Source of the DNA: Agathobacter sp.
Lineage (GTDB): Bacteria > Bacillota > Clostridia > Lachnospirales > Lachnospiraceae
Assembly (NCBI GenBank): GCA_017409825.1
Contig: JAFQRZ010000003.1
Location: forward strand, 1 to 64,000
Length of the DNA: 64,000 nucleotides
Direction: 5' to 3'
A model generated the notes under the pieces. That model saw only the letters and a list, made by a program, of their open reading frames with translations, was not told where the DNA came from and ran no database searches. Both the position numbers and the translations under genes were made by a program. Of this stretch, positions 1 to 64,000 are shown one piece after another. Within the stretch, counting starts at the first letter, position 1, and every line of letters begins with the position of its first letter.

Positions 1-131
1 CCCCCTCAAGATGAGATATCCCTTCCTATAAGGAAGTAAGACCCCTTGAAGACTACAAGGTAGATAGGGCAGAGGTGGAAGTGCAGTAATGCATGGAGCT
101 GACTGTTACTAATAGGTCGAGGGCTTGACCA
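1..131 (+). rRNA. 23S rRNA, 3' end only
   Basis: The first about 130 bases match the conserved 3' end of bacterial 23S rRNA, including the GCAGAGGTGGAAGTGCAGTAA region and the terminal stretch reading TAATAGGTCGAGGGCTTGACC. The gene begins before the window. The end is placed by analogy with the 23S ends of Firmicutes and may be off by a few bases. Confidence 0.9.
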
Positions 132-421
132 ATAAGACTTAGTGAATACAAGTCGAAGACGCAGTATGAACTTAGTCGTTTGGTCGTTCGATGAACAAAG
201 TGAATCGAACTTCCTTGTTTATGGAACTTGTTTGAAACAAATCTGTGTGAAGTTTTGAAGGTATATCCTTCCAGTAGATACAAGCGTTGACATTCGCAGA
301 ACGCAAGCGTCCTGCTCATGACCGCGCTGTCGCGCTATATTTTCAAAAACAAAAATCCTTATGTGAGCGAGCTCCAACGTATTTTGTTTATGAAAATGCA
401 CCGCTTGTAGAACACGCATAT
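132..421. other. rRNA-tRNA spacer without recognisable 5S
   Basis: This 290-base stretch lies between 23S and tRNA-Asn. I looked for the usual 5S landmarks (CCCAUACCGAAC, GGAAGUUAAGC) on both strands and did not find them. Several short inverted repeats are visible, for example around 203-216 and 225-240, as expected of processing stems flanking 23S. I see no protein-coding gene here; the small open frames crossing it overlap the tRNA or run antisense. Confidence 0.5.
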
Positions 422-494
422 TCCTCAATAGCTCAGTCGGTAGAGCATTCGGCTGTTAACCGAAGTGTCGTAGGTTCAAGTCCTACTTGGGGAG
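422..494 (+). tRNA. tRNA-Asn (GTT)
   Basis: A complete cloverleaf is readable: acceptor arms TCCTCAA and TTGGGGA (one G-T pair), a D arm starting AGCTCAGTCGG, anticodon loop CTGTTAA with anticodon GTT, and T arm with GGTTCAAGTCC. The CCA end is not encoded. Confidence 0.95.
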
Positions 495-521
495 TTGAGC
501 GAAAGCTCGAATAGAATAAGA

Positions 522-593
522 GGCTCCTTGGTCAAGCGGTTAAGACATCGCCCTTTCACGGCGGTAACACGGGTTCGATTCCCGTAGGAGTCA
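522..593 (+). tRNA. tRNA-Glu (TTC)
   Basis: Acceptor arms GGCTCCT and AGGAGTC pair with one wobble, the anticodon loop carries TTC, and the T loop reads GGTTCGATTCC. CCA is not encoded. It follows tRNA-Asn by 27 bases and precedes tRNA-Cys by 3, so the three are probably processed from the rRNA operon transcript. Confidence 0.95.
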
Positions 594-596
594 TAT

Positions 597-667
597 GGCG
601 ACATAGCCAAGTGGTAAGGCACGGGTCTGCAACACCCTTATCATCGGTTCAAATCCGATTGTCGCCT
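597..667 (+). tRNA. tRNA-Cys (GCA)
   Basis: Acceptor arms GGCGACA and TGTCGCC pair fully; the anticodon loop TCTGCAA carries GCA and the T loop reads GGTTCAAATCC. CCA is not encoded. It is the last RNA of the rRNA operon, just before the terminator. Confidence 0.95.
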
Positions 668-670
668 CTA

Positions 671-703
671 AACTCTCTAAGAGAATTCTTAGAGAGTTTT
701 TTT
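671..703 (+). terminator. Intrinsic terminator of the rRNA/tRNA operon
   Basis: A 12-bp perfect stem, AACTCTCTAAGA with TCTTAGAGAGTT, has a tight GAAT loop and is followed by an uninterrupted T run. It lies 4 bases after tRNA-Cys. Confidence 0.9.
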
Positions 704-809
704 GTAGTTAAAATTTCATATTACTATTTACGTCCTATGGTTTTTCAAGTAAAATAGTAAAATATGATAGAGTAGATGTTTCTAGCGAATAGAAACGATA
801 GGAGTAAGA

Positions 810-1595
810 ATGAGTGCACAGGACAATATAGAAAAGGTTCTTAGAAGTTTGCATGTTTTACTTTCGAAAAGTGAACCGTATGCAAAAGAACCAAGTAAAG
901 TAATTGTAGATAAACAGGAGATGCTGGATCTTTTGTCTGAACTAAATAAATCGATGTATGACATTATGGACGAATATGAGTTGACGAAACAAAGTAGAGA
1001 TAGGGCAGAAAGAGAATTTCAGAAAAAAGGTGACGAAATTGTTTGGAACGCTAGTCGTAAGGCAGAGGATGTGTATGCGGCATCTGTGATGTATACGGAT
1101 GAAGCATTAAATCGTGTTCAAGATATTATGAAAGAAGCGGATGATTCTATTGCTGAGATTTATTCAAAATTGAATTTTCAGCTTAAAGAAGAGGAAAAAC
1201 GTATTAAACATAATCAGCTCGAATTGAAATCAACATTACAGGATTTATTAGATACAGAAAAATATTTAAAACTTATAGAAGAGCGAAATCGTGAACTTAG
1301 AAGACAGAAAGAAAATGGGAAACCGGTAGAAGAAAGAGAGCGAAATATCTACGCAAATCGCCAAACAGAGATCAAAATTAATCAGGAATATTTTGATAAG
1401 ATGGGTATTTCATTAGAGAACGAAGCAGAGGAAGCGGTAGGTGTTTCTGAACCATCTCAGGTTGAGATTAAGGTGGATTTGGATGCAGATTATTTCCAGT
1501 GGAAAGAGGGCAAAGAAATTGGGGAGCGCGTGAAAACATCCAAAGAAAAGAGCGATCGTTTTCAGAATATGTTGAAAGGTTTTACTAAGAAGTAA
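810..1595 (+). CDS. Coiled-coil protein of unknown function
   Basis: This is a 261-residue, highly charged and almost entirely helical protein with no signal peptide or membrane segment. It has long heptad-like stretches from about residue 45 to 190, rich in Glu, Lys and Arg (for example RDRAEREFQKKGDEIV). Such proteins are often labelled DivIVA-like or ATPase subunit H-like, but I see no diagnostic motif for either. The AGGAG-type site (GATAGGAGTAAG) ahead of ATG 810 supports the start. It lies 17 bases upstream of the hydratase gene and is probably cotranscribed with it and the permease. Confidence 0.75.
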   Translation: MSAQDNIEKVLRSLHVLLSKSEPYAKEPSKVIVDKQEMLDLLSELNKSMYDIMDEYELTKQSRDRAEREFQKKGDEIVWNASRKAEDVYAASVMYTDEALNRVQDIMKEADDSIAEIYSKLNFQLKEEEKRIKHNQLELKSTLQDLLDTEKYLKLIEERNRELRRQKENGKPVEERERNIYANRQTEIKINQEYFDKMGISLENEAEEAVGVSEPSQVEIKVDLDADYFQWKEGKEIGERVKTSKEKSDRFQNMLKGFTKK

Positions 1596-1612
1596 TATAG
1601 GAGGACTAGTTT

Positions 1613-3898
1613 ATGAAGTTATACAAGCAGGGTGCCTATTTGGTACGTGGAGAAGAAATTATTTTAGAGGCAACAGATGCCCAGGAGGCAGTTGCTTCTA
1701 AAGTAGGTAGAGTTGTTTCAAAAGAGGAAGCAAAGGAAAATACCATTGCCTATGGTATTTTGAAGGAGCATAATACCTCAGGAAATATGGAAAAACTCCA
1801 GATTAAGTTTGACAAATTGACATCGCATGATATTACATTTGTAGGTATTATTCAGACAGCACGTGCGTCAGGATTGGAAAAATTTCCAATGCCTTATGTT
1901 TTAACGAACTGTCATAACAGTTTGTGTGCAGTAGGTGGAACTATCAACGAAGATGATCACATGTTTGGACTTACTTGTGCGAAGAAATATGGTGGAGTAT
2001 ACGTACCACCACATCAGGCAGTTATTCATCAGTTTGCGAGAGAAATGCTCGCTGGTGGAGGAAAAATGATTTTAGGTTCAGACTCTCATACTCGTTATGG
2101 CGCATTGGGTACTATGGCTGTAGGTGAAGGTGGACCAGAATTAGTAAAACAGTTATTAAACAAGACATACGATATTGATAGACCAGAAGTGGTTGGTATT
2201 TATTTGACTGGAAAACCAATCATTGGCGTGGGTCCTCAGGACGTAGCACTTGCGATTATTGGCGAAGTGTTTGGAAATGGTTTTGTAAAAAACAAAGTTA
2301 TGGAATTTGTGGGACCTGGTGTGGATAACTTAAGTGTAGATTTCCGTATCGGTGTAGATGTAATGACTACAGAGACAACCTGTCTTTCTTCTATTTGGAA
2401 AACAGATAGCAAGGTAGAAGAGTTCTACCAGATTCACGGAAGGGAAGAAGAATATAAGGAATTAAATCCAGGCGAAGTAGCTTATTATGATAGTTTTATC
2501 GAAATTGATTTGAGTGAAATCAGACCTATGATTGCAATGCCATTCCATCCAAGCAATGTGTATACAATTGATGAGTTAAATGCAAATCTTATGGATATTT
2601 TGGATGATTGCGAAAAACGTGCGGAAGTAAGCTTTGATGGTAAAGTAAAGCTTGACTTAAAGAGTAAAGTAAGAAATGGTAAATTGTATGTTGATCAGGG
2701 TATTATCGCGGGTTGTGCAGGCGGTGGATTTGAAAATATCTGTGATGCAGCAGATATTTTAAATGGAAACTCTATTGGAGCAGACGAATTTACATTAAGT
2801 GTATATCCAGCTTCAACTCCAGTATATATGGAACTTGTGAAGAATGGTGCGATTGCAAAACTCATGGCATCTGGTGCAGTAGTAAAAACTGCTTTTTGTG
2901 GACCATGTTTTGGAGCAGGCGATACACCAGCGAACAATGCATTTTCTATTCGCCATTCTACTAGAAATTTCCCTAACCGAGAAGGTTCTAAGGTACAGAA
3001 TGGACAGATTTCTTCCGTTGCACTTATGGATGCTCGTTCTATCGCAGCAACAGCAGCAAATAAGGGATATTTAACAGCAGCAACAGATGTAGATGTATAT
3101 TATACAAAACCAAAATACTATTTTGATAAATCAATTTATGAAAATCGAGTATTTGACAGTAAAGGTGTAGCGAATCCAGATGTGGAAATCCACTTTGGTC
3201 CAAATATTAAAGACTGGCCAGCGATGAGTGCTTTGCCACAGAACCTCGTGCTTAAGGTAGTTTCGGAAATTCATGATCCAGTTACCACGACTGATGAATT
3301 AATTCCATCTGGTGAAACTTCATCCTTCCGTTCCAACCCATTGGGACTTGCAGAATTTGCACTTTCTAGAAAAGATCCAATGTATGTAAGTCGCGCAAAG
3401 GAAATTCAGTTGGCTCAAAAAGCGGTAGAAGCACAAACTTGTCCTCTCGAAGCAGTAGAAGAACTAAAACCAGTGATGGAAACGATTCAGACCAAGTTCC
3501 CAGAAGTAGGAAAAGGAAATGTTGGATTTGGTAGCACAATCTTTGCTGTAAAACCAGGGGATGGCTCTGCTCGTGAACAGGCGGCATCTTGTCAGAAGGT
3601 ACTTGGTGGATGGGCAAATATTGCGAACGAATATGCAACAAAGAGATATCGTTCTAATTTAATTAACTGGGGAATGTTGCCATTTATCATCGATGAGGGT
3701 GCGTTACCATTTGAAAATTTGGATTATTTATTTATCCCAGAAATTCAAGTGGCAATTGAAGAAGGCAAAACAGAGTTTACAGCTTATGTAGTAAAAGAGG
3801 GAGAGTTGAAAGAGTTCCAGCTTAAGATGGCAGAACTCACTCCAGATGAAAAAGATATTATTTTGAAAGGATGCCTCATTAATTATTATCGTGGATAG
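1613..3898 (+). CDS. Aconitase-family hydratase (YbhJ-like)
   Basis: This 761-residue protein belongs to the aconitase superfamily of [4Fe-4S] (de)hydratases, which isomerise hydroxy-acids such as citrate or isocitrate. Visible hallmarks are GSDSHT at residues 155-160, Cys368 in IAGCAGG and the CGPC pair at 429-432, which together would supply the three cluster ligands. It is shorter than the AcnA type (about 890 residues) and resembles the E. coli YbhJ group, whose substrate is not established, so true aconitase activity should not be assumed. The start follows ATAGGAGGACTAGTTT. The gene lies between a coiled-coil gene and a permease gene in one apparent operon. Confidence 0.85.
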
Positions 3899-3907
3899 GA
3901 GAAAAAA

Positions 3908-5191
3908 GTGTCTGAACAGGAAAAAACCACACAAGTAGAGAAGAAAAAATCTTATCATTCATGGAAGCACTATTTTAGATTAGGTTTTACAGCATTTGTA
4001 ACAGTAGCTGCGTGTATTACGTTCTTTTTCATATTGTTTCGCTGGGAGTCTATTTCTGCAATAATTGGAAAAATAGTGAAATCCGCAGAACCAATTATCA
4101 TTGGGTTAGCATTGGCATATTTATTAATGCCAGTGAAAGAGTTTATCGAGAAGCATATTTACAATTTTCTCATTTCCCAAAAGGTGAAGAAAGAGAATGC
4201 CAAAAATTTGGGGAAAGCATCGGGAATCGCAGGTGCTATCATTTTCCTTCTCATTATTATTGGTGTTTTGATTATGAGTTTAGGACCTGCATTGTTTACA
4301 AGTATTGTTGGATTGATAGATGCAATGCCTACATACATTGAATCATTCGTAAAATGGATCTCAGATAGTGGCATAGCAGATACAGAAGTCGCAGTTTTCA
4401 TTGGAAATTCCATAAATAGTTTGACTGCGGAGCTGGAAAATTGGGCGAGAACAGAAATCCTTCCTTTGGTGCAGCAGTACATAACTCAGATTACCTCGGG
4501 TGTTTTGTCTATTGCAAAAGCTATTTTAAACTTTTTGATTGGTATCATTGCGATGACTTATGTTATGTCTATTCAGGAAGATTTGGTTGGGCAGTGTAAA
4601 AAAATTATTTATGCCATTTTCCCTGCGAAGAAAGGCAATGTTATCATCGATACCGTTCGTAAATCGAATGAGATTTTTGGTGGATTTGTAATTGGTAAAA
4701 TTATTGATTCCGCAATTATCGGTGTAATCGCATATATTGGATGTTTGTTGATGAAGACACCTAGTGCATTACTTGTTGCATTTATTATTGGTGTGACAAA
4801 TGTAATCCCATTCTTTGGACCATTTATTGGAGCGATTCCATCTATTTTACTGGTACTTATCCAAAGTCCAATTCATGCATTATATCTGGCAATCTTTATT
4901 TTGATATTGCAGCAGGTGGATGGAAATATCATTGGACCAAAGATTTTGGGCGAATCAACAGGGCTTTCTGCTTTTTGGATTTTGACATCTATTTCAATTG
5001 CAGGAGGGTTATTCGGATTCTTTGGTATGCTTTTAGGTGTGCCAGTTTTTGCTGTCATTTATTATATTATACAGCAGATTATCACATATCGTATGAAAGA
5101 AAAGCATCTTTCTACAGAAACAGAAGAGTATGTTGAACTGGTAGCAATTGACGAAAAAACAAAAGAGATGAAATATAACAAAGAAGCATAA
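3908..5191 (+). CDS. AI-2E family (PerM/YueF-like) membrane permease
   Basis: The 427-residue protein has about eight hydrophobic helices: residues 25-45, a pair around 55-75, one near 105-130, and a C-terminal cluster from about 255 to 390. The latter includes the typical stretch GVTNVIPFFGPFIGAIPS. Members of the family export diverse small solutes or signals; the AI-2 label applies to E. coli TqsA and is not evidence of AI-2 transport here. Translation starts at GTG 3908. The AGGAG site overlaps the stop codon of the hydratase, implying translational coupling. A terminator follows 3 bases after the stop. Confidence 0.85.
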   Translation: MSEQEKTTQVEKKKSYHSWKHYFRLGFTAFVTVAACITFFFILFRWESISAIIGKIVKSAEPIIIGLALAYLLMPVKEFIEKHIYNFLISQKVKKENAKNLGKASGIAGAIIFLLIIIGVLIMSLGPALFTSIVGLIDAMPTYIESFVKWISDSGIADTEVAVFIGNSINSLTAELENWARTEILPLVQQYITQITSGVLSIAKAILNFLIGIIAMTYVMSIQEDLVGQCKKIIYAIFPAKKGNVIIDTVRKSNEIFGGFVIGKIIDSAIIGVIAYIGCLLMKTPSALLVAFIIGVTNVIPFFGPFIGAIPSILLVLIQSPIHALYLAIFILILQQVDGNIIGPKILGESTGLSAFWILTSISIAGGLFGFFGMLLGVPVFAVIYYIIQQIITYRMKEKHLSTETEEYVELVAIDEKTKEMKYNKEA

Positions 5192-5193
5192 TT

Positions 5194-5240
5194 TGATACG
5201 CCAAACTTGCAGAAAAACCTGCGAGTTTGGTGTATTTTTT
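5194..5240 (+). terminator. Intrinsic terminator after the permease
   Basis: ATACGCCAAACT pairs with AGTTTGGTGTAT, extended by GCAG/CTGC around an A-rich loop, and is followed by TTTTTT. It ends the 810-5191 transcription unit. Confidence 0.88.
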
Positions 5241-5310
5241 ATTGTTTATTTTCGGGGTCTATGATAAACTAAAACTAGATTAGTCTAACTTTTTATTTGA
5301 GGTGACACCA

Positions 5311-7881
5311 TTGGATAAGTATGAATACAATTTGAAATTGGAACAGATGAAAACCTTCGTTGCCGAAGGGGAATTTGAATCTGCTGCAGCAATTGCAGAC
5401 TCCATTAATTGGAATAAAATTAAAAATGTCAATGCCTTGGTAAAGGCTGGTGAAGTTTATGAAAAGGTAGAGCGATATGAGGATGCACGCGACATCCTTT
5501 TAAGTGCGTATGATCGTTCTCCGATTGGTAGAACTATCATATATCGTTTAGCTGAAGTGGCAATTAAGATGCAGGATTTCGATGGTGCACAGGAATATTA
5601 CGAAGAGTTTGTAGATATTGCACCGCACGATAACCAGAGATACATCCTGAAGTATCATATTAAAAAATCTCAGGGGGCAACTTATCAAGAATTAATTCCT
5701 ATTCTCGAGGAATTTAAGGATAAGGAATATACCGAAGAATGGGCATACGAATTAGCGTATCTTTATCATAAAGCAGGTATAATTGATAAATGTATTGATT
5801 CTTGTGATGAACTCATTTTGTGGTTCGGCGATGGTCCTTATGTGGAAAGAGCACTTGAGCTGAAGATGTTATATCAGCCATTGACGAAGTCGCAGGAAGA
5901 GAAATATAAGCAATTCCGACATGAAAAAGAGGGTAAAACGGTAATTGGCGCAGAAGAAATGAAACGCGCGGGAGAATATGTACATGAAACTGTTGCAATT
6001 CCACAGGTTACCTTAAATCCAAGCCGATTCAATACAACAAATCTTCAGGAAGAAATTGTAAAAGGGATGCAGCAAATCATGGAAGCCACAGAAAAAGAAA
6101 CGGTTGTGGGAACCATGGATAATATCAAAAAAATCGTGGAAGAGATTCCATACTTACAGCTTCCGACAGAAGAGGAGTTAGCAGAGAAAGAAGCAGCACT
6201 TCATATTGAAACGGATGAAGAAATCGATGGTTCACTTCGAATCAACTTCCAGGAATTATTGGGAGAAGAAGATGACGGACAAATGAGTCTTGTAATGAAA
6301 GAAAAGGCGCAGTTAGAACAGCAGATTACAGGACAGATGACAATCGCAGACGTTTTGGAGGAATGGGAAAAAACAAAACGTGCTGCAGAGGCAGCTTTGC
6401 AAGAAGCAGAACAGAGAAAACTTGAATCTGCAAAAGCGCGTGCGTTGAATGAGGCAGAAAATATCATGGATCGTTTGAATGATGTTTTGCCAAAGATAGA
6501 GGCGGTTGTTACGCCGAAGATTGACCTAGATCAGGCTTCACAGGAAGAAGTGAGAGAAGCAGGAAAGCTTTTCGAAAATATGAATTCTATTCTGGATAAG
6601 GAAATTAACCGTTTGAATATAGAAAATGAAGAAATAGATATTCAAATTAAAGGCCTTACCCAGAGGCTTCCAGTGATAACAGAGGATATGTTGACCAAGA
6701 AAACAGAATCTGTTGTAGAAGAGGAAGCTCCTGTAGAAGAAGTGTTGCAAGAAGATGACTTTTATGTGGATACAATGGAGGAAGAAATTCCTGAAGTTGA
6801 GATTTCAGAAGAGACGGAAATTTTAGAAGAAATTGAGAGTCCAGAAAAAATTGAAATTGCAGAGGAAATCGTGATTCCAGACGAAGTGATAATTCCGGAG
6901 GAAGTAGTCATTCCAGAGGAGATAATACTTCCAGAGGAAGAGGTTGCTCCTACTCCACTTACGGAGAATGAAAAGTTGTCGAATGATATTGCAGTAGCGA
7001 TGCAACATACGGTAAGACTTGAAACAACGCCGGAAGAAAAGCTGGAATTAGAAGATAACATTCGTTCTTTGAGTAATACGGTGGTATTCGAAAAAATTGC
7101 AGAGAAATTGAAACCACTTTCCTTAAGTGAGGAACAAAAAGCTATTTTCTCATATTTCATGCCGGTAAAAGGAATGGAAACGCAGTTATGTAAAGCATTA
7201 GCTGGTGTAGTGGAATACCTAAAAGGGGAACCAACCATGCCATACGGTAACCTGATTATTCAGGGTAGTCAGGGTTGCGGAAAGACAGTTCTTGCAACCA
7301 GTATCGTAAAAGTGTTACAAATGGAATGCGGAAGACCAAATGGCCGAATTGGAAAAATCGAAGGTGGAGCCTTGAATAAGAAGGAAGACTTACATCAGCT
7401 GCTTAAAAAAGTAGCGGGTGGCTGCTTGATTATTGAAAAGGCGGGAGATTTAGACCGTACAACGGCGGTAAGCTTGTCACTTCTTTTGGAGCAGGACGAT
7501 AGTGGTTTACTTGTAATTTTAGAAGATTCTGCACTTGGTATTAAAAAGGTATTAGCGACAGACGAAGGATTTGCAAAGAAATTTACGCAGTCTGTAACCG
7601 TACCGATTTTTACAAATGATGAGTTGGTTGTGTTTGCACAATCTTATGCCAACGAGCTTGGATACGAGATTGAAGAAATGGCGATTTTGGCCCTACATAA
7701 CCGTATCAGTAATATCGAGAAACTTGACCAGGCAACCACCTTGGTTGAGGTAAAAGAGATTATTGATGAAGCAATTGAACGTGAAGCAAACGGTGGCATC
7801 CGTAAGGCTTTCAATATACTGACAGCAAAACGATATACCGATGACGATAAAATCGTGCTGACAGAAAAAGATTTCGAGTAA
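5311..7881 (+). CDS. TPR, acidic-linker and P-loop protein of unknown role
   Basis: About 856 residues fall in three parts. Residues 1-200 are helical repeats of TPR type. A middle of roughly 350 residues is coiled coil followed by a strongly acidic run with repeated (I/V)PEE(V/I) units around nt 6840-6950. The C-terminal third has a Walker A, GSQGCGKT, at about nt 7264-7290, followed by helical AAA-like segments. I do not recognise a named family. I place the start at TTG 5311 because GAGGTG at 5299-5304 is correctly spaced for it; the in-frame GTG at 5302 lies inside that site. The gene sits 23 bases upstream of glgB, but no shared function is evident. Confidence 0.7.
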   Translation: MDKYEYNLKLEQMKTFVAEGEFESAAAIADSINWNKIKNVNALVKAGEVYEKVERYEDARDILLSAYDRSPIGRTIIYRLAEVAIKMQDFDGAQEYYEEFVDIAPHDNQRYILKYHIKKSQGATYQELIPILEEFKDKEYTEEWAYELAYLYHKAGIIDKCIDSCDELILWFGDGPYVERALELKMLYQPLTKSQEEKYKQFRHEKEGKTVIGAEEMKRAGEYVHETVAIPQVTLNPSRFNTTNLQEEIVKGMQQIMEATEKETVVGTMDNIKKIVEEIPYLQLPTEEELAEKEAALHIETDEEIDGSLRINFQELLGEEDDGQMSLVMKEKAQLEQQITGQMTIADVLEEWEKTKRAAEAALQEAEQRKLESAKARALNEAENIMDRLNDVLPKIEAVVTPKIDLDQASQEEVREAGKLFENMNSILDKEINRLNIENEEIDIQIKGLTQRLPVITEDMLTKKTESVVEEEAPVEEVLQEDDFYVDTMEEEIPEVEISEETEILEEIESPEKIEIAEEIVIPDEVIIPEEVVIPEEIILPEEEVAPTPLTENEKLSNDIAVAMQHTVRLETTPEEKLELEDNIRSLSNTVVFEKIAEKLKPLSLSEEQKAIFSYFMPVKGMETQLCKALAGVVEYLKGEPTMPYGNLIIQGSQGCGKTVLATSIVKVLQMECGRPNGRIGKIEGGALNKKEDLHQLLKKVAGGCLIIEKAGDLDRTTAVSLSLLLEQDDSGLLVILEDSALGIKKVLATDEGFAKKFTQSVTVPIFTNDELVVFAQSYANELGYEIEEMAILALHNRISNIEKLDQATTLVEVKEIIDEAIEREANGGIRKAFNILTAKRYTDDDKIVLTEKDFE

Positions 7882-7904
7882 AAATAATATAAATGGAGGA
7901 GAGT

Positions 7905-9827
7905 ATGAGTTATTTTACTGAGATGGACAGTTACCTGTTTGGACAGGGAACACACTACGATATTTATCGTAAATTAGGTGCACATTATGTGAACGAAAAA
8001 GGGAAAGATGGCAAGAAGGGTGTTTGCTTTGATGTTTGGGCACCAAATGCCAGCAGAGTGTATGTAATTGGGGATTTTAATGGTTGGAATGAATATTCAC
8101 ACGAAATGCAGAGAGTAGAACCAACAACTATGGGTGTTTACGAATTATTCGTACCAGAAGCTGGTTTAGGCACTTTATATAAGTACCTCATTATTGCAAA
8201 AGATGGAAGCAAGCATTACAAATCAGACCCTTATGGAAATTATACACAGGTGCGTCCAGATACAGCTTCTATCGTAGTTGATATCAATCATATCAAATGG
8301 ACAGACGATGCATGGATGAAGAAACGTGCTGCAATGACAGAAGAAGATGTAATTGCACAGCCAATGGCAATTTATGAAGTTCATCTTGGTTCATGGATGC
8401 GTCATCCAGATAGAGCAGATGAAACAGAAGCATATTACAGCTACCGTGATTTAGCAAAATCACTCGTGAAATATGTAAAAGACATGGGATATACACACGT
8501 AGAACTTATGGGTGTTTCGGAATATCCATTTGATGGTTCATGGGGCTATCAGGTAACTGGTTATTATGCACCAACCTCACGTTATGGAACACCAGAGGAT
8601 TTCGCGTATTTAGTAAATGAATTCCATAAAAACAAAATCGGTGTTATCCTTGACTGGGTACCAGCACACTTCCCAAGAGATGCTCACGGCTTAGCAATGT
8701 TCGATGGAACACCTACTTACGAATATGCAGATACTCGTAAGGGTGAACATCCAGACTGGGGTACCAAGATTTTCGATTACAGCAAGACAGAAGTAAAGAA
8801 CTTCTTGATTGGTAGTGCTTTAATGTGGATAGAACACTTCCACATCGATGGTCTTCGTGTAGATGCAGTTGCTTCTATGCTTTACCTTGATTATGGTAAA
8901 AACGATGGACAGTGGGTTGCTAACCAGTATGGTGGCAATGAAAACTTAGAAGCGATTGAATTCTTTAAACATATCAATACTTTAGTTACCAGAAGAAATC
9001 CTGGAACTATGATGATTGCAGAAGAATCTACCGCATGGCCAAAGATTACTGCACATGCAGAAGATGGTGGTTTGAACTTTACATTCAAATGGAACATGGG
9101 TTGGATGCATGACTTCTTAAGCTACATGAAACTGGATCCATATTTCCGTAGAGATAATCACAACCTTATGACATTTGCGATGAGCTACAACGAAAGTGAA
9201 AAATATGTTCTTACATTATCACATGATGAAGTAGTTCACTTGAAATGCTCATTACTGAACAAGATGCCAGGTTATGAAGTGGATAAATTCAAAAACCTTA
9301 TGTGTGCTTACGCATATATGATGGGTCACTCAGGAAAGAAACTTCTTTTCATGGGTCAGGAATTTGCACAGTCTCAGGAATGGAGTGAAGCTCGTGAATT
9401 AGACTGGTACTTACTTCAGAATCCAGACCACAAAAAGGTTCAGGATTGGATGAAAGCATTATTACATATTTACCAGAAGAATAAATGTATGTATGAGTTA
9501 GATCATAGCTGGGCTGGTTTTGAATGGATTAATGCAGATGATAGAGATAGAAGTATTTTCAGTTTCGTACGTAAGAGTAAAGACGGAAAGAACAATCTCC
9601 TCTTTGTAATTAACATGACACCAATGGCTAGAGATGATTATCGTGTTGGTGTTCCAAGACGTAAAACATACAAACTCATCTTAAACAGTGAAGATGCACA
9701 GTTTAATGGAACAGATGTAACATCAAGACCAGATGCATATAAGGCAGAAAAATCAGAATGCGATGGAAGACCATTCTCATTCGCATATCCACTTGCACCT
9801 TATGGTGTTGCAGTATTTAAATTCTAG
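7905..9827 (+). CDS. glgB: 1,4-alpha-glucan branching enzyme (GH13)
   Basis: GlgB cuts alpha-1,4-glucan chains and rejoins them as alpha-1,6 branches during glycogen synthesis. The protein has an N-terminal CBM48-like domain (DVWAPNASRVYVIGDFNGW), then the GH13 barrel with the regions GVILDWVPAHF, DGLRVDAVASML (nucleophile Asp), MIAEESTAWP (acid/base Glu) and LTLSHDEVVH (transition-state Asp). A beta-sandwich C-terminal domain follows. The 640-residue length is normal for the family. Start ATG 7905 follows GGAGGAGAG; the in-frame ATG at 7893 overlaps that site and is unlikely. A terminator follows at once. Confidence 0.95.
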   Translation: MSYFTEMDSYLFGQGTHYDIYRKLGAHYVNEKGKDGKKGVCFDVWAPNASRVYVIGDFNGWNEYSHEMQRVEPTTMGVYELFVPEAGLGTLYKYLIIAKDGSKHYKSDPYGNYTQVRPDTASIVVDINHIKWTDDAWMKKRAAMTEEDVIAQPMAIYEVHLGSWMRHPDRADETEAYYSYRDLAKSLVKYVKDMGYTHVELMGVSEYPFDGSWGYQVTGYYAPTSRYGTPEDFAYLVNEFHKNKIGVILDWVPAHFPRDAHGLAMFDGTPTYEYADTRKGEHPDWGTKIFDYSKTEVKNFLIGSALMWIEHFHIDGLRVDAVASMLYLDYGKNDGQWVANQYGGNENLEAIEFFKHINTLVTRRNPGTMMIAEESTAWPKITAHAEDGGLNFTFKWNMGWMHDFLSYMKLDPYFRRDNHNLMTFAMSYNESEKYVLTLSHDEVVHLKCSLLNKMPGYEVDKFKNLMCAYAYMMGHSGKKLLFMGQEFAQSQEWSEARELDWYLLQNPDHKKVQDWMKALLHIYQKNKCMYELDHSWAGFEWINADDRDRSIFSFVRKSKDGKNNLLFVINMTPMARDDYRVGVPRRKTYKLILNSEDAQFNGTDVTSRPDAYKAEKSECDGRPFSFAYPLAPYGVAVFKF

Positions 9828-9831
9828 TATG

Positions 9832-9868
9832 AAACACCCTTTTCTTAACAGAAAAGGGTGTTTTTTTA
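9832..9868 (+). terminator. Intrinsic terminator of glgB
   Basis: The stem AACACCCTTTTCT with AGAAAAGGGTGTT encloses a short TAAC-type loop and runs into seven T residues. Confidence 0.92.
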
Positions 9869-9877
9869 TTTCCTTGT

Positions 9878-9885
9878 GCCGATAT
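9878..9885 (+). promoter_or_regulatory. Possible sigma-28 (FliA/SigD) -10 element
   Basis: GCCGATAT is an exact match to the sigma-28 -10 consensus and lies 34 bases before the DUF6240 start codon. I see no good TAAA -35 element 15 bases upstream, where the glgB terminator T run lies, so this is a half-site. A small dyad (GATATA..TATATC, 9880-9902) covers the predicted start of transcription. Confidence 0.4.
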
Positions 9886-9919
9886 ATATAGCAGAGTATA
9901 TCGCCACAAGGAGCTTTTT

Positions 9920-12900
9920 ATGTTTATAGATCAGACGAAACAGGTAGAAAATTACACAAACGCATCTTCTTTGGAGAAAGGAAGAACTTCACCAGCCGAT
10001 AAGGTGCAGGAAGGTAATGGTGTATTAGATTTTAGTAAAATGCAGGAAACCTATCGCATGACAGAGAGTGGAAGCTTCTATATGCCAAATGCAGTTTATC
10101 AGAAACCAGAGGGGAAAGAAGAAGAATCTGTAGTCGATCAGTTAGATACACAGATGGATATGTCTGCAGAGAATCGTAAAAATCAAATGGTGGTAGTATC
10201 AAATACTGCATCTTCTGCAGATTTGGAAGAAATGTCGAAGGATGGTTTCGACTGCATGGATGCAGATAGTCGCACGATTATTACTGTTACGGATAAAATC
10301 AAAGCAGTGTTGGCAAAAGCGGGTGTAGACATTTCAATATATGGTGACGAGTTAAGCACGGAAGAACTTGAGGCTCTTACAGGAAATCCAGCGGTTGCAG
10401 CGCAGATTGAAAGAGCGTTAAAACAGGCAGATTTACCAACAACAGAAGCAAACATTACAGAGGGTGTGAAGGCTTATCAGGCAGCAGAAGAAATGTTGCC
10501 TTTGAATGATGCAACAAAGGAATATCTGTTGAAAAATGAATGGGAGCCAACTATTCAAAATATCTATATGGCGGCACATAGTGGAGTGGCGACACAGGGG
10601 AATTTACAGATTGATTTTTCTGCATTAGAGAAGCAGATGGAACAGATTATTCAGTCTTCTGGACTTCCTGTTTCCGAGGAAAGTAAGGCAAATTGCCAGT
10701 GGCTGATTCAGAAGAACATTGGTCTGACAGTATCAAATCTTCGTTATTTGGATGGATTGAATCAGTTATCCCATACCTTAGCTAAAGGAGAAGGAAAAAC
10801 CTTGGATATGCAGCAGGTGATTGCACGTATCATGGAAGCAATTCGCGATGGTAGACGTCCAATGGAGGCTCTCCTTTTGGATGGTTTTTCGTATGAGGAT
10901 AGAGCACAGAGTGCAATGAACACGATTATGGAAGCGCAGGATTGTGATGTAGCATATTGTGTAGAGCAGCAGTTGACCATCTCTGTTGAAAATCTACAGA
11001 CAGCAATCGCGAATCGAGGAGAACAGGCTGAGGTATCCATAAGCATAGAGATGACTACCAATATTACCTTCGTTACCGCTAAGCGTCAGTTAGAAGAGAC
11101 ACGTCTTGCTATGACAACAGAAGCAAACTATGCCTTATTAAAGAGAGGAATTTCGATTGACACCAAGCCATTGGAACAGGTAGTTGAGAATTTAAAAAGT
11201 TTAGAAGACCAGTATTATAAAGATTTATTGAATCAAAACGGAGTAGAGGCAACAGAAGAAAACGTTTCTATTTTCTCTACAACTACAAGACATGTAGAAG
11301 AGCTGAAATTCCAGCCGGCGTACGTATTGGATATCCATTCTGCAGATGAGACACTGAGTCATATTCATCAGGAAGGAACGGCTTTAAAAGCAAAGATGGA
11401 TACGGTGCTTCAGTCGTATGAAGTGCTATGGACAGCACCACGAAAAGATATGGGTGACTCTATTCAGAAAGCATTTGCAAATGTAGATGATATCTTAACG
11501 GATTTGGATTTGGAAAAGAGTGAGTGGAATCAGAGAGCGGTACGTATTTTGGCGTATAACGAGACTGAAATTACAGTAGAACATATCAACCAAATCAAAG
11601 ATGTAGATATGGAAATGCAGAAATTGTTCCGTAATTTAACACCAGCAGCAACATTAGAATTGATTCGTGAAGGGAAAAATCCACTTGATATGGAAATCAG
11701 CCAGTTGAATCAAGTAGTAGAAACGATGCAGGCGGAAACAGGAGAAAAGGAACAGGAGAGATTTAGCAAGTTCCTTTGGAAGCTAGAACAGAACCAGGAA
11801 ATTACGGCAGAGGAAAGAGATAGCTATATTGGGATTTATCGTTTAATTGCGCAGGTTGAGAAAACGGATGGAGCGGCTATTGGAGCATTATTAAATCAAG
11901 GGGCAGATATTACCATGCGAAATATCCTTACGGCTATGCGTTCTGCGAAAAAGGATATGGACTATAAAATTGATGACGATTTTGCTGGAGCGAAAGCGAC
12001 ATCAAAAGGACCACGTATTGATGCACAGATTATGGCTTCCTTCCAGACGAATTGCATGAAAGAAGCGGCAGATATGCTCTCCCCAGAAGCATTAGAGCAG
12101 ATTCAGGAATGGGAAGAGATGACGCCGGAACAGTTTTTGGAAAGCTTGCAGAAGCAGATGCAGAGTGAGGAGAGTGTTGCATTAGAGCAACAGTATCATA
12201 ATGAGCTTGCACAGGAATATGCTGGGGTATTAGAAGCTTCGGATGATGTGTACGCATTTTTGGAGAAGTACGATATGAAGAATAGTGCCAGAAACGTATT
12301 GGCAGCTTCTCGTTTATTACAAAATCCAAGTAATGTTTTTGATAAACTGTTTGATACAGAAGGAAAGAGCTTGGATTATCAGGAGATGATTGCAGACTTA
12401 AAGGCACAGGTGTTGGAAGATTTCGCAGAAGCAGTTAAGACACCAGAAGAAATGGTAAAAGCACAGGCAACATTGGCAGAAGTAGCGGAGCGCGTGATGC
12501 AGACCATGATTATTGAAAATGAAACTATTAGTGCAAAGGATTTAAATGATTTACGTCTGATGAGCCAGCAGTTCTATCTGTGTCAGCAAAAAGCAGAGGA
12601 AGAAAGCTTCTTAGTTCCAGTAGAAACAGGTGATAGCGTAACAGGTGTTAGTCTGAAAATTGTACGTGGAAAAGCGGACAAGGGACTGGTGGATATTTTC
12701 TTCCGAGGTGCTTTGATGGAGAAAGTAGCGGCATCGTTTGAAGCAAAAGAGAATGGTATATCCGGTGTAATTGCAACAACGGATGAAGAGACCCGACAGT
12801 ATTTGGCACAAAATTTAAATCAGTTCATTGGAAGAATGCAGGAAGGCAGCGAGGAAGCAATTGATGTAACCATTACTCGCGTAGATAACTTGTCTGCATG

Positions 12901-13012
12901 GCAATTTGAAAAGAACACTTTGTCTGAACAGGGTGAAGCAACACCCGTTCAAACAAAGCGACTTTATCATATTGCAGAAAGTTTTATTCAGACGATATCT
13001 GATTTGATGTAG
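9920..13012 (+). CDS. DUF6240-type protein, possibly FliK-like
   Basis: This is a 1030-residue, mostly helical, Gln/Glu-rich soluble protein without signal peptide or membrane segment. The length and sequence style match the DUF6240 proteins of Lachnospiraceae. The last about 120 residues (from SLKIVRGKADKGLVDIFFRG) look like the small C-terminal domain of flagellar hook-length control proteins: a beta strand, a long helix with QYLAQNLNQ, then a strand. A sigma-28-like -10 sits upstream. A role in flagellar assembly is therefore inferred, not shown. AAGGAG precedes ATG 9920. The last 29 bases overlap the convergent amidase gene. Confidence 0.7.
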   Translation: MFIDQTKQVENYTNASSLEKGRTSPADKVQEGNGVLDFSKMQETYRMTESGSFYMPNAVYQKPEGKEEESVVDQLDTQMDMSAENRKNQMVVVSNTASSADLEEMSKDGFDCMDADSRTIITVTDKIKAVLAKAGVDISIYGDELSTEELEALTGNPAVAAQIERALKQADLPTTEANITEGVKAYQAAEEMLPLNDATKEYLLKNEWEPTIQNIYMAAHSGVATQGNLQIDFSALEKQMEQIIQSSGLPVSEESKANCQWLIQKNIGLTVSNLRYLDGLNQLSHTLAKGEGKTLDMQQVIARIMEAIRDGRRPMEALLLDGFSYEDRAQSAMNTIMEAQDCDVAYCVEQQLTISVENLQTAIANRGEQAEVSISIEMTTNITFVTAKRQLEETRLAMTTEANYALLKRGISIDTKPLEQVVENLKSLEDQYYKDLLNQNGVEATEENVSIFSTTTRHVEELKFQPAYVLDIHSADETLSHIHQEGTALKAKMDTVLQSYEVLWTAPRKDMGDSIQKAFANVDDILTDLDLEKSEWNQRAVRILAYNETEITVEHINQIKDVDMEMQKLFRNLTPAATLELIREGKNPLDMEISQLNQVVETMQAETGEKEQERFSKFLWKLEQNQEITAEERDSYIGIYRLIAQVEKTDGAAIGALLNQGADITMRNILTAMRSAKKDMDYKIDDDFAGAKATSKGPRIDAQIMASFQTNCMKEAADMLSPEALEQIQEWEEMTPEQFLESLQKQMQSEESVALEQQYHNELAQEYAGVLEASDDVYAFLEKYDMKNSARNVLAASRLLQNPSNVFDKLFDTEGKSLDYQEMIADLKAQVLEDFAEAVKTPEEMVKAQATLAEVAERVMQTMIIENETISAKDLNDLRLMSQQFYLCQQKAEEESFLVPVETGDSVTGVSLKIVRGKADKGLVDIFFRGALMEKVAASFEAKENGISGVIATTDEETRQYLAQNLNQFIGRMQEGSEEAIDVTITRVDNLSAWQFEKNTLSEQGEATPVQTKRLYHIAESFIQTISDLM

Positions 13013-13736
13013 TAGTTTCGTAATAAGAAAGAATACCCATAAAAATAGACTCTGCGACACGAGATTGATATTCATCCTGTGTCAATAAGTCTGCTTCAGT
13101 AGGATTACTTAAGAACCCACATTCTACAATAACAGTAGGTGTGGGTGTTCTTGTTAGTAGATAGTAGTTTGCATTCGCCTGTGGTGCACGTTTTTTGGCA
13201 GGAGCAAGCTGTGTATTTAAAACATCTTGAATTATCTGAGCCATGGTTGCACTTTCTTCGGAGTCTTTATAGTAGAAGACCTGTGGTCCGCTGGATGAGG
13301 CATCGGTAAAGCTGTTTTGGTGAATACTGATGGTAAAGAAAGGGTCCAAACGCGTAACCATTTCAATTCGAGCAATCATATCGTCTTTTTTCTTGGAGGA
13401 CGAATTGGCAGGAGCTAGTAGAGCATCCTTTTCTCGTGTGAGCTGAACCGTAAAGCCTTCTTCTTCTAGAAGCTTCTGCAACTTCTTTACAATGGATAAA
13501 TTGATATCCTTTTCTAATGCTCCATTTACTCCCACTTTCCCGGGATCGAATCCACCATGCCCAGCATCTAAAACGATAAGTGGATAGTCCTTTTTCTCAG
13601 CAGATTCTTCCGTACTATCCTCGGTGGAGGATAGATGTTCGGTAGAGGAGGGGTCATCCTCGGACGGTTTTGTGAAGGTATACAGTAGCAAAAGTAAAAT
13701 AACAGAAAAGATGATTCCATAAAAAAATTTTGGCAT
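12984..13736 (-). CDS. N-acetylmuramoyl-L-alanine amidase (Amidase_3, CwlD-like)
   Basis: The 250-residue protein has an N-terminal membrane anchor (about residues 4-22), an acidic Ser/Thr/Glu linker to about residue 50, and an Amidase_3 zinc hydrolase domain. Visible metal and catalytic residues are His in LDAGHGG, Glu in GALEKDINL, His in ISIHQNSF and Glu in VECGFLSNP. It would cleave the amide bond between MurNAc and L-Ala in peptidoglycan, outside the membrane. CwlD acts with spore cortex enzymes, and the upstream GH18 gene on the same strand resembles SleL/YaaH, so a spore or wall role is plausible. Its start codon lies inside a large hairpin (see 13721-13781). Confidence 0.88.
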   Translation of the reverse strand: MPKFFYGIIFSVILLLLLYTFTKPSEDDPSSTEHLSSTEDSTEESAEKKDYPLIVLDAGHGGFDPGKVGVNGALEKDINLSIVKKLQKLLEEEGFTVQLTREKDALLAPANSSSKKKDDMIARIEMVTRLDPFFTISIHQNSFTDASSSGPQVFYYKDSEESATMAQIIQDVLNTQLAPAKKRAPQANANYYLLTRTPTPTVIVECGFLSNPTEADLLTQDEYQSRVAESIFMGILSYYETTTSNQISSE

Positions 13737-13781
13737 AAGAGATACCTTTTGATATGTACAATTGGTATATCTTATGCCAAA
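13721..13781 (-). terminator. Terminator-like hairpin covering the amidase start codon
   Basis: On the minus strand, an 18-nt arm (13764-13781) pairs with 13729-13746 with a single mismatch and a 17-nt loop, followed by A and seven T residues. It has the form of an intrinsic terminator for the upstream GH18 gene. The ATG of the amidase (13736-13734) lies in its 3' arm, and the T run is already coding. Confidence 0.75.
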
Positions 13782-13799
13782 GTTTTGAGTTTATGTTTT

Positions 13800-15530
13800 C
13801 TAATTGATATATTTGATAATCATTTCCCAGATAGAAGTATTGTCCAAATCACTACTCCAGAAAGCAGCGCCAGCAAGTTTGTATTCTTGCATAACCTTTA
13901 ATTTTTCTTCAATTGAGGTTTCGTCTTCCAGCCACATTTTGTAAGTGATGCCATTTTTTACGGTTTCACCATAGTATTGTCCGGCTGTGTCTAGCCATTC
14001 TGGAGAAGAGATGTTTTCATTCATCCAGTTTTTGGCTGAGGTTAAACCATAGTTTTTAAATCCTATGATGTAGGAAACTTCTTCCGCATCTTCATCCGAA
14101 GTTGGTGTCAGATTCCATAACTTAGAATAAAAAGGAACGCCTAACACCAGCTGATCTGCAGGTACATCTTCTGCCAAGATATTTTTCACGCTTTCTTCCA
14201 CCCAGTCGAGAGAAGCAACAGGGCCTTCGCCGCTTGCCTGCCCCCAATGCTGGTCGTATGCCATCATGCAGATATAATCTACGAAATCGGCCTGTTCGCT
14301 GTATTTGTAAACCCCGTTAAAGGAAGTAGGTATCGCAACTGCAGTGGAAAGAATGATGTCATTGTTTTCACACTTAATCGATAATTCACGGAGGAATTGA
14401 ATATAAGCATCTCCTAATTCCGTTTCTTTGATGGATTCGAAGTCAATATTGATACCATCTAAATTGTACTGCAATGCCTGTGACACAATCTGGTTTACGA
14501 GATTCTGTCGGCTGGAAGTATGTGTAAGTACATAATTTGTATCAACATCTGCATTGCTTAAAGCAAAGTTCTTTACCAAGGCCCAAACCTCTACGCCATG
14601 GTCATGTGCATAGGTAACATAATCGGTACTAGCCAGGCTGGAAATATTTCCCTTATTATCTCTGAGTTCGAACCAGGTTGGGCTTACAACATCTACGCCT
14701 TTTGTAGTAGAAAGGATAGTTGTGATTTCGCTGTTGGCAGCTTTGCTATAAACGGGATGCCAAAGCATATTTATGGTTTTGTCTTTTTTAATATGATGGA
14801 AGGTCTCTGGTTCATAGTCACTGGTCAGAGCAAGCGTGGTTGCATTCTTTAGTTTATTAGAACGAACATAACCAACGATACCATCTGCAGTACAAACCTT
14901 TGACCATTTCTTGTCTGTCTCAAGAACCGTAAGGGTGTCTCCCTTTTTCACATCTGCTAAGATTGGACTTTTGATTCCACCCTGCAAACGAACCTCGGTA
15001 TTTCCTTTTAAGGTAGAAACAGAAATTTCTTTCCAGTCGTTTGTGATTACGAGACGGGAAGGCGACTCATAAAAGGAATAGGTAAAATCAGAATATTTCT
15101 TTACAAATTCCAAATCAACCCAGGCAGAATCCGCAGTTGCTTTTACGATAGGTCTGCCGTAGTCACTGCTGGATTTACCAACGGAATAGCTGGATGCCTC
15201 TGCTTTGGCTGAGATTACATGAGAAGCAGTGGTGTACAGTAAGATATTTTCATTCGCATCCCAATAGAAGCGTTCATTTAAAACATCATGTACAAAAGCA
15301 TAATCCAGATATACATGGTCATTAATTATAGTAGCGAAGCTATCGGAAATCGCATTGTTTATGGTAATTGCAACTTGAGAAGCTTCTGAAAGATTATAAT
15401 ATTCGGTTAACTCCAAATGTTCTTTCGTAGGGGTGTATTTTTCAATAAGCTTGACAGCTCCAACAATTAAGAGCACCAAGAGAATACATCCCACGACGAG
15501 TAGAACAGGTAGAACTTGTTTCTTTTTCAT
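13800..15530 (-). CDS. Membrane-anchored GH18 glycosidase with SH3 domain
   Basis: The 576-residue protein has an N-terminal transmembrane anchor (residues 7-27). Next comes a region of about 130 residues resembling copper-amine-oxidase N-terminal repeats, then a bacterial SH3 domain (VRLQGGIKSPILADVKKGDTLTV onward, about residues 180-230). The C-terminal GH18 barrel carries the signature LDGINIDFESIK, in which Glu is the catalytic acid. Related YaaH/SleL proteins cut peptidoglycan glycan strands in germinating spores; chitinase activity is less likely. It probably acts at the outer face of the membrane. A good promoter lies at 15570-15598 and the amidase gene follows after 63 bases. Confidence 0.85.
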   Translation of the reverse strand: MKKKQVLPVLLVVGCILLVLLIVGAVKLIEKYTPTKEHLELTEYYNLSEASQVAITINNAISDSFATIINDHVYLDYAFVHDVLNERFYWDANENILLYTTASHVISAKAEASSYSVGKSSSDYGRPIVKATADSAWVDLEFVKKYSDFTYSFYESPSRLVITNDWKEISVSTLKGNTEVRLQGGIKSPILADVKKGDTLTVLETDKKWSKVCTADGIVGYVRSNKLKNATTLALTSDYEPETFHHIKKDKTINMLWHPVYSKAANSEITTILSTTKGVDVVSPTWFELRDNKGNISSLASTDYVTYAHDHGVEVWALVKNFALSNADVDTNYVLTHTSSRQNLVNQIVSQALQYNLDGINIDFESIKETELGDAYIQFLRELSIKCENNDIILSTAVAIPTSFNGVYKYSEQADFVDYICMMAYDQHWGQASGEGPVASLDWVEESVKNILAEDVPADQLVLGVPFYSKLWNLTPTSDEDAEEVSYIIGFKNYGLTSAKNWMNENISSPEWLDTAGQYYGETVKNGITYKMWLEDETSIEEKLKVMQEYKLAGAAFWSSDLDNTSIWEMIIKYIN

Positions 15531-15569
15531 ACAAAAACCTTCCTTATATAAATTATCCTATACATAACA

Positions 15570-15598
15570 ATTATAACATTGTATGTATTCAGTTTCAA
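15570..15598 (-). promoter_or_regulatory. Sigma-A type promoter of the GH18 gene
   Basis: Read on the minus strand, TTGAAA (15598-15593) and TATAAT (15575-15570) are separated by exactly 17 bases, about 40 bases before the start codon. Confidence 0.75.
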
Positions 15599-15624
15599 AT
15601 ATATTGTCGGATTTTAAGGAAATA

Positions 15625-15658
15625 ATAAGAAGAGCGTCGATTAGGGCGCCCTTCTTAT
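15625..15658 (-). terminator. Hairpin terminator after the P-loop gene
   Basis: ATAAGAAGGGCG and CGCTCTTCTTAT (minus strand) form a 12-bp stem with one G-U pair and a 10-base loop. The following TATTTCC is a weak T tract. It separates the kinase/P-loop unit from the GH18 gene; the rest of 15531-15785 shows no gene. Confidence 0.6.
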
Positions 15659-15785
15659 CACGTATCTTTTTTTCTTTTTTACGAATCCAAATAATTAAGA
15701 CATTGAAACCCCTTCCCCACATATTAGTGTGAGGTTAAGAATTGAACCAGTCACCCAATCCCCATGGTTGAAAACATATTCCTTT

Positions 15786-16376
15786 CTAAAGATTCCGAAA
15801 AAGCAGGGAAAATGCACAAAAGTGTCTTGGTTCTAAATGAAACGGATTTGGGATATAAGGAAAAGAGATTTGCTGCAATGGTTCAGAAAAAACAGAAAAA
15901 CTGGTTTTTTCTTCATCCAAATTCATAATCAACTGAATACAATTCTTTTCTTGCTGATTTTTAAAAGTTTTTTCTATTTTTTCTTCGATTTTTGCAAATC
16001 TCCACTTACTTGGGCTACATACAAGAAACTGTTTGTTACAACGTAGAAATTCAGTGGTGGTATATGTATTTAAAACACCCATATCCAATATAAAGTACCG
16101 ATAGTCTTTGTGCAAAATCTCTGGCAAGGAGGTAACGGTTGTATTTGGAAAAAATACAATTCCTTTATACGTAAAGGATGGCTTTCCTTTTTTGGGAGAA
16201 AGAGCACAAATCTGATTTGTAGTATTTAATTCAATATAGGCAGTTTTCATCCCCAATTTACTACATGCAAAATTTGCCAATGAAAGCGCAATGTGGGTGG
16301 TTCCCAAACCGCGTTCTACACTGCCAACACCGATTATTTTTTTGGAATAAACTTGTTTCTTAAATGGAAAAATAAT
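15786..16376 (-). CDS. Small P-loop (MinD/TadZ-like) protein, probable AUU start
   Basis: The N-terminus reads KKIIGVGSVERGLGTTHIALSLANF, a deviant Walker A of the ParA/MinD/TadZ kind, followed by a second-strand motif FILDMG. About 197 residues. No ATG, GTG or TTG lies in a sensible place: the first such codon, TTG 16307, would remove the P-loop. ATT at 16376 is preceded by AGGAGG at 16387-16382 with 5-base spacing, so I infer an AUU start. The gene overlaps the end of the kinase gene by 43 bases. Alternatively it is made by -1 frameshifting at the A7 run (16343-16337) just before the kinase stop codon. Function unknown. Confidence 0.65.
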   Translation of the reverse strand: MIFPFKKQVYSKKIIGVGSVERGLGTTHIALSLANFACSKLGMKTAYIELNTTNQICALSPKKGKPSFTYKGIVFFPNTTVTSLPEILHKDYRYFILDMGVLNTYTTTEFLRCNKQFLVCSPSKWRFAKIEEKIEKTFKNQQEKNCIQLIMNLDEEKTSFSVFSEPLQQISFPYIPNPFHLEPRHFCAFSLLFRNL

Positions 16377-17686
16377 GAATTCCTCCTTTTTATTTGTAAA
16401 AGCGATGAAAAAAGAGAAACTTTGTCAGAAGTGACTCCAAACGGAGTCTGTTCATAAGGATAAAAATATACTTCTTGTGCAAACTGTTTTGAAAAACAGT
16501 GCATCGTATTCTTTTGCGCCATATTACAAATAATATTTAGATGTGAAGATTGTTTTTGAAGGATTTCGCCTTTTTGAAAAGCATCATGCCAATGCCAGAT
16601 ACCATTGCTGCAAACTAGGAATATGGCATCAAAGTCCATATCTTCTGGAGGAAGTGTGTTTCCATAATCATAGACCGAAAATTCAGCAGCAGAGTCTTCG
16701 GATAAGGAAACACCGGGACCATAGAATGGAAATCCCTTGAAATAACGATAGCAAATCATACCATTGGTTTCCTTTATGGGAAATAAAAACGGATAAAGTT
16801 TCCGTAGGCTATTCCCAGTCCGTTGTTCGTAATAAATACTTTGATATCCCATATAATTTAAGGTGGAAACCAAAGAAAACGAGATATGAGTGGAACCACA
16901 ACCTGCGTGGCTGCCCACAATGGCTATCTTTTTACGAGAATGCAGTTGCGTAAATAAAATTTTTTCTTGTTCCATTGCCGAAATGAAATCATCCACCGTT
17001 TCAAGACGATGATTTGGATTTTCAGCGGTAGCCTTTTTTAAGATTTTGTGAAGGTTGGGAGAGATGGTGGTATCTACGTGGCAGGAAAGATCCAGTAAGA
17101 TTTTTCCGATGCTATAGATATCCGACTGAAGATTTAGTTTTCCTAAGGCAAGCTCAGGAGCACTAAAGGCTTCGTTCCCAAAAAGAGACGTAAGATTTCC
17201 CAAATTGGTAAGAAATGTTGCTACGTTAAAATCAATTAATTTTATCTGCATTCCACATACTATAATATGCTCCGGTTTTAAGTCTAAATAAAGAATCGGA
17301 GATGGTTTTAGGTTATGTAAATACCGAAAAATATTGCACAATTGTAGACTCAAATCTAAAAATGTACTTTGGGAAATGTTTGGTTGATGAAGCAGAAAAT
17401 GTTCTAAAGTTTCTCCTTCCACGTATTCCTCGATGAGATAATAAGCGATCTCATCTTCCTCGATGTCATATAAACATGGAATGCCGGGATGTTGTAATGA
17501 CTTTAAAAGCTGTGCTTCATGTAGTAGAGAGTCTGTCATACTAGTCGTTTTGGGGATGATTTTGATAGCACGATAGCACTCTAGAATTGTGTGTTTGGAA
17601 AGATATACAGTACCAAAATTGCCAGTACCGAGTGTAGAAATGATTTCATATTTTCCAAACAGAATATCATTTGGTTTTTGTTGCAT
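16334..17686 (-). CDS. Ser/Thr protein kinase fused to a P-loop-like domain
   Basis: Residues 10-265 form a Hanks-type kinase: glycine loop GTGNFGTVYL, Lys in YRAIKII, catalytic Asp in LYLDLKPEHII (in place of HRD), and LIDFNVA in place of DFG. The Lys and both Asp are present, so activity is plausible, though the DFN variant is unusual. From about residue 270 a second domain starts with KKIAIVGSHAGCGSTHISFSL, a ParA/MinD-like P-loop. No transmembrane segment or PASTA repeat is seen. I chose ATG 17686 because GAGGTG lies just upstream; ATG 17710 lacks a site. The FHA protein at 28563 is a possible partner by analogy only. Confidence 0.8.
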   Translation of the reverse strand: MQQKPNDILFGKYEIISTLGTGNFGTVYLSKHTILECYRAIKIIPKTTSMTDSLLHEAQLLKSLQHPGIPCLYDIEEDEIAYYLIEEYVEGETLEHFLLHQPNISQSTFLDLSLQLCNIFRYLHNLKPSPILYLDLKPEHIIVCGMQIKLIDFNVATFLTNLGNLTSLFGNEAFSAPELALGKLNLQSDIYSIGKILLDLSCHVDTTISPNLHKILKKATAENPNHRLETVDDFISAMEQEKILFTQLHSRKKIAIVGSHAGCGSTHISFSLVSTLNYMGYQSIYYEQRTGNSLRKLYPFLFPIKETNGMICYRYFKGFPFYGPGVSLSEDSAAEFSVYDYGNTLPPEDMDFDAIFLVCSNGIWHWHDAFQKGEILQKQSSHLNIICNMAQKNTMHCFSKQFAQEVYFYPYEQTPFGVTSDKVSLFSSLLQIKRRNSLFFHLRNKFIPKK

Positions 17687-17801
17687 ATTCACCTCGTGAC
17701 AGCAACGCATCTCGTGTAAACAGATATATCACAAAAAATTTAGTATTGCAAGAAAAATTTTTCGAAACCCTTTTTTTAGAAAAATTTCATGGTGCATTAT
17801 C

Positions 17802-17830
17802 TTTACAGAAAGTGGGGAGTTGTTTATAAT
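17802..17830 (+). promoter_or_regulatory. Promoter of mecA
   Basis: TTTACA (17802-17807) and TATAAT (17825-17830) are separated by 17 bases, 46 bases before the mecA start. It lies in the divergent gap between the kinase gene and mecA. Confidence 0.75.
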
Positions 17831-17875
17831 AAGTGTACGTTTTCTAACGATTTTCAAGGATAAGGAAGTGATGGA

Positions 17876-18535
17876 ATGAAAATTGAAAAAGTAAACGAAA
17901 ACCAAATCCGCTGTACCTTGAGTAAAAAAGATTTGGCGGATAGACAGATTAAGCTGAGTGAGCTTGCTTATGGTTCCGAAAAAGCGAAAGGGCTGTTTCG
18001 AGATATGATTGAGCAGGCAAACTATGAATTTGGCTTTGAGGCAGATGACATACCACTCATGATAGAGGCGATTCCTTTATCAGGGGAAAATATAATATTG
18101 CAGATTACCAAGGTGGAATATCCAGAGGAACTAGACACTCGTTTTTCCAAATTTTCGGAAATGGAGGAAGAGGAAGAAGAGGTTACAGGCGAGAGTTCCA
18201 TATTACCAGAACTTCAGGGAGAAAAGCTGGATGTGTTATCCAATCTGACGAAGTTGTTCGAATTTAAAAATCTCGAGCAGGTGGAACGTTTGGCCCAGGT
18301 TTTGGGCGGGTTTTATGAAGGGGAAAATGATTTATACAAGGATGAATTGAAAAATCGTTTGTATTTGCTGGTGCAAAAGAGTAGTCATACACCCGAAGAA
18401 TTCAACAAGGTATGTAATGTAATATCGGAATATGCCGTTCATAGGAAATATGTTCCTGCAAAGGAAGCCTTTTTGAAGGAGCATGGAAAGCTTCTTGTGA
18501 AAGGGAATGCATTGCAGATATTGGAGAATATTTAA
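17876..18535 (+). CDS. mecA: Adaptor protein MecA
   Basis: MecA recruits substrates to the ClpC unfoldase; in Bacillus it targets ComK and other regulators for ClpCP degradation. The 219-residue protein begins MKIEKVNENQIRCTLSKKDL, close to the family start. It has the N-terminal substrate domain, a short acidic linker (EEEEEE-type run near residues 96-104) and a C-terminal ClpC-binding domain. Length is normal for the family. It stands alone between its own promoter and a terminator. Confidence 0.9.
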   Translation: MKIEKVNENQIRCTLSKKDLADRQIKLSELAYGSEKAKGLFRDMIEQANYEFGFEADDIPLMIEAIPLSGENIILQITKVEYPEELDTRFSKFSEMEEEEEEVTGESSILPELQGEKLDVLSNLTKLFEFKNLEQVERLAQVLGGFYEGENDLYKDELKNRLYLLVQKSSHTPEEFNKVCNVISEYAVHRKYVPAKEAFLKEHGKLLVKGNALQILENI

Positions 18536-18564
18536 ACAATCCAGAAGCTAGCTCAAATAAAAAG

Positions 18565-18611
18565 ACCATGTCACAGTTGCAAGTATAATTACAATGTGTC
18601 ATGGTTTTTTT
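18565..18611. terminator. Terminator between mecA and the DUF1858 gene
   Basis: ACCATG..CACA pairs with TGTG..CATGGT with small internal mismatches and is followed by seven T on the plus strand. The A-rich stretch on the other side may let it serve the convergent DUF1858 gene as well. Confidence 0.75.
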
Positions 18612-18624
18612 GTTTTTGGATCGT

Positions 18625-18828
18625 TTAGTTATGTTCCAAGAAATTATTAATATCTTCTACTAAATCATCTGGATCAATTCCATGAACCATAGCAGCTTCT
18701 GCGATTGTTTCCATCTGAGCAGATGGGCAGCCAAGACAGTGCATACCAATTCCTAAAAGAAGTGGAGCGATGTCTGCATTAATCTGGAGAAGTTCGCCAA
18801 TCATGGTATCCTTAGTAACTTTTGCCAT
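18625..18828 (-). CDS. DUF1858 small redox/disulfide protein
   Basis: This 67-residue protein has the DUF1858 pattern: [15 protein letters not shown] at the start and [15 protein letters not shown], a CxxC pair, in the middle. The family is often found near hybrid-cluster proteins and is thought to have a redox-active disulfide, but its role is not established. AAGGAGG with 7-base spacing supports the start. It is convergent with mecA and divergent from flagellin. Confidence 0.85.
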
Positions 18829-18941
18829 GAGATGACCTCCTTATATTTCTTACTCTCGCTATTATAATACGTTTTCCAGTGAAAAGCAATTATATACTTT
18901 TTCCAATGCAAAAATCACAAATGAAAATGTCAGATAGAGGT

Positions 18942-18968
18942 TAAGAAATGCGAAAATATAGACGATAT
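18942..18968 (+). promoter_or_regulatory. Sigma-28 (FliA/SigD) promoter of flagellin
   Basis: TAAG (18942-18945), a 15-base spacer, then GACGATAT (18961-18968) match the TAAA-N15-GCCGATAT consensus at 10 of 12 positions. The start of transcription would leave a leader of about 60 bases before flagellin. The position, directly upstream of flagellin, makes this a strong call. Confidence 0.85.
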
Positions 18969-19035
18969 ACTAAGCAGAAATGACATGGCAGTCAAAATAT
19001 TCGCATGGAAGCGCAGTGGATGAAGGGAAAGTATT

Positions 19036-20454
19036 ATGCAGATTAATCGTAATATGTCCGCTGTAGTTGCAAACAATCAGTTGTTGGGAATCGAGGAAAG
19101 ATTATCAGCGTCTATCGAAAGATTATCCAGTGGTTTAAAAATAAATAGAGCAAGTGACAATCCTGCGGGAATGGCTATCTCCAATAAAATGAAAGCACAG
19201 ATTGATGCTTTGGATCAGGCGGAAGCAAATGCGGCAGATGGTATTTCTGTTGTTCAAATTGCAGATGGTGCGTTAAATGAGGTAAGTAGTATTTTGCAGA
19301 GAATGCGTGAGCTTTCCGTTCAGGCTGCAAACGGCATCAATTCTTTCAATGATAGAAAGAGTATGCAGGATGAGGTAGACGAATTAGTAAAAGAAGTTGA
19401 CCGCATTTCTTCTGACACAGAATACAATACAAAGAAATTATTAGATGGCTCATCAAATGTTCGCGTATATGGAGATAATGGCAGCCGCTATCAGGTATCG
19501 GATTCTGTAGATGCAAAGATTTACAGTCTTAACGTAGAATCTGTAGCAACACAGGCAACCGTTGCTGTGGAATACGAAGTGCCTCAGGTGGAAGGCAGCA
19601 TTACCATTAATGGTGTAGAGGCAAAGATTACAAGGGGAATGACAAGAGAAGCATATTTAGAAACCGTTCGTAATGCAGCAACCGAAGCTGGTTGTAGTGT
19701 GAAACTCGAAGGAAATCAAATGTTGATTCATTCTGACTATTATGGATACGAGGAAGAGATTTCGGTTACAGTAACAGAAGAACTTGCAGTAGCTTCAGGA
19801 ATTACAACACATGAGGACTGTGTGTATGTGCCAGATGAGAAAGTATACAAGGTAGATACCACTGGTGTAGACGCAGTAGTTACCATTCCTACACAGTTAG
19901 AAGCATCTGGTTTCACAACAACAACAACTGTAGAATGTGATGGAAACAGAGTTATTGTTACAGACAATGATGGATTCTCGATTGATTTTCTTTTAGATGC
20001 GGATTATAAACCAACTGCCGATGCTGCAAATGGAAACTTTGAAATTGATGTTACAGATATCGGTTCTTTGACTATCCAGATTGGGGCGAATGAGTACCAG
20101 ACCATGGATGTAAGAATTGATGAGATTTCTGCATATACACTTTACTTAGATACGGTAGATGTAGCCATTGAAAATGGTGCAGACCGAGCAATGAATACCT
20201 TAGATGATGCAATCGCAAAGGTTTCTGCAAGTCGCTCTCGTATCGGTGCTTTCCAGAATCGTTTGGAATATGCGGAAAAGAGTTTATCTTCTTCCGTAGA
20301 AAATATTACCGCTGCTTACTCTGGTCTTTTGGATACAGATATGGCAGAAGAAATGTCAGAATACACACAGCAGAATATTTTAAATCAGGCTGCGATTTCT
20401 GTTCTTTCACAGGCAAATGAATTGCCACAGCAGATTTTATCTATGTTGCAGTAA
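19036..20454 (+). CDS. Flagellin
   Basis: The 472-residue protein has the conserved flagellin D0/D1 ends. These are MQINRNMSAVVANNQLLGIEE and the SSGLKINRASDNPAGMAIS signature at the N-terminus, and SRSRIGAFQNRLEYAEKSL plus the LSQANELPQQILSMLQ tail at the C-terminus. Residues about 165-385 form a variable, Thr/Val-rich exposed domain. It polymerises outside the cell into the flagellar filament after type III export. A sigma-28 promoter lies upstream and the chaperone gene fliS starts 15 bases downstream. The usual symbol would be fliC or hag; I leave it open. Confidence 0.95.
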   Translation: MQINRNMSAVVANNQLLGIEERLSASIERLSSGLKINRASDNPAGMAISNKMKAQIDALDQAEANAADGISVVQIADGALNEVSSILQRMRELSVQAANGINSFNDRKSMQDEVDELVKEVDRISSDTEYNTKKLLDGSSNVRVYGDNGSRYQVSDSVDAKIYSLNVESVATQATVAVEYEVPQVEGSITINGVEAKITRGMTREAYLETVRNAATEAGCSVKLEGNQMLIHSDYYGYEEEISVTVTEELAVASGITTHEDCVYVPDEKVYKVDTTGVDAVVTIPTQLEASGFTTTTTVECDGNRVIVTDNDGFSIDFLLDADYKPTADAANGNFEIDVTDIGSLTIQIGANEYQTMDVRIDEISAYTLYLDTVDVAIENGADRAMNTLDDAIAKVSASRSRIGAFQNRLEYAEKSLSSSVENITAAYSGLLDTDMAEEMSEYTQQNILNQAAISVLSQANELPQQILSMLQ

Positions 20455-20469
20455 TAGCTGGAGGAAGCT

Positions 20470-20943
20470 ATGGAAAATAGTTTGAAACAAGAGTTTACGA
20501 GACGACTCAGCCAGTGTAATAATGGCGAGATGATAGTCATCATGTATGACATTGTGTTTGCCTATATGGATGAGGCGAAGAATGCTTATACTGGCGGTCT
20601 TTATGAGGATTATAAGGCGGCCGTTCGAAAAAGCCAAGGAGCGATAGATACACTAATTGGTGCATTAAATTTTAAATTTGATATTGCAAAAGATTTACAT
20701 AAGCTTTATGTTTATGCAAAAAATTGTCTGGCAAAAGCCATTTATCAGAATCGTCTGGATGGTTTAGAAGAAGCAGAAAAAATCCTGAAGCGCTTATATG
20801 CATCCTTCTATGAGGCAGCAAAATCAGACACTTCAGGACCACTGATGCGAAATACACAGCAGGTATATGCAGGTATGACCTACGGACGAACAACTTTAAA
20901 TGAAAATTGTTTTGAAGATAATCACAGAGGATTCTTTGTATAA
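20470..20943 (+). CDS. fliS: Flagellin chaperone FliS
   Basis: FliS binds the C-terminal helices of flagellin in the cytoplasm and keeps it unfolded for export. The 157-residue helical protein has the family layout: Gln/Asn-rich N-terminus, LSQCNNGEMIVIMYDI helix, KSQGAIDTLIGALNF helix and the C-terminal tail. The start follows CTGGAGGAAGCT. It is cotranscribed with flagellin. The stop codon lies inside the terminator hairpin, and the last 22 bases overlap the convergent DUF2508 gene. Confidence 0.88.
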   Translation: MENSLKQEFTRRLSQCNNGEMIVIMYDIVFAYMDEAKNAYTGGLYEDYKAAVRKSQGAIDTLIGALNFKFDIAKDLHKLYVYAKNCLAKAIYQNRLDGLEEAEKILKRLYASFYEAAKSDTSGPLMRNTQQVYAGMTYGRTTLNENCFEDNHRGFFV

Positions 20944-21158
20944 GAGTCCTCTAATTTTTTTGCACAATTAAGTAAATAATGATAACGAGTTTGAACGGCT
21001 TTGGTTTGGTAAATGTAGTAATCAATAAGCTCTGGCTCGGTTACCTGCTGAAGGTTCGTATAGGCCGCATTTAATTCGGATGCGGTCTTTTCAATATCGT
21101 CTTTTAAAATCATATAAGGGGTATTATCATGTGAAGGTTGAAGTTTAAAAAGTTTCAT
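20922..21158 (-). CDS. DUF2508 (YaaL-like) protein
   Basis: This 78-residue helical protein contains the DUF2508 core: DDIEKTASELNAAYTNLQQVTEPELIDYYIYQTKAVQTRYHYLL. The family is widespread in Firmicutes; its role is unknown. AGAGGTG with 5-base spacing supports the start. The stop codon overlaps the 3' end of fliS on the other strand, so transcripts of the two genes would be complementary at their ends. Confidence 0.8.
   Translation of the reverse strand: MKLFKLQPSHDNTPYMILKDDIEKTASELNAAYTNLQQVTEPELIDYYIYQTKAVQTRYHYLLNCAKKLEDSYTKNPL
20926..20961 (+). terminator. Terminator of the flagellin-fliS operon
   Basis: AGAGGATTCT (20926-20935) pairs with AGAGTCCTCT (20943-20952) with one G-U pair and a 7-base loop, followed by AATTTTTTT. 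The fliS stop codon is in the stem-loop. Confidence 0.85.
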
Positions 21159-21285
21159 ATATGCACCTCTTTCCTAATGGTTCCCTTTTTTAAAATTATA
21201 AGCAAAAAATGGGAATTCTATACAAAAAAGCATGGTCGAATTTCGTCGTATATTCACAAACTTTCGATAAAAAATTGAAAAATCA

Positions 21286-21314
21286 TAGACAGCCCCCAAA
21301 GAGGTTGCTATAAT
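21286..21314 (+). promoter_or_regulatory. Promoter of the Tad pilus operon
   Basis: TAGACA (21286-21291), 17 bases, then a perfect TATAAT (21309-21314), 48 bases before the first tad gene. It is the only clear promoter I see upstream of the tightly packed 21362-29684 gene run. Confidence 0.7.
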
Positions 21315-21361
21315 CCGGTTCAAAGTTTCCGCGGTAAACAAATAAGCAAAATGGAGGTTGC

Positions 21362-22390
21362 ATGAACAAAACAAAACTTGCAATTTGCATGAAGGACCTG
21401 GAGTACCAGGAACGCTTTGTAAATTGTTTTATGAATCATTACAATCACCAGTATGAGCTGCATGTTTTTTCAGGTCAGGATTCGTTACAAAACATACATC
21501 CAATGGAATATGCGGTCATTATTACTGGGGAGTATAGCACAGAGGAGCTGACGAATTTTGTAGAAAGTGGACAGATACTTTTAAACCTGACAGAAAATTT
21601 TGAGGAAAAGAAAGATACATTAGAGGAGAATATTGTATACACAGAAAAATATCAGGAGGTATATAAGATTGCAGAACTGGTAGAGTATCTGGTAGCGGAG
21701 CAGAGCACGATTCCTGGGAAGGTGTCGAAGGCAACGTATGAATGTATCGGTGTATATTCTCTGACTCAGGAAATGTATCAGATTCCGTTTTCTGTTTTAC
21801 TGGGAAAGACATTGGGCGAGCATCAAAAGGTGTTGGTTTTGGATTTGCAAAACTATAGCGGTCTAGGCATAGCGGCAGAGGGGATGGCCACTATGGGACT
21901 AGAGGATATGCTGAGTGCTGTGACGACAGGAAATCATAGCAGAAGCCGCATATTGGAATGTATCCGTCATGAGCCTACATGGGATTATGTATGCTCCGTT
22001 CAAAATAATCAATGCTTGGCAGAAGGGACAGATACGCTATATGAAGCATTGATAGACCTACTAGTACAGGAACTGGGATATCAAAAGATTATCATCAACT
22101 TTGGTTCCATGTTTTTAGGACAATTGGAGCTGATGGCACAGTGCCAGAAACTGTATCTGCTATGTGGCAAGGAAGCTGGAGGCGCGTGGCGAGAGGAAAA
22201 TTTTCGACAAGAAACATCGCGTCAGGGAAAAGAAGAGCTGGTGCAGCGAATGCGAAGAATCGAAATACCATCCAATTCGAATCGAGAAGCTTCTTGGAGT
22301 TCCTTGGCTGAAAAATGGAGTTGGGGTCCATTAGGAGAAATGCTGCGGGAAGAAGCAGAACGGGGGAAAATACGTGGAGCAACTATGTGA
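21362..22390 (+). CDS. TadZ/CpaE-like protein of the Tad pilus
   Basis: The 342-residue protein has an N-terminal receiver-like half (to about residue 115) and a ParA/MinD-like half beginning YECIGVYSLTQEMYQIPFSVLLG. There the P-loop glycines and lysine are lost, so ATP binding is doubtful. TadZ/CpaE proteins localise the pilus machine. Its position as first gene, directly before the TadA ATPase gene and overlapping it by 17 bases, supports the assignment. GGAGG before ATG 21362 supports the start. Confidence 0.75.
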   Translation: MNKTKLAICMKDLEYQERFVNCFMNHYNHQYELHVFSGQDSLQNIHPMEYAVIITGEYSTEELTNFVESGQILLNLTENFEEKKDTLEENIVYTEKYQEVYKIAELVEYLVAEQSTIPGKVSKATYECIGVYSLTQEMYQIPFSVLLGKTLGEHQKVLVLDLQNYSGLGIAAEGMATMGLEDMLSAVTTGNHSRSRILECIRHEPTWDYVCSVQNNQCLAEGTDTLYEALIDLLVQELGYQKIIINFGSMFLGQLELMAQCQKLYLLCGKEAGGAWREENFRQETSRQGKEELVQRMRRIEIPSNSNREASWSSLAEKWSWGPLGEMLREEAERGKIRGATM

Positions 22391-23528
22391 AGCGATTCGT
22401 AGGCAGGTTCTGGAACGGATGGATTTTTCCAGGGAGCTAGAAGATGTAGAACTTCAGGAGTTAATCGCAAAAGAAATGTCCTATCAGAAAGAGGCGGAAC
22501 GCCTTAGTATCCAACAAAGAATTTTTGTGGAGCAAAGGGTTTTTAATTCCTTACGAAAGCTGGATGTGTTACAAGAGCTTTTGGAGGATGATGCGATTAC
22601 AGAGATTATGGTGAATGGACCAAATCATATTTTTTATGAGAAAAATGGGCAGTTTTGGGAACACCCGTATCATTTCGCGTCCGAAGAGAAATTGCAGGAT
22701 GTCGTACAACAGATTGTAGGAAAACACAATCGAGTTGTAAATTTAACCAGCCCCATCGTGGATACACGATTGGAGGATGGATCTAGAGTAAATATCGTTC
22801 TTATGCCAATTGCCATTGATGGTTCGGCGATTTCCATACGAAAGTTTGGAAAAGAGCCTATCGATATGCAGGCATTGATAAATTTCGGAACCCTAAATCA
22901 AGAGGTTGCCGAATTTCTAAAACAAATTGTGGTTGACAGATATAACATTTTTATTTCTGGAGGAACCAGTTCTGGGAAAACCACATTTCTAAATGCGTTA
23001 TCCGCATTTATACCACCAAATGAAAGAGTCATAACCATTGAAGATTCCGCGGAACTTCAGCTACAACAGACACCAAATCTCGTTCGTCTTGAAACACGAA
23101 ATCAGAATCAAGAGGGTGTAAAAGAGATTAGTGCACGTGAACTGATTCATACCGCATTACGTATGCGACCAGACCGGATTATTGTCGGGGAATGCAGAGG
23201 CGAGGAAGCATTGGATATGTTGCAGGCAATGAATACGGGACATGATGGAAGTTTATCCACCGGACATGGGAATTCGATTCGGGATATGCTAAGTCGTCTT
23301 GAAATGATGGTACTGATGGGCAACGAGCTCCCTTTGCAGGCGATTCGTCAACAAATTGCCATGGGGATTGATATTATGATTCATTTGGAAAGAGGCAGAG
23401 ACCATAAACGAAGAGTGGTGGAGATTTCAGAAGTGGTAGAAGTGAAGGATGGCGAAATTCAATTAAATCCACTATATCAATATCAGGATGGACTACAAAA
23501 GGTAGGGATGCTAATTGCAAGGAGGTAG
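22374..23528 (+). CDS. tadA: Tad pilus assembly ATPase TadA/CpaF
   Basis: TadA is the secretion ATPase that powers Flp pilus assembly at the cytoplasmic face. The 384-residue protein has the N-terminal domain with ITEIMVNGPNHIFYEKNG, Walker A ISGGTSSGKTT, an Asp box RVITIEDSAELQL, Walker B region PDRIIVGECRGEEALDML and a His box (TGHDGSLSTGHGNS). Length fits the CpaF family. It starts at GTG 22374, inside the end of the upstream gene. Confidence 0.93.
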   Translation: MEQLCEAIRRQVLERMDFSRELEDVELQELIAKEMSYQKEAERLSIQQRIFVEQRVFNSLRKLDVLQELLEDDAITEIMVNGPNHIFYEKNGQFWEHPYHFASEEKLQDVVQQIVGKHNRVVNLTSPIVDTRLEDGSRVNIVLMPIAIDGSAISIRKFGKEPIDMQALINFGTLNQEVAEFLKQIVVDRYNIFISGGTSSGKTTFLNALSAFIPPNERVITIEDSAELQLQQTPNLVRLETRNQNQEGVKEISARELIHTALRMRPDRIIVGECRGEEALDMLQAMNTGHDGSLSTGHGNSIRDMLSRLEMMVLMGNELPLQAIRQQIAMGIDIMIHLERGRDHKRRVVEISEVVEVKDGEIQLNPLYQYQDGLQKVGMLIARR

Positions 23529-23531
23529 AAA

Positions 23532-24248
23532 ATGTCTGCAAAAGAGCTGGGGGTAGTAGCGCTCAAATCCATAGGAATAACGGCTGTAATTATGTTGCTT
23601 TTTTATCGGTCTATTGGGGCAGGCATTTTATTTCCTGTGATTGGATTCCTGGTATTTCGACAGTCACAAGAAGCGAGTCAAGAAGCAGCTAAAGCGAGGC
23701 TTCAAGAGGAGTTTTTACATGGAATCGGCGTTTTAAATAGTTCTTTGCAGGCGGGATTATCCATGGAAAATGCCTGGAAGGAGGTAGAGAAGGAAACGCG
23801 GGTTTTATATGGGAAAGAGTCAGAATTTTATTTGGAAATAAAAGAAATGAATCAAAGAGTCGCCCATAATATGCCAATTGAAAAGCTGTTTTTGGATTTT
23901 GCGTATCGATGTCGATTGGAGGATATCATCCAGTTTGCAGAGCTTTTAGAATTTGGGAAACGAAGTGGGAGCAATTGGAAGAAAATTATTGATGTAACCG
24001 CGAATCAGATGACAGAACAGCAGGAGGCGAAGCAGCAAATTGAGGTTATGGTAGCAGAAAAGAAAATGGAGCAGCAGGTTATGAATGTGATGCCCTTGGG
24101 GCTGCTTGCGTTTTTGCAGTTCTCGGCGTGGGACTATATGGCGGTTTTGTACCATAACTGGTTTGGGGTGATATGCATGACTATTTTCTTGGTTGGGTAT
24201 GTGGCTGCTATTATACTTTCGCAAAAAATTTTGAAGGTGGAACTATGA
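23532..24248 (+). CDS. TadB-like inner-membrane pilus protein (T2SSF family)
   Basis: The 238-residue protein has two N-terminal hydrophobic helices (about 10-45), a cytoplasmic GspF-like helical domain (LHGIGVLNSSLQAGLSMENAWKE.. and FAELLEFGKRSGSNW), and two C-terminal helices (about 185-235). TadB and TadC form the membrane platform on which TadA acts. An AAGGAGG site overlaps the stop of tadA. The next gene starts in the ATGA overlap at its stop codon. Confidence 0.88.
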   Translation: MSAKELGVVALKSIGITAVIMLLFYRSIGAGILFPVIGFLVFRQSQEASQEAAKARLQEEFLHGIGVLNSSLQAGLSMENAWKEVEKETRVLYGKESEFYLEIKEMNQRVAHNMPIEKLFLDFAYRCRLEDIIQFAELLEFGKRSGSNWKKIIDVTANQMTEQQEAKQQIEVMVAEKKMEQQVMNVMPLGLLAFLQFSAWDYMAVLYHNWFGVICMTIFLVGYVAAIILSQKILKVEL

Positions 24249-25447
24249 AGAAAAAACGAATAGATAAAGCAAAAATCATCGTAGCTTTTCTACTTCTGCT
24301 CGGGGTATCCATAGTTGCAGATATGACAAAGGTGGAACAAATAAAAGACGGCAGGATAGAAAGAGAAACGTTGAATGGGGAAGAGAAAAGACTTCAGCTT
24401 GAGCTCGATATTGAGGAAATCATAGAGAATTATGAATATTCTTTCGAAGTGTTACCGGCAAATCCGACGAAGGAGGAAGCAGAGGCATATTTTGAAAAAA
24501 CAATTGCAGAGATAGATAAGGATTTTGAAGGCATAAAAACAGATGTGCCCTTACGAGAGGTTTATTTCGACGGAATTGTAAAAGTAAAATGGAGTTTCCA
24601 GCCGTTTGGGCTTGTGGATTCGGAAGGTAAGGTTTATGTGGAAAAGCTGCAAGAGGAGGAAACGACTATTACGACACAAGCTACACTCGTTTGTGGAGCA
24701 TACGAGAGGATATATACATTTCCGTTTTTGTTGAAAGCTCCAGAATTAACCGAGGCAGAGCAGCTTTTGCAAGAAATAGATGGTTGGCTAGAAACACAGA
24801 TGGAACAGGAAGGAAGTACACAGATACAACTACCAACAGAACTTAATGGAATACCCTTGGAGTGGTCAGAGAAGAAGGAGTATATTACGCCACAGATATT
24901 GCTGTTGGAGGTTTTGGCATTGGTTATGCTTGGCGTAGTATCTAAGCGAAAGCGTATAGCGGAGGAAAAAAAACAGCTTGGGGAGATGGAGAAGGATTAT
25001 CCAGATATCGTGAGTCAATTATCCCTTTTGCTCGGAGCGGGAATGACGACACGACAAGCCTGGAATCGAATTGCTTCACAATATCGTTTTAAACGAAAAA
25101 ATGACATGATAATGGAGCGGATGGTATATGAGAGTATTTTACGTATGAACCGGCGGCTGACTGAGGGAGAGAGCGAACGGGTAGCATATCAACAGTTTAC
25201 CGAAGAAATTCCGGCAAGCTGTTATCACAAGTTAATCCGCATTCTGCTTGGAAATTTGGAAAAAGGAACACAGGGAATTTGTATTCGCTTGGAAGAAGAA
25301 AGTCGACTGGCATTTGAAAAGAGAATACTACAGGCAAAGAAGCAGGGAGAGGAAGCTTCTACGAAAATGATGATGCCGCTTATGCTTATGATGATGATTG
25401 TAATGGGGATTGTTATGATGCCGGCATTAATCGGATTTCAACTATAA
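24245..25447 (+). CDS. TadC-like protein with an extra extracytoplasmic domain
   Basis: The start is ATG 24245, overlapping the upstream stop (ATGA); longer reading frames from 24173 run through tadB. The 401-residue product has one N-terminal membrane helix (about residues 9-27). A soluble acidic domain of about 200 residues follows, with beta-rich stretches such as VKVKWSFQPFGLVDSEGKVYVE. The rest is a membrane helix near 225-240, a GspF-like domain (LSLLLGAGMTTRQAWNRIA) and a C-terminal Met-rich helix. Typical TadC lacks the large N-terminal domain, which would face outside. Confidence 0.8.
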   Translation: MKKKRIDKAKIIVAFLLLLGVSIVADMTKVEQIKDGRIERETLNGEEKRLQLELDIEEIIENYEYSFEVLPANPTKEEAEAYFEKTIAEIDKDFEGIKTDVPLREVYFDGIVKVKWSFQPFGLVDSEGKVYVEKLQEEETTITTQATLVCGAYERIYTFPFLLKAPELTEAEQLLQEIDGWLETQMEQEGSTQIQLPTELNGIPLEWSEKKEYITPQILLLEVLALVMLGVVSKRKRIAEEKKQLGEMEKDYPDIVSQLSLLLGAGMTTRQAWNRIASQYRFKRKNDMIMERMVYESILRMNRRLTEGESERVAYQQFTEEIPASCYHKLIRILLGNLEKGTQGICIRLEEESRLAFEKRILQAKKQGEEASTKMMMPLMLMMMIVMGIVMMPALIGFQL

Positions 25448-25467
25448 AAAGAAAGGAAGAACATAGG

Positions 25468-25629
25468 ATGTATAAAAAACTAGTAAAAAACCAAAGAGGT
25501 GCAGCAGTAGTGGAAATGCTGCTATTAATGGTCATTTTGATTGCAATTACGCTGATTTTTAAAGAACAACTGATTAATTTAGTTATGGATATTTTTGACA
25601 CCATTATAGAATCCGCAGGAGAAGTATAA
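25468..25629 (+). CDS. Flp-type pilin (small)
   Basis: A 53-residue protein is encoded between the TadC-like gene and the DUF5702 gene. It begins MYKKLVKNQRG then AAVVEMLLLMVILIA. This is a type IV/Flp prepilin layout: a basic leader, cleavage expected after Gly11, Glu at +5, then a hydrophobic helix. GGAAG lies ahead of ATG 25468. The product would be the major pilin after processing by the prepilin peptidase encoded at 27921. The position within a tad operon makes this likely despite its size. Confidence 0.85.
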   Translation: MYKKLVKNQRGAAVVEMLLLMVILIAITLIFKEQLINLVMDIFDTIIESAGEV

Positions 25630-25630
25630 A

Positions 25631-27067
25631 ATGAGGCAAGAAAAAGGGAGTATAACGATTTTCTCTTTGATATCTCTGTTGTTGGTTACAGCTACACTAT
25701 TTGCATTGTTGGAAGGAACACGCTTTCAAGAGCTGCGTAGATTTGCAGATTTGCAGACGAAAGCAGCTCTTGAATCAGGGTTCGCAAATTATTGTACTTG
25801 CTTATGGGAAAAGTATCATTTGCTTGGTGCGGATGAGGTGCTGCTGAAGGAGCAGGTGAAGAAATCCGCAAATGGCAGAATGGGTAGAGGGACCAACTTT
25901 CTGCGGTTAAGACCAGAGCAAATAGAGGAGAAGAGTTACACGTATATTACAGATGGAGAAGGTCGTGTTTTCATTGGGAGTGTTGCTGGTTATATGAAAG
26001 AAAATCTTTTGTATGAAGCTGCAAAAGAAATATATAGCCAATATGATGCCATAAAGCACCTTATGGATTCGAATCAGATGGATATGACGGACATCGGAGC
26101 AGCGTTGCAAGAAATCGAGCAGGCGAATACACCGAGCAAAGCGAAATCCATAGGAACAGCGAAGAGGCAGGAGATAAAAATCGATGTGGAATCCATCTTG
26201 AAAACGGTGAAGGAATGGCAAAAGCTAGGGATTTTGGAGCTTGTGATAGAAGATACAAAGAAGCTGTCAAATGCGGAATGGGATTTTAGCAATGGGCTTA
26301 TGGAACGTGTTTTGGCAGAAGGAAAAGATTATGCAGACAGTGAGGTTGGTTGGCAGGAAAGAATTCTGCTGCAGCAGTATCTATTAACCTATATGTCTAG
26401 CTTCCAAAATGTACAGGAGGGCAGGGCTTTATCCTATGAATTAGAGTATTTGCTGGGTCAGAAATCCAGCGATATTGAGAATCTAAAGTCAGTGACTACA
26501 AAACTCTTGGCAATTCGAGAGGCCGCAAATTTTCTGTATTTACTCTCAAATCCAGCGAAAGTCGCACAGGCAGATGCCGCTGCAGCTCTTATTGTAGGAG
26601 CATCACTGAATCCCATTTTATTTGAGATAGTAAAAACAGGCATATTAACCGCATGGGCTTTTGTTGAGAGTATCTTAGATGTGAGGGCGTTATTGGCAGG
26701 GAAACGAATTGCTTTGCTAAAGAGTGAAGAAACCTGGACATCAGAGCTGGCGAATCTGGGTGAGATAACAAAGGGATTTGCCATGGCAAAGGAAAGCACT
26801 TGGGGATTAAATTATGAGAATTATATAGGTGTACTTCTCTTGCTCGAAAATGAGCAGACCTTAGCAATGCGAACGATGGCGACGCAGGAGGCGACGATAC
26901 GAGAAACCTATCAAGATGCATCCTTTCGAATGGATATGCTAATTACACAGGCATGTGTCAGGGCTTCGTATTCATATCAACCAGTTTTTCCATTTTTATC
27001 TGTAATGGATGCGAAGGAAAAATGGGAATATGCGGTTTCGGCAACTACAAACTATGGATATTACTGA
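25631..27067 (+). CDS. DUF5702-type TadG-like pilus protein
   Basis: The 478-residue protein opens with MRQEKGSITIFSLISLLLVTATLFALLEG. This is a short basic leader, Gly-Ser and a hydrophobic helix like those of TadE/TadG pseudopilins, with Glu later than usual. The rest is helical and probably outside the membrane, with a hydrophobic stretch near residues 310-345. DUF5702 proteins occur in clostridial tad loci; their exact role is unknown. The start lies one base after the Flp pilin stop. Confidence 0.75.
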   Translation: MRQEKGSITIFSLISLLLVTATLFALLEGTRFQELRRFADLQTKAALESGFANYCTCLWEKYHLLGADEVLLKEQVKKSANGRMGRGTNFLRLRPEQIEEKSYTYITDGEGRVFIGSVAGYMKENLLYEAAKEIYSQYDAIKHLMDSNQMDMTDIGAALQEIEQANTPSKAKSIGTAKRQEIKIDVESILKTVKEWQKLGILELVIEDTKKLSNAEWDFSNGLMERVLAEGKDYADSEVGWQERILLQQYLLTYMSSFQNVQEGRALSYELEYLLGQKSSDIENLKSVTTKLLAIREAANFLYLLSNPAKVAQADAAAALIVGASLNPILFEIVKTGILTAWAFVESILDVRALLAGKRIALLKSEETWTSELANLGEITKGFAMAKESTWGLNYENYIGVLLLLENEQTLAMRTMATQEATIRETYQDASFRMDMLITQACVRASYSYQPVFPFLSVMDAKEKWEYAVSATTNYGYY

Positions 27068-27084
27068 AAGGCAGGTATAAAAGG

Positions 27085-27924
27085 ATGTCTCTTTGGACCT
27101 TTTTTCAATCCGAACCAAAAAAGCGTTCTCCCCATAAACGTGCGCTTAAAATACCAAAACAAATCCAAAGAGCATCCTTTTGTATCTGCTGGAAGGGCTC
27201 ATATACCTTAGAGGCTGCGGTGGTGATTCCATTACTTGCAGCATATTTGGTGACGATGCTGTCGTTTTTTACGATTCTAAAGATTCAATGTGAAGTGGAC
27301 GAAGCCCTAATGTACGCAGGAAGGAAAACTGCGGTAGAAAGCAGTATTGTCGATTCCGAAGAGGCTCTATTATTATCGGCAGAGGCGTATTTGTTATATG
27401 CTTTGCGAGAGAATCCTCTTATCGAAAAAAACATAGAGCATGGTGTTTGGGGAATCGCCTTATGGAAGTCGGAGTTTTGGGACGAGGAAATTGTTTTACG
27501 GGCAGAATATGTGGTAAAGCTGCCAATTTCCTGTTTGGGGTTAGGTGAGATAACATTATCCAGCCAGAACCGTTTCCGAAAATGGGTAGGAGATCGACCG
27601 TTGGAGCAAGAGGGAGACTTCGTTTATGTCACGGCGCATGGAACGGTCTATCATGCAAATTTATCTTGTCGTTCCATCAATTTATCGGTACAGGATACCA
27701 CGATAGGTATGATTCCGTTCTTGCGGGGAAAAAATGGACAAATCTATTACGAATGCACACGGTGCGAATGGCAGGATAGTAAAAAAGAAAGGGTATATTA
27801 CACGGATTATGGAACACTGTATCACAAGAATATTGCATGTAGTGCAATAAAAAGAACGGTGGAGAGAATAAAGCTGGAAGATGTTGGAGAGAAGCGTCCG
27901 TGTAGTTTTTGTTATGGATCATGA
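27085..27924 (+). CDS. TadE-like pseudopilin with tandem Cys modules
   Basis: I choose ATG 27085 because upstream codons run through the DUF5702 gene. The 280-residue protein has a basic head, then CWKGSYTLEAAVVIPLLAAY, a TadE-like processing site and helix (Glu five after Gly), and a helical region. Its C-terminus carries two related units: VYVTAHGTVYHANLSCRSI and VYYTDYGTLYHKNIACSAI, each followed by Cys-containing segments (YECTRCEW and CSFCYG). The paired Cys suggest metal binding or disulfides outside the cell. Such a tail is not part of ordinary TadE. Confidence 0.75.
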   Translation: MSLWTFFQSEPKKRSPHKRALKIPKQIQRASFCICWKGSYTLEAAVVIPLLAAYLVTMLSFFTILKIQCEVDEALMYAGRKTAVESSIVDSEEALLLSAEAYLLYALRENPLIEKNIEHGVWGIALWKSEFWDEEIVLRAEYVVKLPISCLGLGEITLSSQNRFRKWVGDRPLEQEGDFVYVTAHGTVYHANLSCRSINLSVQDTTIGMIPFLRGKNGQIYYECTRCEWQDSKKERVYYTDYGTLYHKNIACSAIKRTVERIKLEDVGEKRPCSFCYGS

Positions 27925-28352
27925 AAGAGATAATATTAGGAATCTGGCTTGGAATACAGGGTGTCATGGATTTCAAATATAAGGAAATCCCGCTTTGGTT
28001 TACCTTGTTAGGTGGAGTGGTAGGAATTGTAATATGTGTACGAGAGGAAAGAACTGTATTTGAGGTACTAGTTTCCTGTTTGCCAGGGCTTGTGGTCATA
28101 TTTTTCTCTTGGATGACAAAGGAAATCATAGGGTTTGGAGATGGAATTGTGTTACTGGTGATGGGGTTTTATTTGTCCCTTTCGCAAGTGCTTTCCGTAG
28201 GGATGTTTGCCGTTTTCATCGCAGGGATAGTAGCGTTGATTTTACTGACGGTATTTCAAAAAGGGGGGAGCTATCGCATTCCATTCATTCCTTTTTTGAC
28301 TTTGGCGTATGGGATTGATTACTTGATAAGAATAGGAGAAAACATGCGATGA
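27921..28352 (+). CDS. Prepilin peptidase (A24, TadV/CpaA-like)
   Basis: This 143-residue membrane protein has about four helices and the two aspartates of A24 peptidases: Asp in GVMDFKYKEIP and Asp in the GFGDG motif. It would cut the leaders of the Flp pilin and the TadE-like proteins of this operon. ATG 27921 overlaps the previous stop (ATGA), which I prefer to the upstream TTG at 27909. Confidence 0.85.
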   Translation: MKEIILGIWLGIQGVMDFKYKEIPLWFTLLGGVVGIVICVREERTVFEVLVSCLPGLVVIFFSWMTKEIIGFGDGIVLLVMGFYLSLSQVLSVGMFAVFIAGIVALILLTVFQKGGSYRIPFIPFLTLAYGIDYLIRIGENMR

Positions 28353-28576
28353 GAAGAGTGTGGTATAAAGGAAGTTATACGGTAGAGGCAGCAATTTACA
28401 TTCCCATTGTTTTATTTCTGTTGTTCCAAACCATCGGAATCGCGATCGATTTTTGGCAGGAGAGCAAGCAGAGGGAGGTTTGTGAAGCATTACAGGAGTT
28501 GGACATTGTGAAGGAATTTTACGGGTATCAAATTCTAGATGAGGTACGAAAGGAGATAGAAGATGAGGAATCATGA
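28349..28576 (+). CDS. Small TadE-like pseudopilin
   Basis: The 75-residue protein has a basic leader and KGSYTVEAAIYIPIVLFLLFQ, the same Gly-Ser-Tyr-Thr-x-Glu-Ala-Ala site as the 27085 product, then a short charged tail. It is probably a minor pilin processed by the adjacent peptidase. The start overlaps the peptidase stop (ATGA) and the end overlaps the FHA gene by 14 bases. Confidence 0.75.
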   Translation: MRRVWYKGSYTVEAAIYIPIVLFLLFQTIGIAIDFWQESKQREVCEALQELDIVKEFYGYQILDEVRKEIEDEES

Positions 28577-29684
28577 GATTTCATACGAAAGAGATGTAAA
28601 CAAAAGCTATATGAAAATTCCTGCTGCAGAAGCAATCAGTTTAGATGAGAAGCTGATGTTTCGAAAGTGTTATCAGGGGATTCTGCCCATGGAAAAGTGC
28701 TATGTGAATGGGAGCGGGCAATATTGGTATAACATTTCCGGAAGACAGGCTTTGGATGCGTATTGTAGGGTACATGGAATGAATCATGGATTTTTTGAGA
28801 CTTTGATGCTGCGTATTTGTAGTCAGTTAGAGATTCTGGAATGGAATTTAATCGATAGTCGCTGCCTGGTGATGGATCCAGAGCTTATTTTTGTCAATCA
28901 TTCGGGAGAAGAGATTTCGTTTATTTTGTACCCGGATACACAGGGAAATTTTTTAGAAGAATTGAGACATCTCATGGAGTACCTTTTGACAAAGCTAAAT
29001 CATGGAGATAAAGAGGGGGTACATCAGGCATACGGAATATATAGTTTGATGCTGACGGATGGCTATAGTATTGCAGAGGTAAAACAGGCTATTTTAAGCA
29101 ACAGGGAGAAAGATGCTGAGAAAATGGAAGCAGGTTCCTTCGGGGAGATGGCATCCGCGTTGGATGAGGACTGCGAATGCGTATCTGCAGATGCATCGGA
29201 AGCTGAAAAGCAGGATGTGCTTCAGGAGATAGAACAGAAGCTGCTGGGATTGTTTGAACGAGTGAAAAAGATGCTTTGGAGTAAGAAAGATAATAAGGAA
29301 CAGATTCCAATGGTAGTATATCCGGAAGAAGAACCAGAGGAAACAGAAGGAAGCATTCATCCGACGATTTGTTTAGCGGCATCCTTAGAGGAGCCAAGAG
29401 GAGTACTTATTTATGAAGGAAGGCAGGATTATCCAGATTTTGAGTTGGCGAAGGGAAGCTGTATTTTAGGGAAAAATCCAAGAGTAAAACTATATATTAA
29501 TCGAGAAACCATTAGTCAGTTCCATGCGAAGTTTGATTATTGGAATCAAAAATATTATATCGAGGACATGAATTCTACCAATGGAACCTTTGTAAATGAC
29601 GAGATGCTCAATTATAAGGAGCAAAGAGAGCTGTCCCCTGGTGATGTTCTAAGATTTGCAGATGTGAAATATCGATTTTTGTAG
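28563..29684 (+). CDS. DUF6382-FHA domain protein
   Basis: The N-terminal half (about residues 1-180) matches the style of DUF6382 proteins and the C-terminal 75 residues form an FHA domain: GKNPRVKLYINRETISQFHAKF and DMNSTNGTFVND carry the phosphothreonine-binding Arg/Ser/Asn pattern. A charged linker joins them. FHA domains read Thr phosphorylation; a kinase encoded at 16334-17686 is the only candidate in this window. It is the last gene of the tad run, so it may couple phosphorylation to pilus assembly, which is inference. Confidence 0.82.
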   Translation: MRNHEISYERDVNKSYMKIPAAEAISLDEKLMFRKCYQGILPMEKCYVNGSGQYWYNISGRQALDAYCRVHGMNHGFFETLMLRICSQLEILEWNLIDSRCLVMDPELIFVNHSGEEISFILYPDTQGNFLEELRHLMEYLLTKLNHGDKEGVHQAYGIYSLMLTDGYSIAEVKQAILSNREKDAEKMEAGSFGEMASALDEDCECVSADASEAEKQDVLQEIEQKLLGLFERVKKMLWSKKDNKEQIPMVVYPEEEPEETEGSIHPTICLAASLEEPRGVLIYEGRQDYPDFELAKGSCILGKNPRVKLYINRETISQFHAKFDYWNQKYYIEDMNSTNGTFVNDEMLNYKEQRELSPGDVLRFADVKYRFL

Positions 29685-29728
29685 TATAATAGGTCTTATC
29701 ATACGAAGAAAATGGATAAGGAAGAAAC

Positions 29729-30316
29729 ATGAATATTACGATTTCACTGATTATTATTAATGTAATCATATATTTTATTTTGGAATTTATGGGAACGACG
29801 GAAAGTGCAGTCTTTATGATGGAGCATGGGGCTGTTTATCCACCGTGTATTACAGAGCAGGGAGAATATTGGCGGTTTTTTACTGCAACATTGATGCATT
29901 TTGGATTTTCTCACTTGCTGAATAATATGGTAATGCTGGGTGTAGCAGGTCAGATATTAGAACGTGCACTTGGAAAAGTAAAATATTTGTTATTATATTT
30001 TACGGCAGGTATTGGTGGCTGTGTGCTTTCTTATATAGAAATGATGCAGAGTGGTAAATATGCTGTGTCGGCAGGTGCTTCGGGTTCCATCTTCGGGATT
30101 ATCGGTGCGTTGGCGTGGATATTGATTTTGCATAAGGGAAATTACGAAACACTTACGGGAAAAGGTATGGTGATGATGATACTCCTTAGCCTGTATTATG
30201 GAGTTTCTACTGGCGATGTAGACAATTGGGGACATATCGGTGGTTTTGTGATGGGATTTCTTATTAGCATGATTTTCTACCGCAGAAATACGAAAGAGAT
30301 TGATTTTGGCGAATAA
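29729..30316 (+). CDS. Rhomboid-family intramembrane serine protease
   Basis: A 195-residue six-helix membrane protein with the rhomboid hallmarks: LMHFGFSHLLNNM in the second helix region, catalytic Ser in GASGSIFG and catalytic His in WGHIGGFVMGF. It cleaves transmembrane substrates within the bilayer. The TadE-like and pilin membrane segments nearby could be substrates, but there is no direct evidence. It lies 44 bases after the FHA gene. Confidence 0.9.
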   Translation: MNITISLIIINVIIYFILEFMGTTESAVFMMEHGAVYPPCITEQGEYWRFFTATLMHFGFSHLLNNMVMLGVAGQILERALGKVKYLLLYFTAGIGGCVLSYIEMMQSGKYAVSAGASGSIFGIIGALAWILILHKGNYETLTGKGMVMMILLSLYYGVSTGDVDNWGHIGGFVMGFLISMIFYRRNTKEIDFGE

Positions 30317-30361
30317 AATTTATATACTAAAGAAAGACAAAAGAAATACGTGAGGTAGAAA

Positions 30362-31351
30362 ATGAAGATTAATGTATATTATGGCGGAAGAGGTCTGTTG
30401 GATGACCCAACTTTATATGTTTTAAGTAAAATGGAAGACGTATTAAAGGAACTCCGCGTAAAGGTAGAAAGATACAATATTTATGAGCATAAAAACGAGA
30501 TTGCAACGCTTCCACAGACATTTAAGGACGCAGATGGTATTATCCTTGCAACAACAGTAGAATGGCTGGGGATTGGTGGATATATGCAGCAGTTTCTGGA
30601 TGCATGCTGGCTATATGGAGATAAGGAAAAAATTAGCCGACTTTATATGCAGCCAATCGTAATGTCCACAACCTATGGCGAAAGAGAAGGTGAACTGACA
30701 CTTTCCAATGCATGGGATATTTTGGGTGGACAGCCTTGTCCTGGTCTTTATGGTTATGTAGAGGATTTGGTTAGCTTTGAGGTAAATCTGGAATATACCG
30801 AGATTATTGAGAAAAAGGCAGAGAATCTGTATCGTATGATTTCACAGAAGATGAAGAGTCTCCCAACGAGTAATAATGCGGTAAAACGAAGTGTACTTCG
30901 TACACAACAGATGAGCCTTACACCACAGGAGAGTGAGCAGCTTTCGAAATATGTTTCCGACGATACGTATGTAAGACAGCAGAAAGAAGATATCGAAGAA
31001 CTTACATCCATGTTTAAGGATATGCTTGGAAAGGCTGCTACTGAGGAAAAAGAACCATTTTTGAAAGAACTGCAAAGTCATTTTGTTGCGCCAGATGATT
31101 TTTCTGCTACCTATTCGATAGCGATTGAAGGATTTAAAAATCCGCTTTATATTAAAGTCGATGGTGATATGCTGGAAACATTTTATGGAAAGAAGGATAA
31201 TATCGATGTATATGCGAAATTATCAATCGATGTAATGCAGTCTATTGTAGATGGAAGAATGACATTCCAGCGTGCATTTATGACTGGTGAAATGACGGCG
31301 AAAGGGAACTTTAAAACCTTGCGTATGCTGGATCAGGTATTTTTATTCTAA
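30362..31351 (+). CDS. Flavodoxin-like / SCP2 two-domain protein
   Basis: The 329-residue protein has an N-terminal flavodoxin-like fold of NADPH-dependent FMN reductase type (KINVYYGGRGLLDD start; DGIILATTVEWLGIGGYMQQFLD). Its C-terminal domain of about 100 residues resembles SCP2 sterol-carrier domains (ATYSIAIEGFKNPLYIKVDGD .. DVYAKLSIDVMQSIVDGRMTFQRAFMTGEMTAKGN). The combination is found in clostridia; its substrate is unknown. GTGAGGTAG precedes the start. Confidence 0.75.
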   Translation: MKINVYYGGRGLLDDPTLYVLSKMEDVLKELRVKVERYNIYEHKNEIATLPQTFKDADGIILATTVEWLGIGGYMQQFLDACWLYGDKEKISRLYMQPIVMSTTYGEREGELTLSNAWDILGGQPCPGLYGYVEDLVSFEVNLEYTEIIEKKAENLYRMISQKMKSLPTSNNAVKRSVLRTQQMSLTPQESEQLSKYVSDDTYVRQQKEDIEELTSMFKDMLGKAATEEKEPFLKELQSHFVAPDDFSATYSIAIEGFKNPLYIKVDGDMLETFYGKKDNIDVYAKLSIDVMQSIVDGRMTFQRAFMTGEMTAKGNFKTLRMLDQVFLF

Positions 31352-31375
31352 AATGAAAGAAAGAGAGATTCTAAT

Positions 31376-31795
31376 ATGAAAAAAGATGATTGTATTTTTT
31401 GTATGCTTGCAAATGGAGATATTCCTACGAATACCATATACGAAGATGAAGAATTTCGTGTAATTATGGATAACGCACCAGCGACCAAAGGTCATGCATT
31501 GGTGCTTCCAAAAGATCATTATGCAGATATTTATGGAATTGACCCAGAAGTATTAGGAAGAGCAATCCAGGTGGGACAAAAAGTAATTAAACATGCAACC
31601 AAGGTATTAGGATGTGAAGGTTATAATCTTCTTCAGAACAACGGAGAAGTTGCAGGACAGACCATTTTCCACTTCCATTTACATTTGATTCCTCGCTATG
31701 CAGATATGGACAATTCGCAGATGCTGAAATGTCCAGCTAGTGAAGGGGATGCAGATGCTATAAAAGAATTGACTGCACGCTTGAAATTGAACTAG
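31376..31795 (+). CDS. HIT-family nucleotide hydrolase
   Basis: The 139-residue protein carries the histidine triad HFHLHLIPR near residue 100 and the N-terminal CIFCMLANGDIPTN zinc-site type start typical of Hint/HIT proteins. These enzymes hydrolyse nucleoside phosphoramidates or related AMP conjugates in the cytoplasm. It lies 24 bases after the flavodoxin-like gene and is followed by a terminator. Confidence 0.92.
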   Translation: MKKDDCIFCMLANGDIPTNTIYEDEEFRVIMDNAPATKGHALVLPKDHYADIYGIDPEVLGRAIQVGQKVIKHATKVLGCEGYNLLQNNGEVAGQTIFHFHLHLIPRYADMDNSQMLKCPASEGDADAIKELTARLKLN

Positions 31796-31811
31796 GGAAT
31801 TTTTATAAGAT

Positions 31812-31868
31812 AAGGGGTCGAGAAAGCTTGAATGTAGAATCATCCATGCGTTATCGACCCCTTTTTTT
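31812..31868. terminator. Bidirectional terminator between the HIT gene and murG
   Basis: AAGGGGTCGA pairs with TCGACCCCTT around a 32-base loop, with a T run after it on the plus strand and a short one on the minus strand. The murG stop codon falls in the T tract. Confidence 0.75.
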
Positions 31869-32940
31869 ATTTCTGTTTACGTTCCTTTTCAATTAATTCT
31901 AAGATAGTTCCAATGGAATCCATCTGACCGCTTTCGGACATTGCATCAATATATGTTTGGCGATTTGCATAAACATCACGAACTGCGGCAAGAAGAACTT
32001 CGTCGGTTACATCTTCTTCCTGAATCACATAAGAGAAGCCTTGCTTTGCAAATGATTTTGCGTTCAAAATCTGGTCGCCACGGCTGGCCGCAGCAGATAA
32101 TGGAATCAAAATATTTGGTTTATGTAAAGCAAGGAGTTCACAAATCGAGTTTGCACCAGCACGGGAAATTGCAAGGTCTGCAAGAGCCAGCATATCCGTA
32201 AGTTCTGCACTAGCATATTCGAATTGTGCGTACCCTTTGGTATCAACAAGTGTCTCGTCGAGATTTCCTTTTCCGCATAAGTGAATGATGTGAAAATCTT
32301 TCAATAATTCTGGCAGTACTTTACGAACCGCTTCATTAATTGCACGGGAACCCAAACTTCCACCAATAATGAGAAGTACAGGCTTCTTTTCTGCAGGAAA
32401 TCCACAAAGAGTATAAGCATTGTCTGGATTTCCACTCAAAAGTTCACGACGAATTGGTGAACCTGTCAGTACGGCTTTTTCTGCAGGAAGATATTTTAAA
32501 GTTTCTGGGAAATTGCAGCATACTTTTTTCGCACCCTTTATTGCAATACGATTTGCAAGTCCAGGAGTGATATCGGATTCGTGAATAATTGCAGGTACGC
32601 CACAGGTTTTTGCAGCTAATACAACAGGTACAGAAACGAACCCACCTTTAGAAAAAACGATATCTGGTTTCAATTTACGCATAAGACCCAATGCCTGTGC
32701 ATATCCCTTAATTACACGGAGTGGATCCGAAAAGTTTTTTGGATCAAAGTAACGACGAAGCTTGCCTGAATCGATTCCTGTATAAGGAATATTCTGTGCT
32801 TCAATAAGCTCTTTTTCAATACCCGTGTAAGAGCCGATATAGTGAATGTCATAGCCGGCTTCTTTTAGTGCTGGCATAAGTGCAATATTTGGTGTAACGT
32901 GGCCAGCAGTACCGCCACCTGTCATAACGATTTTTTTCAT
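31867..32940 (-). CDS. murG: MurG, lipid II synthase
   Basis: MurG adds GlcNAc from UDP-GlcNAc to lipid I to make lipid II, at the inner face of the membrane. The 357-residue protein starts [20 protein letters not shown] with the glycine-rich loop, and has the [10 protein letters not shown] loop and the [15 protein letters not shown] donor-site motif. ATG 32940 follows GGAGAGGGTG; the longer frame from 32997 has no such site. It is a single gene, not in a dcw cluster here. Confidence 0.95.
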
Positions 32941-32977
32941 AAAAACACCCTCTCCTTCGATAGATGAATTATTACTT

Positions 32978-33008
32978 ATTATATTATACCCAAACAAGGA
33001 AATGTCAA
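32978..33008 (-). promoter_or_regulatory. Promoter of murG
   Basis: On the minus strand TTGACA (33008-33003) is followed by overlapping TATAATATAAT. The second TATAAT (32983-32978) is 19 bases away and the first only 14, so spacing is imperfect although both boxes are exact. Confidence 0.55.
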
Positions 33009-33136
33009 CAAAGTTTTCCTAGTCGAAAAATAGAGAAACTTGCGGTGAAAAGTACCGCCTGTCCACTTTTCGTTTCTTTCAAATGTAGATATAATGAAAA
33101 GCATAAAATCTTCATAATAAGAAAAGGAGAAAAAGG

Positions 33137-33427
33137 ATGATTCGTCTCGAGTGGTTATTTCTCATGCAGCTTGCGATGGGAGTGCTTATGATTGTGTTTT
33201 TACAAAAGCTAATGCAGATGAAGAAACAGGTAGAGAAGATTACACAAGAAGTAATGAATTACATATCTTATGTTACGGAAGAGGTAACAGAAGAGCCATT
33301 GACAGAGACAAAGGTAGGGGAAGGACTTTCGCGTGAAAAACAAAGGGATAAGAATCCGTCACAAAAAGAGAAGGAGGAAGCGCAGAATCGTTTGATTCAG
33401 GCGGTTTTAGGTGAATATTTTCCTTAG
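33137..33427 (+). CDS. Small membrane-anchored charged protein
   Basis: The 96-residue protein has one N-terminal transmembrane helix (about residues 5-23) and a hydrophilic, Glu/Lys-rich tail likely to be cytoplasmic. AAAAGGAGAAAAAGG precedes ATG 33137, and a TATAAT at 33090-33095 suggests its own weak promoter. I recognise no family. Confidence 0.65.
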   Translation: MIRLEWLFLMQLAMGVLMIVFLQKLMQMKKQVEKITQEVMNYISYVTEEVTEEPLTETKVGEGLSREKQRDKNPSQKEKEEAQNRLIQAVLGEYFP

Positions 33428-33449
33428 GAACCGTCCATTTTTTATTGTA

Positions 33450-33478
33450 TTTACAGTCTAAATAGAGTAAAATACTAT
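33450..33478 (+). promoter_or_regulatory. Promoter of argF
   Basis: TTTACA (33450-33455), 17 bases, TACTAT (33473-33478), 26 bases before the argF start codon. The -10 matches the consensus at four positions. Confidence 0.5.
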
Positions 33479-33504
33479 CATTCCCAAAAGTAGGAGGAGA
33501 CGGT

Positions 33505-34494
33505 ATGACTTTAAAAGGACGTTCATTTTTGACATTAAAAGATTATACGCCAGAAGAAATTACATATTTAATTGATTTGGCGGCAGAATTGAAGGAAAAA
33601 AAGAAACAGGGTATTATGCATGATAGCCTTGTTGGTAAAAATATTGTATTGATTTTCGAGAAAACCAGTACGAGAACGAGGTGTTCTTTTGAAGTTGCAG
33701 CATACGATTTGGGGATGCATGTGACTTACTTAGATCCAGCATCTTCTCAGTTTGGCGGAAAAGAAAGTGTAGCAGATACGGCCCGTGTATTAGGTAGAAT
33801 GTATGACGGCATTGAGTATCGTGGATTTACGCAGGAAACCGTAGAGGCTTTGGCGGAATATTCTGGGGTTCCAGTATGGAACGGACTTACCGATGATTTC
33901 CACCCAACACAGATGATTGCAGATATGTTGACCATTCGTGAAAAATTAGGGGAATTAAAAGGGCTTAAATTTGTTTACATGGGAGATGCCCGTTTTAATA
34001 TGGGAAATTCCTTAATGGTAACTTGCGCAAAATTAGGGATGCACTTTGTAGCTTGTACGAATAAGAGATATTTTCCTAAGAAGGATTTAGTGGAATATGC
34101 AAAGAGTGTGGCTGCAGAAACAGGTGCAACCATTACTTTGACAGAAGATGTAGAAGAGGCTACCACAAATGCGGATGTAATTTATACAGACGTATGGGTA
34201 TCTATGGGTGAACCAGCAGTCGTATGGGGTGAGAGAATTGATGATCTGCTTCCATATCAGGTAAATGAAAAGGCATTTGAGAAAGCAAAAGATACGGCTA
34301 TTTTCATGCATTGTTTGCCAGCATATCACGACAGAAATACCCGTGTGGGAGAAGAAGTATACAAGAAATTTGGTTTGTCAGAATTAGAAGTGACCAACGA
34401 AGTGTTCGAAGGTCCTCGTTCTGTAGTATTTGATGAAGCAGAAAACCGCATGCACTCCATCAAAGCCATTATGAAAGCGACACTTTCGGATTAA
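33505..34494 (+). CDS. argF: Ornithine carbamoyltransferase
   Basis: This enzyme makes citrulline from ornithine and carbamoyl phosphate in arginine synthesis (or the reverse in catabolism). The 329-residue protein shows the carbamoyl-phosphate loop EKTSTRTRCSFE, the HPTQ motif (DDFHPTQMIAD) and the ornithine-site HCLPA motif. AGGAGG before ATG 33505 supports the start. birA begins one base after its stop, so the two are probably cotranscribed, and a biosynthetic role is more likely. Confidence 0.95.
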   Translation: MTLKGRSFLTLKDYTPEEITYLIDLAAELKEKKKQGIMHDSLVGKNIVLIFEKTSTRTRCSFEVAAYDLGMHVTYLDPASSQFGGKESVADTARVLGRMYDGIEYRGFTQETVEALAEYSGVPVWNGLTDDFHPTQMIADMLTIREKLGELKGLKFVYMGDARFNMGNSLMVTCAKLGMHFVACTNKRYFPKKDLVEYAKSVAAETGATITLTEDVEEATTNADVIYTDVWVSMGEPAVVWGERIDDLLPYQVNEKAFEKAKDTAIFMHCLPAYHDRNTRVGEEVYKKFGLSELEVTNEVFEGPRSVVFDEAENRMHSIKAIMKATLSD

Positions 34495-34495
34495 T

Positions 34496-35278
34496 ATGAT
34501 TACCAAACGTTATCACTTTGAAACAATCGACTCTACAAATAAAAAAGCAAGAGAATTGGCGACGGAAGGCGCGGTGCATGGAACTCTTGTCACGGCAGAC
34601 GCGCAGGTATCTGGAATTGGGCGTCGAGGTCGTAGCTGGTCCTCGGAAAAAGAGGCGGGCATTTATATGTCGATGGTATTGCGTCCGGAGATAGAGACGG
34701 ACAAAGCCTCCATGCTTACTTTGGTGGCTGCTATGGCAGTAGAAAAAGCGATAGCACACATTTGCTTGACAGATACATCTGATTGTGAGGATATAGATAT
34801 TGGTCGGTTGATGATAAAATGGCCGAACGATATCGTGCTGAATAAAAAGAAGGTCTGTGGTATTTTAACGGAGCTATCATTAGAAGGCAGAGAAATCGAG
34901 TATATTGTGTTGGGTATTGGTATCAATGTAAACAATAAAGAGTTTCCAGAAGAAATTTCTCAGACCGCCAGCTCTTTAAGCTTGGAATGTGGAAGGGATT
35001 TGGACAGAGAATTGTTGATAACAGAAGTCTGGAAACAATTTGCGGTGTACTATGAACTATTTTTGCAGACGGAAGATATCTCTCTTTTCCAAGAAGAATA
35101 TGAGGCTGCACTAATTAATAAAGAAGAAAACGTAAAAGTACTAGACCCGTTGGGCGAGTATATTGGCATCGCCAAGGGAATTACAAATACAGGGGAACTA
35201 ATCGTAGAGACAGCGGGCGATGTCCGATATGTATCTGGCGGAGAGGTTTCGGTGAGAGGAATGTATGGATATGTCTAA
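34496..35278 (+). CDS. birA: Biotin-protein ligase (class I, no HTH)
   Basis: It attaches biotin to carboxylase carrier proteins via biotinyl-AMP. The 260-residue protein has the biotin/ATP loop GIGRRGRSWSSEKEAG, KWPNDIVLNKKKVCGILTE and a C-terminal SH3-like domain. It starts directly with the catalytic domain, so the DNA-binding domain of bifunctional BirA is absent and it should not repress transcription. It overlaps the next gene by 14 bases. Confidence 0.92.
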   Translation: MITKRYHFETIDSTNKKARELATEGAVHGTLVTADAQVSGIGRRGRSWSSEKEAGIYMSMVLRPEIETDKASMLTLVAAMAVEKAIAHICLTDTSDCEDIDIGRLMIKWPNDIVLNKKKVCGILTELSLEGREIEYIVLGIGINVNNKEFPEEISQTASSLSLECGRDLDRELLITEVWKQFAVYYELFLQTEDISLFQEEYEAALINKEENVKVLDPLGEYIGIAKGITNTGELIVETAGDVRYVSGGEVSVRGMYGYV

Positions 35279-35612
35279 TCAGGAAATTACACTTTGTGCA
35301 TCCAATGCATACAATAAGAAATTTTATTTGAATGATAATTTTAAAGGCTTGCCAGAAGCCATCAAGGAAGAGTTGCAGATTATGTGCGTGCTTTACACAG
35401 AAGATGTTGGCGGCGTATTGGAGTTGGTGTTCGATGAGGATGGAAATCTGGAATTTCGGACATCCTATGAAGAAGGTGACTTCTTTTATGACGAAATCGG
35501 AAGTGTGTTGAAAATTAAGCAGTACCAGAATGTAAAACGTGAATTATTAGAGGCGTTAGAAACTTATTACCGTATCGTTTTCTTGGGAGAAGGTTTAGAC
35601 GAGGAGGAATAA
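35265..35612 (+). CDS. DUF6145 family protein
   Basis: The 115-residue acidic protein resembles the DUF6145 family of Lachnospiraceae, with no catalytic motif visible. It starts inside the end of birA with AGAGGA upstream and ends 4 bases before coaX, so it is part of the argF-birA-coaX-dusB run. Function unknown. Confidence 0.75.
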
Positions 35613-35616
35613 TCCT

Positions 35617-36396
35617 ATGATTTTAACATTGGATGTAGGAAATACAAATATGACAGGCGGCGTTTTCAAGGATGACGAAATCGTTGCAACATTTCGTATG
35701 ACGACGAAGATACCTCGCACCTCGGATGAATATGGGATGGTTCTTTTTAATTTGTTAAATCAGAACCAGATTAAACCAGCAGATATTGAGGATGCGATTA
35801 TTTGTTCGGTAGTGCCAGATGTCATGCATTCGTTAGCGAGTGCGATGATTAAGTATTTGGATATCAAGCCAATTATTGTAGGGCCTGGGATCAAAACAGG
35901 ACTTCGTATTCAGCTTCCAAATCCACAGCAGGTCGGTGCAGACCGTATTGTGGATGCAGTTGCGGCGTATGAGCTTTATGGTGGACCAGTTTTGGTTATG
36001 GATTATGGTACAGCTACCACATACGATTTAGTAGATGAAACAGGTACCTTTGTAGGTGGTATTACTGCACCAGGTATCGCGATTTCTGCGAAGGCACTTT
36101 GGGAGGACGCAGCGAAGCTTCCAAAGATTGAAATTGCCAAGCCAGAGAAAGTGATTGGAAACGACACCATCAGCAGCATGCAATCTGGTCTTGTGTATGG
36201 ACAAATCGGTCAGGCTGAATATTTAATTAAGAAAGTAAAAGAAGAATCGGGCTTAGAGAATTTAAAAGTTGTGGCCACGGGTGGGCTTGGACGTATCATT
36301 TCCGAAAGCACCGATGCGATTGATATATATGATGCGAATTTAACACTAAAAGGAATTTATCTGGTGTATAAAAAGCAGAATAGGAGAACAAAATGA
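35617..36396 (+). CDS. coaX: Type III pantothenate kinase
   Basis: CoaX performs the first step of coenzyme A synthesis. The 259-residue protein has the ASKHA phosphate loops: [13 protein letters not shown] at the N-terminus, [13 protein letters not shown], and [21 protein letters not shown] precedes the start. Its last bases overlap dusB (ATGA). Confidence 0.95.
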
Positions 36397-37382
36397 TAAA
36401 GCCACTCCAAATCGGAAGTGTCACATTACCAAATAATTTAATATTGGCACCTATGGCAGGCGTAACCGACCTGCCATTTCGCTTGTTATGCAAGGAGCAG
36501 GGAGCTGGACTTCTCTGCATGGAAATGGTAAGTGCCAAAGCAATTATGTACAAAAACAGAAATACGATAGACCTTTTGAAAATCGATGAACGTGAGCTGC
36601 CAGTATCATTACAGCTTTTCGGTTCAGACCCAGATATAATTTCGAATATTGCACATGAAATCGAAGAACGTCCATTTGATATTCTCGATATCAACATGGG
36701 ATGTCCAGTTCCAAAGATTGTCAATAATGGCGAAGGCTCTGCCCTGATGAAAAATCCAAAGCTGGCAGGCGAAATTATAGAAAAAACTGTGAAAGCGATA
36801 AATAAACCCGTGACAGTCAAAATCCGTAAGGGTTTTGATGAGACTTGCGTAAATGCAGTTGAGATGGCAAAGATTGCAGAAGCCAGTGGTGCAGCTGCAA
36901 TTGCAGTACACGGCAGAACCAGAGAGCAGTATTATTCTGGAAAGGCAGACTGGGACATTATTCGTCAGGTAAAAGAAGCTGTATCGATTCCAGTAATCGG
37001 AAATGGTGATTTGCTTACGGCAGAAGATGTGATTGCGATGCAAAAGCAGACCGGTTGTGACGGTTTTATGATTGGCAGAGGAGCACAGGGAAATCCTTGG
37101 ATATTCCGACAGGTATTGCATTATTTTGAAACTGGGGAGCATCTGGCAAAACCAAGTTTTGAGGAGGTCGCTGAGATGATGCTTCGACATGCACGTATGA
37201 TGCTGGAATTCAAAGGAGAGTATACGGGTATTCGCGAAATTCGAAAACATGGTGCATGGTACACAGCGGGTTATCCAAACTCGGCGAAACTTCGAGTCAT
37301 GATAAATGAGGTAGAAACATACAATGAGTTAGAAGCGCTTTTGTACAAGGTATGTGAAAAAAGCGGAATTTCCTTGACATAA
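36393..37382 (+). CDS. dusB: tRNA-dihydrouridine synthase
   Basis: This FMN enzyme reduces uridine to dihydrouridine in the tRNA D loop. The 329-residue protein has the FMN-binding start [13 protein letters not shown], the active-site Cys in [19 protein letters not shown], and [15 protein letters not shown]. The stop codon lies in the greA promoter. Confidence 0.93.
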
Positions 37383-37430
37383 GGGGTGCGATTGGCTATA
37401 ATGCTGTAAGTTGTAAACACCCAATGGGTG
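37374..37430 (+). promoter_or_regulatory. Consensus promoter and dyad ahead of greA
   Basis: TTGACA (37374-37379) and TATAAT (37397-37402) are both exact, 17 bases apart. The -35 overlaps the end of dusB. About 15 bases after the -10 lies the perfect dyad CACCCAATGGGTG (37418-37430), which could be an operator or a 5' stem in the mRNA. Confidence 0.85.
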
Positions 37431-37466
37431 TGAACAGAACGTGAATACAAAAAGGGGTAAGGTAAA

Positions 37467-37949
37467 ATGACTGCAAAAAAGAACATTTTAACTAGCGAAG
37501 GTCTTAAGAAATTAGAAGACGAATTAGATGATTTAATCGTTGTAAGACGTAAAGAAGTTGCACAGAAAATTAAAGAAGCTCGTGAGCAGGGCGACTTATC
37601 AGAAAACGCAGAATATGATGCAGCAAAAGATGAACAGCGTGATATTGAAGCACGTATCGAAGAAATCGAGAAAATCTTAAAGAATGCTGAAATCGTAGAT
37701 GAGGATGAAGTAGATTTAGATACTATCAACATCGGTTGTCAGGTTAAGATTTTAGATTTAGAATTTGACGAAGAACTCACATACAAAATTGTAGGTTCTA
37801 CAGAAGCAAACAGCTTAAAAGGCAAAATCTCAAACGAATCACCAGTGGGTAAAGCGCTCATCGGTAAGAAGGTAGGAGATTTAGTATCAGTAGAAACACA
37901 GGTAGGCGTAGTACAGTACAAGGTACTCGACATCCAGAGATCTATTTAA
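37467..37949 (+). CDS. greA: Transcription elongation factor GreA
   Basis: GreA binds the RNA polymerase secondary channel and stimulates cleavage of backtracked RNA. The 160-residue protein has the N-terminal coiled coil with EQGDLSENAEYDAAKDEQ, including the acidic tip residues, and the C-terminal FKBP-like domain (SNESPVGKALIGKKVGD). It is followed by lysS after 41 bases without a terminator, so they are likely cotranscribed. Confidence 0.95.
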   Translation: MTAKKNILTSEGLKKLEDELDDLIVVRRKEVAQKIKEAREQGDLSENAEYDAAKDEQRDIEARIEEIEKILKNAEIVDEDEVDLDTINIGCQVKILDLEFDEELTYKIVGSTEANSLKGKISNESPVGKALIGKKVGDLVSVETQVGVVQYKVLDIQRSI

Positions 37950-37990
37950 TTATAGGAAGAAATGGATTCCATAATAGACGGAGGAAGAGC

Positions 37991-39604
37991 ATGGGCAATC
38001 AGGAAAATGCAAACAATGCACCACAGCAGGACTTAAACGAACTCCTTAGAATTCGTCGTGAAAAATTACAGACATTACAGGAAAACGGAAAAGATCCTTT
38101 TGTGATTACAAAATACAATCAGGAACATCATTCCGATGAAGTAAAATCTCTTTATGAAGCACATGAAGCAGAATTGCTTGCAGGAAGAGAGGCAGTAAAT
38201 ACAGATGGAATGGATGAAGCTGAAGCAAGACAGGCAATCAACGATGATTATAACGAGAGAAGAGCAATCATGGATGCAAGCCCAATTCAGGTAAGCATCG
38301 CTGGTCGTATGCTTTTCAAACGTGTTATGGGAAAAGCATCTTTCTGCAATATCCAGGATTTAAAGGGAAAAATTCAGGTATATGTGGCACGTGATGCCAT
38401 CGGAGAAGAATCTTATGCCGAATTCAAGAAATCAGATATCGGTGATATTTTTGGTGTGAAAGGATATGCATTCCGTACCAAAACTGGTGAAATCTCTATC
38501 CATGCGGAAGAATTAACAATGCTCTCAAAGAGCTTACAGATTCTTCCAGAAAAATTCCATGGCCTTACAGATACAGATACAAGATATCGTCAGCGTTATG
38601 TTGACCTTATCATGAACGAAGATTCAAGAGACACATTTATCAAACGTTCCAAAGTATTAAAGAGCATCCGTAACTACTTAGACGGACAGGGCTTCATGGA
38701 AGTAGAAACCCCTATGCTTGTTTCTAATGCAGGTGGAGCTGCGGCGAGACCATTCGAAACACACTTCAATGCATTAAACGAAGACTTCAAGCTTCGTATC
38801 TCGCTTGAACTTCCACTTAAGAGACTTATCGTTGGTGGTTTGGAAAGAGTATACGAAATCGGTCGAGTATTCCGTAACGAAGGTCTTGATACAAGACACA
38901 ATCCAGAGTTCACACTTATGGAACTTTACCAGGCTTACACAGACTACCACGGCATGATGGATTTAACAGAAAATCTTTATCGTTACGTAGCACAGGAAGT
39001 AACCGGTGGTTTGGAACTTACCTACGGTGAAAACGTAATGGATCTTTCAAAACCATTTGAAAGAATCACTATGGTAGATGCGGTTAAGAAATATGCAAAC
39101 GTAGACTGGAATGAAGTAGCTGACCTCGAAGCAGCTCGTGCTCTTGCAAAAGAACACCATATTGAATTCGAAGAACACCACAAGAAAGGTGATATTTTAA
39201 ACCTCTTCTTCGAAGAATATGTAGAACATCACTTAATTCAGCCAACCTTTGTAATGGATCATCCAATTGAGATTTCTCCACTTACAAAGAAAAAACCAGA
39301 AAATCCAGAATATGTAGAACGTTTCGAGTTCTTCATGAATGGATGGGAAATGGCAAATGCTTACTCAGAGCTTAATGACCCAATCGACCAGAGAGCTCGT
39401 TTCGAAGCACAGGAAGAACTTTTCGCAAACGGTGACGAAGAAGCAAATCACACCGACGAAGACTTCCTCAACGCACTTAGCATCGGTATGCCACCTACAG
39501 GCGGTATCGGTTTCGGTATTGATCGTATGGTAATGATGATGACAAACAGCCCTGCGATTCGAGATGTATTGTTGTTCCCGACAATGAAGAGTTTGGATAA
39601 ATAA
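37991..39604 (+). CDS. lysS: Lysyl-tRNA synthetase (class II)
   Basis: The 537-residue protein has an N-terminal OB-fold anticodon-binding domain (SIAGRMLFKRVMGKASF) and class II motifs: motif 2 YEIGRVFRNEG and motif 3 GGIGFGIDRMVMMM. ACGGAGGAAGAGC precedes ATG 37991. Its last 29 bases, including the stop codon, are the attachment site of the downstream island, so the integrated element leaves the protein unchanged but separates the gene from its original terminator. Confidence 0.96.
   Translation: MGNQENANNAPQQDLNELLRIRREKLQTLQENGKDPFVITKYNQEHHSDEVKSLYEAHEAELLAGREAVNTDGMDEAEARQAINDDYNERRAIMDASPIQVSIAGRMLFKRVMGKASFCNIQDLKGKIQVYVARDAIGEESYAEFKKSDIGDIFGVKGYAFRTKTGEISIHAEELTMLSKSLQILPEKFHGLTDTDTRYRQRYVDLIMNEDSRDTFIKRSKVLKSIRNYLDGQGFMEVETPMLVSNAGGAAARPFETHFNALNEDFKLRISLELPLKRLIVGGLERVYEIGRVFRNEGLDTRHNPEFTLMELYQAYTDYHGMMDLTENLYRYVAQEVTGGLELTYGENVMDLSKPFERITMVDAVKKYANVDWNEVADLEAARALAKEHHIEFEEHHKKGDILNLFFEEYVEHHLIQPTFVMDHPIEISPLTKKKPENPEYVERFEFFMNGWEMANAYSELNDPIDQRARFEAQEELFANGDEEANHTDEDFLNALSIGMPPTGGIGFGIDRMVMMMTNSPAIRDVLLFPTMKSLDK
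39576..39604 (+). repeat. attL of the lysS-integrated island (29-bp direct repeat)
   Basis: Bases 39576-39604 are identical to 50797-50825 over 29 positions. They begin TCCCGACAATGAAG and end GGATAAATAA with the lysS stop codon. The bases flanking both copies differ. Confidence 0.92.
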
Positions 39605-39645
39605 TCCCAGTCTTTATCGGCATTTGTAGACTTTTCGGGCTTTAG

Positions 39646-39664
39646 ATTATGCAAATATTATGCA
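39646..39664 (+). repeat. Putative integrase arm-type sites, left
   Basis: ATTATGCA occurs at 39646-39653 and 39657-39664, 11 bases apart, with a near-inverted copy (AGCATAAT) at 39684-39691. The same pair with the same 11-base phasing lies at 50670-50688 at the right end. Equal spacing near both att sites suggests recombinase arm binding. Confidence 0.55.
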
Positions 39665-39758
39665 AAGTTTGCAGAAAGTATGGAGCATAATGTAAGGATT
39701 TGTAAAAGGACACAATGCGGAATGATTGAAAATTAAAGAGTTTTAACCAGTGTGTACG

Positions 39759-39795
39759 GACCACTTTCAAGTGAATGCTTGGGAGTGGTCTTTTT
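39759..39795 (+). terminator. Element-borne copy of the lysS terminator
   Basis: GACCACTTTCAAG pairs with CTTGGGAGTGGTC (small mismatch) followed by TTTTT. The 50 bases from 39748 are nearly identical to 50829-50878 beyond attR, differing at about four positions. Confidence 0.85.
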
Positions 39796-40003
39796 GCGTT
39801 TTATAAAAGAAAATGCGTGAAATGAGAGTGGAGATTGATATCTTGACAGGAGGGGCATCTGTGCTAGGCTGGTTGGCTACAAGGCACACGAATTGATGGG
39901 ATAGATGGGAAGTGAGAGTGCTTTGTTTAATGCCTTGGAAGCACGGATGCGGGTACATGCTGTCAACATATTATATTTTATTAATGAAAAAATTGGTAAG
40001 AAG

Positions 40004-40012
40004 TGCTATACT
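40004..40012 (+). promoter_or_regulatory. Possible extended -10 promoter of the retron
   Basis: TGCTATACT is an extended -10 element 60 bases before the effector start. The -35 region is weak, so this is tentative. Confidence 0.4.
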
Positions 40013-40071
40013 AAATTATATGTAAGAATGAAATATATAAAACGCAATAAATTATTGCAGAGGACAAGTCA

Positions 40072-40956
40072 ATGGATATATTAAAGGTTAAACAGATATA
40101 CCAAGAAGTTTTTCTCTATATACAGCATAGTAATATTGATTTATTTTTGTGTGGAGGAGCAAGTAGTAAGACCAATGCTTCAAATAGAGATTTGCTACGT
40201 AAACGATTAGAAAAGAATGATAAATTATCTATTTTCTATCCGGAAGATATGTTTATGGAACTTCTAAGTAGAAAAAAATATGATTTATTTACTTTAGAAA
40301 ATTTCTTGGCGGAAAATAGTGATTTAATAATGATAGTGTGTGAAAGCCCAGGCTCATTTACGGAACTTGGAGCCTTTACTAGTAATGATAAAACATTGGA
40401 TAAATTAGTTGTTTTGATTCAAAAAAGATATAAAAACGACAAAAGTTTTATTATGCAAGGTCCTGTTAGATATATTGAATCTAAAAACAAGAATAATGTC
40501 ATTTATTTTAATAATGATATGGATGATATGGAAAAAGCTGTTGAATGTTATTTGAGTTCAAAGTATTGGTTTTATGGAAATAAAAAGTATGCAAGAAAAT
40601 ATGGAAGGTATACTAAAGAAATTGATTTGATATCGGGACAATTTTATTTTATAATGTTATTACTGTATTTTTACAATCGTGTTGAGATAAAGGATATGAA
40701 CGAAGCTATAAAAACGATATATCATGAAAGAAAGTTTGAACCAAGTCGTTTTGAAGTGATTTATACAGCTGCATTAAAACGATTGTATAAAGAGGGGATG
40801 CTTGTTAAGGAAGTAGAAGACGGTGCATATTTTTATAGGCTCACACAAAAGGGATATTATAATGTTAAAAAGTTGCTAAAAGATATAATGGTAGATGATA
40901 GAGATAAAGTTATAAATGGAATTAGGTTAAACATTATTACCGATCAATATTGTTAG
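40072..40956 (+). CDS. Retron effector, nucleoside deoxyribosyltransferase-like with wHTH
   Basis: The 294-residue protein shows the signature of the type II-A retron effector known from Ec86 (Eco1): LFLCGG (24-29), IFYPEDMF (54-61), LENFLAENSDLIMIV (75-89) and ESPGSFTELGAF (91-102, with the conserved Glu98). The C-terminal third (about 190-290) is helical with a winged-helix look (FEVIYTAALKRLYKEGMLVK .. YRLTQKGYYNVKK). In Ec86 this protein is held inactive in a filament with RT and msDNA and is released on phage attack. Here it precedes the ncRNA, and its stop codon overlaps the first bases of the a1 repeat. The AGGACAAGTCA region before ATG 40072 is a modest ribosome site. Confidence 0.9.
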   Translation: MDILKVKQIYQEVFLYIQHSNIDLFLCGGASSKTNASNRDLLRKRLEKNDKLSIFYPEDMFMELLSRKKYDLFTLENFLAENSDLIMIVCESPGSFTELGAFTSNDKTLDKLVVLIQKRYKNDKSFIMQGPVRYIESKNKNNVIYFNNDMDDMEKAVECYLSSKYWFYGNKKYARKYGRYTKEIDLISGQFYFIMLLLYFYNRVEIKDMNEAIKTIYHERKFEPSRFEVIYTAALKRLYKEGMLVKEVEDGAYFYRLTQKGYYNVKKLLKDIMVDDRDKVINGIRLNIITDQYC

Positions 40957-41135
40957 CACCACTATCTTAGAACGTTACAGATACATACTTATGTAGAAGT
41001 TTATGGGAGATGGTTCGTCTTCCGGAGCAAATTAACATGACCAGAGTTGGTCAAAACCATGGTGTCCTTCCACGACAGTGAAACCCCACCATGGTTTTGA
41101 CGCAAAAATATTTATGGTAAGAAAGTGGTGTTAAC
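40952..41135 (+). ncRNA. Retron msr-msd RNA
   Basis: The gap between effector and RT is bounded by complementary ends. a1 GTTAGCACCACTATCTTA (40952-40969) pairs with a2 TAAGAAAGTGGTGTTAAC (41118-41135) at 16 of 18 positions. G40970, right after a1, is the likely branching guanosine. The msr part has a TACAT/ATGTA hairpin (about 41001) and a GGGAGA/TCTTCC hairpin. The msd part has a perfect 15-bp stem (41050-41064 with 41087-41101) around a 22-base loop. The layout follows Ec86-type retrons; the exact msd ends are inferred. Confidence 0.88.
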
Positions 41136-41138
41136 AAT

Positions 41139-42251
41139 TTGAAAACATATAATAACAAAATGGTATTAGAGTCATTAAGGTTGCCAATGTTTGAAGATAT
41201 TGAGACATTGGCTGAAGAAACTAGATTAACTGAGAAACTGATTTATTTTTTGTGTAAAGAAGATGCAGAGGGTAGATATGTTTCATTTAAAATCCCGAAA
41301 AAGGATGGGCGTTATAGAGATATAAATGCACCTTGCATGGCTTTGAAAACATTACAAAAATGGGTGTTGCAGAATATTTTATATAAGGTTAGAGTTTCTC
41401 CGTATAGTATAGGGTTTAAAAAAGATGGAAAAGGTTCGCCTTTGCTTCAGAGTGCTGAACGTCATAAGAATAATTTATATATTCTTAAAATGGATTTAAA
41501 GGACTTTTTTCCATCGGTTAAACGTGAACAAGTATTTAATCAGTTTTTACAATTAGGATATAATACATATGCATCTAATATGCTGACTAATATATGCACA
41601 CTAAATGGTTGCTTGCCACAGGGAGCAGTGACATCGCCATATTTGGCCAATTTAGTGTGTTATAAAATGGATGTTAGAATTGCAGGTTACTGTAATAAAA
41701 GAGATATTATTTACACTAGATACGCGGATGATTTAATCTTTTCGTGTGACAATAGAGATGGTTTACGCAATATTTATGGCATGATTAAAAAGATTGTGGA
41801 GAACGAAGGCTTTTGTCTCAACGAAAAGAAAACGAGATTTTTAACACCTAAGTCTCATAAAAAAATTGTAGGTGTAACAGTGAATGACGGGCTAGTTAAG
41901 GCACCGAAGGAAATGAAGAAAATGGTTAGAGCAATGCTTCATTATTCGATAGTTAGTGGAGATTATTCTAATAATGATAGAATTAGGGGATATGTTTCAT
42001 ATATAGATTCTATTGAGAAAAACTACAGAAAAAAGATAGTTAAGTATATCACAAATTACATAAATGACTCTATTACTTTATTTCCAGACGCGGTAAAAAA
42101 ATTTAATGATAATAAATTGTTTAACGAAATACCGGATATGGTGCCAAAGAAAATTTCGGATTTTGTTGATTACGAGGAAGAAGATGATTATTTTCAAATG
42201 ATAACATATGAAAGAGAAGAATTTTTGACGAAACATGGTATAGAGGTATAA
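41139..42251 (+). CDS. Retron reverse transcriptase
   Basis: The 370-residue protein has the reverse transcriptase motifs in order: the basic finger KIPKKDGRYRDINAP, the catalytic Asp in ILKMDLKDFFPSV (113-126), LPQGAVTSPYLAN (159-171) and YTRYADDLIFS with YADD at 195-198. It also has the thumb-side GFCLNEKKTRFL and KKIVGVTVN. Group II intron maturase or endonuclease domains are absent and the length fits retron RTs. It would make msDNA from the adjacent RNA. The start is TTG 41139, next to a2; ATG 41160 is an alternative. Confidence 0.93.
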   Translation: MKTYNNKMVLESLRLPMFEDIETLAEETRLTEKLIYFLCKEDAEGRYVSFKIPKKDGRYRDINAPCMALKTLQKWVLQNILYKVRVSPYSIGFKKDGKGSPLLQSAERHKNNLYILKMDLKDFFPSVKREQVFNQFLQLGYNTYASNMLTNICTLNGCLPQGAVTSPYLANLVCYKMDVRIAGYCNKRDIIYTRYADDLIFSCDNRDGLRNIYGMIKKIVENEGFCLNEKKTRFLTPKSHKKIVGVTVNDGLVKAPKEMKKMVRAMLHYSIVSGDYSNNDRIRGYVSYIDSIEKNYRKKIVKYITNYINDSITLFPDAVKKFNDNKLFNEIPDMVPKKISDFVDYEEEDDYFQMITYEREEFLTKHGIEV

Positions 42252-42290
42252 AGATTGCCGAAGTTAAAAGTGTAACTTGGGCAGTCTTTA
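42251..42290 (+). terminator. Hairpin after the retron RT
   Basis: AAGATTGCC..AAGTTA pairs with TAACTT..GGCAGTCTT (16 bp with one mismatch, 6-base loop), starting in the RT stop codon. The T tract after it is poor (TATAAAAA), so it may be an mRNA-end hairpin rather than a strong terminator. Confidence 0.5.
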
Positions 42291-42333
42291 TAAAAATAGT
42301 TTGAGGCATTAAAAATTAAAAGGAGGGATTTTT

Positions 42334-43059
42334 ATAAGATTACAACCAAATAATTTTGAGTTGGAGCCAACTACAGTCTGGTCGTTTCCGGACAGAGGCA
42401 GTTGGGCAACTCACTCAGGGAAGTATAGGGGCAATTGGTCACCGTATGTACCAAGGAATCTGATACTTCGTTATTCAAAACCAGGAGACTGGATCCTAGA
42501 TCAATTCATGGGTAGCGGAACAACATTAGTTGAAGCAAAACTACTAAATCGAAATGCGATTGGTGTAGACATCAATCCGCAGTCAGTTTCAATATCTGAA
42601 ACAAATTTACAATTCCAATGTGATACAACTTCAAAGGTGCATATTAGAAAAGGAAGTGCGACGGATATGTCTTATATTAAAGATGGACGTATTGACTTTA
42701 TCTGTACGCACCCACCATATGCAAATATTATTAGATACAGCAAAGAGATAGAAAATGATCTCTCGCTATTATCTGTAGATGACTTCTTGACAGAAATGGA
42801 AAAAGTTGCATCAGAGGCATATCGAGTTCTTAAAAAGGGGAAAATGTGTGCAATTATGATGGGAGACATGCGTAAGCAGGGCAAGGTTATTCCGTTAGGA
42901 TTTAAAGTGATGGAATGCTTTCTAAAGGCAGGTTTTGTATCAAAAGAAATCATCATTAAGAAGCAACACAATTGCAAGTCAACTGAATATTGGAAAAATC
43001 GAAATAATAATTTCTTACTTCTTGCACATGAATACATATTTGTATTTCAAAAAGGGTAA
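42334..43059 (+). CDS. Solitary DNA methyltransferase, probable AUA start
   Basis: A compact methyltransferase of about 240 residues: AdoMet motif I ILDQFMGSGTTLVEA lies before the catalytic motif IV THPPYANIIRYS, and there is no evident target-recognition domain. The reading frame before TTG 42361 stays open and gives RLQPNNFELEPTTVWSFPDRG, a start I associate with this family. AGGAGG at 42321-42326 sits 7 bases before ATA 42334, so I infer an AUA start; TTG 42361 is the fallback and has no such site. It has no paired nuclease of its own. Confidence 0.7.
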   Translation: MRLQPNNFELEPTTVWSFPDRGSWATHSGKYRGNWSPYVPRNLILRYSKPGDWILDQFMGSGTTLVEAKLLNRNAIGVDINPQSVSISETNLQFQCDTTSKVHIRKGSATDMSYIKDGRIDFICTHPPYANIIRYSKEIENDLSLLSVDDFLTEMEKVASEAYRVLKKGKMCAIMMGDMRKQGKVIPLGFKVMECFLKAGFVSKEIIIKKQHNCKSTEYWKNRNNNFLLLAHEYIFVFQKG

Positions 43060-43158
43060 ATGGCAGAGGACGAAAATACCGGTTGTTATTTTGGCGTTTT
43101 CCACTTATAATATATTTGTGATTTTCTGTTCAATTTGAAGAGAGAAAAGAGGTCAAAA

Positions 43159-43992
43159 ATGAGTAACTCAAGTATTGCACCATTTGTAAAATGGGCAGGT
43201 GGAAAACGTCAGTTGATTCCACAAATCAGAGAGCGCATGCCAGAACAATTTAATAATTATTACGAACCATTTGTTGGCGGTGGCGCAGTGATTTTCGAGT
43301 TGCTACCGGAGAATGCAGTAATCAATGATATTAACAGAGCATTGATTAACACATACCAAATGATTTGTGACCATCCACAGGAGTTTTTGCAAGAAATCAA
43401 TAGATTGGATGCAGAGATGTGGGAAGATGGCAAGGAATATTATTATTCATTGCGTGAGCATTACAATGATAAATTAATGAGAGACGAGTTTGATGTGGAG
43501 CTAGCTGCATTGTTTGTTTTCATCAATAAGCATTGTTTTAATGGCTTATATAGAGTAAATGGTAAGGGACTTTTTAACGTTCCATACAATAACAGCCGTA
43601 GAAGTTCAGTTGACGAGCAATCGATTATGGAAATATCAGAGTATTTAAGAAATGTTACGATTATTTCCGGAGATTTCGAGGCAGCGTGTGAGGGTGCTAG
43701 CGCAGGCGATTTTGTATTTATAGATAGTCCGTATGCACCGTTAAATCCAACATCTTTTGAGTCGTATACTAAAGAAGGATTTGACATTGAAAGTCATAGA
43801 CGATTGGCAATTCTTTTTGATGAGTTGACAGCAAGAGGTTGCTATTGTATGCTGACAAATCATAATACAGAATTGATTAACGAACTGTATGGAAACAAAG
43901 GCTATACAATTGATGTTGTAAGCGTAAAGAGAATGATTAACTCGGATGCGTCAAATCGTGTCGGAGAAGAAGTTATTATATGTAACTATTAA
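43159..43992 (+). CDS. DNA adenine methyltransferase, DpnM/Dam type
   Basis: The 277-residue D12-class N6-adenine methyltransferase has FVKWAGGKRQLIPQI, the motif I region YYEPFVGGGAV and HCFNGLYRVNGKGLFNVPY. By the neighbouring DpnII nuclease gene, the site is GATC. The catalytic motif IV reads DSPYAPL in place of the usual DPPY. ATG 43159 follows AGAGGTC; the TTG at 43135 is less likely. First gene of the DpnII-like operon. Confidence 0.9.
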   Translation: MSNSSIAPFVKWAGGKRQLIPQIRERMPEQFNNYYEPFVGGGAVIFELLPENAVINDINRALINTYQMICDHPQEFLQEINRLDAEMWEDGKEYYYSLREHYNDKLMRDEFDVELAALFVFINKHCFNGLYRVNGKGLFNVPYNNSRRSSVDEQSIMEISEYLRNVTIISGDFEAACEGASAGDFVFIDSPYAPLNPTSFESYTKEGFDIESHRRLAILFDELTARGCYCMLTNHNTELINELYGNKGYTIDVVSVKRMINSDASNRVGEEVIICNY

Positions 43993-44004
43993 GGAGTCGA
44001 GATA

Positions 44005-44811
44005 ATGGAGAACTTATTTGAAAAGAAAGTGCCATTATATTTCGAGACAGAAGAATCACAACTTGTTTTGGGTGATTCATTTAAGATTCTTACAAAGATG
44101 AAACCTGAATCTGTGGATATGATATTTGCAGATCCACCATACTTTTTGAGCAACGATGGTATCACTTGCCAAGGTGGAAAAATGGTTTCGGTAAATAAAG
44201 GCTCATGGGACAAACTTTCAGAGAGTGGAACCGGCGTCGAGGAGAAACATAGGTTTAATAGAAAGTGGATTAGGTTATGTAAAAAAGTATTAAAACCAAA
44301 TGGTACAATTTGGATATCGGGGACATTACACAATATATATTCGATTGGTATGGCTTTGGAGCAGGAAGGCTTCAAAATAATTAATAACATAACTTGGCAG
44401 AAAACAAATCCACCACCAAACTTAGCATGTCGATGCTTCACGCATTCTACAGAAACCATCTTATGGGCGAAGAAGAATGATAAGAAGTCTCGGCATTTTT
44501 TTAATTATGAAAAAATGAAAGAAGATAACGGTGGCAAGCAAATGAAGGATGTATGGGTAGGTGCATTAACAAAGCCTTCTGAAAAGAAGGAAGGTAAGCA
44601 TCCAACACAGAAACCGGAATATTTGCTTGAGAGAATTGTGCTTGCATCTACGGAAGAAGGACAGGTGGTATTGGATCCATTTTGTGGTTCCGGTACAACG
44701 GGTGTGGAAGCTATTAGGTGTAGCAGAAAGTTCATTGGAATTGAAGTGAACGAGGAATATTTAGAAATTAGCAAAAGAAGATTGGAGAAGGAGTATGAAC
44801 AGAGGAAATGA
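44005..44811 (+). CDS. DpnA-type second adenine methyltransferase
   Basis: The 268-residue beta-class methyltransferase has motif IV ADPPYFLSNDG near residue 40 and motif I LDPFCGSGTTGVEA near residue 225. This order, together with KTNPPPNLACRCFTHSTETILWA, is that of M2.DpnII (DpnA). In the DpnII system DpnA also methylates single-stranded DNA and protects incoming DNA during transformation. AAGGAGTCGAGATA precedes the start. It overlaps the next gene by 17 bases. Confidence 0.92.
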   Translation: MENLFEKKVPLYFETEESQLVLGDSFKILTKMKPESVDMIFADPPYFLSNDGITCQGGKMVSVNKGSWDKLSESGTGVEEKHRFNRKWIRLCKKVLKPNGTIWISGTLHNIYSIGMALEQEGFKIINNITWQKTNPPPNLACRCFTHSTETILWAKKNDKKSRHFFNYEKMKEDNGGKQMKDVWVGALTKPSEKKEGKHPTQKPEYLLERIVLASTEEGQVVLDPFCGSGTTGVEAIRCSRKFIGIEVNEEYLEISKRRLEKEYEQRK

Positions 44812-46141
44812 TTTGCAAGCATTTGTAGAACGGATATCTTCAATTTATGATGCAGATCAAGATTTTTCAATTATAAGTGCAAGGAAGATTATTAAAGAGA
44901 TAAACGAGTTCCTTTATACAACATATGATGGAATCGGTATGGTAAAAGCGTTAGGAAACGAGTATCAATTTTTATCAGAATTTCACAGATATTGGAATGA
45001 TAATTATGCAGAGATATTGAATGCGAAAATATGCGATGAAAAGTGTGCTTTGGTAGCAGATGCACTATATGATATATACCGAAGAAGTGGTGGAGAGGCT
45101 TTTTCTGGTGTGTATGATACATATGGACTTTCGGATGAGGAAGTATGTAGAGTAAGAATGCTGACCGCAAATCAAGACTTTAGAGGATCAAGAGATTTTA
45201 AAGACTTAGTAGAGGTATTTAAAAGCGATAATAGTATTTTTGATCTGAAGTTTATTAATGAAGAGCCGGAGCTGTTTTTGAAAAGTATTGATGTGGGTTC
45301 TTTATCGCAGAATGATAAAAGAATTCCTTATGCAAAAGCGATTTCCAAGATGCTTATAGAATTAGGTGTTAGTCCGTATGAATTAATAGAATATTATGAC
45401 AGAGATATCTATGCGTTGCGAAATGCACTTATCGCATATAGTGGAGCCGGATATGGAAATAAGAAAGCAGATATGTTTGTGCGAGATATGGTGGTGCTTG
45501 GGGTGTGGGACAATGTACGCAATTTTGAAATGATAGACGTAGCATCAGATATTAATACTATCAAGGTGGCATTAAGAACGGGAATACTTTCAACGGAAAT
45601 TCCATTGGTATCAAGTTTCCTTGATATCTTTTGTAATCAGTATGCCCATATAGATGAAATGACTGCGAGAGCGTGGAGAAGAGTGTGGGAAATATTTGTT
45701 GATAAATATCCGGGAACCAATATAGTTAGTCCGTGTTTATTTGATTATTTTGTTTATAATGTTGTTGGACGTCAATTTTGCAAAGAGAATTTATTTATAT
45801 TTAGAGGAGAAGAATGTGGGCATACATTTTCGTGGCACTCTTCTCGAAATAAAGTATGTCAAGTTTGCTATAAACAACATGGAGTTAGGAAAGCCGCAAA
45901 TATTACGAAACGTTTATTTGCGTGCGAACATGCTGATGGGAAATTAGCTATGTGCAAGACAGATTTTTATGAAAGAGAGATGTGTTCTCCTAATGTTGAA
46001 GAATGTCCTTTTAAGAATATATGTAATAGCACCGGAAGTGTTAGATTGCAACCACCGAAATCAATCAGTATTCTAGGAAAAACAGGGTGGACAGATGCAT
46101 ACGCAAATAAAGGAGAAGGGGGAGGAGGATTAATGGCTTAA
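44795..46141 (+). CDS. Unrecognised Cys-rich protein in the DpnII operon
   Basis: The 448-residue protein overlaps dpnA by 17 bases and ends 14 bases before the nuclease gene, so it is made with the system. I do not recognise the family. Residues 214-232, AYSGAGYGNKKADMFVRDM, look like the helix-hairpin-helix of HhH-GPD DNA glycosylases, followed by DINTIKVALRTGI. The C-terminus has nine Cys between 329 and 410, including C387-x9-C397-x6-C404-x5-C410, which recalls the iron-sulfur loop of Nth/MutY with altered spacing. A zinc or [4Fe-4S] site and a base-repair role are inference only. Confidence 0.8.
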   Translation: MNRGNDLQAFVERISSIYDADQDFSIISARKIIKEINEFLYTTYDGIGMVKALGNEYQFLSEFHRYWNDNYAEILNAKICDEKCALVADALYDIYRRSGGEAFSGVYDTYGLSDEEVCRVRMLTANQDFRGSRDFKDLVEVFKSDNSIFDLKFINEEPELFLKSIDVGSLSQNDKRIPYAKAISKMLIELGVSPYELIEYYDRDIYALRNALIAYSGAGYGNKKADMFVRDMVVLGVWDNVRNFEMIDVASDINTIKVALRTGILSTEIPLVSSFLDIFCNQYAHIDEMTARAWRRVWEIFVDKYPGTNIVSPCLFDYFVYNVVGRQFCKENLFIFRGEECGHTFSWHSSRNKVCQVCYKQHGVRKAANITKRLFACEHADGKLAMCKTDFYEREMCSPNVEECPFKNICNSTGSVRLQPPKSISILGKTGWTDAYANKGEGGGGLMA

Positions 46142-46155
46142 TCCTTCATAGAAAA

Positions 46156-47028
46156 ATGACTAAAAGAAATTTTGATGAATGGTTAGGAACCTTTACAGAC
46201 AATATCAATTCATATACATATTATGTAGATTTTGAAGGTGTGTATGCGAATGCACAGTTGTTTAAGCGAGAACTGGCGTTAATGCAGACTTTGATTGGAA
46301 GTAAAAATATTCGTGAGGAATTTAAAGATTTAGTTACTGATTATCCAGAGGTTATAAAGTGTATTCCAATATTGTTGGCATTAAGGGACACTGTTGTTGC
46401 GGTAACGGATGAGGATGGAAGAAAAGACTACGATTTCAAGAAAATGAATTATAGTCTGGATGATTACTGTGATTTTATGGAAAAGACAGGTTTGTTTAAT
46501 TTATTAGCAAATCATGTTGTTTCAAACCTATATGACCTTGCTGGTTTGGGTATCAATATTGGATTATCTTCGAATGGACGTAAGAACAGAGGCGGACATC
46601 AGATGGAAGATTTGGTGGAAGGCTATATCGAAAAGGCGGGGTTCGTAAAGGGAGAAACATATTTTAAAGAAATGTATTTAACAGAGATAGAAGAAAAGTG
46701 GGGATACGATTTATCCAATATTTCTGCGGAGGGAACTAGTACAAAGCGATTTGATTTTGTAGTTAAACCGCAAGATTCTGATAATGTATATGTATGTGAG
46801 TGTAATTGCTACAGTTCTGGTGGTTCTAAACTAAATGAAACTGCAAGAAGTTTCAAAACAATTGCATTGGAAGCAGAGGAAATTCCGAATGTATACTTTG
46901 TTTGGTTTACTGACGGTGAGGGTTGGAAGTCTGCCAGACGTAATTTAAAAGAAACTTTTGATGTGTTAGAAACGATTTATAACATTGCGGATATGGAGAA
47001 TGGAATAATTAAAAAAATATTTCAATAA
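46156..47028 (+). CDS. Type II restriction endonuclease, DpnII family
   Basis: The 290-residue protein starts KRNFDEWLGTFTDNINSYTYYVDFEGVY, the N-terminus I associate with R.DpnII/MboI, and has the PD-(D/E)xK-like core around RFDFVVKPQDSDNVYVCECNCYSSGGSKLNETARSF. It would cut unmethylated GATC sites. Length matches R.DpnII (about 288). It is the last recognisable gene of the methylase-methylase-X-nuclease run. Confidence 0.92.
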   Translation: MTKRNFDEWLGTFTDNINSYTYYVDFEGVYANAQLFKRELALMQTLIGSKNIREEFKDLVTDYPEVIKCIPILLALRDTVVAVTDEDGRKDYDFKKMNYSLDDYCDFMEKTGLFNLLANHVVSNLYDLAGLGINIGLSSNGRKNRGGHQMEDLVEGYIEKAGFVKGETYFKEMYLTEIEEKWGYDLSNISAEGTSTKRFDFVVKPQDSDNVYVCECNCYSSGGSKLNETARSFKTIALEAEEIPNVYFVWFTDGEGWKSARRNLKETFDVLETIYNIADMENGIIKKIFQ

Positions 47029-47043
47029 GGTATAAGAGGGAAA

Positions 47044-47490
47044 ATGAAAAAGACACGTAGGAGAAAAAAGAAAAACAAGATTCAAGAAAATGGGCTTTGG
47101 AATGTTGTCCAAGAAGTATTAGTAAAACATTTTGGACTGACAGGATATGCTGTAGGTGGATTATTAAGTGGCCTAATACTGCATATAGCGTTTGCGTTAA
47201 TATACAGATTACAAAATTTGTTTCCTGTTAACGATGAAAATTTAGCAATCGTACCAATCATAATGAGTATTCTTGATATTGTATCAATTGTTTTGTGTTG
47301 TTTGGCAGGCTTGGCAGAGTTGATAGTGCATTTGATTCATAATTTCATAAGAATTTTTAAAGAGGAACAGATTAAGACAGAAAAAGAATTTCAAAAATAT
47401 GATTCTTTGCCAGGGAAAACAGCCGAAATTGCAAAAGAATTAGCAGAAGACATTGAAGCAATAGAAGTGGAGGATGATGATAATGCGTAA
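47044..47490 (+). CDS. Two-helix membrane protein of unknown function
   Basis: The 148-residue protein has a very basic N-terminus (KKTRRRKKKNK), two hydrophobic helices (about 35-58 and 68-100), and an acidic C-terminal tail ending EVEDDDNA. I recognise no family. It follows the nuclease gene by 15 bases and overlaps the DGQHR gene by 8 bases, so it may act with the DGQHR protein. Confidence 0.7.
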   Translation: MKKTRRRKKKNKIQENGLWNVVQEVLVKHFGLTGYAVGGLLSGLILHIAFALIYRLQNLFPVNDENLAIVPIIMSILDIVSIVLCCLAGLAELIVHLIHNFIRIFKEEQIKTEKEFQKYDSLPGKTAEIAKELAEDIEAIEVEDDDNA

Positions 47491-48700
47491 ATGCTTGAAA
47501 GTGATAGAAGTAAATCAAGATGGAAATATTTTTTATATTGGTAAAATGAAAGCACGGGAGTTAGCTGAACTCTCTACAACAAAAGTTCGATATGGTAAAA
47601 GTGAAAATGATTATATGAATTTTTTGCAAGAAGTAGGAGATATGGTTGAAAAACATATTAACGAAGGCGATGTATGGTATTTAAGAGAATTTGATGAAGA
47701 TCCAAATGTACAGAGACGGGAAAGTCTGGAACGTCTTAAGGAAATAGGGAAATATATAGAAAAAGCTAATTCGATTTTTCCGAATGCAATTATATGTAAT
47801 ATTTCACTAAAGAATGGGGAAATGGGTGAAGATATTTGGGATTATGTAAAAGTAACTGATGACAGTTTAAGTTTTGATTCAGATAAAATTGAAATATCTA
47901 TAATAGATGGACAGCATCGTTTGGGTGGTTTTAGATATGCAGAAGATAGTTACCTGGATAAATATGAATTAGTAGTAACGTATTTAGTAGGTTTATTGCC
48001 AGCACAGCAAGCGGAACTATTTGCGACAATAAATGGTAAACAGAAACCGGTAAACAAATCAGTATTGTATGATTTGTCAACAATGTCGGAAGATGAATAT
48101 TCACAACAAATGATGGCTCACCTTATTGTGACATGGTTTAATGTAAATGAGAAATCGCCGTTAAGGAACTATGTAAAAATGTTAGGAAGCGGAAGCGGAA
48201 CTATTTCTCAGGCTGCATTAATAGATGGATTGATGCCTATGATATCTCAGAAAAAAGGAATGTATAAAAAGTTAGATGACGTTAAAGCTAATTTAGAAAT
48301 GCCGATATTTTATGAGAATTATAGAAATAAAGATTCGAAGTATATTGTGCAAAATTTATATGACTATCTGAATGCGGTCAAGAAATGTTTTGAAGAGTAT
48401 TGGAATGCAAATAAGGGTTCTATATTGGTAAAAACAACAGGCATAATAGGATTGTTAATGGCGTATCCAACGATATATGCATATTTACGAATGGCATATG
48501 GAGATAATAGAGGTAGATATAGCAAAGAGATGCTGAAATTGTTGGAAGGAAGAAAGGGAAAGTTTATTCCAATAGCAGAACGTTATGAGGGAGGCGGAAA
48601 ACAGGTCCAAAAGAAGTTTGCTTGTGAATTTTTAGAAGATTTGTTTGATGAAAAAACGATATTAGAAACTAGAGTGGATTATATAGAAAACTTTATGTGA
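47483..48700 (+). CDS. DGQHR-domain (DndB-like) protein
   Basis: The 405-residue protein carries IIDGQHRLGGFRYAED near residue 150, the motif that names the DGQHR/DndB family, then FATINGKQKPVNKSVLYDL, typical of it. DndB acts with DNA phosphorothioation systems, but no dndACDE genes are in the window. Of three nearby ATG codons I prefer 47483, 9 bases after GGAGG; 47474 and 47477 are too close. Function in this island unknown. Confidence 0.85.
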   Translation: MRKCLKVIEVNQDGNIFYIGKMKARELAELSTTKVRYGKSENDYMNFLQEVGDMVEKHINEGDVWYLREFDEDPNVQRRESLERLKEIGKYIEKANSIFPNAIICNISLKNGEMGEDIWDYVKVTDDSLSFDSDKIEISIIDGQHRLGGFRYAEDSYLDKYELVVTYLVGLLPAQQAELFATINGKQKPVNKSVLYDLSTMSEDEYSQQMMAHLIVTWFNVNEKSPLRNYVKMLGSGSGTISQAALIDGLMPMISQKKGMYKKLDDVKANLEMPIFYENYRNKDSKYIVQNLYDYLNAVKKCFEEYWNANKGSILVKTTGIIGLLMAYPTIYAYLRMAYGDNRGRYSKEMLKLLEGRKGKFIPIAERYEGGGKQVQKKFACEFLEDLFDEKTILETRVDYIENFM

Positions 48701-49051
48701 TGGCATTATTCCGGGTCTTAGGGCTTGCCCTAATGTGAACGCTTTGGACGTGAAGTTTTGGCGCAAATTGCTAATGCAACTTTGTGCGTATCCTGTTAGA
48801 GTTTTTTTAGTAGTCAGGTCAGCTGTGATGTCTTTGGGGCAGTGCCGCTGACTTTGGCTTATTTACTGGGTTTGTGGGTGGTCAGCATCGCTGACCAGTA
48901 AATTTATAGAAATTGGTTGGTCAGTTGTACTGTCTGTATTTTGGTCAGTTCATCTGACCAATTTTTTTATGTATTTTTTGCAATCAGCTTTTTTTGACTC
49001 CAAGAAGATAGTAGAAGCCCAGAGAAGGGTGTCGGAAAGGAGGAAGTTGAT
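48701..49051 (+). other. Non-coding gap with GGTCAG repeats
   Basis: The 351-base gap holds four GGTCAG hexamers (48817, 48880, 48919, 48943). Two of them form dyads: TGGTCAGC-ATC-GCTGACCA (48879-48897) and the terminator at 48941-48968. A separate AGGGC/GCCCT hairpin lies near 48719-48731. No gene is seen. Confidence 0.65.
48941..48968 (+). terminator. Intrinsic terminator before the excisionase gene
   Basis: TTGGTCAG and CTGACCAA form an 8-bp stem with a 5-base loop and run into seven T. It would insulate xis/int from the defence genes. Confidence 0.85.
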
Positions 49052-49240
49052 ATGGCAGAAAAACAGACTAGAAAGAAATTCGTCCGCTACAAAGACGGTG
49101 CAGAATTGTATTCCCTAGGCATTCAGAACTTCATGAAGATTGCCAAGGAGGCAGGCGCGGTGCGTAAGATTCGCGGAACAGTTCTTGTGAATACTGAGAA
49201 GCTGGATGAATATATAGATTCTTTTGAAGTGAGAGAGTAA
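49052..49240 (+). CDS. Excisionase-like protein (DUF6462 style)
   Basis: The 62-residue basic protein (RKKFVRYKDGAELYSLGIQNFMKIAKEAGA) has the layout of the small winged-helix excisionases paired with Tn916-type integrases, including the VNTEKLDEYIDSF end. GGAAAGGAGGAAG precedes the start. The integrase gene lies 131 bases downstream. Confidence 0.82.
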   Translation: MAEKQTRKKFVRYKDGAELYSLGIQNFMKIAKEAGAVRKIRGTVLVNTEKLDEYIDSFEVRE

Positions 49241-49257
49241 AGATTAACAGGCGAGCC

Positions 49258-49309
49258 TTGACTGAGGAAGTGCATAAAAGATATAATGACAACACACAAG
49301 TCGTTGTCA
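49258..49309 (+). promoter_or_regulatory. Integrase promoter with overlapping operator dyad
   Basis: TTGACT (49258-49263), 18 bases, TATAAT (49282-49287). The dyad TGACAAC..GTTGTCA (49287-49293 and 49303-49309) begins at the last base of the -10 and covers the expected transcription start, a position suited to a repressor site. Confidence 0.6.
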
Positions 49310-49310
49310 A

Positions 49311-49366
49311 AGGAGGATATTTTATAGCACATTGGTTGAGGCTCGTTACTATTTAGAAACGAGGTG
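49311..49366 (+). promoter_or_regulatory. Integrase leader with alternative hairpins
   Basis: CTCGTT (49342-49347) can pair with AACGAG (49358-49363), covering part of the integrase ribosome site GAGGTG (49361-49366). The overlapping AGGCTCG (49339-49345) can instead pair with CGAGCCT (49252-49258), which lies upstream of the integrase promoter and so exists only in read-through RNA. An unused-looking AGGAGG lies at 49311-49316. Confidence 0.4.
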
Positions 49367-49371
49367 ATACT

Positions 49372-50631
49372 ATGGCAAGTGCCAGAAAAGACAAAAAAGG
49401 AAGAGCTCTTTACAAGGGCGAAAATGAACATGCAGCAGGCGGATATTATTATCAGTATATGCATCACGGGAAGAGACGGACGGTTTACGCACCATCGCTA
49501 CCGGAACTTCGGGAGAAAGAAGATCTGATTAAGAAAGCGATGATGGATGGATTGGATAGTCATCTCGCGAAAACCAAGACCTTGAATGATATGTTTGATG
49601 AGTATATGTGGCTTAAAACGGATATAAGGGAGACAACTCGTGCCAATTATACCTACATGTATAATCATTTCGTCCGGGATAGTTTTGGAAAACGAAAAGT
49701 AGGTTCTATCAAGTATACGGATGTAAAGGAATTCTATCTATCCATCTTACAAAACGATATGATGAAAGCGTCCACATTGGAAAGCATACATACAGTAGTC
49801 AGACCATCCATGCAGTTGGCAGTTCGTAATGATATCATTATGAAAAATCCATGCAATGATGTTATGGCGGAGATTAAGAGAAGTGCTTTCTGGGAAAAGG
49901 ATAAGAGACATGCTTTGACAGAGGAAGAACAGGATGCGTTTTTACAGTATCTTGCGGAGCATGAGGAAATGAGACGCTGGTATATTGTTTTTACAGTGCT
50001 GATAGGAACCGGAATGCGTCTGGGAGAGTTTAGTGGATTACGATGGGATGATGTGGATTTTGAAGAGAACCACATTGATGTAAACCATCAGGCTGTCTAT
50101 TACTCCCACGGAGACAGGAAATGTAGATGGGGAATCAGCGTTCCTAAGACAGAGAATGGAGTGCGTATTATACCGATGTTGGAACCTGTCAGAGAAGCAT
50201 TGCTGGAAGAATACGAGTGGCAGAAGGAACATGGTTTTAGCAAATATAAATTGGATGGGTATTCTAGGTTTGTGTTTACCAATCGATTTGACAAGCTCTA
50301 TAACCAAGGATGCCTGAACAAACAGATTGAACGAATCCGTCAGGCATACAACCGTGAGGAAGAGATAAAAGCCAAACAAGAGAAACGCCGTCCGTTATTG
50401 CTACCACACTTTACCAATCATCAGTTGCGCCATACCTTCTGTTCAAGGCTATGTGAGCAAGATGTAAATGTGAAACTGATTCAGGAAGTAATGGGACATG
50501 CAGACGTATCCACAACATTTGATATTTACGCAGAGTTTTCCGCAAAGAAGAAAAAGGAAGCATTTAAGCTTTTAGATAATGGTAGCATTATCAAGACGCA
50601 GAAGAAAGCGAAGCAAGATGATGACAATTAG
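49372..50631 (+). CDS. Tyrosine recombinase (Tn916-type integrase)
   Basis: The 419-residue protein has an N-terminal arm-binding domain (GGYYYQYMHHGKRRTVYAPSL), a core-binding domain (about 75-170) and a catalytic domain. The latter carries GTGMRLGEFSGLRW (Arg), HQLRHTFCSRL (His-x-x-Arg), MGHADVSTTFDIYAEF (His and the nucleophile Tyr). It would integrate and, with the excisionase, excise the island at the lysS 29-bp site. The gene lies about 165 bases from attR, the standard arrangement. GAGGTG precedes ATG 49372. Confidence 0.95.
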   Translation: MASARKDKKGRALYKGENEHAAGGYYYQYMHHGKRRTVYAPSLPELREKEDLIKKAMMDGLDSHLAKTKTLNDMFDEYMWLKTDIRETTRANYTYMYNHFVRDSFGKRKVGSIKYTDVKEFYLSILQNDMMKASTLESIHTVVRPSMQLAVRNDIIMKNPCNDVMAEIKRSAFWEKDKRHALTEEEQDAFLQYLAEHEEMRRWYIVFTVLIGTGMRLGEFSGLRWDDVDFEENHIDVNHQAVYYSHGDRKCRWGISVPKTENGVRIIPMLEPVREALLEEYEWQKEHGFSKYKLDGYSRFVFTNRFDKLYNQGCLNKQIERIRQAYNREEEIKAKQEKRRPLLLPHFTNHQLRHTFCSRLCEQDVNVKLIQEVMGHADVSTTFDIYAEFSAKKKKEAFKLLDNGSIIKTQKKAKQDDDN

Positions 50632-50669
50632 CATTGTGTCAGAGGCGACAGACTTGTGAATTTCATACT

Positions 50670-50688
50670 ATTATGCAGAAATTATGCA
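50670..50688 (+). repeat. Putative integrase arm-type sites, right
   Basis: ATTATGCA occurs at 50670-50677 and 50681-50688, with the same 11-base phasing as the left pair at 39646-39664. A further loosely shared stretch (AAGGACA) follows in both arms. Confidence 0.55.
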
Positions 50689-50796
50689 AAAGGCATATAC
50701 TATATGGAATCATGTGTAATCTTTATAGAAGGACAAAACGGCGGATTTAAAGCATTCATAGCGATTTGTAATCTTTTGTAAAGTGCCGGAAAGTCA

Positions 50797-50825
50797 TCCC
50801 GACAATGAAGAGTTTGGATAAATAA
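50797..50825 (+). repeat. attR of the lysS-integrated island (29-bp direct repeat)
   Basis: This is an exact copy of 39576-39604, the lysS 3' end with stop codon. Just beyond it lies the terminator that would have served lysS before integration. Confidence 0.92.
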
Positions 50826-50839
50826 GTGCAGTGTGTATG

Positions 50840-50876
50840 GACCACTTTCAAGCGAAGGCTTGGGAGTGGTCTTTTT
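50840..50876 (+). terminator. Original lysS terminator
   Basis: GACCACTTTCAAGC and GCTTGGGAGTGGTC form a long stem with a GAAG loop, followed by TTTTT. It lies 15 bases after attR. Confidence 0.88.
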
Positions 50877-51091
50877 GCATATGTGAAAAAAATGTATGGA
50901 TATAAAAAGAAGTAAAGGAAGTTTTCCGCAGAGATAAAGACCGTTTTATAGTACGACAAATGAGTATAATAGGAATTAGGAAGAGGAAAAGTATTCGCCT
51001 AGTTCTTATTTGATTGCAATTGTAGCACAACTACGATTTGATACACAGAAAGGCGGTATATTATGGAAAATTATAATTTACAATTACAGGA

Positions 51092-51229
51092 ATGCATCAT
51101 TATTATGGAACAGATGAATTTGACTTTGTGGATTTGTGCACATATGGAAGCAGAACAAATGGCAGAGCGGATAAAGATTCGGATTTAGATATTCTCTTAG
51201 AATTTAAAGGGAGTGCTCAGGAACGATAG
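51092..51229 (+). pseudogene. Remnant of a minimal nucleotidyltransferase (MNT)
   Basis: The 45-codon frame reads DLCTYGSRTNGRADKDSDLDILLEFKG, the GS-x(9)-DxD core of MNT-type nucleotidyltransferases (MntA or HEPN-MNT antitoxins), and then stops. The N-terminus is in another frame: a good ribosome site and ATG at 51063 lead into a different reading frame. The remaining about 50 C-terminal residues are missing. I call it a frameshifted, truncated relic. Confidence 0.65.
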
Positions 51230-51311
51230 AGGAGTATTTAAGGAGGTGTTGAGTGCTAGATAAATTGGTATAAAATATACAGTTGCGGAAAATGTTTTTA
51301 CACTAATTCTA

Positions 51312-51372
51312 TTGACAAATTAATAACAATTAATCATAATTGACTTATGAGTTAGTAACTTACGAGTTAGTA
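51312..51372 (+). promoter_or_regulatory. Promoter and tandem 15-bp repeats before the ATPase gene
   Basis: TTGACA (51312-51317), 17 bases, CATAAT (51335-51340). Immediately after lie two adjacent 15-base copies of ACTTANGAGTTAGTA (51343-51357 and 51358-51372), differing at one base. Their place at the transcription start suggests a repressor site. Confidence 0.6.
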
Positions 51373-51391
51373 AAAAGAAGGGAAAAGAAAT

Positions 51392-52783
51392 ATGTTTCAT
51401 TGCAGAGAAAATGAATTGTATGATTTGAACCGAAGATATGAAAAAGGGAATTTTGAGTGCATTATTGTATATGGACGTCGCCGAGTAGGAAAAACTGCAC
51501 TTATAAATGAGTTCTGTAAAGATAAGCCAACTATATTTTTGTCTGCACTTAATGCAAGTTCACAGGAAAATTTAGAAGCACTTTCAAAAGCTATTTATGA
51601 GAAAAGTTATCCGGGAGTGGAGTCGGCTCCTGTTTATGCATCGTTTGACGCTGCATTTGCAGAAATTACACGTATGGCAAGGGAAGAGAGAATTGTATTT
51701 GTTATTGATGAGTATCCATATCTCGCAAAAGCAGATAAGTCTATTTCTTCAAGATTGCAACATATCATTGACCATATATGGAAAGATAGTCAGCTATTCC
51801 TAATTCTCTGTGGATCTTCTATGAGTTTTATGGAATATCAGGTGTTGGGGTATGAGAGTCCGCTTTATGGAAGAAGAACAGGACAGTTTAAAATTCAAGC
51901 ATTAGATTATAAAGAGATGACCGCATTTAATCCGGAATTAGATGAAGAGCAGCAGTCGCTTGTTTATGGTATTACGGGAGGTGTGCCGCATTATATTAAT
52001 AAGCTTGAAGTAGAAAATGATATTGATGAAGCATTAAAAAATAATTTGTTTAATACTTCTAGTTATTTATTTGAAGAACCAGAAAATTTATTGAAACAGG
52101 AACTACGTGAGCCGACCATATATAATTCCATTATTACAGCGATTGCTGGAGGTGCGTCGCGTTCTAATGAAATATCAACCAAAATGGGTATGGAATCGGC
52201 GATATGTGCTAAATATTTAAAGGTTCTTTTAGATCTCGGTATTATTAAAAAGGAAACACCTATTACAGAAAGAGGCGGAAAAAAGACAATATATGCGATA
52301 GGTGATAATTTCTTCCGTTTTTGGTATAGATTTGTTCCACAGAATACATCTGCAATTAGTGCAGGGAAAATTGAAAGAATATATGATACATTAATCAAAC
52401 AGCATTTCTCCGATTATATGGGACTTGTTTTTGAACAGATGTGTAGAGAATATCTGCTTCGCTATGCAGAAGATTTACCTATTATTTTATCAGATGTAGG
52501 TCAATGGTGGGGAACAGATGCAAAAGAAAAGAAAGAAGTACAGATTGATATTGTAGGAACACCAGTTGAGGGAAAAGAATATATTATTGGGTCTTGCAAA
52601 TACCGTAATGAAATAATTGGCGTGAATGAGTTGGAATTGTTAAAACACTATGCAACAGTATTCGGAAAGGGAGAAAAATATCATTATTATATTTTTTCAA
52701 AAGGTGGGTTTACAAAAGGATTGCAAGAGTTGGCCGGTAAAGGAGAGGTTAAACTTTTGACCTTGGAGGATTTGTATAAATAA
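51392..52783 (+). CDS. AAA-type ATPase with DUF234 C-terminal domain
   Basis: The 463-residue protein has Walker A VYGRRRVGKTALI (about residues 30-42), Walker B IVFVIDEYPYL, a GSSMSFME sensor segment, and a winged-helix region (about 235-285). The C-terminal DUF234 domain carries FRFWYRFVPQN and nuclease-like EVQIDIVG and SCKYRNEIIGVNEL (D..E..K pattern). It resembles the archaeal-type ATPase/DUF234 family, whose role is not established. It lies just outside the lysS island, next to a nucleotidyltransferase relic. AAGGGAAAAG precedes the start. Confidence 0.85.
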   Translation: MFHCRENELYDLNRRYEKGNFECIIVYGRRRVGKTALINEFCKDKPTIFLSALNASSQENLEALSKAIYEKSYPGVESAPVYASFDAAFAEITRMAREERIVFVIDEYPYLAKADKSISSRLQHIIDHIWKDSQLFLILCGSSMSFMEYQVLGYESPLYGRRTGQFKIQALDYKEMTAFNPELDEEQQSLVYGITGGVPHYINKLEVENDIDEALKNNLFNTSSYLFEEPENLLKQELREPTIYNSIITAIAGGASRSNEISTKMGMESAICAKYLKVLLDLGIIKKETPITERGGKKTIYAIGDNFFRFWYRFVPQNTSAISAGKIERIYDTLIKQHFSDYMGLVFEQMCREYLLRYAEDLPIILSDVGQWWGTDAKEKKEVQIDIVGTPVEGKEYIIGSCKYRNEIIGVNELELLKHYATVFGKGEKYHYYIFSKGGFTKGLQELAGKGEVKLLTLEDLYK

Positions 52784-52905
52784 GTATGGTTATTAATTGA
52801 GTTTCTAAAAAGGAGGCTGCCATGAAGTCAAAGGTTTTAATAAAGAGTAATGGGTTGTGCTAAAATAAATTGACATCAATTTAAATGAAATAGAACGGAG
52901 CAATA

Positions 52906-53265
52906 ATGAGGGAGAGCATATTAATCGTTGATGACGATGTAGTAAGTTTAAAATTGGCAGGCATGATACTTGAGAAGGACTATGAGATTCATAGTGCAAA
53001 ATCAGGCTTGGATGCCTTGTGCTTTTTGAGAAGGCAGAGGGTAGATTTGATTTTGTTAGATGTTGAAATGCCAATTATGAATGGTTTGAAGACACTTGAA
53101 AAGATAAGAAGTGATCGTGAAATAGCGGATATTCCTGTTATCATGCTGACCTCATCCAATGATAAGGAAACGATAATAGATGCATGTAGGATGGAAATTA
53201 TAGATTATGTGGTAAAACCATTTATTCCTTCGGATTTATTGGAAAGAGTAGAAAAGGCATTATAG
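52906..53265 (+). CDS. Receiver-only response regulator
   Basis: The 119-residue protein is a lone receiver domain: ILIVDDDVVS (acidic pocket), ILLDVEMPIMNG (phospho-acceptor Asp near residue 51), MLTSS and VVKPF (conserved Lys). No output domain follows and no histidine kinase is nearby. ACGGAGCAATA precedes the start. Receiver-only proteins often act by protein contact; the target here is unknown. Confidence 0.9.
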   Translation: MRESILIVDDDVVSLKLAGMILEKDYEIHSAKSGLDALCFLRRQRVDLILLDVEMPIMNGLKTLEKIRSDREIADIPVIMLTSSNDKETIIDACRMEIIDYVVKPFIPSDLLERVEKAL

Positions 53266-53302
53266 TCCATAGATGGTGAAAAGGAAGCGCGGAGGTAACA
53301 TT

Positions 53303-54709
53303 ATGAAAAGAAGAATCCTAACAATAAGTGTATTAGTATTTCTTGTTACTGCGTTATGTGGATGTTCAAACCAGGATAAATCTCCACATACAAGTCAGAA
53401 TTCCGAAATGAATGTGCCAGAGACAGAAACAAAGGAAGTGACAGAAGAAATTCTAGCAGATGCTATGGATTTAAGTGGCTATGCTGAAATTCCAGAGAAT
53501 GCAATTCAGGAATTTTGGAGCTGGTCAGAACATAAAATGAGTGTTACATATCCAGATAAAAAGCATGAGCCCGCCAGCTATTGGGGCGTTGAAAGAGAAT
53601 TGGTGGAGGAATATGCTGCATTTCTAACGGAAGAAATGGGACTTATTTTGCAGGAATCGGTAGGGACGAAGTATGGATATACACACCCAACCATAGAGGC
53701 AGAAGGGATAAAGAAATCAAAAGAGTTATCAAAAGAATATCCGATTGTTTGGTCCTACGGGGGTTCGCAAAATGCAGTATTGTTTATAAATGAAGATGCC
53801 TTTACGGTCTGTGATATGGGCTACCGTAGAAGTGGAGAGAGAGAAGAGGTCAAAGTGTACGGCGATTCTGCAGGAGCAGCTTTAATCAAGACCTCAGATG
53901 GGATATACAAAACAGATGACGGTCGTTTACAGACCAAATTGAATGAAGCAATGGTGATTCGAGATGGTACAACCTCTGTTGCAGAAGCATATCACGAAAT
54001 TGTAGATAATGAAGAGCGTTTATTTGTGGAATTTTATTATCGCGATGAAGGGTTTTATTTAGAAGTGCCAAAATATTATTCCTTAACTGGCGATATCTAT
54101 AGAATAGAGGAACTGGTAAAAAGCACCTATAAGACGGATAAAAGAGATAAGATTACGGATGTAGATTTTGATGGGAAATTAACATTCCTTATGAGCCATA
54201 ATGGTTTGTGGATAGGACCGAACCATCACTGGAATAAATACAAACAATTGACGGTTCGTGTCATGTATTATGAAAAGAATGTGGAAGCGGTTTATTATGT
54301 TTACGCAAAATTTGCGGATGGGGAACCATCGGAAGTGGAAGCATTGGTGGCAGTAGATTTATCTCCAAAACAAGAGCCAGAGCTTCCGTCTGCAGAGGTA
54401 GATACTAGTGAAGTAATTGAACTAAAAGATGGAGATACGCTCTTATTAGGTCAAACGGGTGAAATATCTTACGGAAGTCGGAAAAGCGGCTCTGCCTATC
54501 ATGTATATAATTGGAGTATTGTTGAAGGAAAGGATTTGGTAATCTTAGATGAAGGACATGACTCTTGCAAGATTACGGCAAGGGGAAAAGGAACTGTGGT
54601 TGTGAAATGCAGCTATAGTTATACCAAGAAAAAAGAGAATGTTTTAACTGGAAGAGAAGAGGATGACCCAGAAATCGATACAAAAAGATTTAAGATTACG
54701 ATAGAGTAA
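53303..54709 (+). CDS. Lipoprotein of unknown function
   Basis: From ATG 53303 (GGAGGTAAC upstream) the 468-residue protein has a signal peptide with a lipobox-like ALCGC ending at Cys21, so it is probably lipid-anchored outside. The rest is mixed, with a possible Ig-like C-terminal domain (IELKDGDTLLLGQTGEISYG .. GKGTVVVKCSYSY). I recognise no enzyme motif. It stands 14 bases before a YdbS-like gene. Confidence 0.75.
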   Translation: MKRRILTISVLVFLVTALCGCSNQDKSPHTSQNSEMNVPETETKEVTEEILADAMDLSGYAEIPENAIQEFWSWSEHKMSVTYPDKKHEPASYWGVERELVEEYAAFLTEEMGLILQESVGTKYGYTHPTIEAEGIKKSKELSKEYPIVWSYGGSQNAVLFINEDAFTVCDMGYRRSGEREEVKVYGDSAGAALIKTSDGIYKTDDGRLQTKLNEAMVIRDGTTSVAEAYHEIVDNEERLFVEFYYRDEGFYLEVPKYYSLTGDIYRIEELVKSTYKTDKRDKITDVDFDGKLTFLMSHNGLWIGPNHHWNKYKQLTVRVMYYEKNVEAVYYVYAKFADGEPSEVEALVAVDLSPKQEPELPSAEVDTSEVIELKDGDTLLLGQTGEISYGSRKSGSAYHVYNWSIVEGKDLVILDEGHDSCKITARGKGTVVVKCSYSYTKKKENVLTGREEDDPEIDTKRFKITIE

Positions 54710-54723
54710 AAAGGAGAAATGTT

Positions 54724-55203
54724 ATGGAAAAACTATCAAAACGAGCCTTGGGCTGTATGTACACTGCAGCCATCATTTGGGCAGTTATCGGAATTGGAGC
54801 AATCATAGCCGTTAATGTGGTGTGGTTCATTCCAGATGGAATTAAAATTGGAACCACGATTTCAATTGTGCTTGCAATTTTACTTATCGCGAATGCAGCT
54901 ATCAGTCCATATTTCCGTTTTCACAGATACCGCTATAGTATCAATGACGAGTTTATTGATATCTACGAGGGCTATATTTTCGTGGAAAGAAACATCGTTC
55001 CACTGGAGCGATTACATAAAATGCAGACGGTAAGAGGACCGATTGACCGTATGTTTAAGGTGGCGAAGGTAGTCGTTACGACAGCTGGTGGCGATGTGAC
55101 TCTGCGTTTCTTGGATGAAGAAAAGGCAGATTTTATTGCCGAGAGTCTTGGAAAACGTATCAATCAGATTGTGATAGAGAAGAGGGAAAACGATGGAGAA
55201 TAA
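54724..55203 (+). CDS. YdbS-like membrane PH-domain protein
   Basis: The 159-residue protein has two N-terminal membrane helices (about 12-32 and 40-60) and a bacterial PH domain (bPH2) with RFHRYRYSINDEFIDIYEGYIFVERNIVPLERLHKMQTVRGPIDR. In Bacillus, ydbS and ydbT are adjacent and take part in resistance to some antimicrobial peptides. AAAGGAGAAATGTT precedes the start. It overlaps the next gene by 11 bases. Confidence 0.85.
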   Translation: MEKLSKRALGCMYTAAIIWAVIGIGAIIAVNVVWFIPDGIKIGTTISIVLAILLIANAAISPYFRFHRYRYSINDEFIDIYEGYIFVERNIVPLERLHKMQTVRGPIDRMFKVAKVVVTTAGGDVTLRFLDEEKADFIAESLGKRINQIVIEKRENDGE

Positions 55204-56623
55204 TATCAAATTTCGCAATCATCCGTCTATCATTTTGGAAACCTCTTTACGAACTGTAATTGCAATTCTCGCAGTCTTCGTATTCAACCTGAATTCTGAA
55301 ATTGGAGAAGAGGGGATTCAAAGTGGTGATATTGTTTTTCTTGTAGGAGTGTTTGGCGGTGTGCTTGTATTTATGCTGGGCTACCAGACTTATCTTTGGG
55401 CGAAGACATACATTACCATAGAAGAAAACACGCTGATTGTAGAAAGAAATACCTTAAACAAAAAGCGTAACACGATTGGTCTGAAAACGGTTTCCAATGT
55501 AAACTTGGAGCAGAATCTTTTGGAAATGATTCTGGGAACCTGCAAGGTAAAGCTAGACACGAATAGCTTATCTACGGCGGACCAGACGGATGTAAATATT
55601 GTTTTGAAAAAGGCAGAAGCAGAGAAGTTTAGAATGCTCGTACTTGCGAGGGCAGAGGGACAGCCAGTTCAGATGACAGGTGAGGATTTGTCAGAAGATG
55701 AGCTACTCCATGGTTCCATCAGTGATTTGATGCTCCACGGATTATTTTCAATACGCATTTTTAACATCATTCAGATAGTAGGTGTTTTGCTTTTTTGTAT
55801 TCTATTTTACCAAGATGAGGGTATGCCAAGCCTGGAAGTTCTCATTGCACTATTTACTTTTTTAGGTTTGACATTGTGGCCTACGGTAAAAGAATTTATC
55901 AAATATCTGAATTTCCGTATTGAGCGAAAAAAGGACAAGGTATATTTAAGCTATGGTCTGTTTAAAAAGGTAGCTTATTCTGTGCCTGTGGACAAAATCA
56001 ACGGGATTAAACTTACGCAGACATTAATTGCACGTATGGCGAAACGATACATGGTAGAAATCGTAAATGTCGGTATGGACGATGATGAAAATGAAACCAA
56101 TACCTTCTTTTTGCCATATAGCAAGCTAGAAACGATACAAAATCAGTTGCAGCAGCTTTTGCCAGAATTTGACGGAGTACTGGAAATCAAAGAGGAGAAG
56201 CAACCTGTAAGCATTTGGCTTTTGAGTCTTCCATGGCTGGTGCTTTATCTTGGGATTACAGGGGTGGCGTATCTCCTTGTGGAAGCATATACCTTTGGTG
56301 CAAGTATAAAATATGGAGTTCTTGTTGCATCAGCGGTTATTTTGATTTGGCGTGGCATTAACAACCTTGCACGTTTTCTTACCAGAGGTATTAAGGTAGA
56401 CGAAAAATTCTTAAAAATTGTAGACGGTGGGTTTGCGAAGAAAATTCTTTTCGTAAAATACGATAAGATACAGTATGTTACAGGAAGACAATGTGTGATA
56501 GCAAAGCACTTTGGAATCCAAAAAGGAACGATTTCACTTTTGGCATCTTTAAAAAATCGAATCCATGAATTACCATATTTCAAGGAAAATGACATGGAAC
56601 AGTTGAAAAAGAAGCTGATTTAA
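55193..56623 (+). CDS. YdbT-like membrane protein with PH domains
   Basis: The 476-residue protein has paired membrane helices near 18-65, 180-225 and 340-385, each followed by a bPH2-type domain (for example ITIEENTLIVERNTLNKKRNTI and YLSYGLFKKVAYSVPVDKINGIKL). This three-fold plan matches YdbT. It is the expected partner of the YdbS-like protein upstream. The pgi promoter overlaps its 3' end. Confidence 0.85.
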   Translation: MENNIKFRNHPSIILETSLRTVIAILAVFVFNLNSEIGEEGIQSGDIVFLVGVFGGVLVFMLGYQTYLWAKTYITIEENTLIVERNTLNKKRNTIGLKTVSNVNLEQNLLEMILGTCKVKLDTNSLSTADQTDVNIVLKKAEAEKFRMLVLARAEGQPVQMTGEDLSEDELLHGSISDLMLHGLFSIRIFNIIQIVGVLLFCILFYQDEGMPSLEVLIALFTFLGLTLWPTVKEFIKYLNFRIERKKDKVYLSYGLFKKVAYSVPVDKINGIKLTQTLIARMAKRYMVEIVNVGMDDDENETNTFFLPYSKLETIQNQLQQLLPEFDGVLEIKEEKQPVSIWLLSLPWLVLYLGITGVAYLLVEAYTFGASIKYGVLVASAVILIWRGINNLARFLTRGIKVDEKFLKIVDGGFAKKILFVKYDKIQYVTGRQCVIAKHFGIQKGTISLLASLKNRIHELPYFKENDMEQLKKKLI

Positions 56624-56632
56624 TAGTATAAT
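56603..56632 (+). promoter_or_regulatory. Promoter of pgi
   Basis: TTGAAA (56603-56608), 18 bases, TATAAT (56627-56632), 53 bases before the pgi start. Confidence 0.65.
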
Positions 56633-56684
56633 AATAGTTAGCAAAGTTTTATGAAACACAATTTAAAAGGGAGGCAACTATATA

Positions 56685-58265
56685 ATGGTTAATTGGACAA
56701 ATTTAGACAAAGTAGAAGCTTACAAAGAGCTTGAAGCTGCTGCAAAAGTAAACTTAAAAGAAGTTATGACTGGTGCAAACGGTGCGGAACGTGTAAAGAA
56801 ATACAGTGTTCCTATGGCAGAAGGTATGGCTTACAACTATGCTGCAAAACAGGTAGATGATAACATCCTTGCAATCCTTGGAAAACTTGCAGAAGAGACA
56901 CAGCTCGTTGACAAATTCGCAGCTTTATATAATGGTGAAGTAATCAATACTGGTGAAAAGAGACTGGTTCTTCATCATATGTGCCGTGGTCAGCTTGGTG
57001 ATGCAGTTATCGCTGATGGCGGTGACAAACGTGACTTCTACACAGGTGAGCAGAAGAAAATCGCTGAATTTGCAAATAAAGTACATAGTGGTGAAATCGC
57101 AAACGCAAATGGCGAAAAATTCACTACAGTAGTTCAGATCGGTATCGGCGGAAGTGACCTTGGTCCTCGTGCGATGTACCTCGCTCTTGAAAACTGGGCA
57201 AAAGTAAACAACACTCTTAAGATGGAAGCAAAATTCATCAGCAACGTAGACCCTGATGATGCAGCAGGCGTACTTGCTACACTTGACCTTCCACATACAT
57301 TATTCATCTTAGTTTCTAAATCAGGAACTACACTTGAAACATTGACAAATGAATCATTTGTTAAGAACGCATTAAAAGAAGCCGGACTTAACCCTGCAAA
57401 CCACATGGCATGTGTGACAAGTGCAACTTCTCCACTTGCAAAGAGTGCAGACTACTTAGCAGCATTCTTCATGGATGACTACATCGGCGGACGTTTCTCT
57501 TCTACCTCAGGCGTAGGTGGAGCAGTACTTTCTTGTGCATTTGGACCAGAAGTATTCGCACAGTTCCTTGATGGTGCAGCAGCTGCTGACAAGACAGCTA
57601 CAAATGCTAACATCCTTGAAAACCCAGCAATGCTCGACGCATTAATCGGTGTTTATGAAAGAAATGTACTTGGATATTTAGATACAGCAGTGCTTCCTTA
57701 CTCACAGGCACTTAGCCGTTTCCCAGCTCACTTACAGCAGCTCGATATGGAATCAAACGGCAAGTCTGTAAACCGTTTCGGCGAACCAATCGACTATGTA
57801 ACAGGACCTATCATCTTTGGTGAACCAGGAACAAACGGACAGCACTCATTCTACCAGTTATTACATCAGGGAACCAACATCGTTCCACTTCAGTTCGTTG
57901 GCTACAAGAACAACCAGATGGGTAACGATATCGTAATCGAAAACAGCACAAGCCAAGCAAAACTCTGTGCAAACGTAGTTGCTCAGATCGTAGCATTTGC
58001 TTGTGGTAAAGATGATGATGACAGAAACAAATACTTCGAAGGAGGCCGTCCATCAAGTATTATTATTGGTGACAAACTTACACCAGCATCACTTGGCGCT
58101 CTTCTTTCACACTTTGAAAACAAAGTTATGTTCCAGGGCTTTGTATGGAATATCAACAGCTTTGACCAGGAAGGTGTACAGCTCGGTAAAGTACTTGCGA
58201 AGAAAGTACTTGCACATGATACCGATGGTGCATTGAAAGAATATAGTGATTTGTTAGGAATCTAA
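56685..58265 (+). CDS. pgi: Glucose-6-phosphate isomerase
   Basis: Pgi interconverts glucose 6-phosphate and fructose 6-phosphate. The 526-residue protein has the sugar-phosphate loop VSKSGTTLETLTN, IGIGGSDLGPRAMYLAL, and the family signatures DYIGGRFSSTSGVGG and GEPGTNGQHSFYQLLHQGT (active-site Glu/His). Codon use is strongly biased towards the preferred codons, as in a highly expressed gene. GGGAGG precedes the start. It has its own promoter and terminator. Confidence 0.96.
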   Translation: MVNWTNLDKVEAYKELEAAAKVNLKEVMTGANGAERVKKYSVPMAEGMAYNYAAKQVDDNILAILGKLAEETQLVDKFAALYNGEVINTGEKRLVLHHMCRGQLGDAVIADGGDKRDFYTGEQKKIAEFANKVHSGEIANANGEKFTTVVQIGIGGSDLGPRAMYLALENWAKVNNTLKMEAKFISNVDPDDAAGVLATLDLPHTLFILVSKSGTTLETLTNESFVKNALKEAGLNPANHMACVTSATSPLAKSADYLAAFFMDDYIGGRFSSTSGVGGAVLSCAFGPEVFAQFLDGAAAADKTATNANILENPAMLDALIGVYERNVLGYLDTAVLPYSQALSRFPAHLQQLDMESNGKSVNRFGEPIDYVTGPIIFGEPGTNGQHSFYQLLHQGTNIVPLQFVGYKNNQMGNDIVIENSTSQAKLCANVVAQIVAFACGKDDDDRNKYFEGGRPSSIIIGDKLTPASLGALLSHFENKVMFQGFVWNINSFDQEGVQLGKVLAKKVLAHDTDGALKEYSDLLGI

Positions 58266-58297
58266 TCATAAGCAATAAAATAGTATTAGTATTTCAT

Positions 58298-58337
58298 GGA
58301 CCTATGTATAGGAATATACATAGGTCCTATTTTATTT
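58298..58337 (+). terminator. Terminator of pgi
   Basis: GGACCTATGTATA and TATACATAGGTCC form a perfect 13-bp stem with a GGAA loop, followed by TATTTTATTT. Confidence 0.85.
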
Positions 58338-58441
58338 GTTTAGGAAACTTACGGTTGTATACAAGCGGATTCTCTTGTGTATATCATTTTTTTGGAGTAA
58401 AATTGTATAAATATGAGTATCGTGAAAAATGGGGGTAGTGT

Positions 58442-60238
58442 ATGCTGAATCAGGATTTTAGAAAATATGGGATACCAGCATTAGCATTTGTTCTTACATT
58501 TATTCTCTTATATACAAATGTATTTTATACCTGGGATAAGATTTTAGCAGATGCAGTGTATCAGACAGGAGATACGCCGGATAATCGTATTTTTATTGTG
58601 GCAATAGATGATAAAACCTTGCAGGAATATGGTCCAATGAATCAGTGGAGTCGAGATATTTCTAAGCAGGTGGTTGAGACATTGAATCAGGATGCGACCA
58701 AACGTCCAGCAGTAATCGCATTCGATATTATGTACATAGAATCGACGGATGAAGCGGTAGATCAGGCCTTTGCAGATGCGTGTAAACAGGCAGGAAATGT
58801 GGTGACTGCTTACAACATCCAGTTTAAAGAGCAGCCAGAAATGGATAAGAACGGGAAAATCACTTTTAATCCGTTTTATGTGGATGAAGTGGATTATCCA
58901 TATACGGAATTGAAGGAAAGTGCTTATTACGGTTTTGCCAATACGATAGTGGATGAAGATGGATATGTCCGCCGTTTTATGACTTCATTGGAGCATGAAG
59001 GGGAAACACATTTTGGTCTGGCAACCCAGACCTATATTCGTTATATGGAAGCAAATGGCAAGGTACCTGCGCTTCCAAATATGTGGTTTGAAAATAATAT
59101 AGTCCCATTCAAATATGCAACAGGCACAGGCGGTTACAGCGTAGTATCTCTTTGTGACGTTTTGAATGGTACTGTAAATCCTGCAATTTTTACCAACGGA
59201 ATTGTGTTTGTAGGTGCCTATGCATCAGGTCTTATGGATTCTTATGCACCAGCAATTTCTCATGGAACCCAAATGTATGGAGTAGAAATCCAGGCGAGCA
59301 TTGTAGATGCATTGTTGAATTTTAATTATCAGCAGGAAGTATCGAAGACATTATATGCCTTTATTGCCTCTGTGCTTGTCGCGATTTATGCTTTTGTTTG
59401 TCAGAAATTTAAAGTTGTTCCTTCCGGTATTATCATGGCAGTGCTTGCCATAGGATCGATTGTATTTGCAAAAGTAATGTATGATAATGCATGGATTCTT
59501 CCGATTCTGGTATTGCCGCTGATGCTTATTGTTAGCTATGCAGCCAATGTCATTATTGGATATCTTGCAGAAATTAAGAGAAGAAAACAGATTGTGGGCG
59601 TATTCAAGCAGTACATGGCGCCACAGATTGTAGACGAAATCAGTAAGCAAAAAGACTTTAAGGTGGAACTGGGTGGAGAACGTCGCCATATCGCGGTACT
59701 CTTTGTGGATATTCGTGGATTTACCACCATGTCGGAAGTGCTGAAGCCAGAAGAAGTTGTGGAAATTTTAAATGAATATTTATCTCTTACTACCCAGTCT
59801 ATTTTTAACAACAAGGGTACTTTGGATAAATTCGTCGGAGATGCCACAATGGCAGTATTTAATGCACCATTAGATTTAGATGATTACATTTATCGAGCAG
59901 TTAAAACAGCTTGGGATATGAAGGCGGGTTCTGAAGCACTTGCAGAGAAATTCGAAAAACGATTTGGCAGAAGCGTAGCCTTTGGTATCGGTGTCAACTG
60001 CGGTGATGCGGTAGTTGGAAATATTGGTTGTGAATTCCGTATGGATTATACCGCTATCGGCGATACCGTAAATACTGCTGCCCGTTTAGAAAGCAATGCA
60101 AAGCGTGGCCAGATTTTGATTAGCCAGGAAGTTTATGACAATGTAAAAGATCGAGTAGAAGTAACTCCAATTGGTGAGCTTCCACTGAAAGGAAAAGAAG
60201 TAGGCGTATTTATTTATCAGGTAGACAATGTAATTTAG
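58442..60238 (+). CDS. CHASE2 adenylate/guanylate cyclase
   Basis: The 598-residue protein has an N-terminal membrane helix, an extracytoplasmic CHASE2 sensor (about residues 30-275, with DNRIFIVAIDDKTLQEYG and AVIAFDIMYIE), three membrane helices (about 300-380), and a class III cyclase domain. That domain has LFVDIRGFTTM (metal Asp423), KFVGDATMAVFNAP (metal Asp467) and YTAIGDTVNTAARLES. It would make cAMP (or cGMP) in response to an external signal; substrate choice cannot be read with certainty. GGGGGTAGTGT precedes the start. Confidence 0.9.
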   Translation: MLNQDFRKYGIPALAFVLTFILLYTNVFYTWDKILADAVYQTGDTPDNRIFIVAIDDKTLQEYGPMNQWSRDISKQVVETLNQDATKRPAVIAFDIMYIESTDEAVDQAFADACKQAGNVVTAYNIQFKEQPEMDKNGKITFNPFYVDEVDYPYTELKESAYYGFANTIVDEDGYVRRFMTSLEHEGETHFGLATQTYIRYMEANGKVPALPNMWFENNIVPFKYATGTGGYSVVSLCDVLNGTVNPAIFTNGIVFVGAYASGLMDSYAPAISHGTQMYGVEIQASIVDALLNFNYQQEVSKTLYAFIASVLVAIYAFVCQKFKVVPSGIIMAVLAIGSIVFAKVMYDNAWILPILVLPLMLIVSYAANVIIGYLAEIKRRKQIVGVFKQYMAPQIVDEISKQKDFKVELGGERRHIAVLFVDIRGFTTMSEVLKPEEVVEILNEYLSLTTQSIFNNKGTLDKFVGDATMAVFNAPLDLDDYIYRAVKTAWDMKAGSEALAEKFEKRFGRSVAFGIGVNCGDAVVGNIGCEFRMDYTAIGDTVNTAARLESNAKRGQILISQEVYDNVKDRVEVTPIGELPLKGKEVGVFIYQVDNVI

Positions 60239-60266
60239 TAAAATAAAGAATAGTGAGGATGACATC

Positions 60267-61049
60267 ATGAAGGGATTGTATTTAATTCCGGATAAAACGA
60301 ATATAGAAGAATCACTACAATTATTAAAAACATATCAGGGTGCTTACGAGTACAATGACTTCTTTTTACCAGATATTCTGGATGATAAAAAGAAACAATT
60401 AGAGATTATAGAATATTATGCAAAGGTGCGTAATGATTTTTCTAAAGACACTATGCATGGTGCATTTTTAGATGTGACCCCACATAGCACCGATAGAAGA
60501 ATTCGAGAAATTTCCGAGCTTCGGGTGCGACAGTCCATGGATATTGCTAAAGAAATGGGGTTACGAGGTGTTGTATTCCATACGAATCGAATTTACGGAT
60601 TTCGCGATGCCGCTTATTTGAAGAATTGGAAAGAGACTAATAAAGTATTCTTTACCAGTATTTGTGAAGCCTATCCAAACCAGCAGGTTTTCCTAGAGAA
60701 CATGTTTGATGAAGCACCGGATGTGCTTCGTGGATTAGCGGAAGAAATGATTGATTATAGTAATTTTGGAGTATGTTTGGATTATGCGCATGGAGCAATT
60801 TCCGGAACAAAAGCAGAAGTATGGATGAAGGAATTGGCTCCATTTGTAAAGCACATGCACATTAATGATAACGATTTAAAAAATGATTTACATGCAGCAA
60901 TTGGTGAGGGACAAATAGATTGGAAAAAATTCCATCAAGAAATAGAACTTTACAAGGTGGATGCTTCGGTATTAGTAGAGGTTTCTGGAATTGAAAAGCA
61001 AGTAAAATCATTGGAATATATGAAGCAAAACCATATCTACCCAGTGTAG
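60267..61049 (+). CDS. TIM-barrel sugar isomerase/AP-endonuclease-like protein
   Basis: The 260-residue protein has the xylose-isomerase-like barrel pattern. Metal-ligand candidates are FHTNRI, VFLENMFDEAPD (Glu), FGVCLDYAHGAIS (Asp/His), VKHMHINDND (His) and VLVEVSG (Glu). This suits a sugar phosphate isomerase/epimerase or endonuclease IV relative; the substrate is unknown. It sits 28 bases after the cyclase gene and 15 before the HD-GYP gene. Confidence 0.82.
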   Translation: MKGLYLIPDKTNIEESLQLLKTYQGAYEYNDFFLPDILDDKKKQLEIIEYYAKVRNDFSKDTMHGAFLDVTPHSTDRRIREISELRVRQSMDIAKEMGLRGVVFHTNRIYGFRDAAYLKNWKETNKVFFTSICEAYPNQQVFLENMFDEAPDVLRGLAEEMIDYSNFGVCLDYAHGAISGTKAEVWMKELAPFVKHMHINDNDLKNDLHAAIGEGQIDWKKFHQEIELYKVDASVLVEVSGIEKQVKSLEYMKQNHIYPV

Positions 61050-61064
61050 TAGGAGGAAAAAGTT

Positions 61065-62531
61065 ATGGGATTAACGGTACAGGATTTTAAAGATATTTTA
61101 AACGTAGGAATTCAGCTGACAGTTGAGAAGGATAGTAATAAGCTGCTCAATACTATCGTAGAAAAAGGAATGCAGATTACAAACTGCGATGCGAGCACGC
61201 TATATCTATACGAGGATGATGTGTTGAAATTTCGCATTATGAGAACCCTATCGCAGAATGTGTACAGAGGAGTAGAGGGAGAACCAATTACAGATATTCC
61301 GCCTGTTCCATTTAAAGAGGAAAATGTATGTGCATATACGGCTATCCACAGAAAAGTAATTAATATCGAAGATGTATATGACAGCGAGGAATTCGATTTT
61401 TCTGGACCGAAACGATATGATGCCATGACCGGATTCCGTACACAGTCCATGTTGGTCATTCCGGTTGAAAATAATACGGGTGAGCTTATCGGCGTTCTTC
61501 AGATGATGAATGCACAGGATGAAAATGGAAATGTAATTCCGTTTGACCCACAATTTGAGATTATCATTCGATCATTGGGTTCATTGGCAGCGATTGAGCT
61601 TACAAATATCCAGTATGTAGAGGAGATCAAAGCGCAGTTACATTCTTTCGTAGAAGCAATGGCGACCGCGATTGACGAAAGAACTCCTTATAATGGTTCC
61701 CATACTCGAAAGGTAGCAGAATATGCGACAATTTTGGCAAAGAAAATCAACGAAAAGTATCAGGCCGGCGAGATAGAAGAAGGGTTTGATGAAGACCGTT
61801 TGGAACGATTACAGTTGGCAGCACTTCTTCATGATATTGGAAAAATGATTATTCCAAGAAGTGTAATGAACCGTGCGACCCGAATGGATAAGGATATGAA
61901 AGCCCTGGAAGATCGTTTTGCTTTGTTGGCTTGCTATTATGAAATTGATTTCTTAAAGGGAAAAATCTCAGAAGATGCATATCAGGAAAAAAATGCACTA
62001 TTGAAAGATATCGTGGATTTCGTACATCGTATTGATAATGTGGGATTCTTGCAGCAGGAAGATTTCGACCGTGTACAGGAAATCGCCACCATGTACTATG
62101 AAAAAGAAGATGGCGAAAAAATATATTATATCACGGAACGAGAAAATGTTTGTTTAAGTGTTCGTAAGGGAACTTTAACGGAAGATGATAGAAAGATTAT
62201 GGAAAGTCATGTGGTTATGACTGCGAAGATTCTCAGTAAGGTTCGTTTTAATAAAAACTATGCAAATGTACCACGATGGGCAGCAGAACATCATGAATAT
62301 CTCGATGGTAGCGGTTATCCAAATCATATCAGTGGTAATCAGCTTGATACAGAGACCAGAATTCTTGCGATTGCAGATATTTATGATGCATTGACAGCAA
62401 ATGACCGACCATATAAACCACCAATGCCAAAGGCAAAGGCTTGTGCCATCCTTCATAGTATGGCGAATGAAGGCAAATTGGAGGAGCGTTTCGTAGGCTG
62501 GTTAGAAGAAGCTGTAATGGCCGACGAGTAG
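61065..62531 (+). CDS. GAF and HD-GYP domain protein
   Basis: The 488-residue protein has an N-terminal GAF domain (about residues 15-180) and a C-terminal HD-GYP-type phosphohydrolase: HD at 256-257 (LLHDIGKM), HHEYLDGSGYP at 409-419 and IADIYDALTANDRPYK. Such proteins typically hydrolyse cyclic di-GMP. An insertion of about 100 residues, with FALLACYYEIDFLKGKIS and DNVGFLQQEDFDRVQEI, separates the two halves of the HD domain. TAGGAGGAAAAAGTT precedes the start. Confidence 0.9.
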   Translation: MGLTVQDFKDILNVGIQLTVEKDSNKLLNTIVEKGMQITNCDASTLYLYEDDVLKFRIMRTLSQNVYRGVEGEPITDIPPVPFKEENVCAYTAIHRKVINIEDVYDSEEFDFSGPKRYDAMTGFRTQSMLVIPVENNTGELIGVLQMMNAQDENGNVIPFDPQFEIIIRSLGSLAAIELTNIQYVEEIKAQLHSFVEAMATAIDERTPYNGSHTRKVAEYATILAKKINEKYQAGEIEEGFDEDRLERLQLAALLHDIGKMIIPRSVMNRATRMDKDMKALEDRFALLACYYEIDFLKGKISEDAYQEKNALLKDIVDFVHRIDNVGFLQQEDFDRVQEIATMYYEKEDGEKIYYITERENVCLSVRKGTLTEDDRKIMESHVVMTAKILSKVRFNKNYANVPRWAAEHHEYLDGSGYPNHISGNQLDTETRILAIADIYDALTANDRPYKPPMPKAKACAILHSMANEGKLEERFVGWLEEAVMADE

Positions 62532-62578
62532 CGAATAAAAACACAACGACAGGATGTTTTGTGTGAGGAGGAAAAGAT

Positions 62579-64000
62579 ATGGAAAATAGAAAAGAGGAAA
62601 TGCAGGGATTAAAAAGACTGTTAGTTGGAGTAATCGTAAGTGCTCTTTTAATTACCATGCTTCCATTTGAGAATATGGGAGCACTTGTGGCTTGGGCAGC
62701 AACCTCTAATTTGCAAACAGGTGAGCTCGAAAAGGCGACACCAATAAATATAACAGATACTACAAAAGATGATGGACAGGGAAATCTAATAGAATATACT
62801 GCAGAAGAGCAGATTTTGGATTACTTGGCTGAGTTTAGTACGGAAATATATCCGGATGGTCTGATATTAATAAATGGGACTTCGGAACCATTAGATTTTT
62901 CACAGGAGGCGCTATATTTTCCAAATGGAAAAGTGGGTCTTGATTTAGGTGGTGAAGATTTGTACACCTCTTATATCAATGTTTCTGCAATGGGAACTGA
63001 GGAAGGGGCAGTGGAGCCTTATGCAGCGATTTATGGGGACGAAGGAAGTTCCATTTATTGCAATGATGCAACTGCAAATTCGCAGGAAACCAGTGTATCC
63101 ATCGGAAACAATGCACAAATGGTATTTGACGGTGCAATGAATATAGAAAATGTAGTATTCGAAGTTGCCTATAGTCAGGGGTTGATTGTTGGAGGAGAAG
63201 ATTTTTCTGTAGCAGGCGAAAATGACATTCGCTATTATCAGGCAAATAATTATAGAATTTTGTTAGAAAATGTTTGGTCAGATATTGGAATAATAGCACA
63301 TCATGAAGAGATAAATGAGGCCAACTTTCAGGAATCTGAGGACACAGGTGAAAGATATTTTGATATAGAGGCATATATTAGTAAGTGTCCTGTGACAGCG
63401 GCGATGGATGCGATGCAGAATATCTTTGAAGCGGGAGCAGTTCCTACGGATGTAAAGATTCTCTATCGTGACAATTTTTACACCAATCCAGGTACTTCGT
63501 TTATGGTAAACGATATGTATGGGGTATATAACCAGACGGGAACAGAAATTACCATTTATGAGATGAATTTACAGGGAGAGACTACCATTGGTTATATTAG
63601 TTTGACAGGAGAAACCACTGCTTCTTTTATTGTAAATGGCTATTTCAAATTGATGGATGAAACTGGTAGCTGGGTTCCATGTACAAAGGTAACGTTTGCA
63701 GAAGGTGCGATTCCAAGTACTTATATGACAGAAGACCGAATTTCGTATACGATTGATAAGATTTGTAACGAGACTTCTACACCGGTGAGTGCGACATTAC
63801 CAATTTATGTACCATATACAGATCTTTCAGATGGGGATGGACAATATACTCATACATATAGTGACGAGACTGCAATTATCATTGAAAATGATATGACATA
63901 TATCCAAGCAGGTACCACTCTTACCTTAACTCCAGTAGGGAATAATACGATTTATAATATTATGGGCGGAAGTACAATGACTGCGGATTCTTCTAATATT
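62579..64000 (+). CDS. Large secreted surface protein, partial
   Basis: The frame opens at ATG 62579 after GAGGAGGAAAAG and stays open for 474 codons to the window end, so the C-terminus is missing. It has a signal peptide (basic start, hydrophobic residues about 13-40, ending near VAWAAT). A beta-rich, Asp/Thr/Gly-rich extracellular sequence with few Lys follows, like cell-surface or repeat-containing adhesins. No domain is recognised in the visible part. Confidence 0.75.
   Translation, partial: MENRKEEMQGLKRLLVGVIVSALLITMLPFENMGALVAWAATSNLQTGELEKATPINITDTTKDDGQGNLIEYTAEEQILDYLAEFSTEIYPDGLILINGTSEPLDFSQEALYFPNGKVGLDLGGEDLYTSYINVSAMGTEEGAVEPYAAIYGDEGSSIYCNDATANSQETSVSIGNNAQMVFDGAMNIENVVFEVAYSQGLIVGGEDFSVAGENDIRYYQANNYRILLENVWSDIGIIAHHEEINEANFQESEDTGERYFDIEAYISKCPVTAAMDAMQNIFEAGAVPTDVKILYRDNFYTNPGTSFMVNDMYGVYNQTGTEITIYEMNLQGETTIGYISLTGETTASFIVNGYFKLMDETGSWVPCTKVTFAEGAIPSTYMTEDRISYTIDKICNETSTPVSATLPIYVPYTDLSDGDGQYTHTYSDETAIIIENDMTYIQAGTTLTLTPVGNNTIYNIMGGSTMTADSSNI

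What the first reader, a model, noticed from the sequence alone, without database searches (positions are those of the whole stretch)
40072..42251. Complete type II-A (Ec86-like) retron with readable msr-msd
All three parts are present: an effector with the Ec86 signature (FYPED, ESPGSFTELGAF), an RNA with 16/18-complementary a1/a2 ends, a candidate branching G at 40970 and a perfect 15-bp msd stem, and a YADD reverse transcriptase. The order is effector-ncRNA-RT, and the effector stop codon lies inside a1, so RNA processing and effector translation ends are physically linked. Seen: motifs and repeats. Known: the family's anti-phage role. Inferred: activity.
Basis: partly seen in the sequence, partly recalled or inferred. 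Interest (0 to 1): 0.78.

Follow-up and report, generated by a model that had tools for sequence, protein, structure and literature searches.

The report
Ec86-type retron in a defence island
This is a complete-looking bacterial anti-phage system of the known Ec86 retron type (an effector, a folded RNA and a reverse transcriptase) carried on an inserted defence island; it is an ordinary member of its family, but the way its genes overlap the RNA suggests a testable way for the cell to make effector and reverse transcriptase together.

Summary
Window 40072-42251 carries an NDT-type effector, a retron RNA (40948-41138) and a retron reverse transcriptase (TTG start 41139). Both proteins score best against the same PADLOC II-A sub-models as Ec86. 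A covariance model built from five relatives, without the window, finds the RNA with the same ends. Relatives keep the layout, with compensatory pairs. It is a new member of a known kind: an Ec86-type II-A retron.

Ec86 has the same gene order, and its effector stop TAG supplies the G after a1 (that this G branches is recalled). In 17 of 17 analysed loci of the window and Ec86 clades the effector stop overlaps a1 and the RT Shine-Dalgarno lies in a2; three more distant II-A loci have only part of this, five other-type retrons lack the SD in a2. Folding predicts that a ribosome at the effector stop would open the RT start. That coupling is inferred.

The retron rides an 11.2-kb integrase island at lysS with a DpnII-type restriction system.

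The parts
40072..40956 (+). Effector gene, NDT-like retron St85/Ec86-family effector, 294 aa; Glu98 is at the position that is Ala in one of two Ec86 effector PDB sequences
40948..41138 (+). msr-msd retron RNA (ends from the covariance model)
40949..40969 (+). a1 arm; contains the effector stop codon
40954..40956 (+). Effector stop codon TAG inside a1
40970..40970 (+). Candidate branching (priming) G, directly 3' of a1, by analogy with Ec86 TTAG
   Evidence: not shown experimentally
41005..41023 (+). msr stem-loop predicted in the consensus of 6 sequences
   Evidence: alignment columns 71-90
41050..41101 (+). msd hairpin: perfect 15-bp outer stem 41050-41064/41087-41101
41118..41138 (+). a2 arm; contains the RT Shine-Dalgarno-like GAAAGTGGTGT (41121-41131), 7 nt before the TTG start
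41139..42251 (+). Retron reverse transcriptase, YADD; TTG start supported by the start position right after a2 in relatives
39576..39604 (+). Left 29-bp direct repeat = 3' end of lysS (probable attL of the island carrying the retron)
49372..50631 (+). Tn916-type tyrosine integrase of the island
50797..50825 (+). Right 29-bp direct repeat (probable attR)

Best explanation
An Ec86-type (type II-A) retron with all three parts. One polycistronic RNA probably runs from upstream of 40072 through the RT gene (inferred). The 191-nt msr-msd folds, a1 pairs with a2, and the RT starts cDNA synthesis from the 2'-OH of G40970 and copies the msd hairpin into msDNA (inferred from Ec86). RT, RNA and msDNA hold the NDT-like effector inactive; a phage trigger releases it and it hydrolyses NAD, ending the infection (inferred from Eco1, not shown here). 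Extra step, inferred: because the effector stop lies in a1 and the RT Shine-Dalgarno lies in a2, ribosomes finishing the effector open the a1:a2 stem and let the RT be translated, so effector and RT are made together; when the stem is closed the RNA serves as the msDNA template.
For: Protein families; PDB sequence matches; conserved Glu98 and YADD; RNA homology and covariation; same layout in L001, L002, L009, L010, L011, L012, L019 and L040 and in the Ec86 clade; effector stop overlapping a1 and SD in a2 in 17 of 17 analysed loci of these clades; median cost of opening the SD falls from 15.6 to about 4 kcal/mol when the stretch under a terminating ribosome is kept unpaired, against medians of 14.7-16.4 for three control stretches. 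PMC12405507 (passages only) states that Retron-Eco1 forms filaments and defends via NAD+ hydrolysis.
Against: No expression, msDNA or phage data. The 17 loci are three related lineages with several near-copies, so not independent. L004 (Acidobacteriota) has the stop at a1 but the SD outside a2; L058 and L059 (Alphaproteobacteria) have the RT start codon in a2 but the effector stop upstream of a1. Single loci also lose some opening cost with a control stretch blocked (L042 14.3 to 9.5 and L040 13.8 to 10.2 with the msr stretch). Eco1 RT with msr-msd is widely used without its effector (recalled; the passages of PMC8989520 mention ncRNA/RT constructs only as controls), so coupling cannot be absolute; those passages also report that the Eco1 effector alone was not toxic on overexpression, which weakens the need for dosage control. 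The SD of the window is moderate (-6.4 kcal/mol) and the start is TTG. A promoter-like site inside the effector (40627-40655, 11 of 12) could uncouple RT from effector, though promoter-like sites were not above chance (19 found, 15.7 sd 3.6 in shuffles).
Confidence: 0.85

Rival explanations
1. The overlap of effector stop, a1, a2 and RT Shine-Dalgarno is only compaction: the RT gene begins right after the RNA, and a2 happens to serve as ribosome-binding site without regulatory effect.
For: L004, L058 and L059 depart from the pattern; retron RNA and RT are used apart from the effector (recalled). The 17 loci are only three lineages.
Against: An SD inside a2 at 4-9 nt from the start is kept in 17 loci although the SD letters differ (AAAGTGGTG, GAGGTG, AAAGGAG, AAGGGTG) and a1 differs with them; in five retrons of other kinds the best SD match lies outside a2 (arms there are best-helix guesses).
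Confidence: 0.45
2. Autorepression: RT bound to the msr and a1:a2 stem on its own mRNA hides the RT Shine-Dalgarno, so finished RT-RNA complex shuts off further RT synthesis; effector translation is not needed.
For: Same geometry; RT-Ec86 binds its primer recognition RNA (title of a 2004 paper in a reference list).
Against: Does not explain why the effector stop overlaps a1 in both clades; no binding data here.
Confidence: 0.25
3. Decayed or inactive retron remnant.
For: TTG start; sporadic distribution (7 of 299 sampled genomes of the family had an effector match, two of them weak).
Against: Full-length frames without internal stops, invariant YADD and Glu98, compensatory base pairs, same start position in relatives.
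Confidence: 0.04
4. It belongs with another retron type (III-A, XIII or the St85-like branch of II-A).
For: III-A and XIII RT models also score highly (E 2.9e-78 and 6e-78); in the reduced tree two III-A RTs fall in an unresolved fork with the Ec86 and window clades.
Against: The II-A model is about 147 bits better; the effector is NDT-like; in St85-like L061, L065 and L067 the effector abuts or overlaps the RT, and L067 has other best models, PDLC02939 and PDLC02928.
Confidence: 0.05

Closest known systems
Retron-Eco1 (Ec86), type II-A (locus L045)
   Same: Same best PADLOC sub-models for RT and effector; same order effector-ncRNA-RT; effector stop at a1 and RT SD in a2; effector motif ESPGSFTELGAF
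   Different: Only 28% (effector) and 37% (RT) identical; effector stop 14 nt 5' of the candidate branch G instead of supplying it; arms 21 vs 12 nt; the Ec86-clade covariance model does not find the window RNA; RT has a C-terminal extension of about 60 aa that Ec86 and some close kin lack
Unnamed retrons in L001 (uncultured Clostridiales RUG441) and L002 (Lachnospiraceae bacterium B68)
   Same: Effector 69 and 66%, RT 74 and 71% identical; same layout and RNA
   Different: Neighbours differ: none of the window's other island genes was found in the DNA held (L001 9.5 kb, L002 with only about 0.6 kb beyond the RT); in L002 a guaA-like gene, named by eye, lies upstream
St85-like branch of II-A (L061, L065, L067)
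   Same: NDT-like effector annotated as retron St85 family effector, plus retron RT
   Different: Effector abuts or overlaps the RT, leaving no room for an ncRNA between them; other PADLOC sub-models, tested for L067

Membership tests
Type II-A retron, Ec86 subtype | Retron RT of the II-A group | tested here: met
   PADLOC PDLC02941 E 6.2e-123, first of 80 families; same first model for L045 (Ec86); NCBIfam NF038233 284.1 vs 235 bits
Type II-A retron, Ec86 subtype | NDT-like effector | tested here: met
   PADLOC PDLC02930 E 8.3e-86; NF038232 186.7 vs 100 bits; PDB Ec86 effector 1.2e-27. Pfam gave no family; in whole-genome searches PDLC02930 also gave weak hits and rang in 1 of 14 control genomes
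Type II-A retron, Ec86 subtype | C-terminal DNA-binding (winged-helix) part of the effector | tested here: inconclusive
Type II-A retron, Ec86 subtype | Structured msr-msd RNA with a1/a2 arms next to the RT | tested here: met
   but the Ec86-clade model does not match it
Type II-A retron, Ec86 subtype | RT and effector group with II-A in a phylogeny | tested here: inconclusive
   RT: nine-row window plus L012 group 97/98, 94/90 in a reduced tree; its union with the Ec86 clade and L004 neither supported nor rejected (AU p 0.269). Effector: 20 rows with window, L012, Ec86, alpha and L004 against six St85-like rows, 84/88
Type II-A retron, Ec86 subtype | msDNA with 2'-5' branch at a G after a1 | not testable with these tools
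   needs msDNA extraction
Type II-A retron, Ec86 subtype | NAD-hydrolysing filament and phage defence | not testable with these tools
   stated for Eco1 in a passage of PMC12405507
Rfam RNA family | Match at gathering score | tested here: not met
St85-like branch of II-A | Effector abutting or overlapping the RT | tested here: not met
   182-nt gap holding the RNA

The most novel reading that the evidence does not exclude
In Ec86-type II-A retrons the a1:a2 stem is a translational switch. a1 carries the effector stop codon (in Ec86 that stop supplies the branching G) and acts as a cis anti-Shine-Dalgarno; a2 carries the RT Shine-Dalgarno. Each mRNA is therefore either an RT message, when ribosomes finish the effector, or a closed template for msDNA. 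This would tie effector, RT and msDNA output to each other before any phage arrives: a built-in dosage control.
Probability: 0.35. Interest if true: 0.6.

Novelty: new member of a known kind. Interest (0 to 1): 0.33.

Why it matters
As a retron it adds an Ec86-type example from a gut- or rumen-type Bacillota lineage (host not named; nearest named relatives are Clostridiales and Lachnospiraceae), with an RNA that differs enough from Ec86 (21- vs 12-nt arms, no match to the Ec86-clade model) to be of use for tests of what the RT recognises. The shared overlap of effector stop, a1, a2 and RT start, found from Clostridia to Ec86, is a cheap handle on an open question: how a cell balances an effector against the RT-msDNA that restrains it. 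I saw no mention of it in the listings or in the passages opened; these cover only open-licence papers. Mestre 2020, the classification paper, was not held, and the Ec86 structure papers were seen only as titles in reference lists.

Tried and rejected
Rfam, strict and permissive: nothing useful. Plasmid and phage collections with the effector: 4 and 14 records, none with one place covering 80% of the query. The idea that the order or stop-in-a1 is peculiar to this window: rejected by Ec86 itself. Trigger by Dam methylation of GATC in the msDNA (recalled for retron-Sen2), prompted by the neighbouring Dam-type gene: the 191-nt RNA has no GATC, but so short a stretch says little. Internal promoter at 40627: similar hexamers in L001 and L002 at the same codons, not above chance in the window; left open. 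Ec86-based covariance model: misses the window and eight other window- or L012-clade loci; only L004 came near, E 0.059. The window-clade model matched one Ec86-clade locus, L057 (E 2.7e-9), but not L045 or L042.

Rows dropped before counts: repeats of one locus (L005, L008, L016 = window; L015, L038 = L002; L017 = L012; L018 = L011; L037 = L019); L003 (short contig, part of an effector); weak or partial hits L013, L014, L021-L025, L028-L032, L039; near-copies L046-L051 and L054-L056 not folded (L051 printed). RT-only L033-L036: L033 used in one tree, the rest unused. L060 and L069 fetched and not analysed. L004, L058 and L059 are told apart from the 17; L020, L026, L027 have the other layout. 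Corrections: the RT start of L057 was set wrongly, so its SD showed outside a2; reset to 3972, and inside a2. Searches trimmed the L057 a1 before TTA, so one search prints its stop as not in a1; with TTA restored to a1 as the pairs hold. In the five other-kind retrons the arms are best-helix guesses; for L064 I chose the second helix by hand, because the first looked like an msd stem; L068 has no real SD (+1.5 kcal/mol). One search ended in a traceback after the effector tree; the RT tree was redone.

Full report
What is there. Window 40072-40956 encodes a 294-aa protein, 41139-42251 a 370-aa reverse transcriptase, and the 182 nt between stop and start hold a stretch rich in inverted repeats. 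The effector is NDT_II-A in PADLOC (PDLC02930, E 8.3e-86) and the RT is RT_II-A (PDLC02941, E 6.2e-123). NCBIfam names both above its cut-offs as retron St85-family effector (186.7 vs 100 bits) and RT (284.1 vs 235). The nearest solved chains by sequence are Ec86 RT (4.8e-61) and the Ec86 effector (1.2e-27). In one of the two Ec86 effector sequences the Glu of FTELGAF is Ala; that Glu is invariant in the 15 effectors aligned here.

The RNA. a1 (40949-40969) and a2 (41118-41138) pair at 20 of 21 positions. A consensus fold of the window and five relatives gives the a1:a2 stem, an msr hairpin, a small stem and the msd hairpin: 58 pairs, 18 with at least one both-sides change that keeps the pair. 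A covariance model built without the window finds 40948-41138 at E 2.6e-44 and also L012, L019, L040 and one Ec86-clade locus, L057; the whole genome holds only this match. A weaker opposite-strand match at 41047-41120 (E 1.1e-4) I read as the msd stem seen backwards. A model of eight Ec86-clade RNAs finds neither the window nor its clade.

Relatives and placement. L001, L002, L009, L010, L011, L012, L019 and L040 have the same order, with 174-191 nt between effector stop and matched RT start (L040 is a viral-collection contig of unstated host). These and the window form one RT group (97/98; 94/90 in a reduced tree). The Ec86 clade is separate (100/100). Whether the two join to the exclusion of III-A is open: the constrained tree is not rejected (AU p 0.269). 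The sub-model test is clearer: RTs of L045 (whose sequence agrees with the Ec86 chain printed), L012, L002 and L004 take PDLC02941 first, while L067 and L020 take PDLC02939. Effector matches are sparse: 7 of 299 sampled genomes of the host's family, two weak; 11 of 392 of the order, five weak; 9 of 398 of the phylum, five weak; the samples overlap, and the family model also rang in 1 of 14 control genomes.

Order and overlap. In 11 of 18 viral-collection loci the Ec86 msr string occurs, and in those printed the effector stop TAG is the TAG of its CTTAG; that its G is the branching G is recalled. All 18 have effector before RT. PMC8989520 (passages) names the Eco1 operon parts as accessory, ncRNA, RT in a figure legend, and PMC12548924 (section 6 read) names the canonical operon as effector, ncRNA, RT. 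In the window and L012 clades the stop lies 13-15 nt 5' of the candidate branch G instead.

Possible switch. In nine loci of the window and L012 clades and eight of the Ec86 clade the best anti-SD match before the RT start lies in a2 (wholly in 16; 9 of 12 nt in L011), 4-9 nt before the start codon, and the effector stop overlaps a1 (in the Ec86 clade by its T and A, its G being the candidate branch G). SD letters differ between clades and a1 differs with them. Opening the SD in the folded transcript costs 10.8-18.7 kcal/mol; with the stretch under a ribosome at the effector stop kept unpaired it costs 1.8-7.7; with 28-nt control stretches upstream, in the msr or in the msd unpaired it costs 8.5-19.7. 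The unpaired probability of the SD goes from 0-0.19 to 0.14-0.71. Departures: L004 (stop at a1, SD outside a2); L058 and L059 (start codon in a2, stop outside a1). In five retrons of other kinds (L062, L063, L064, L066, L068) the best SD match lies outside a2, with arms guessed as the best helix; in L062 the upstream stop overlaps a1 by 2 nt. All this is prediction from geometry and energy, on three related lineages, without expression data. Eco1 RT and msr-msd are used without the effector (recalled), so strict dependence is unlikely.

Setting. The retron is the first unit of an 11,221-bp low-GC island (35.3% GC against 39.2% for the rest of the window; retron 30.5%) bounded by a perfect 29-bp repeat of the lysS 3' end (39576 and 50797) and carrying a Tn916-type integrase, a Dam-type and two N6/N4-type DNA methyltransferases, a DpnII endonuclease and a DndB-like protein. 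In both same-genus genomes searched (G624, G292) none of these island genes was found in the roughly 1.5 kb held after lysS.

Verdict. A real, complete-looking, ordinary Ec86-type II-A retron: new member of a known kind. The most interesting part is the overlap of coding ends with a1 and a2 in two of its clades, and the translational coupling it predicts.

Noticed in passing
window 39576-50825: 11.2-kb genomic island at the 3' end of lysS: 29-bp perfect direct repeats, Tn916-type integrase at 49372-50631, carrying retron, DpnII-type restriction-modification and a DndB-like gene.
   Followed up: partly
window 42361-47028: Three DNA methyltransferases (42361, Dam-type 43135, 44005) plus a DpnII endonuclease (46156-47028), right after the retron.
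   Followed up: partly
window 44795-46141 and 47044-47490: Two island proteins (448 and 148 aa) without a match in the libraries tried (44795: PADLOC, Pfam, NCBIfam, PHROGs; 47044: Pfam, NCBIfam, PHROGs); the first lies among the DpnII-system genes and has a Cys-rich C-terminal part.
   Followed up: no
window 39748-39811 and 50829-50892: A second pair of direct repeats, 64 nt at 86%, that includes a terminator-like hairpin at 39758; may record an earlier insertion.
   Followed up: no
L006 979-1866 (G000 contig C7): A second retron-like RT in the same genome, about 25% identical over 301 aligned positions; NCBIfam retron_St85_RT 135 bits, under the 235 cut-off.
   Followed up: partly
window 1-64000: GATC is rare: 51 found vs 179 expected from base composition outside the island and 11 vs 33 inside, in a genome that holds a DpnII-type system.
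   Followed up: no
window 42060-42250: The RTs of the window, L002, L009 and L010 have a C-terminal extension of about 60 aa, missing in L001, L011, L012 and the Ec86-clade rows aligned.
   Followed up: no
L058 3553-3565, L059 3505-3517: Alphaproteobacterial retrons with a St85-family effector whose RT start codon itself lies in the predicted a2.
   Followed up: partly
control genomes: The PADLOC NDT_II-A model PDLC02930 rings in Sulfolobus acidocaldarius, 1 of 14 control genomes; the protein behind it was not looked at.
   Followed up: no
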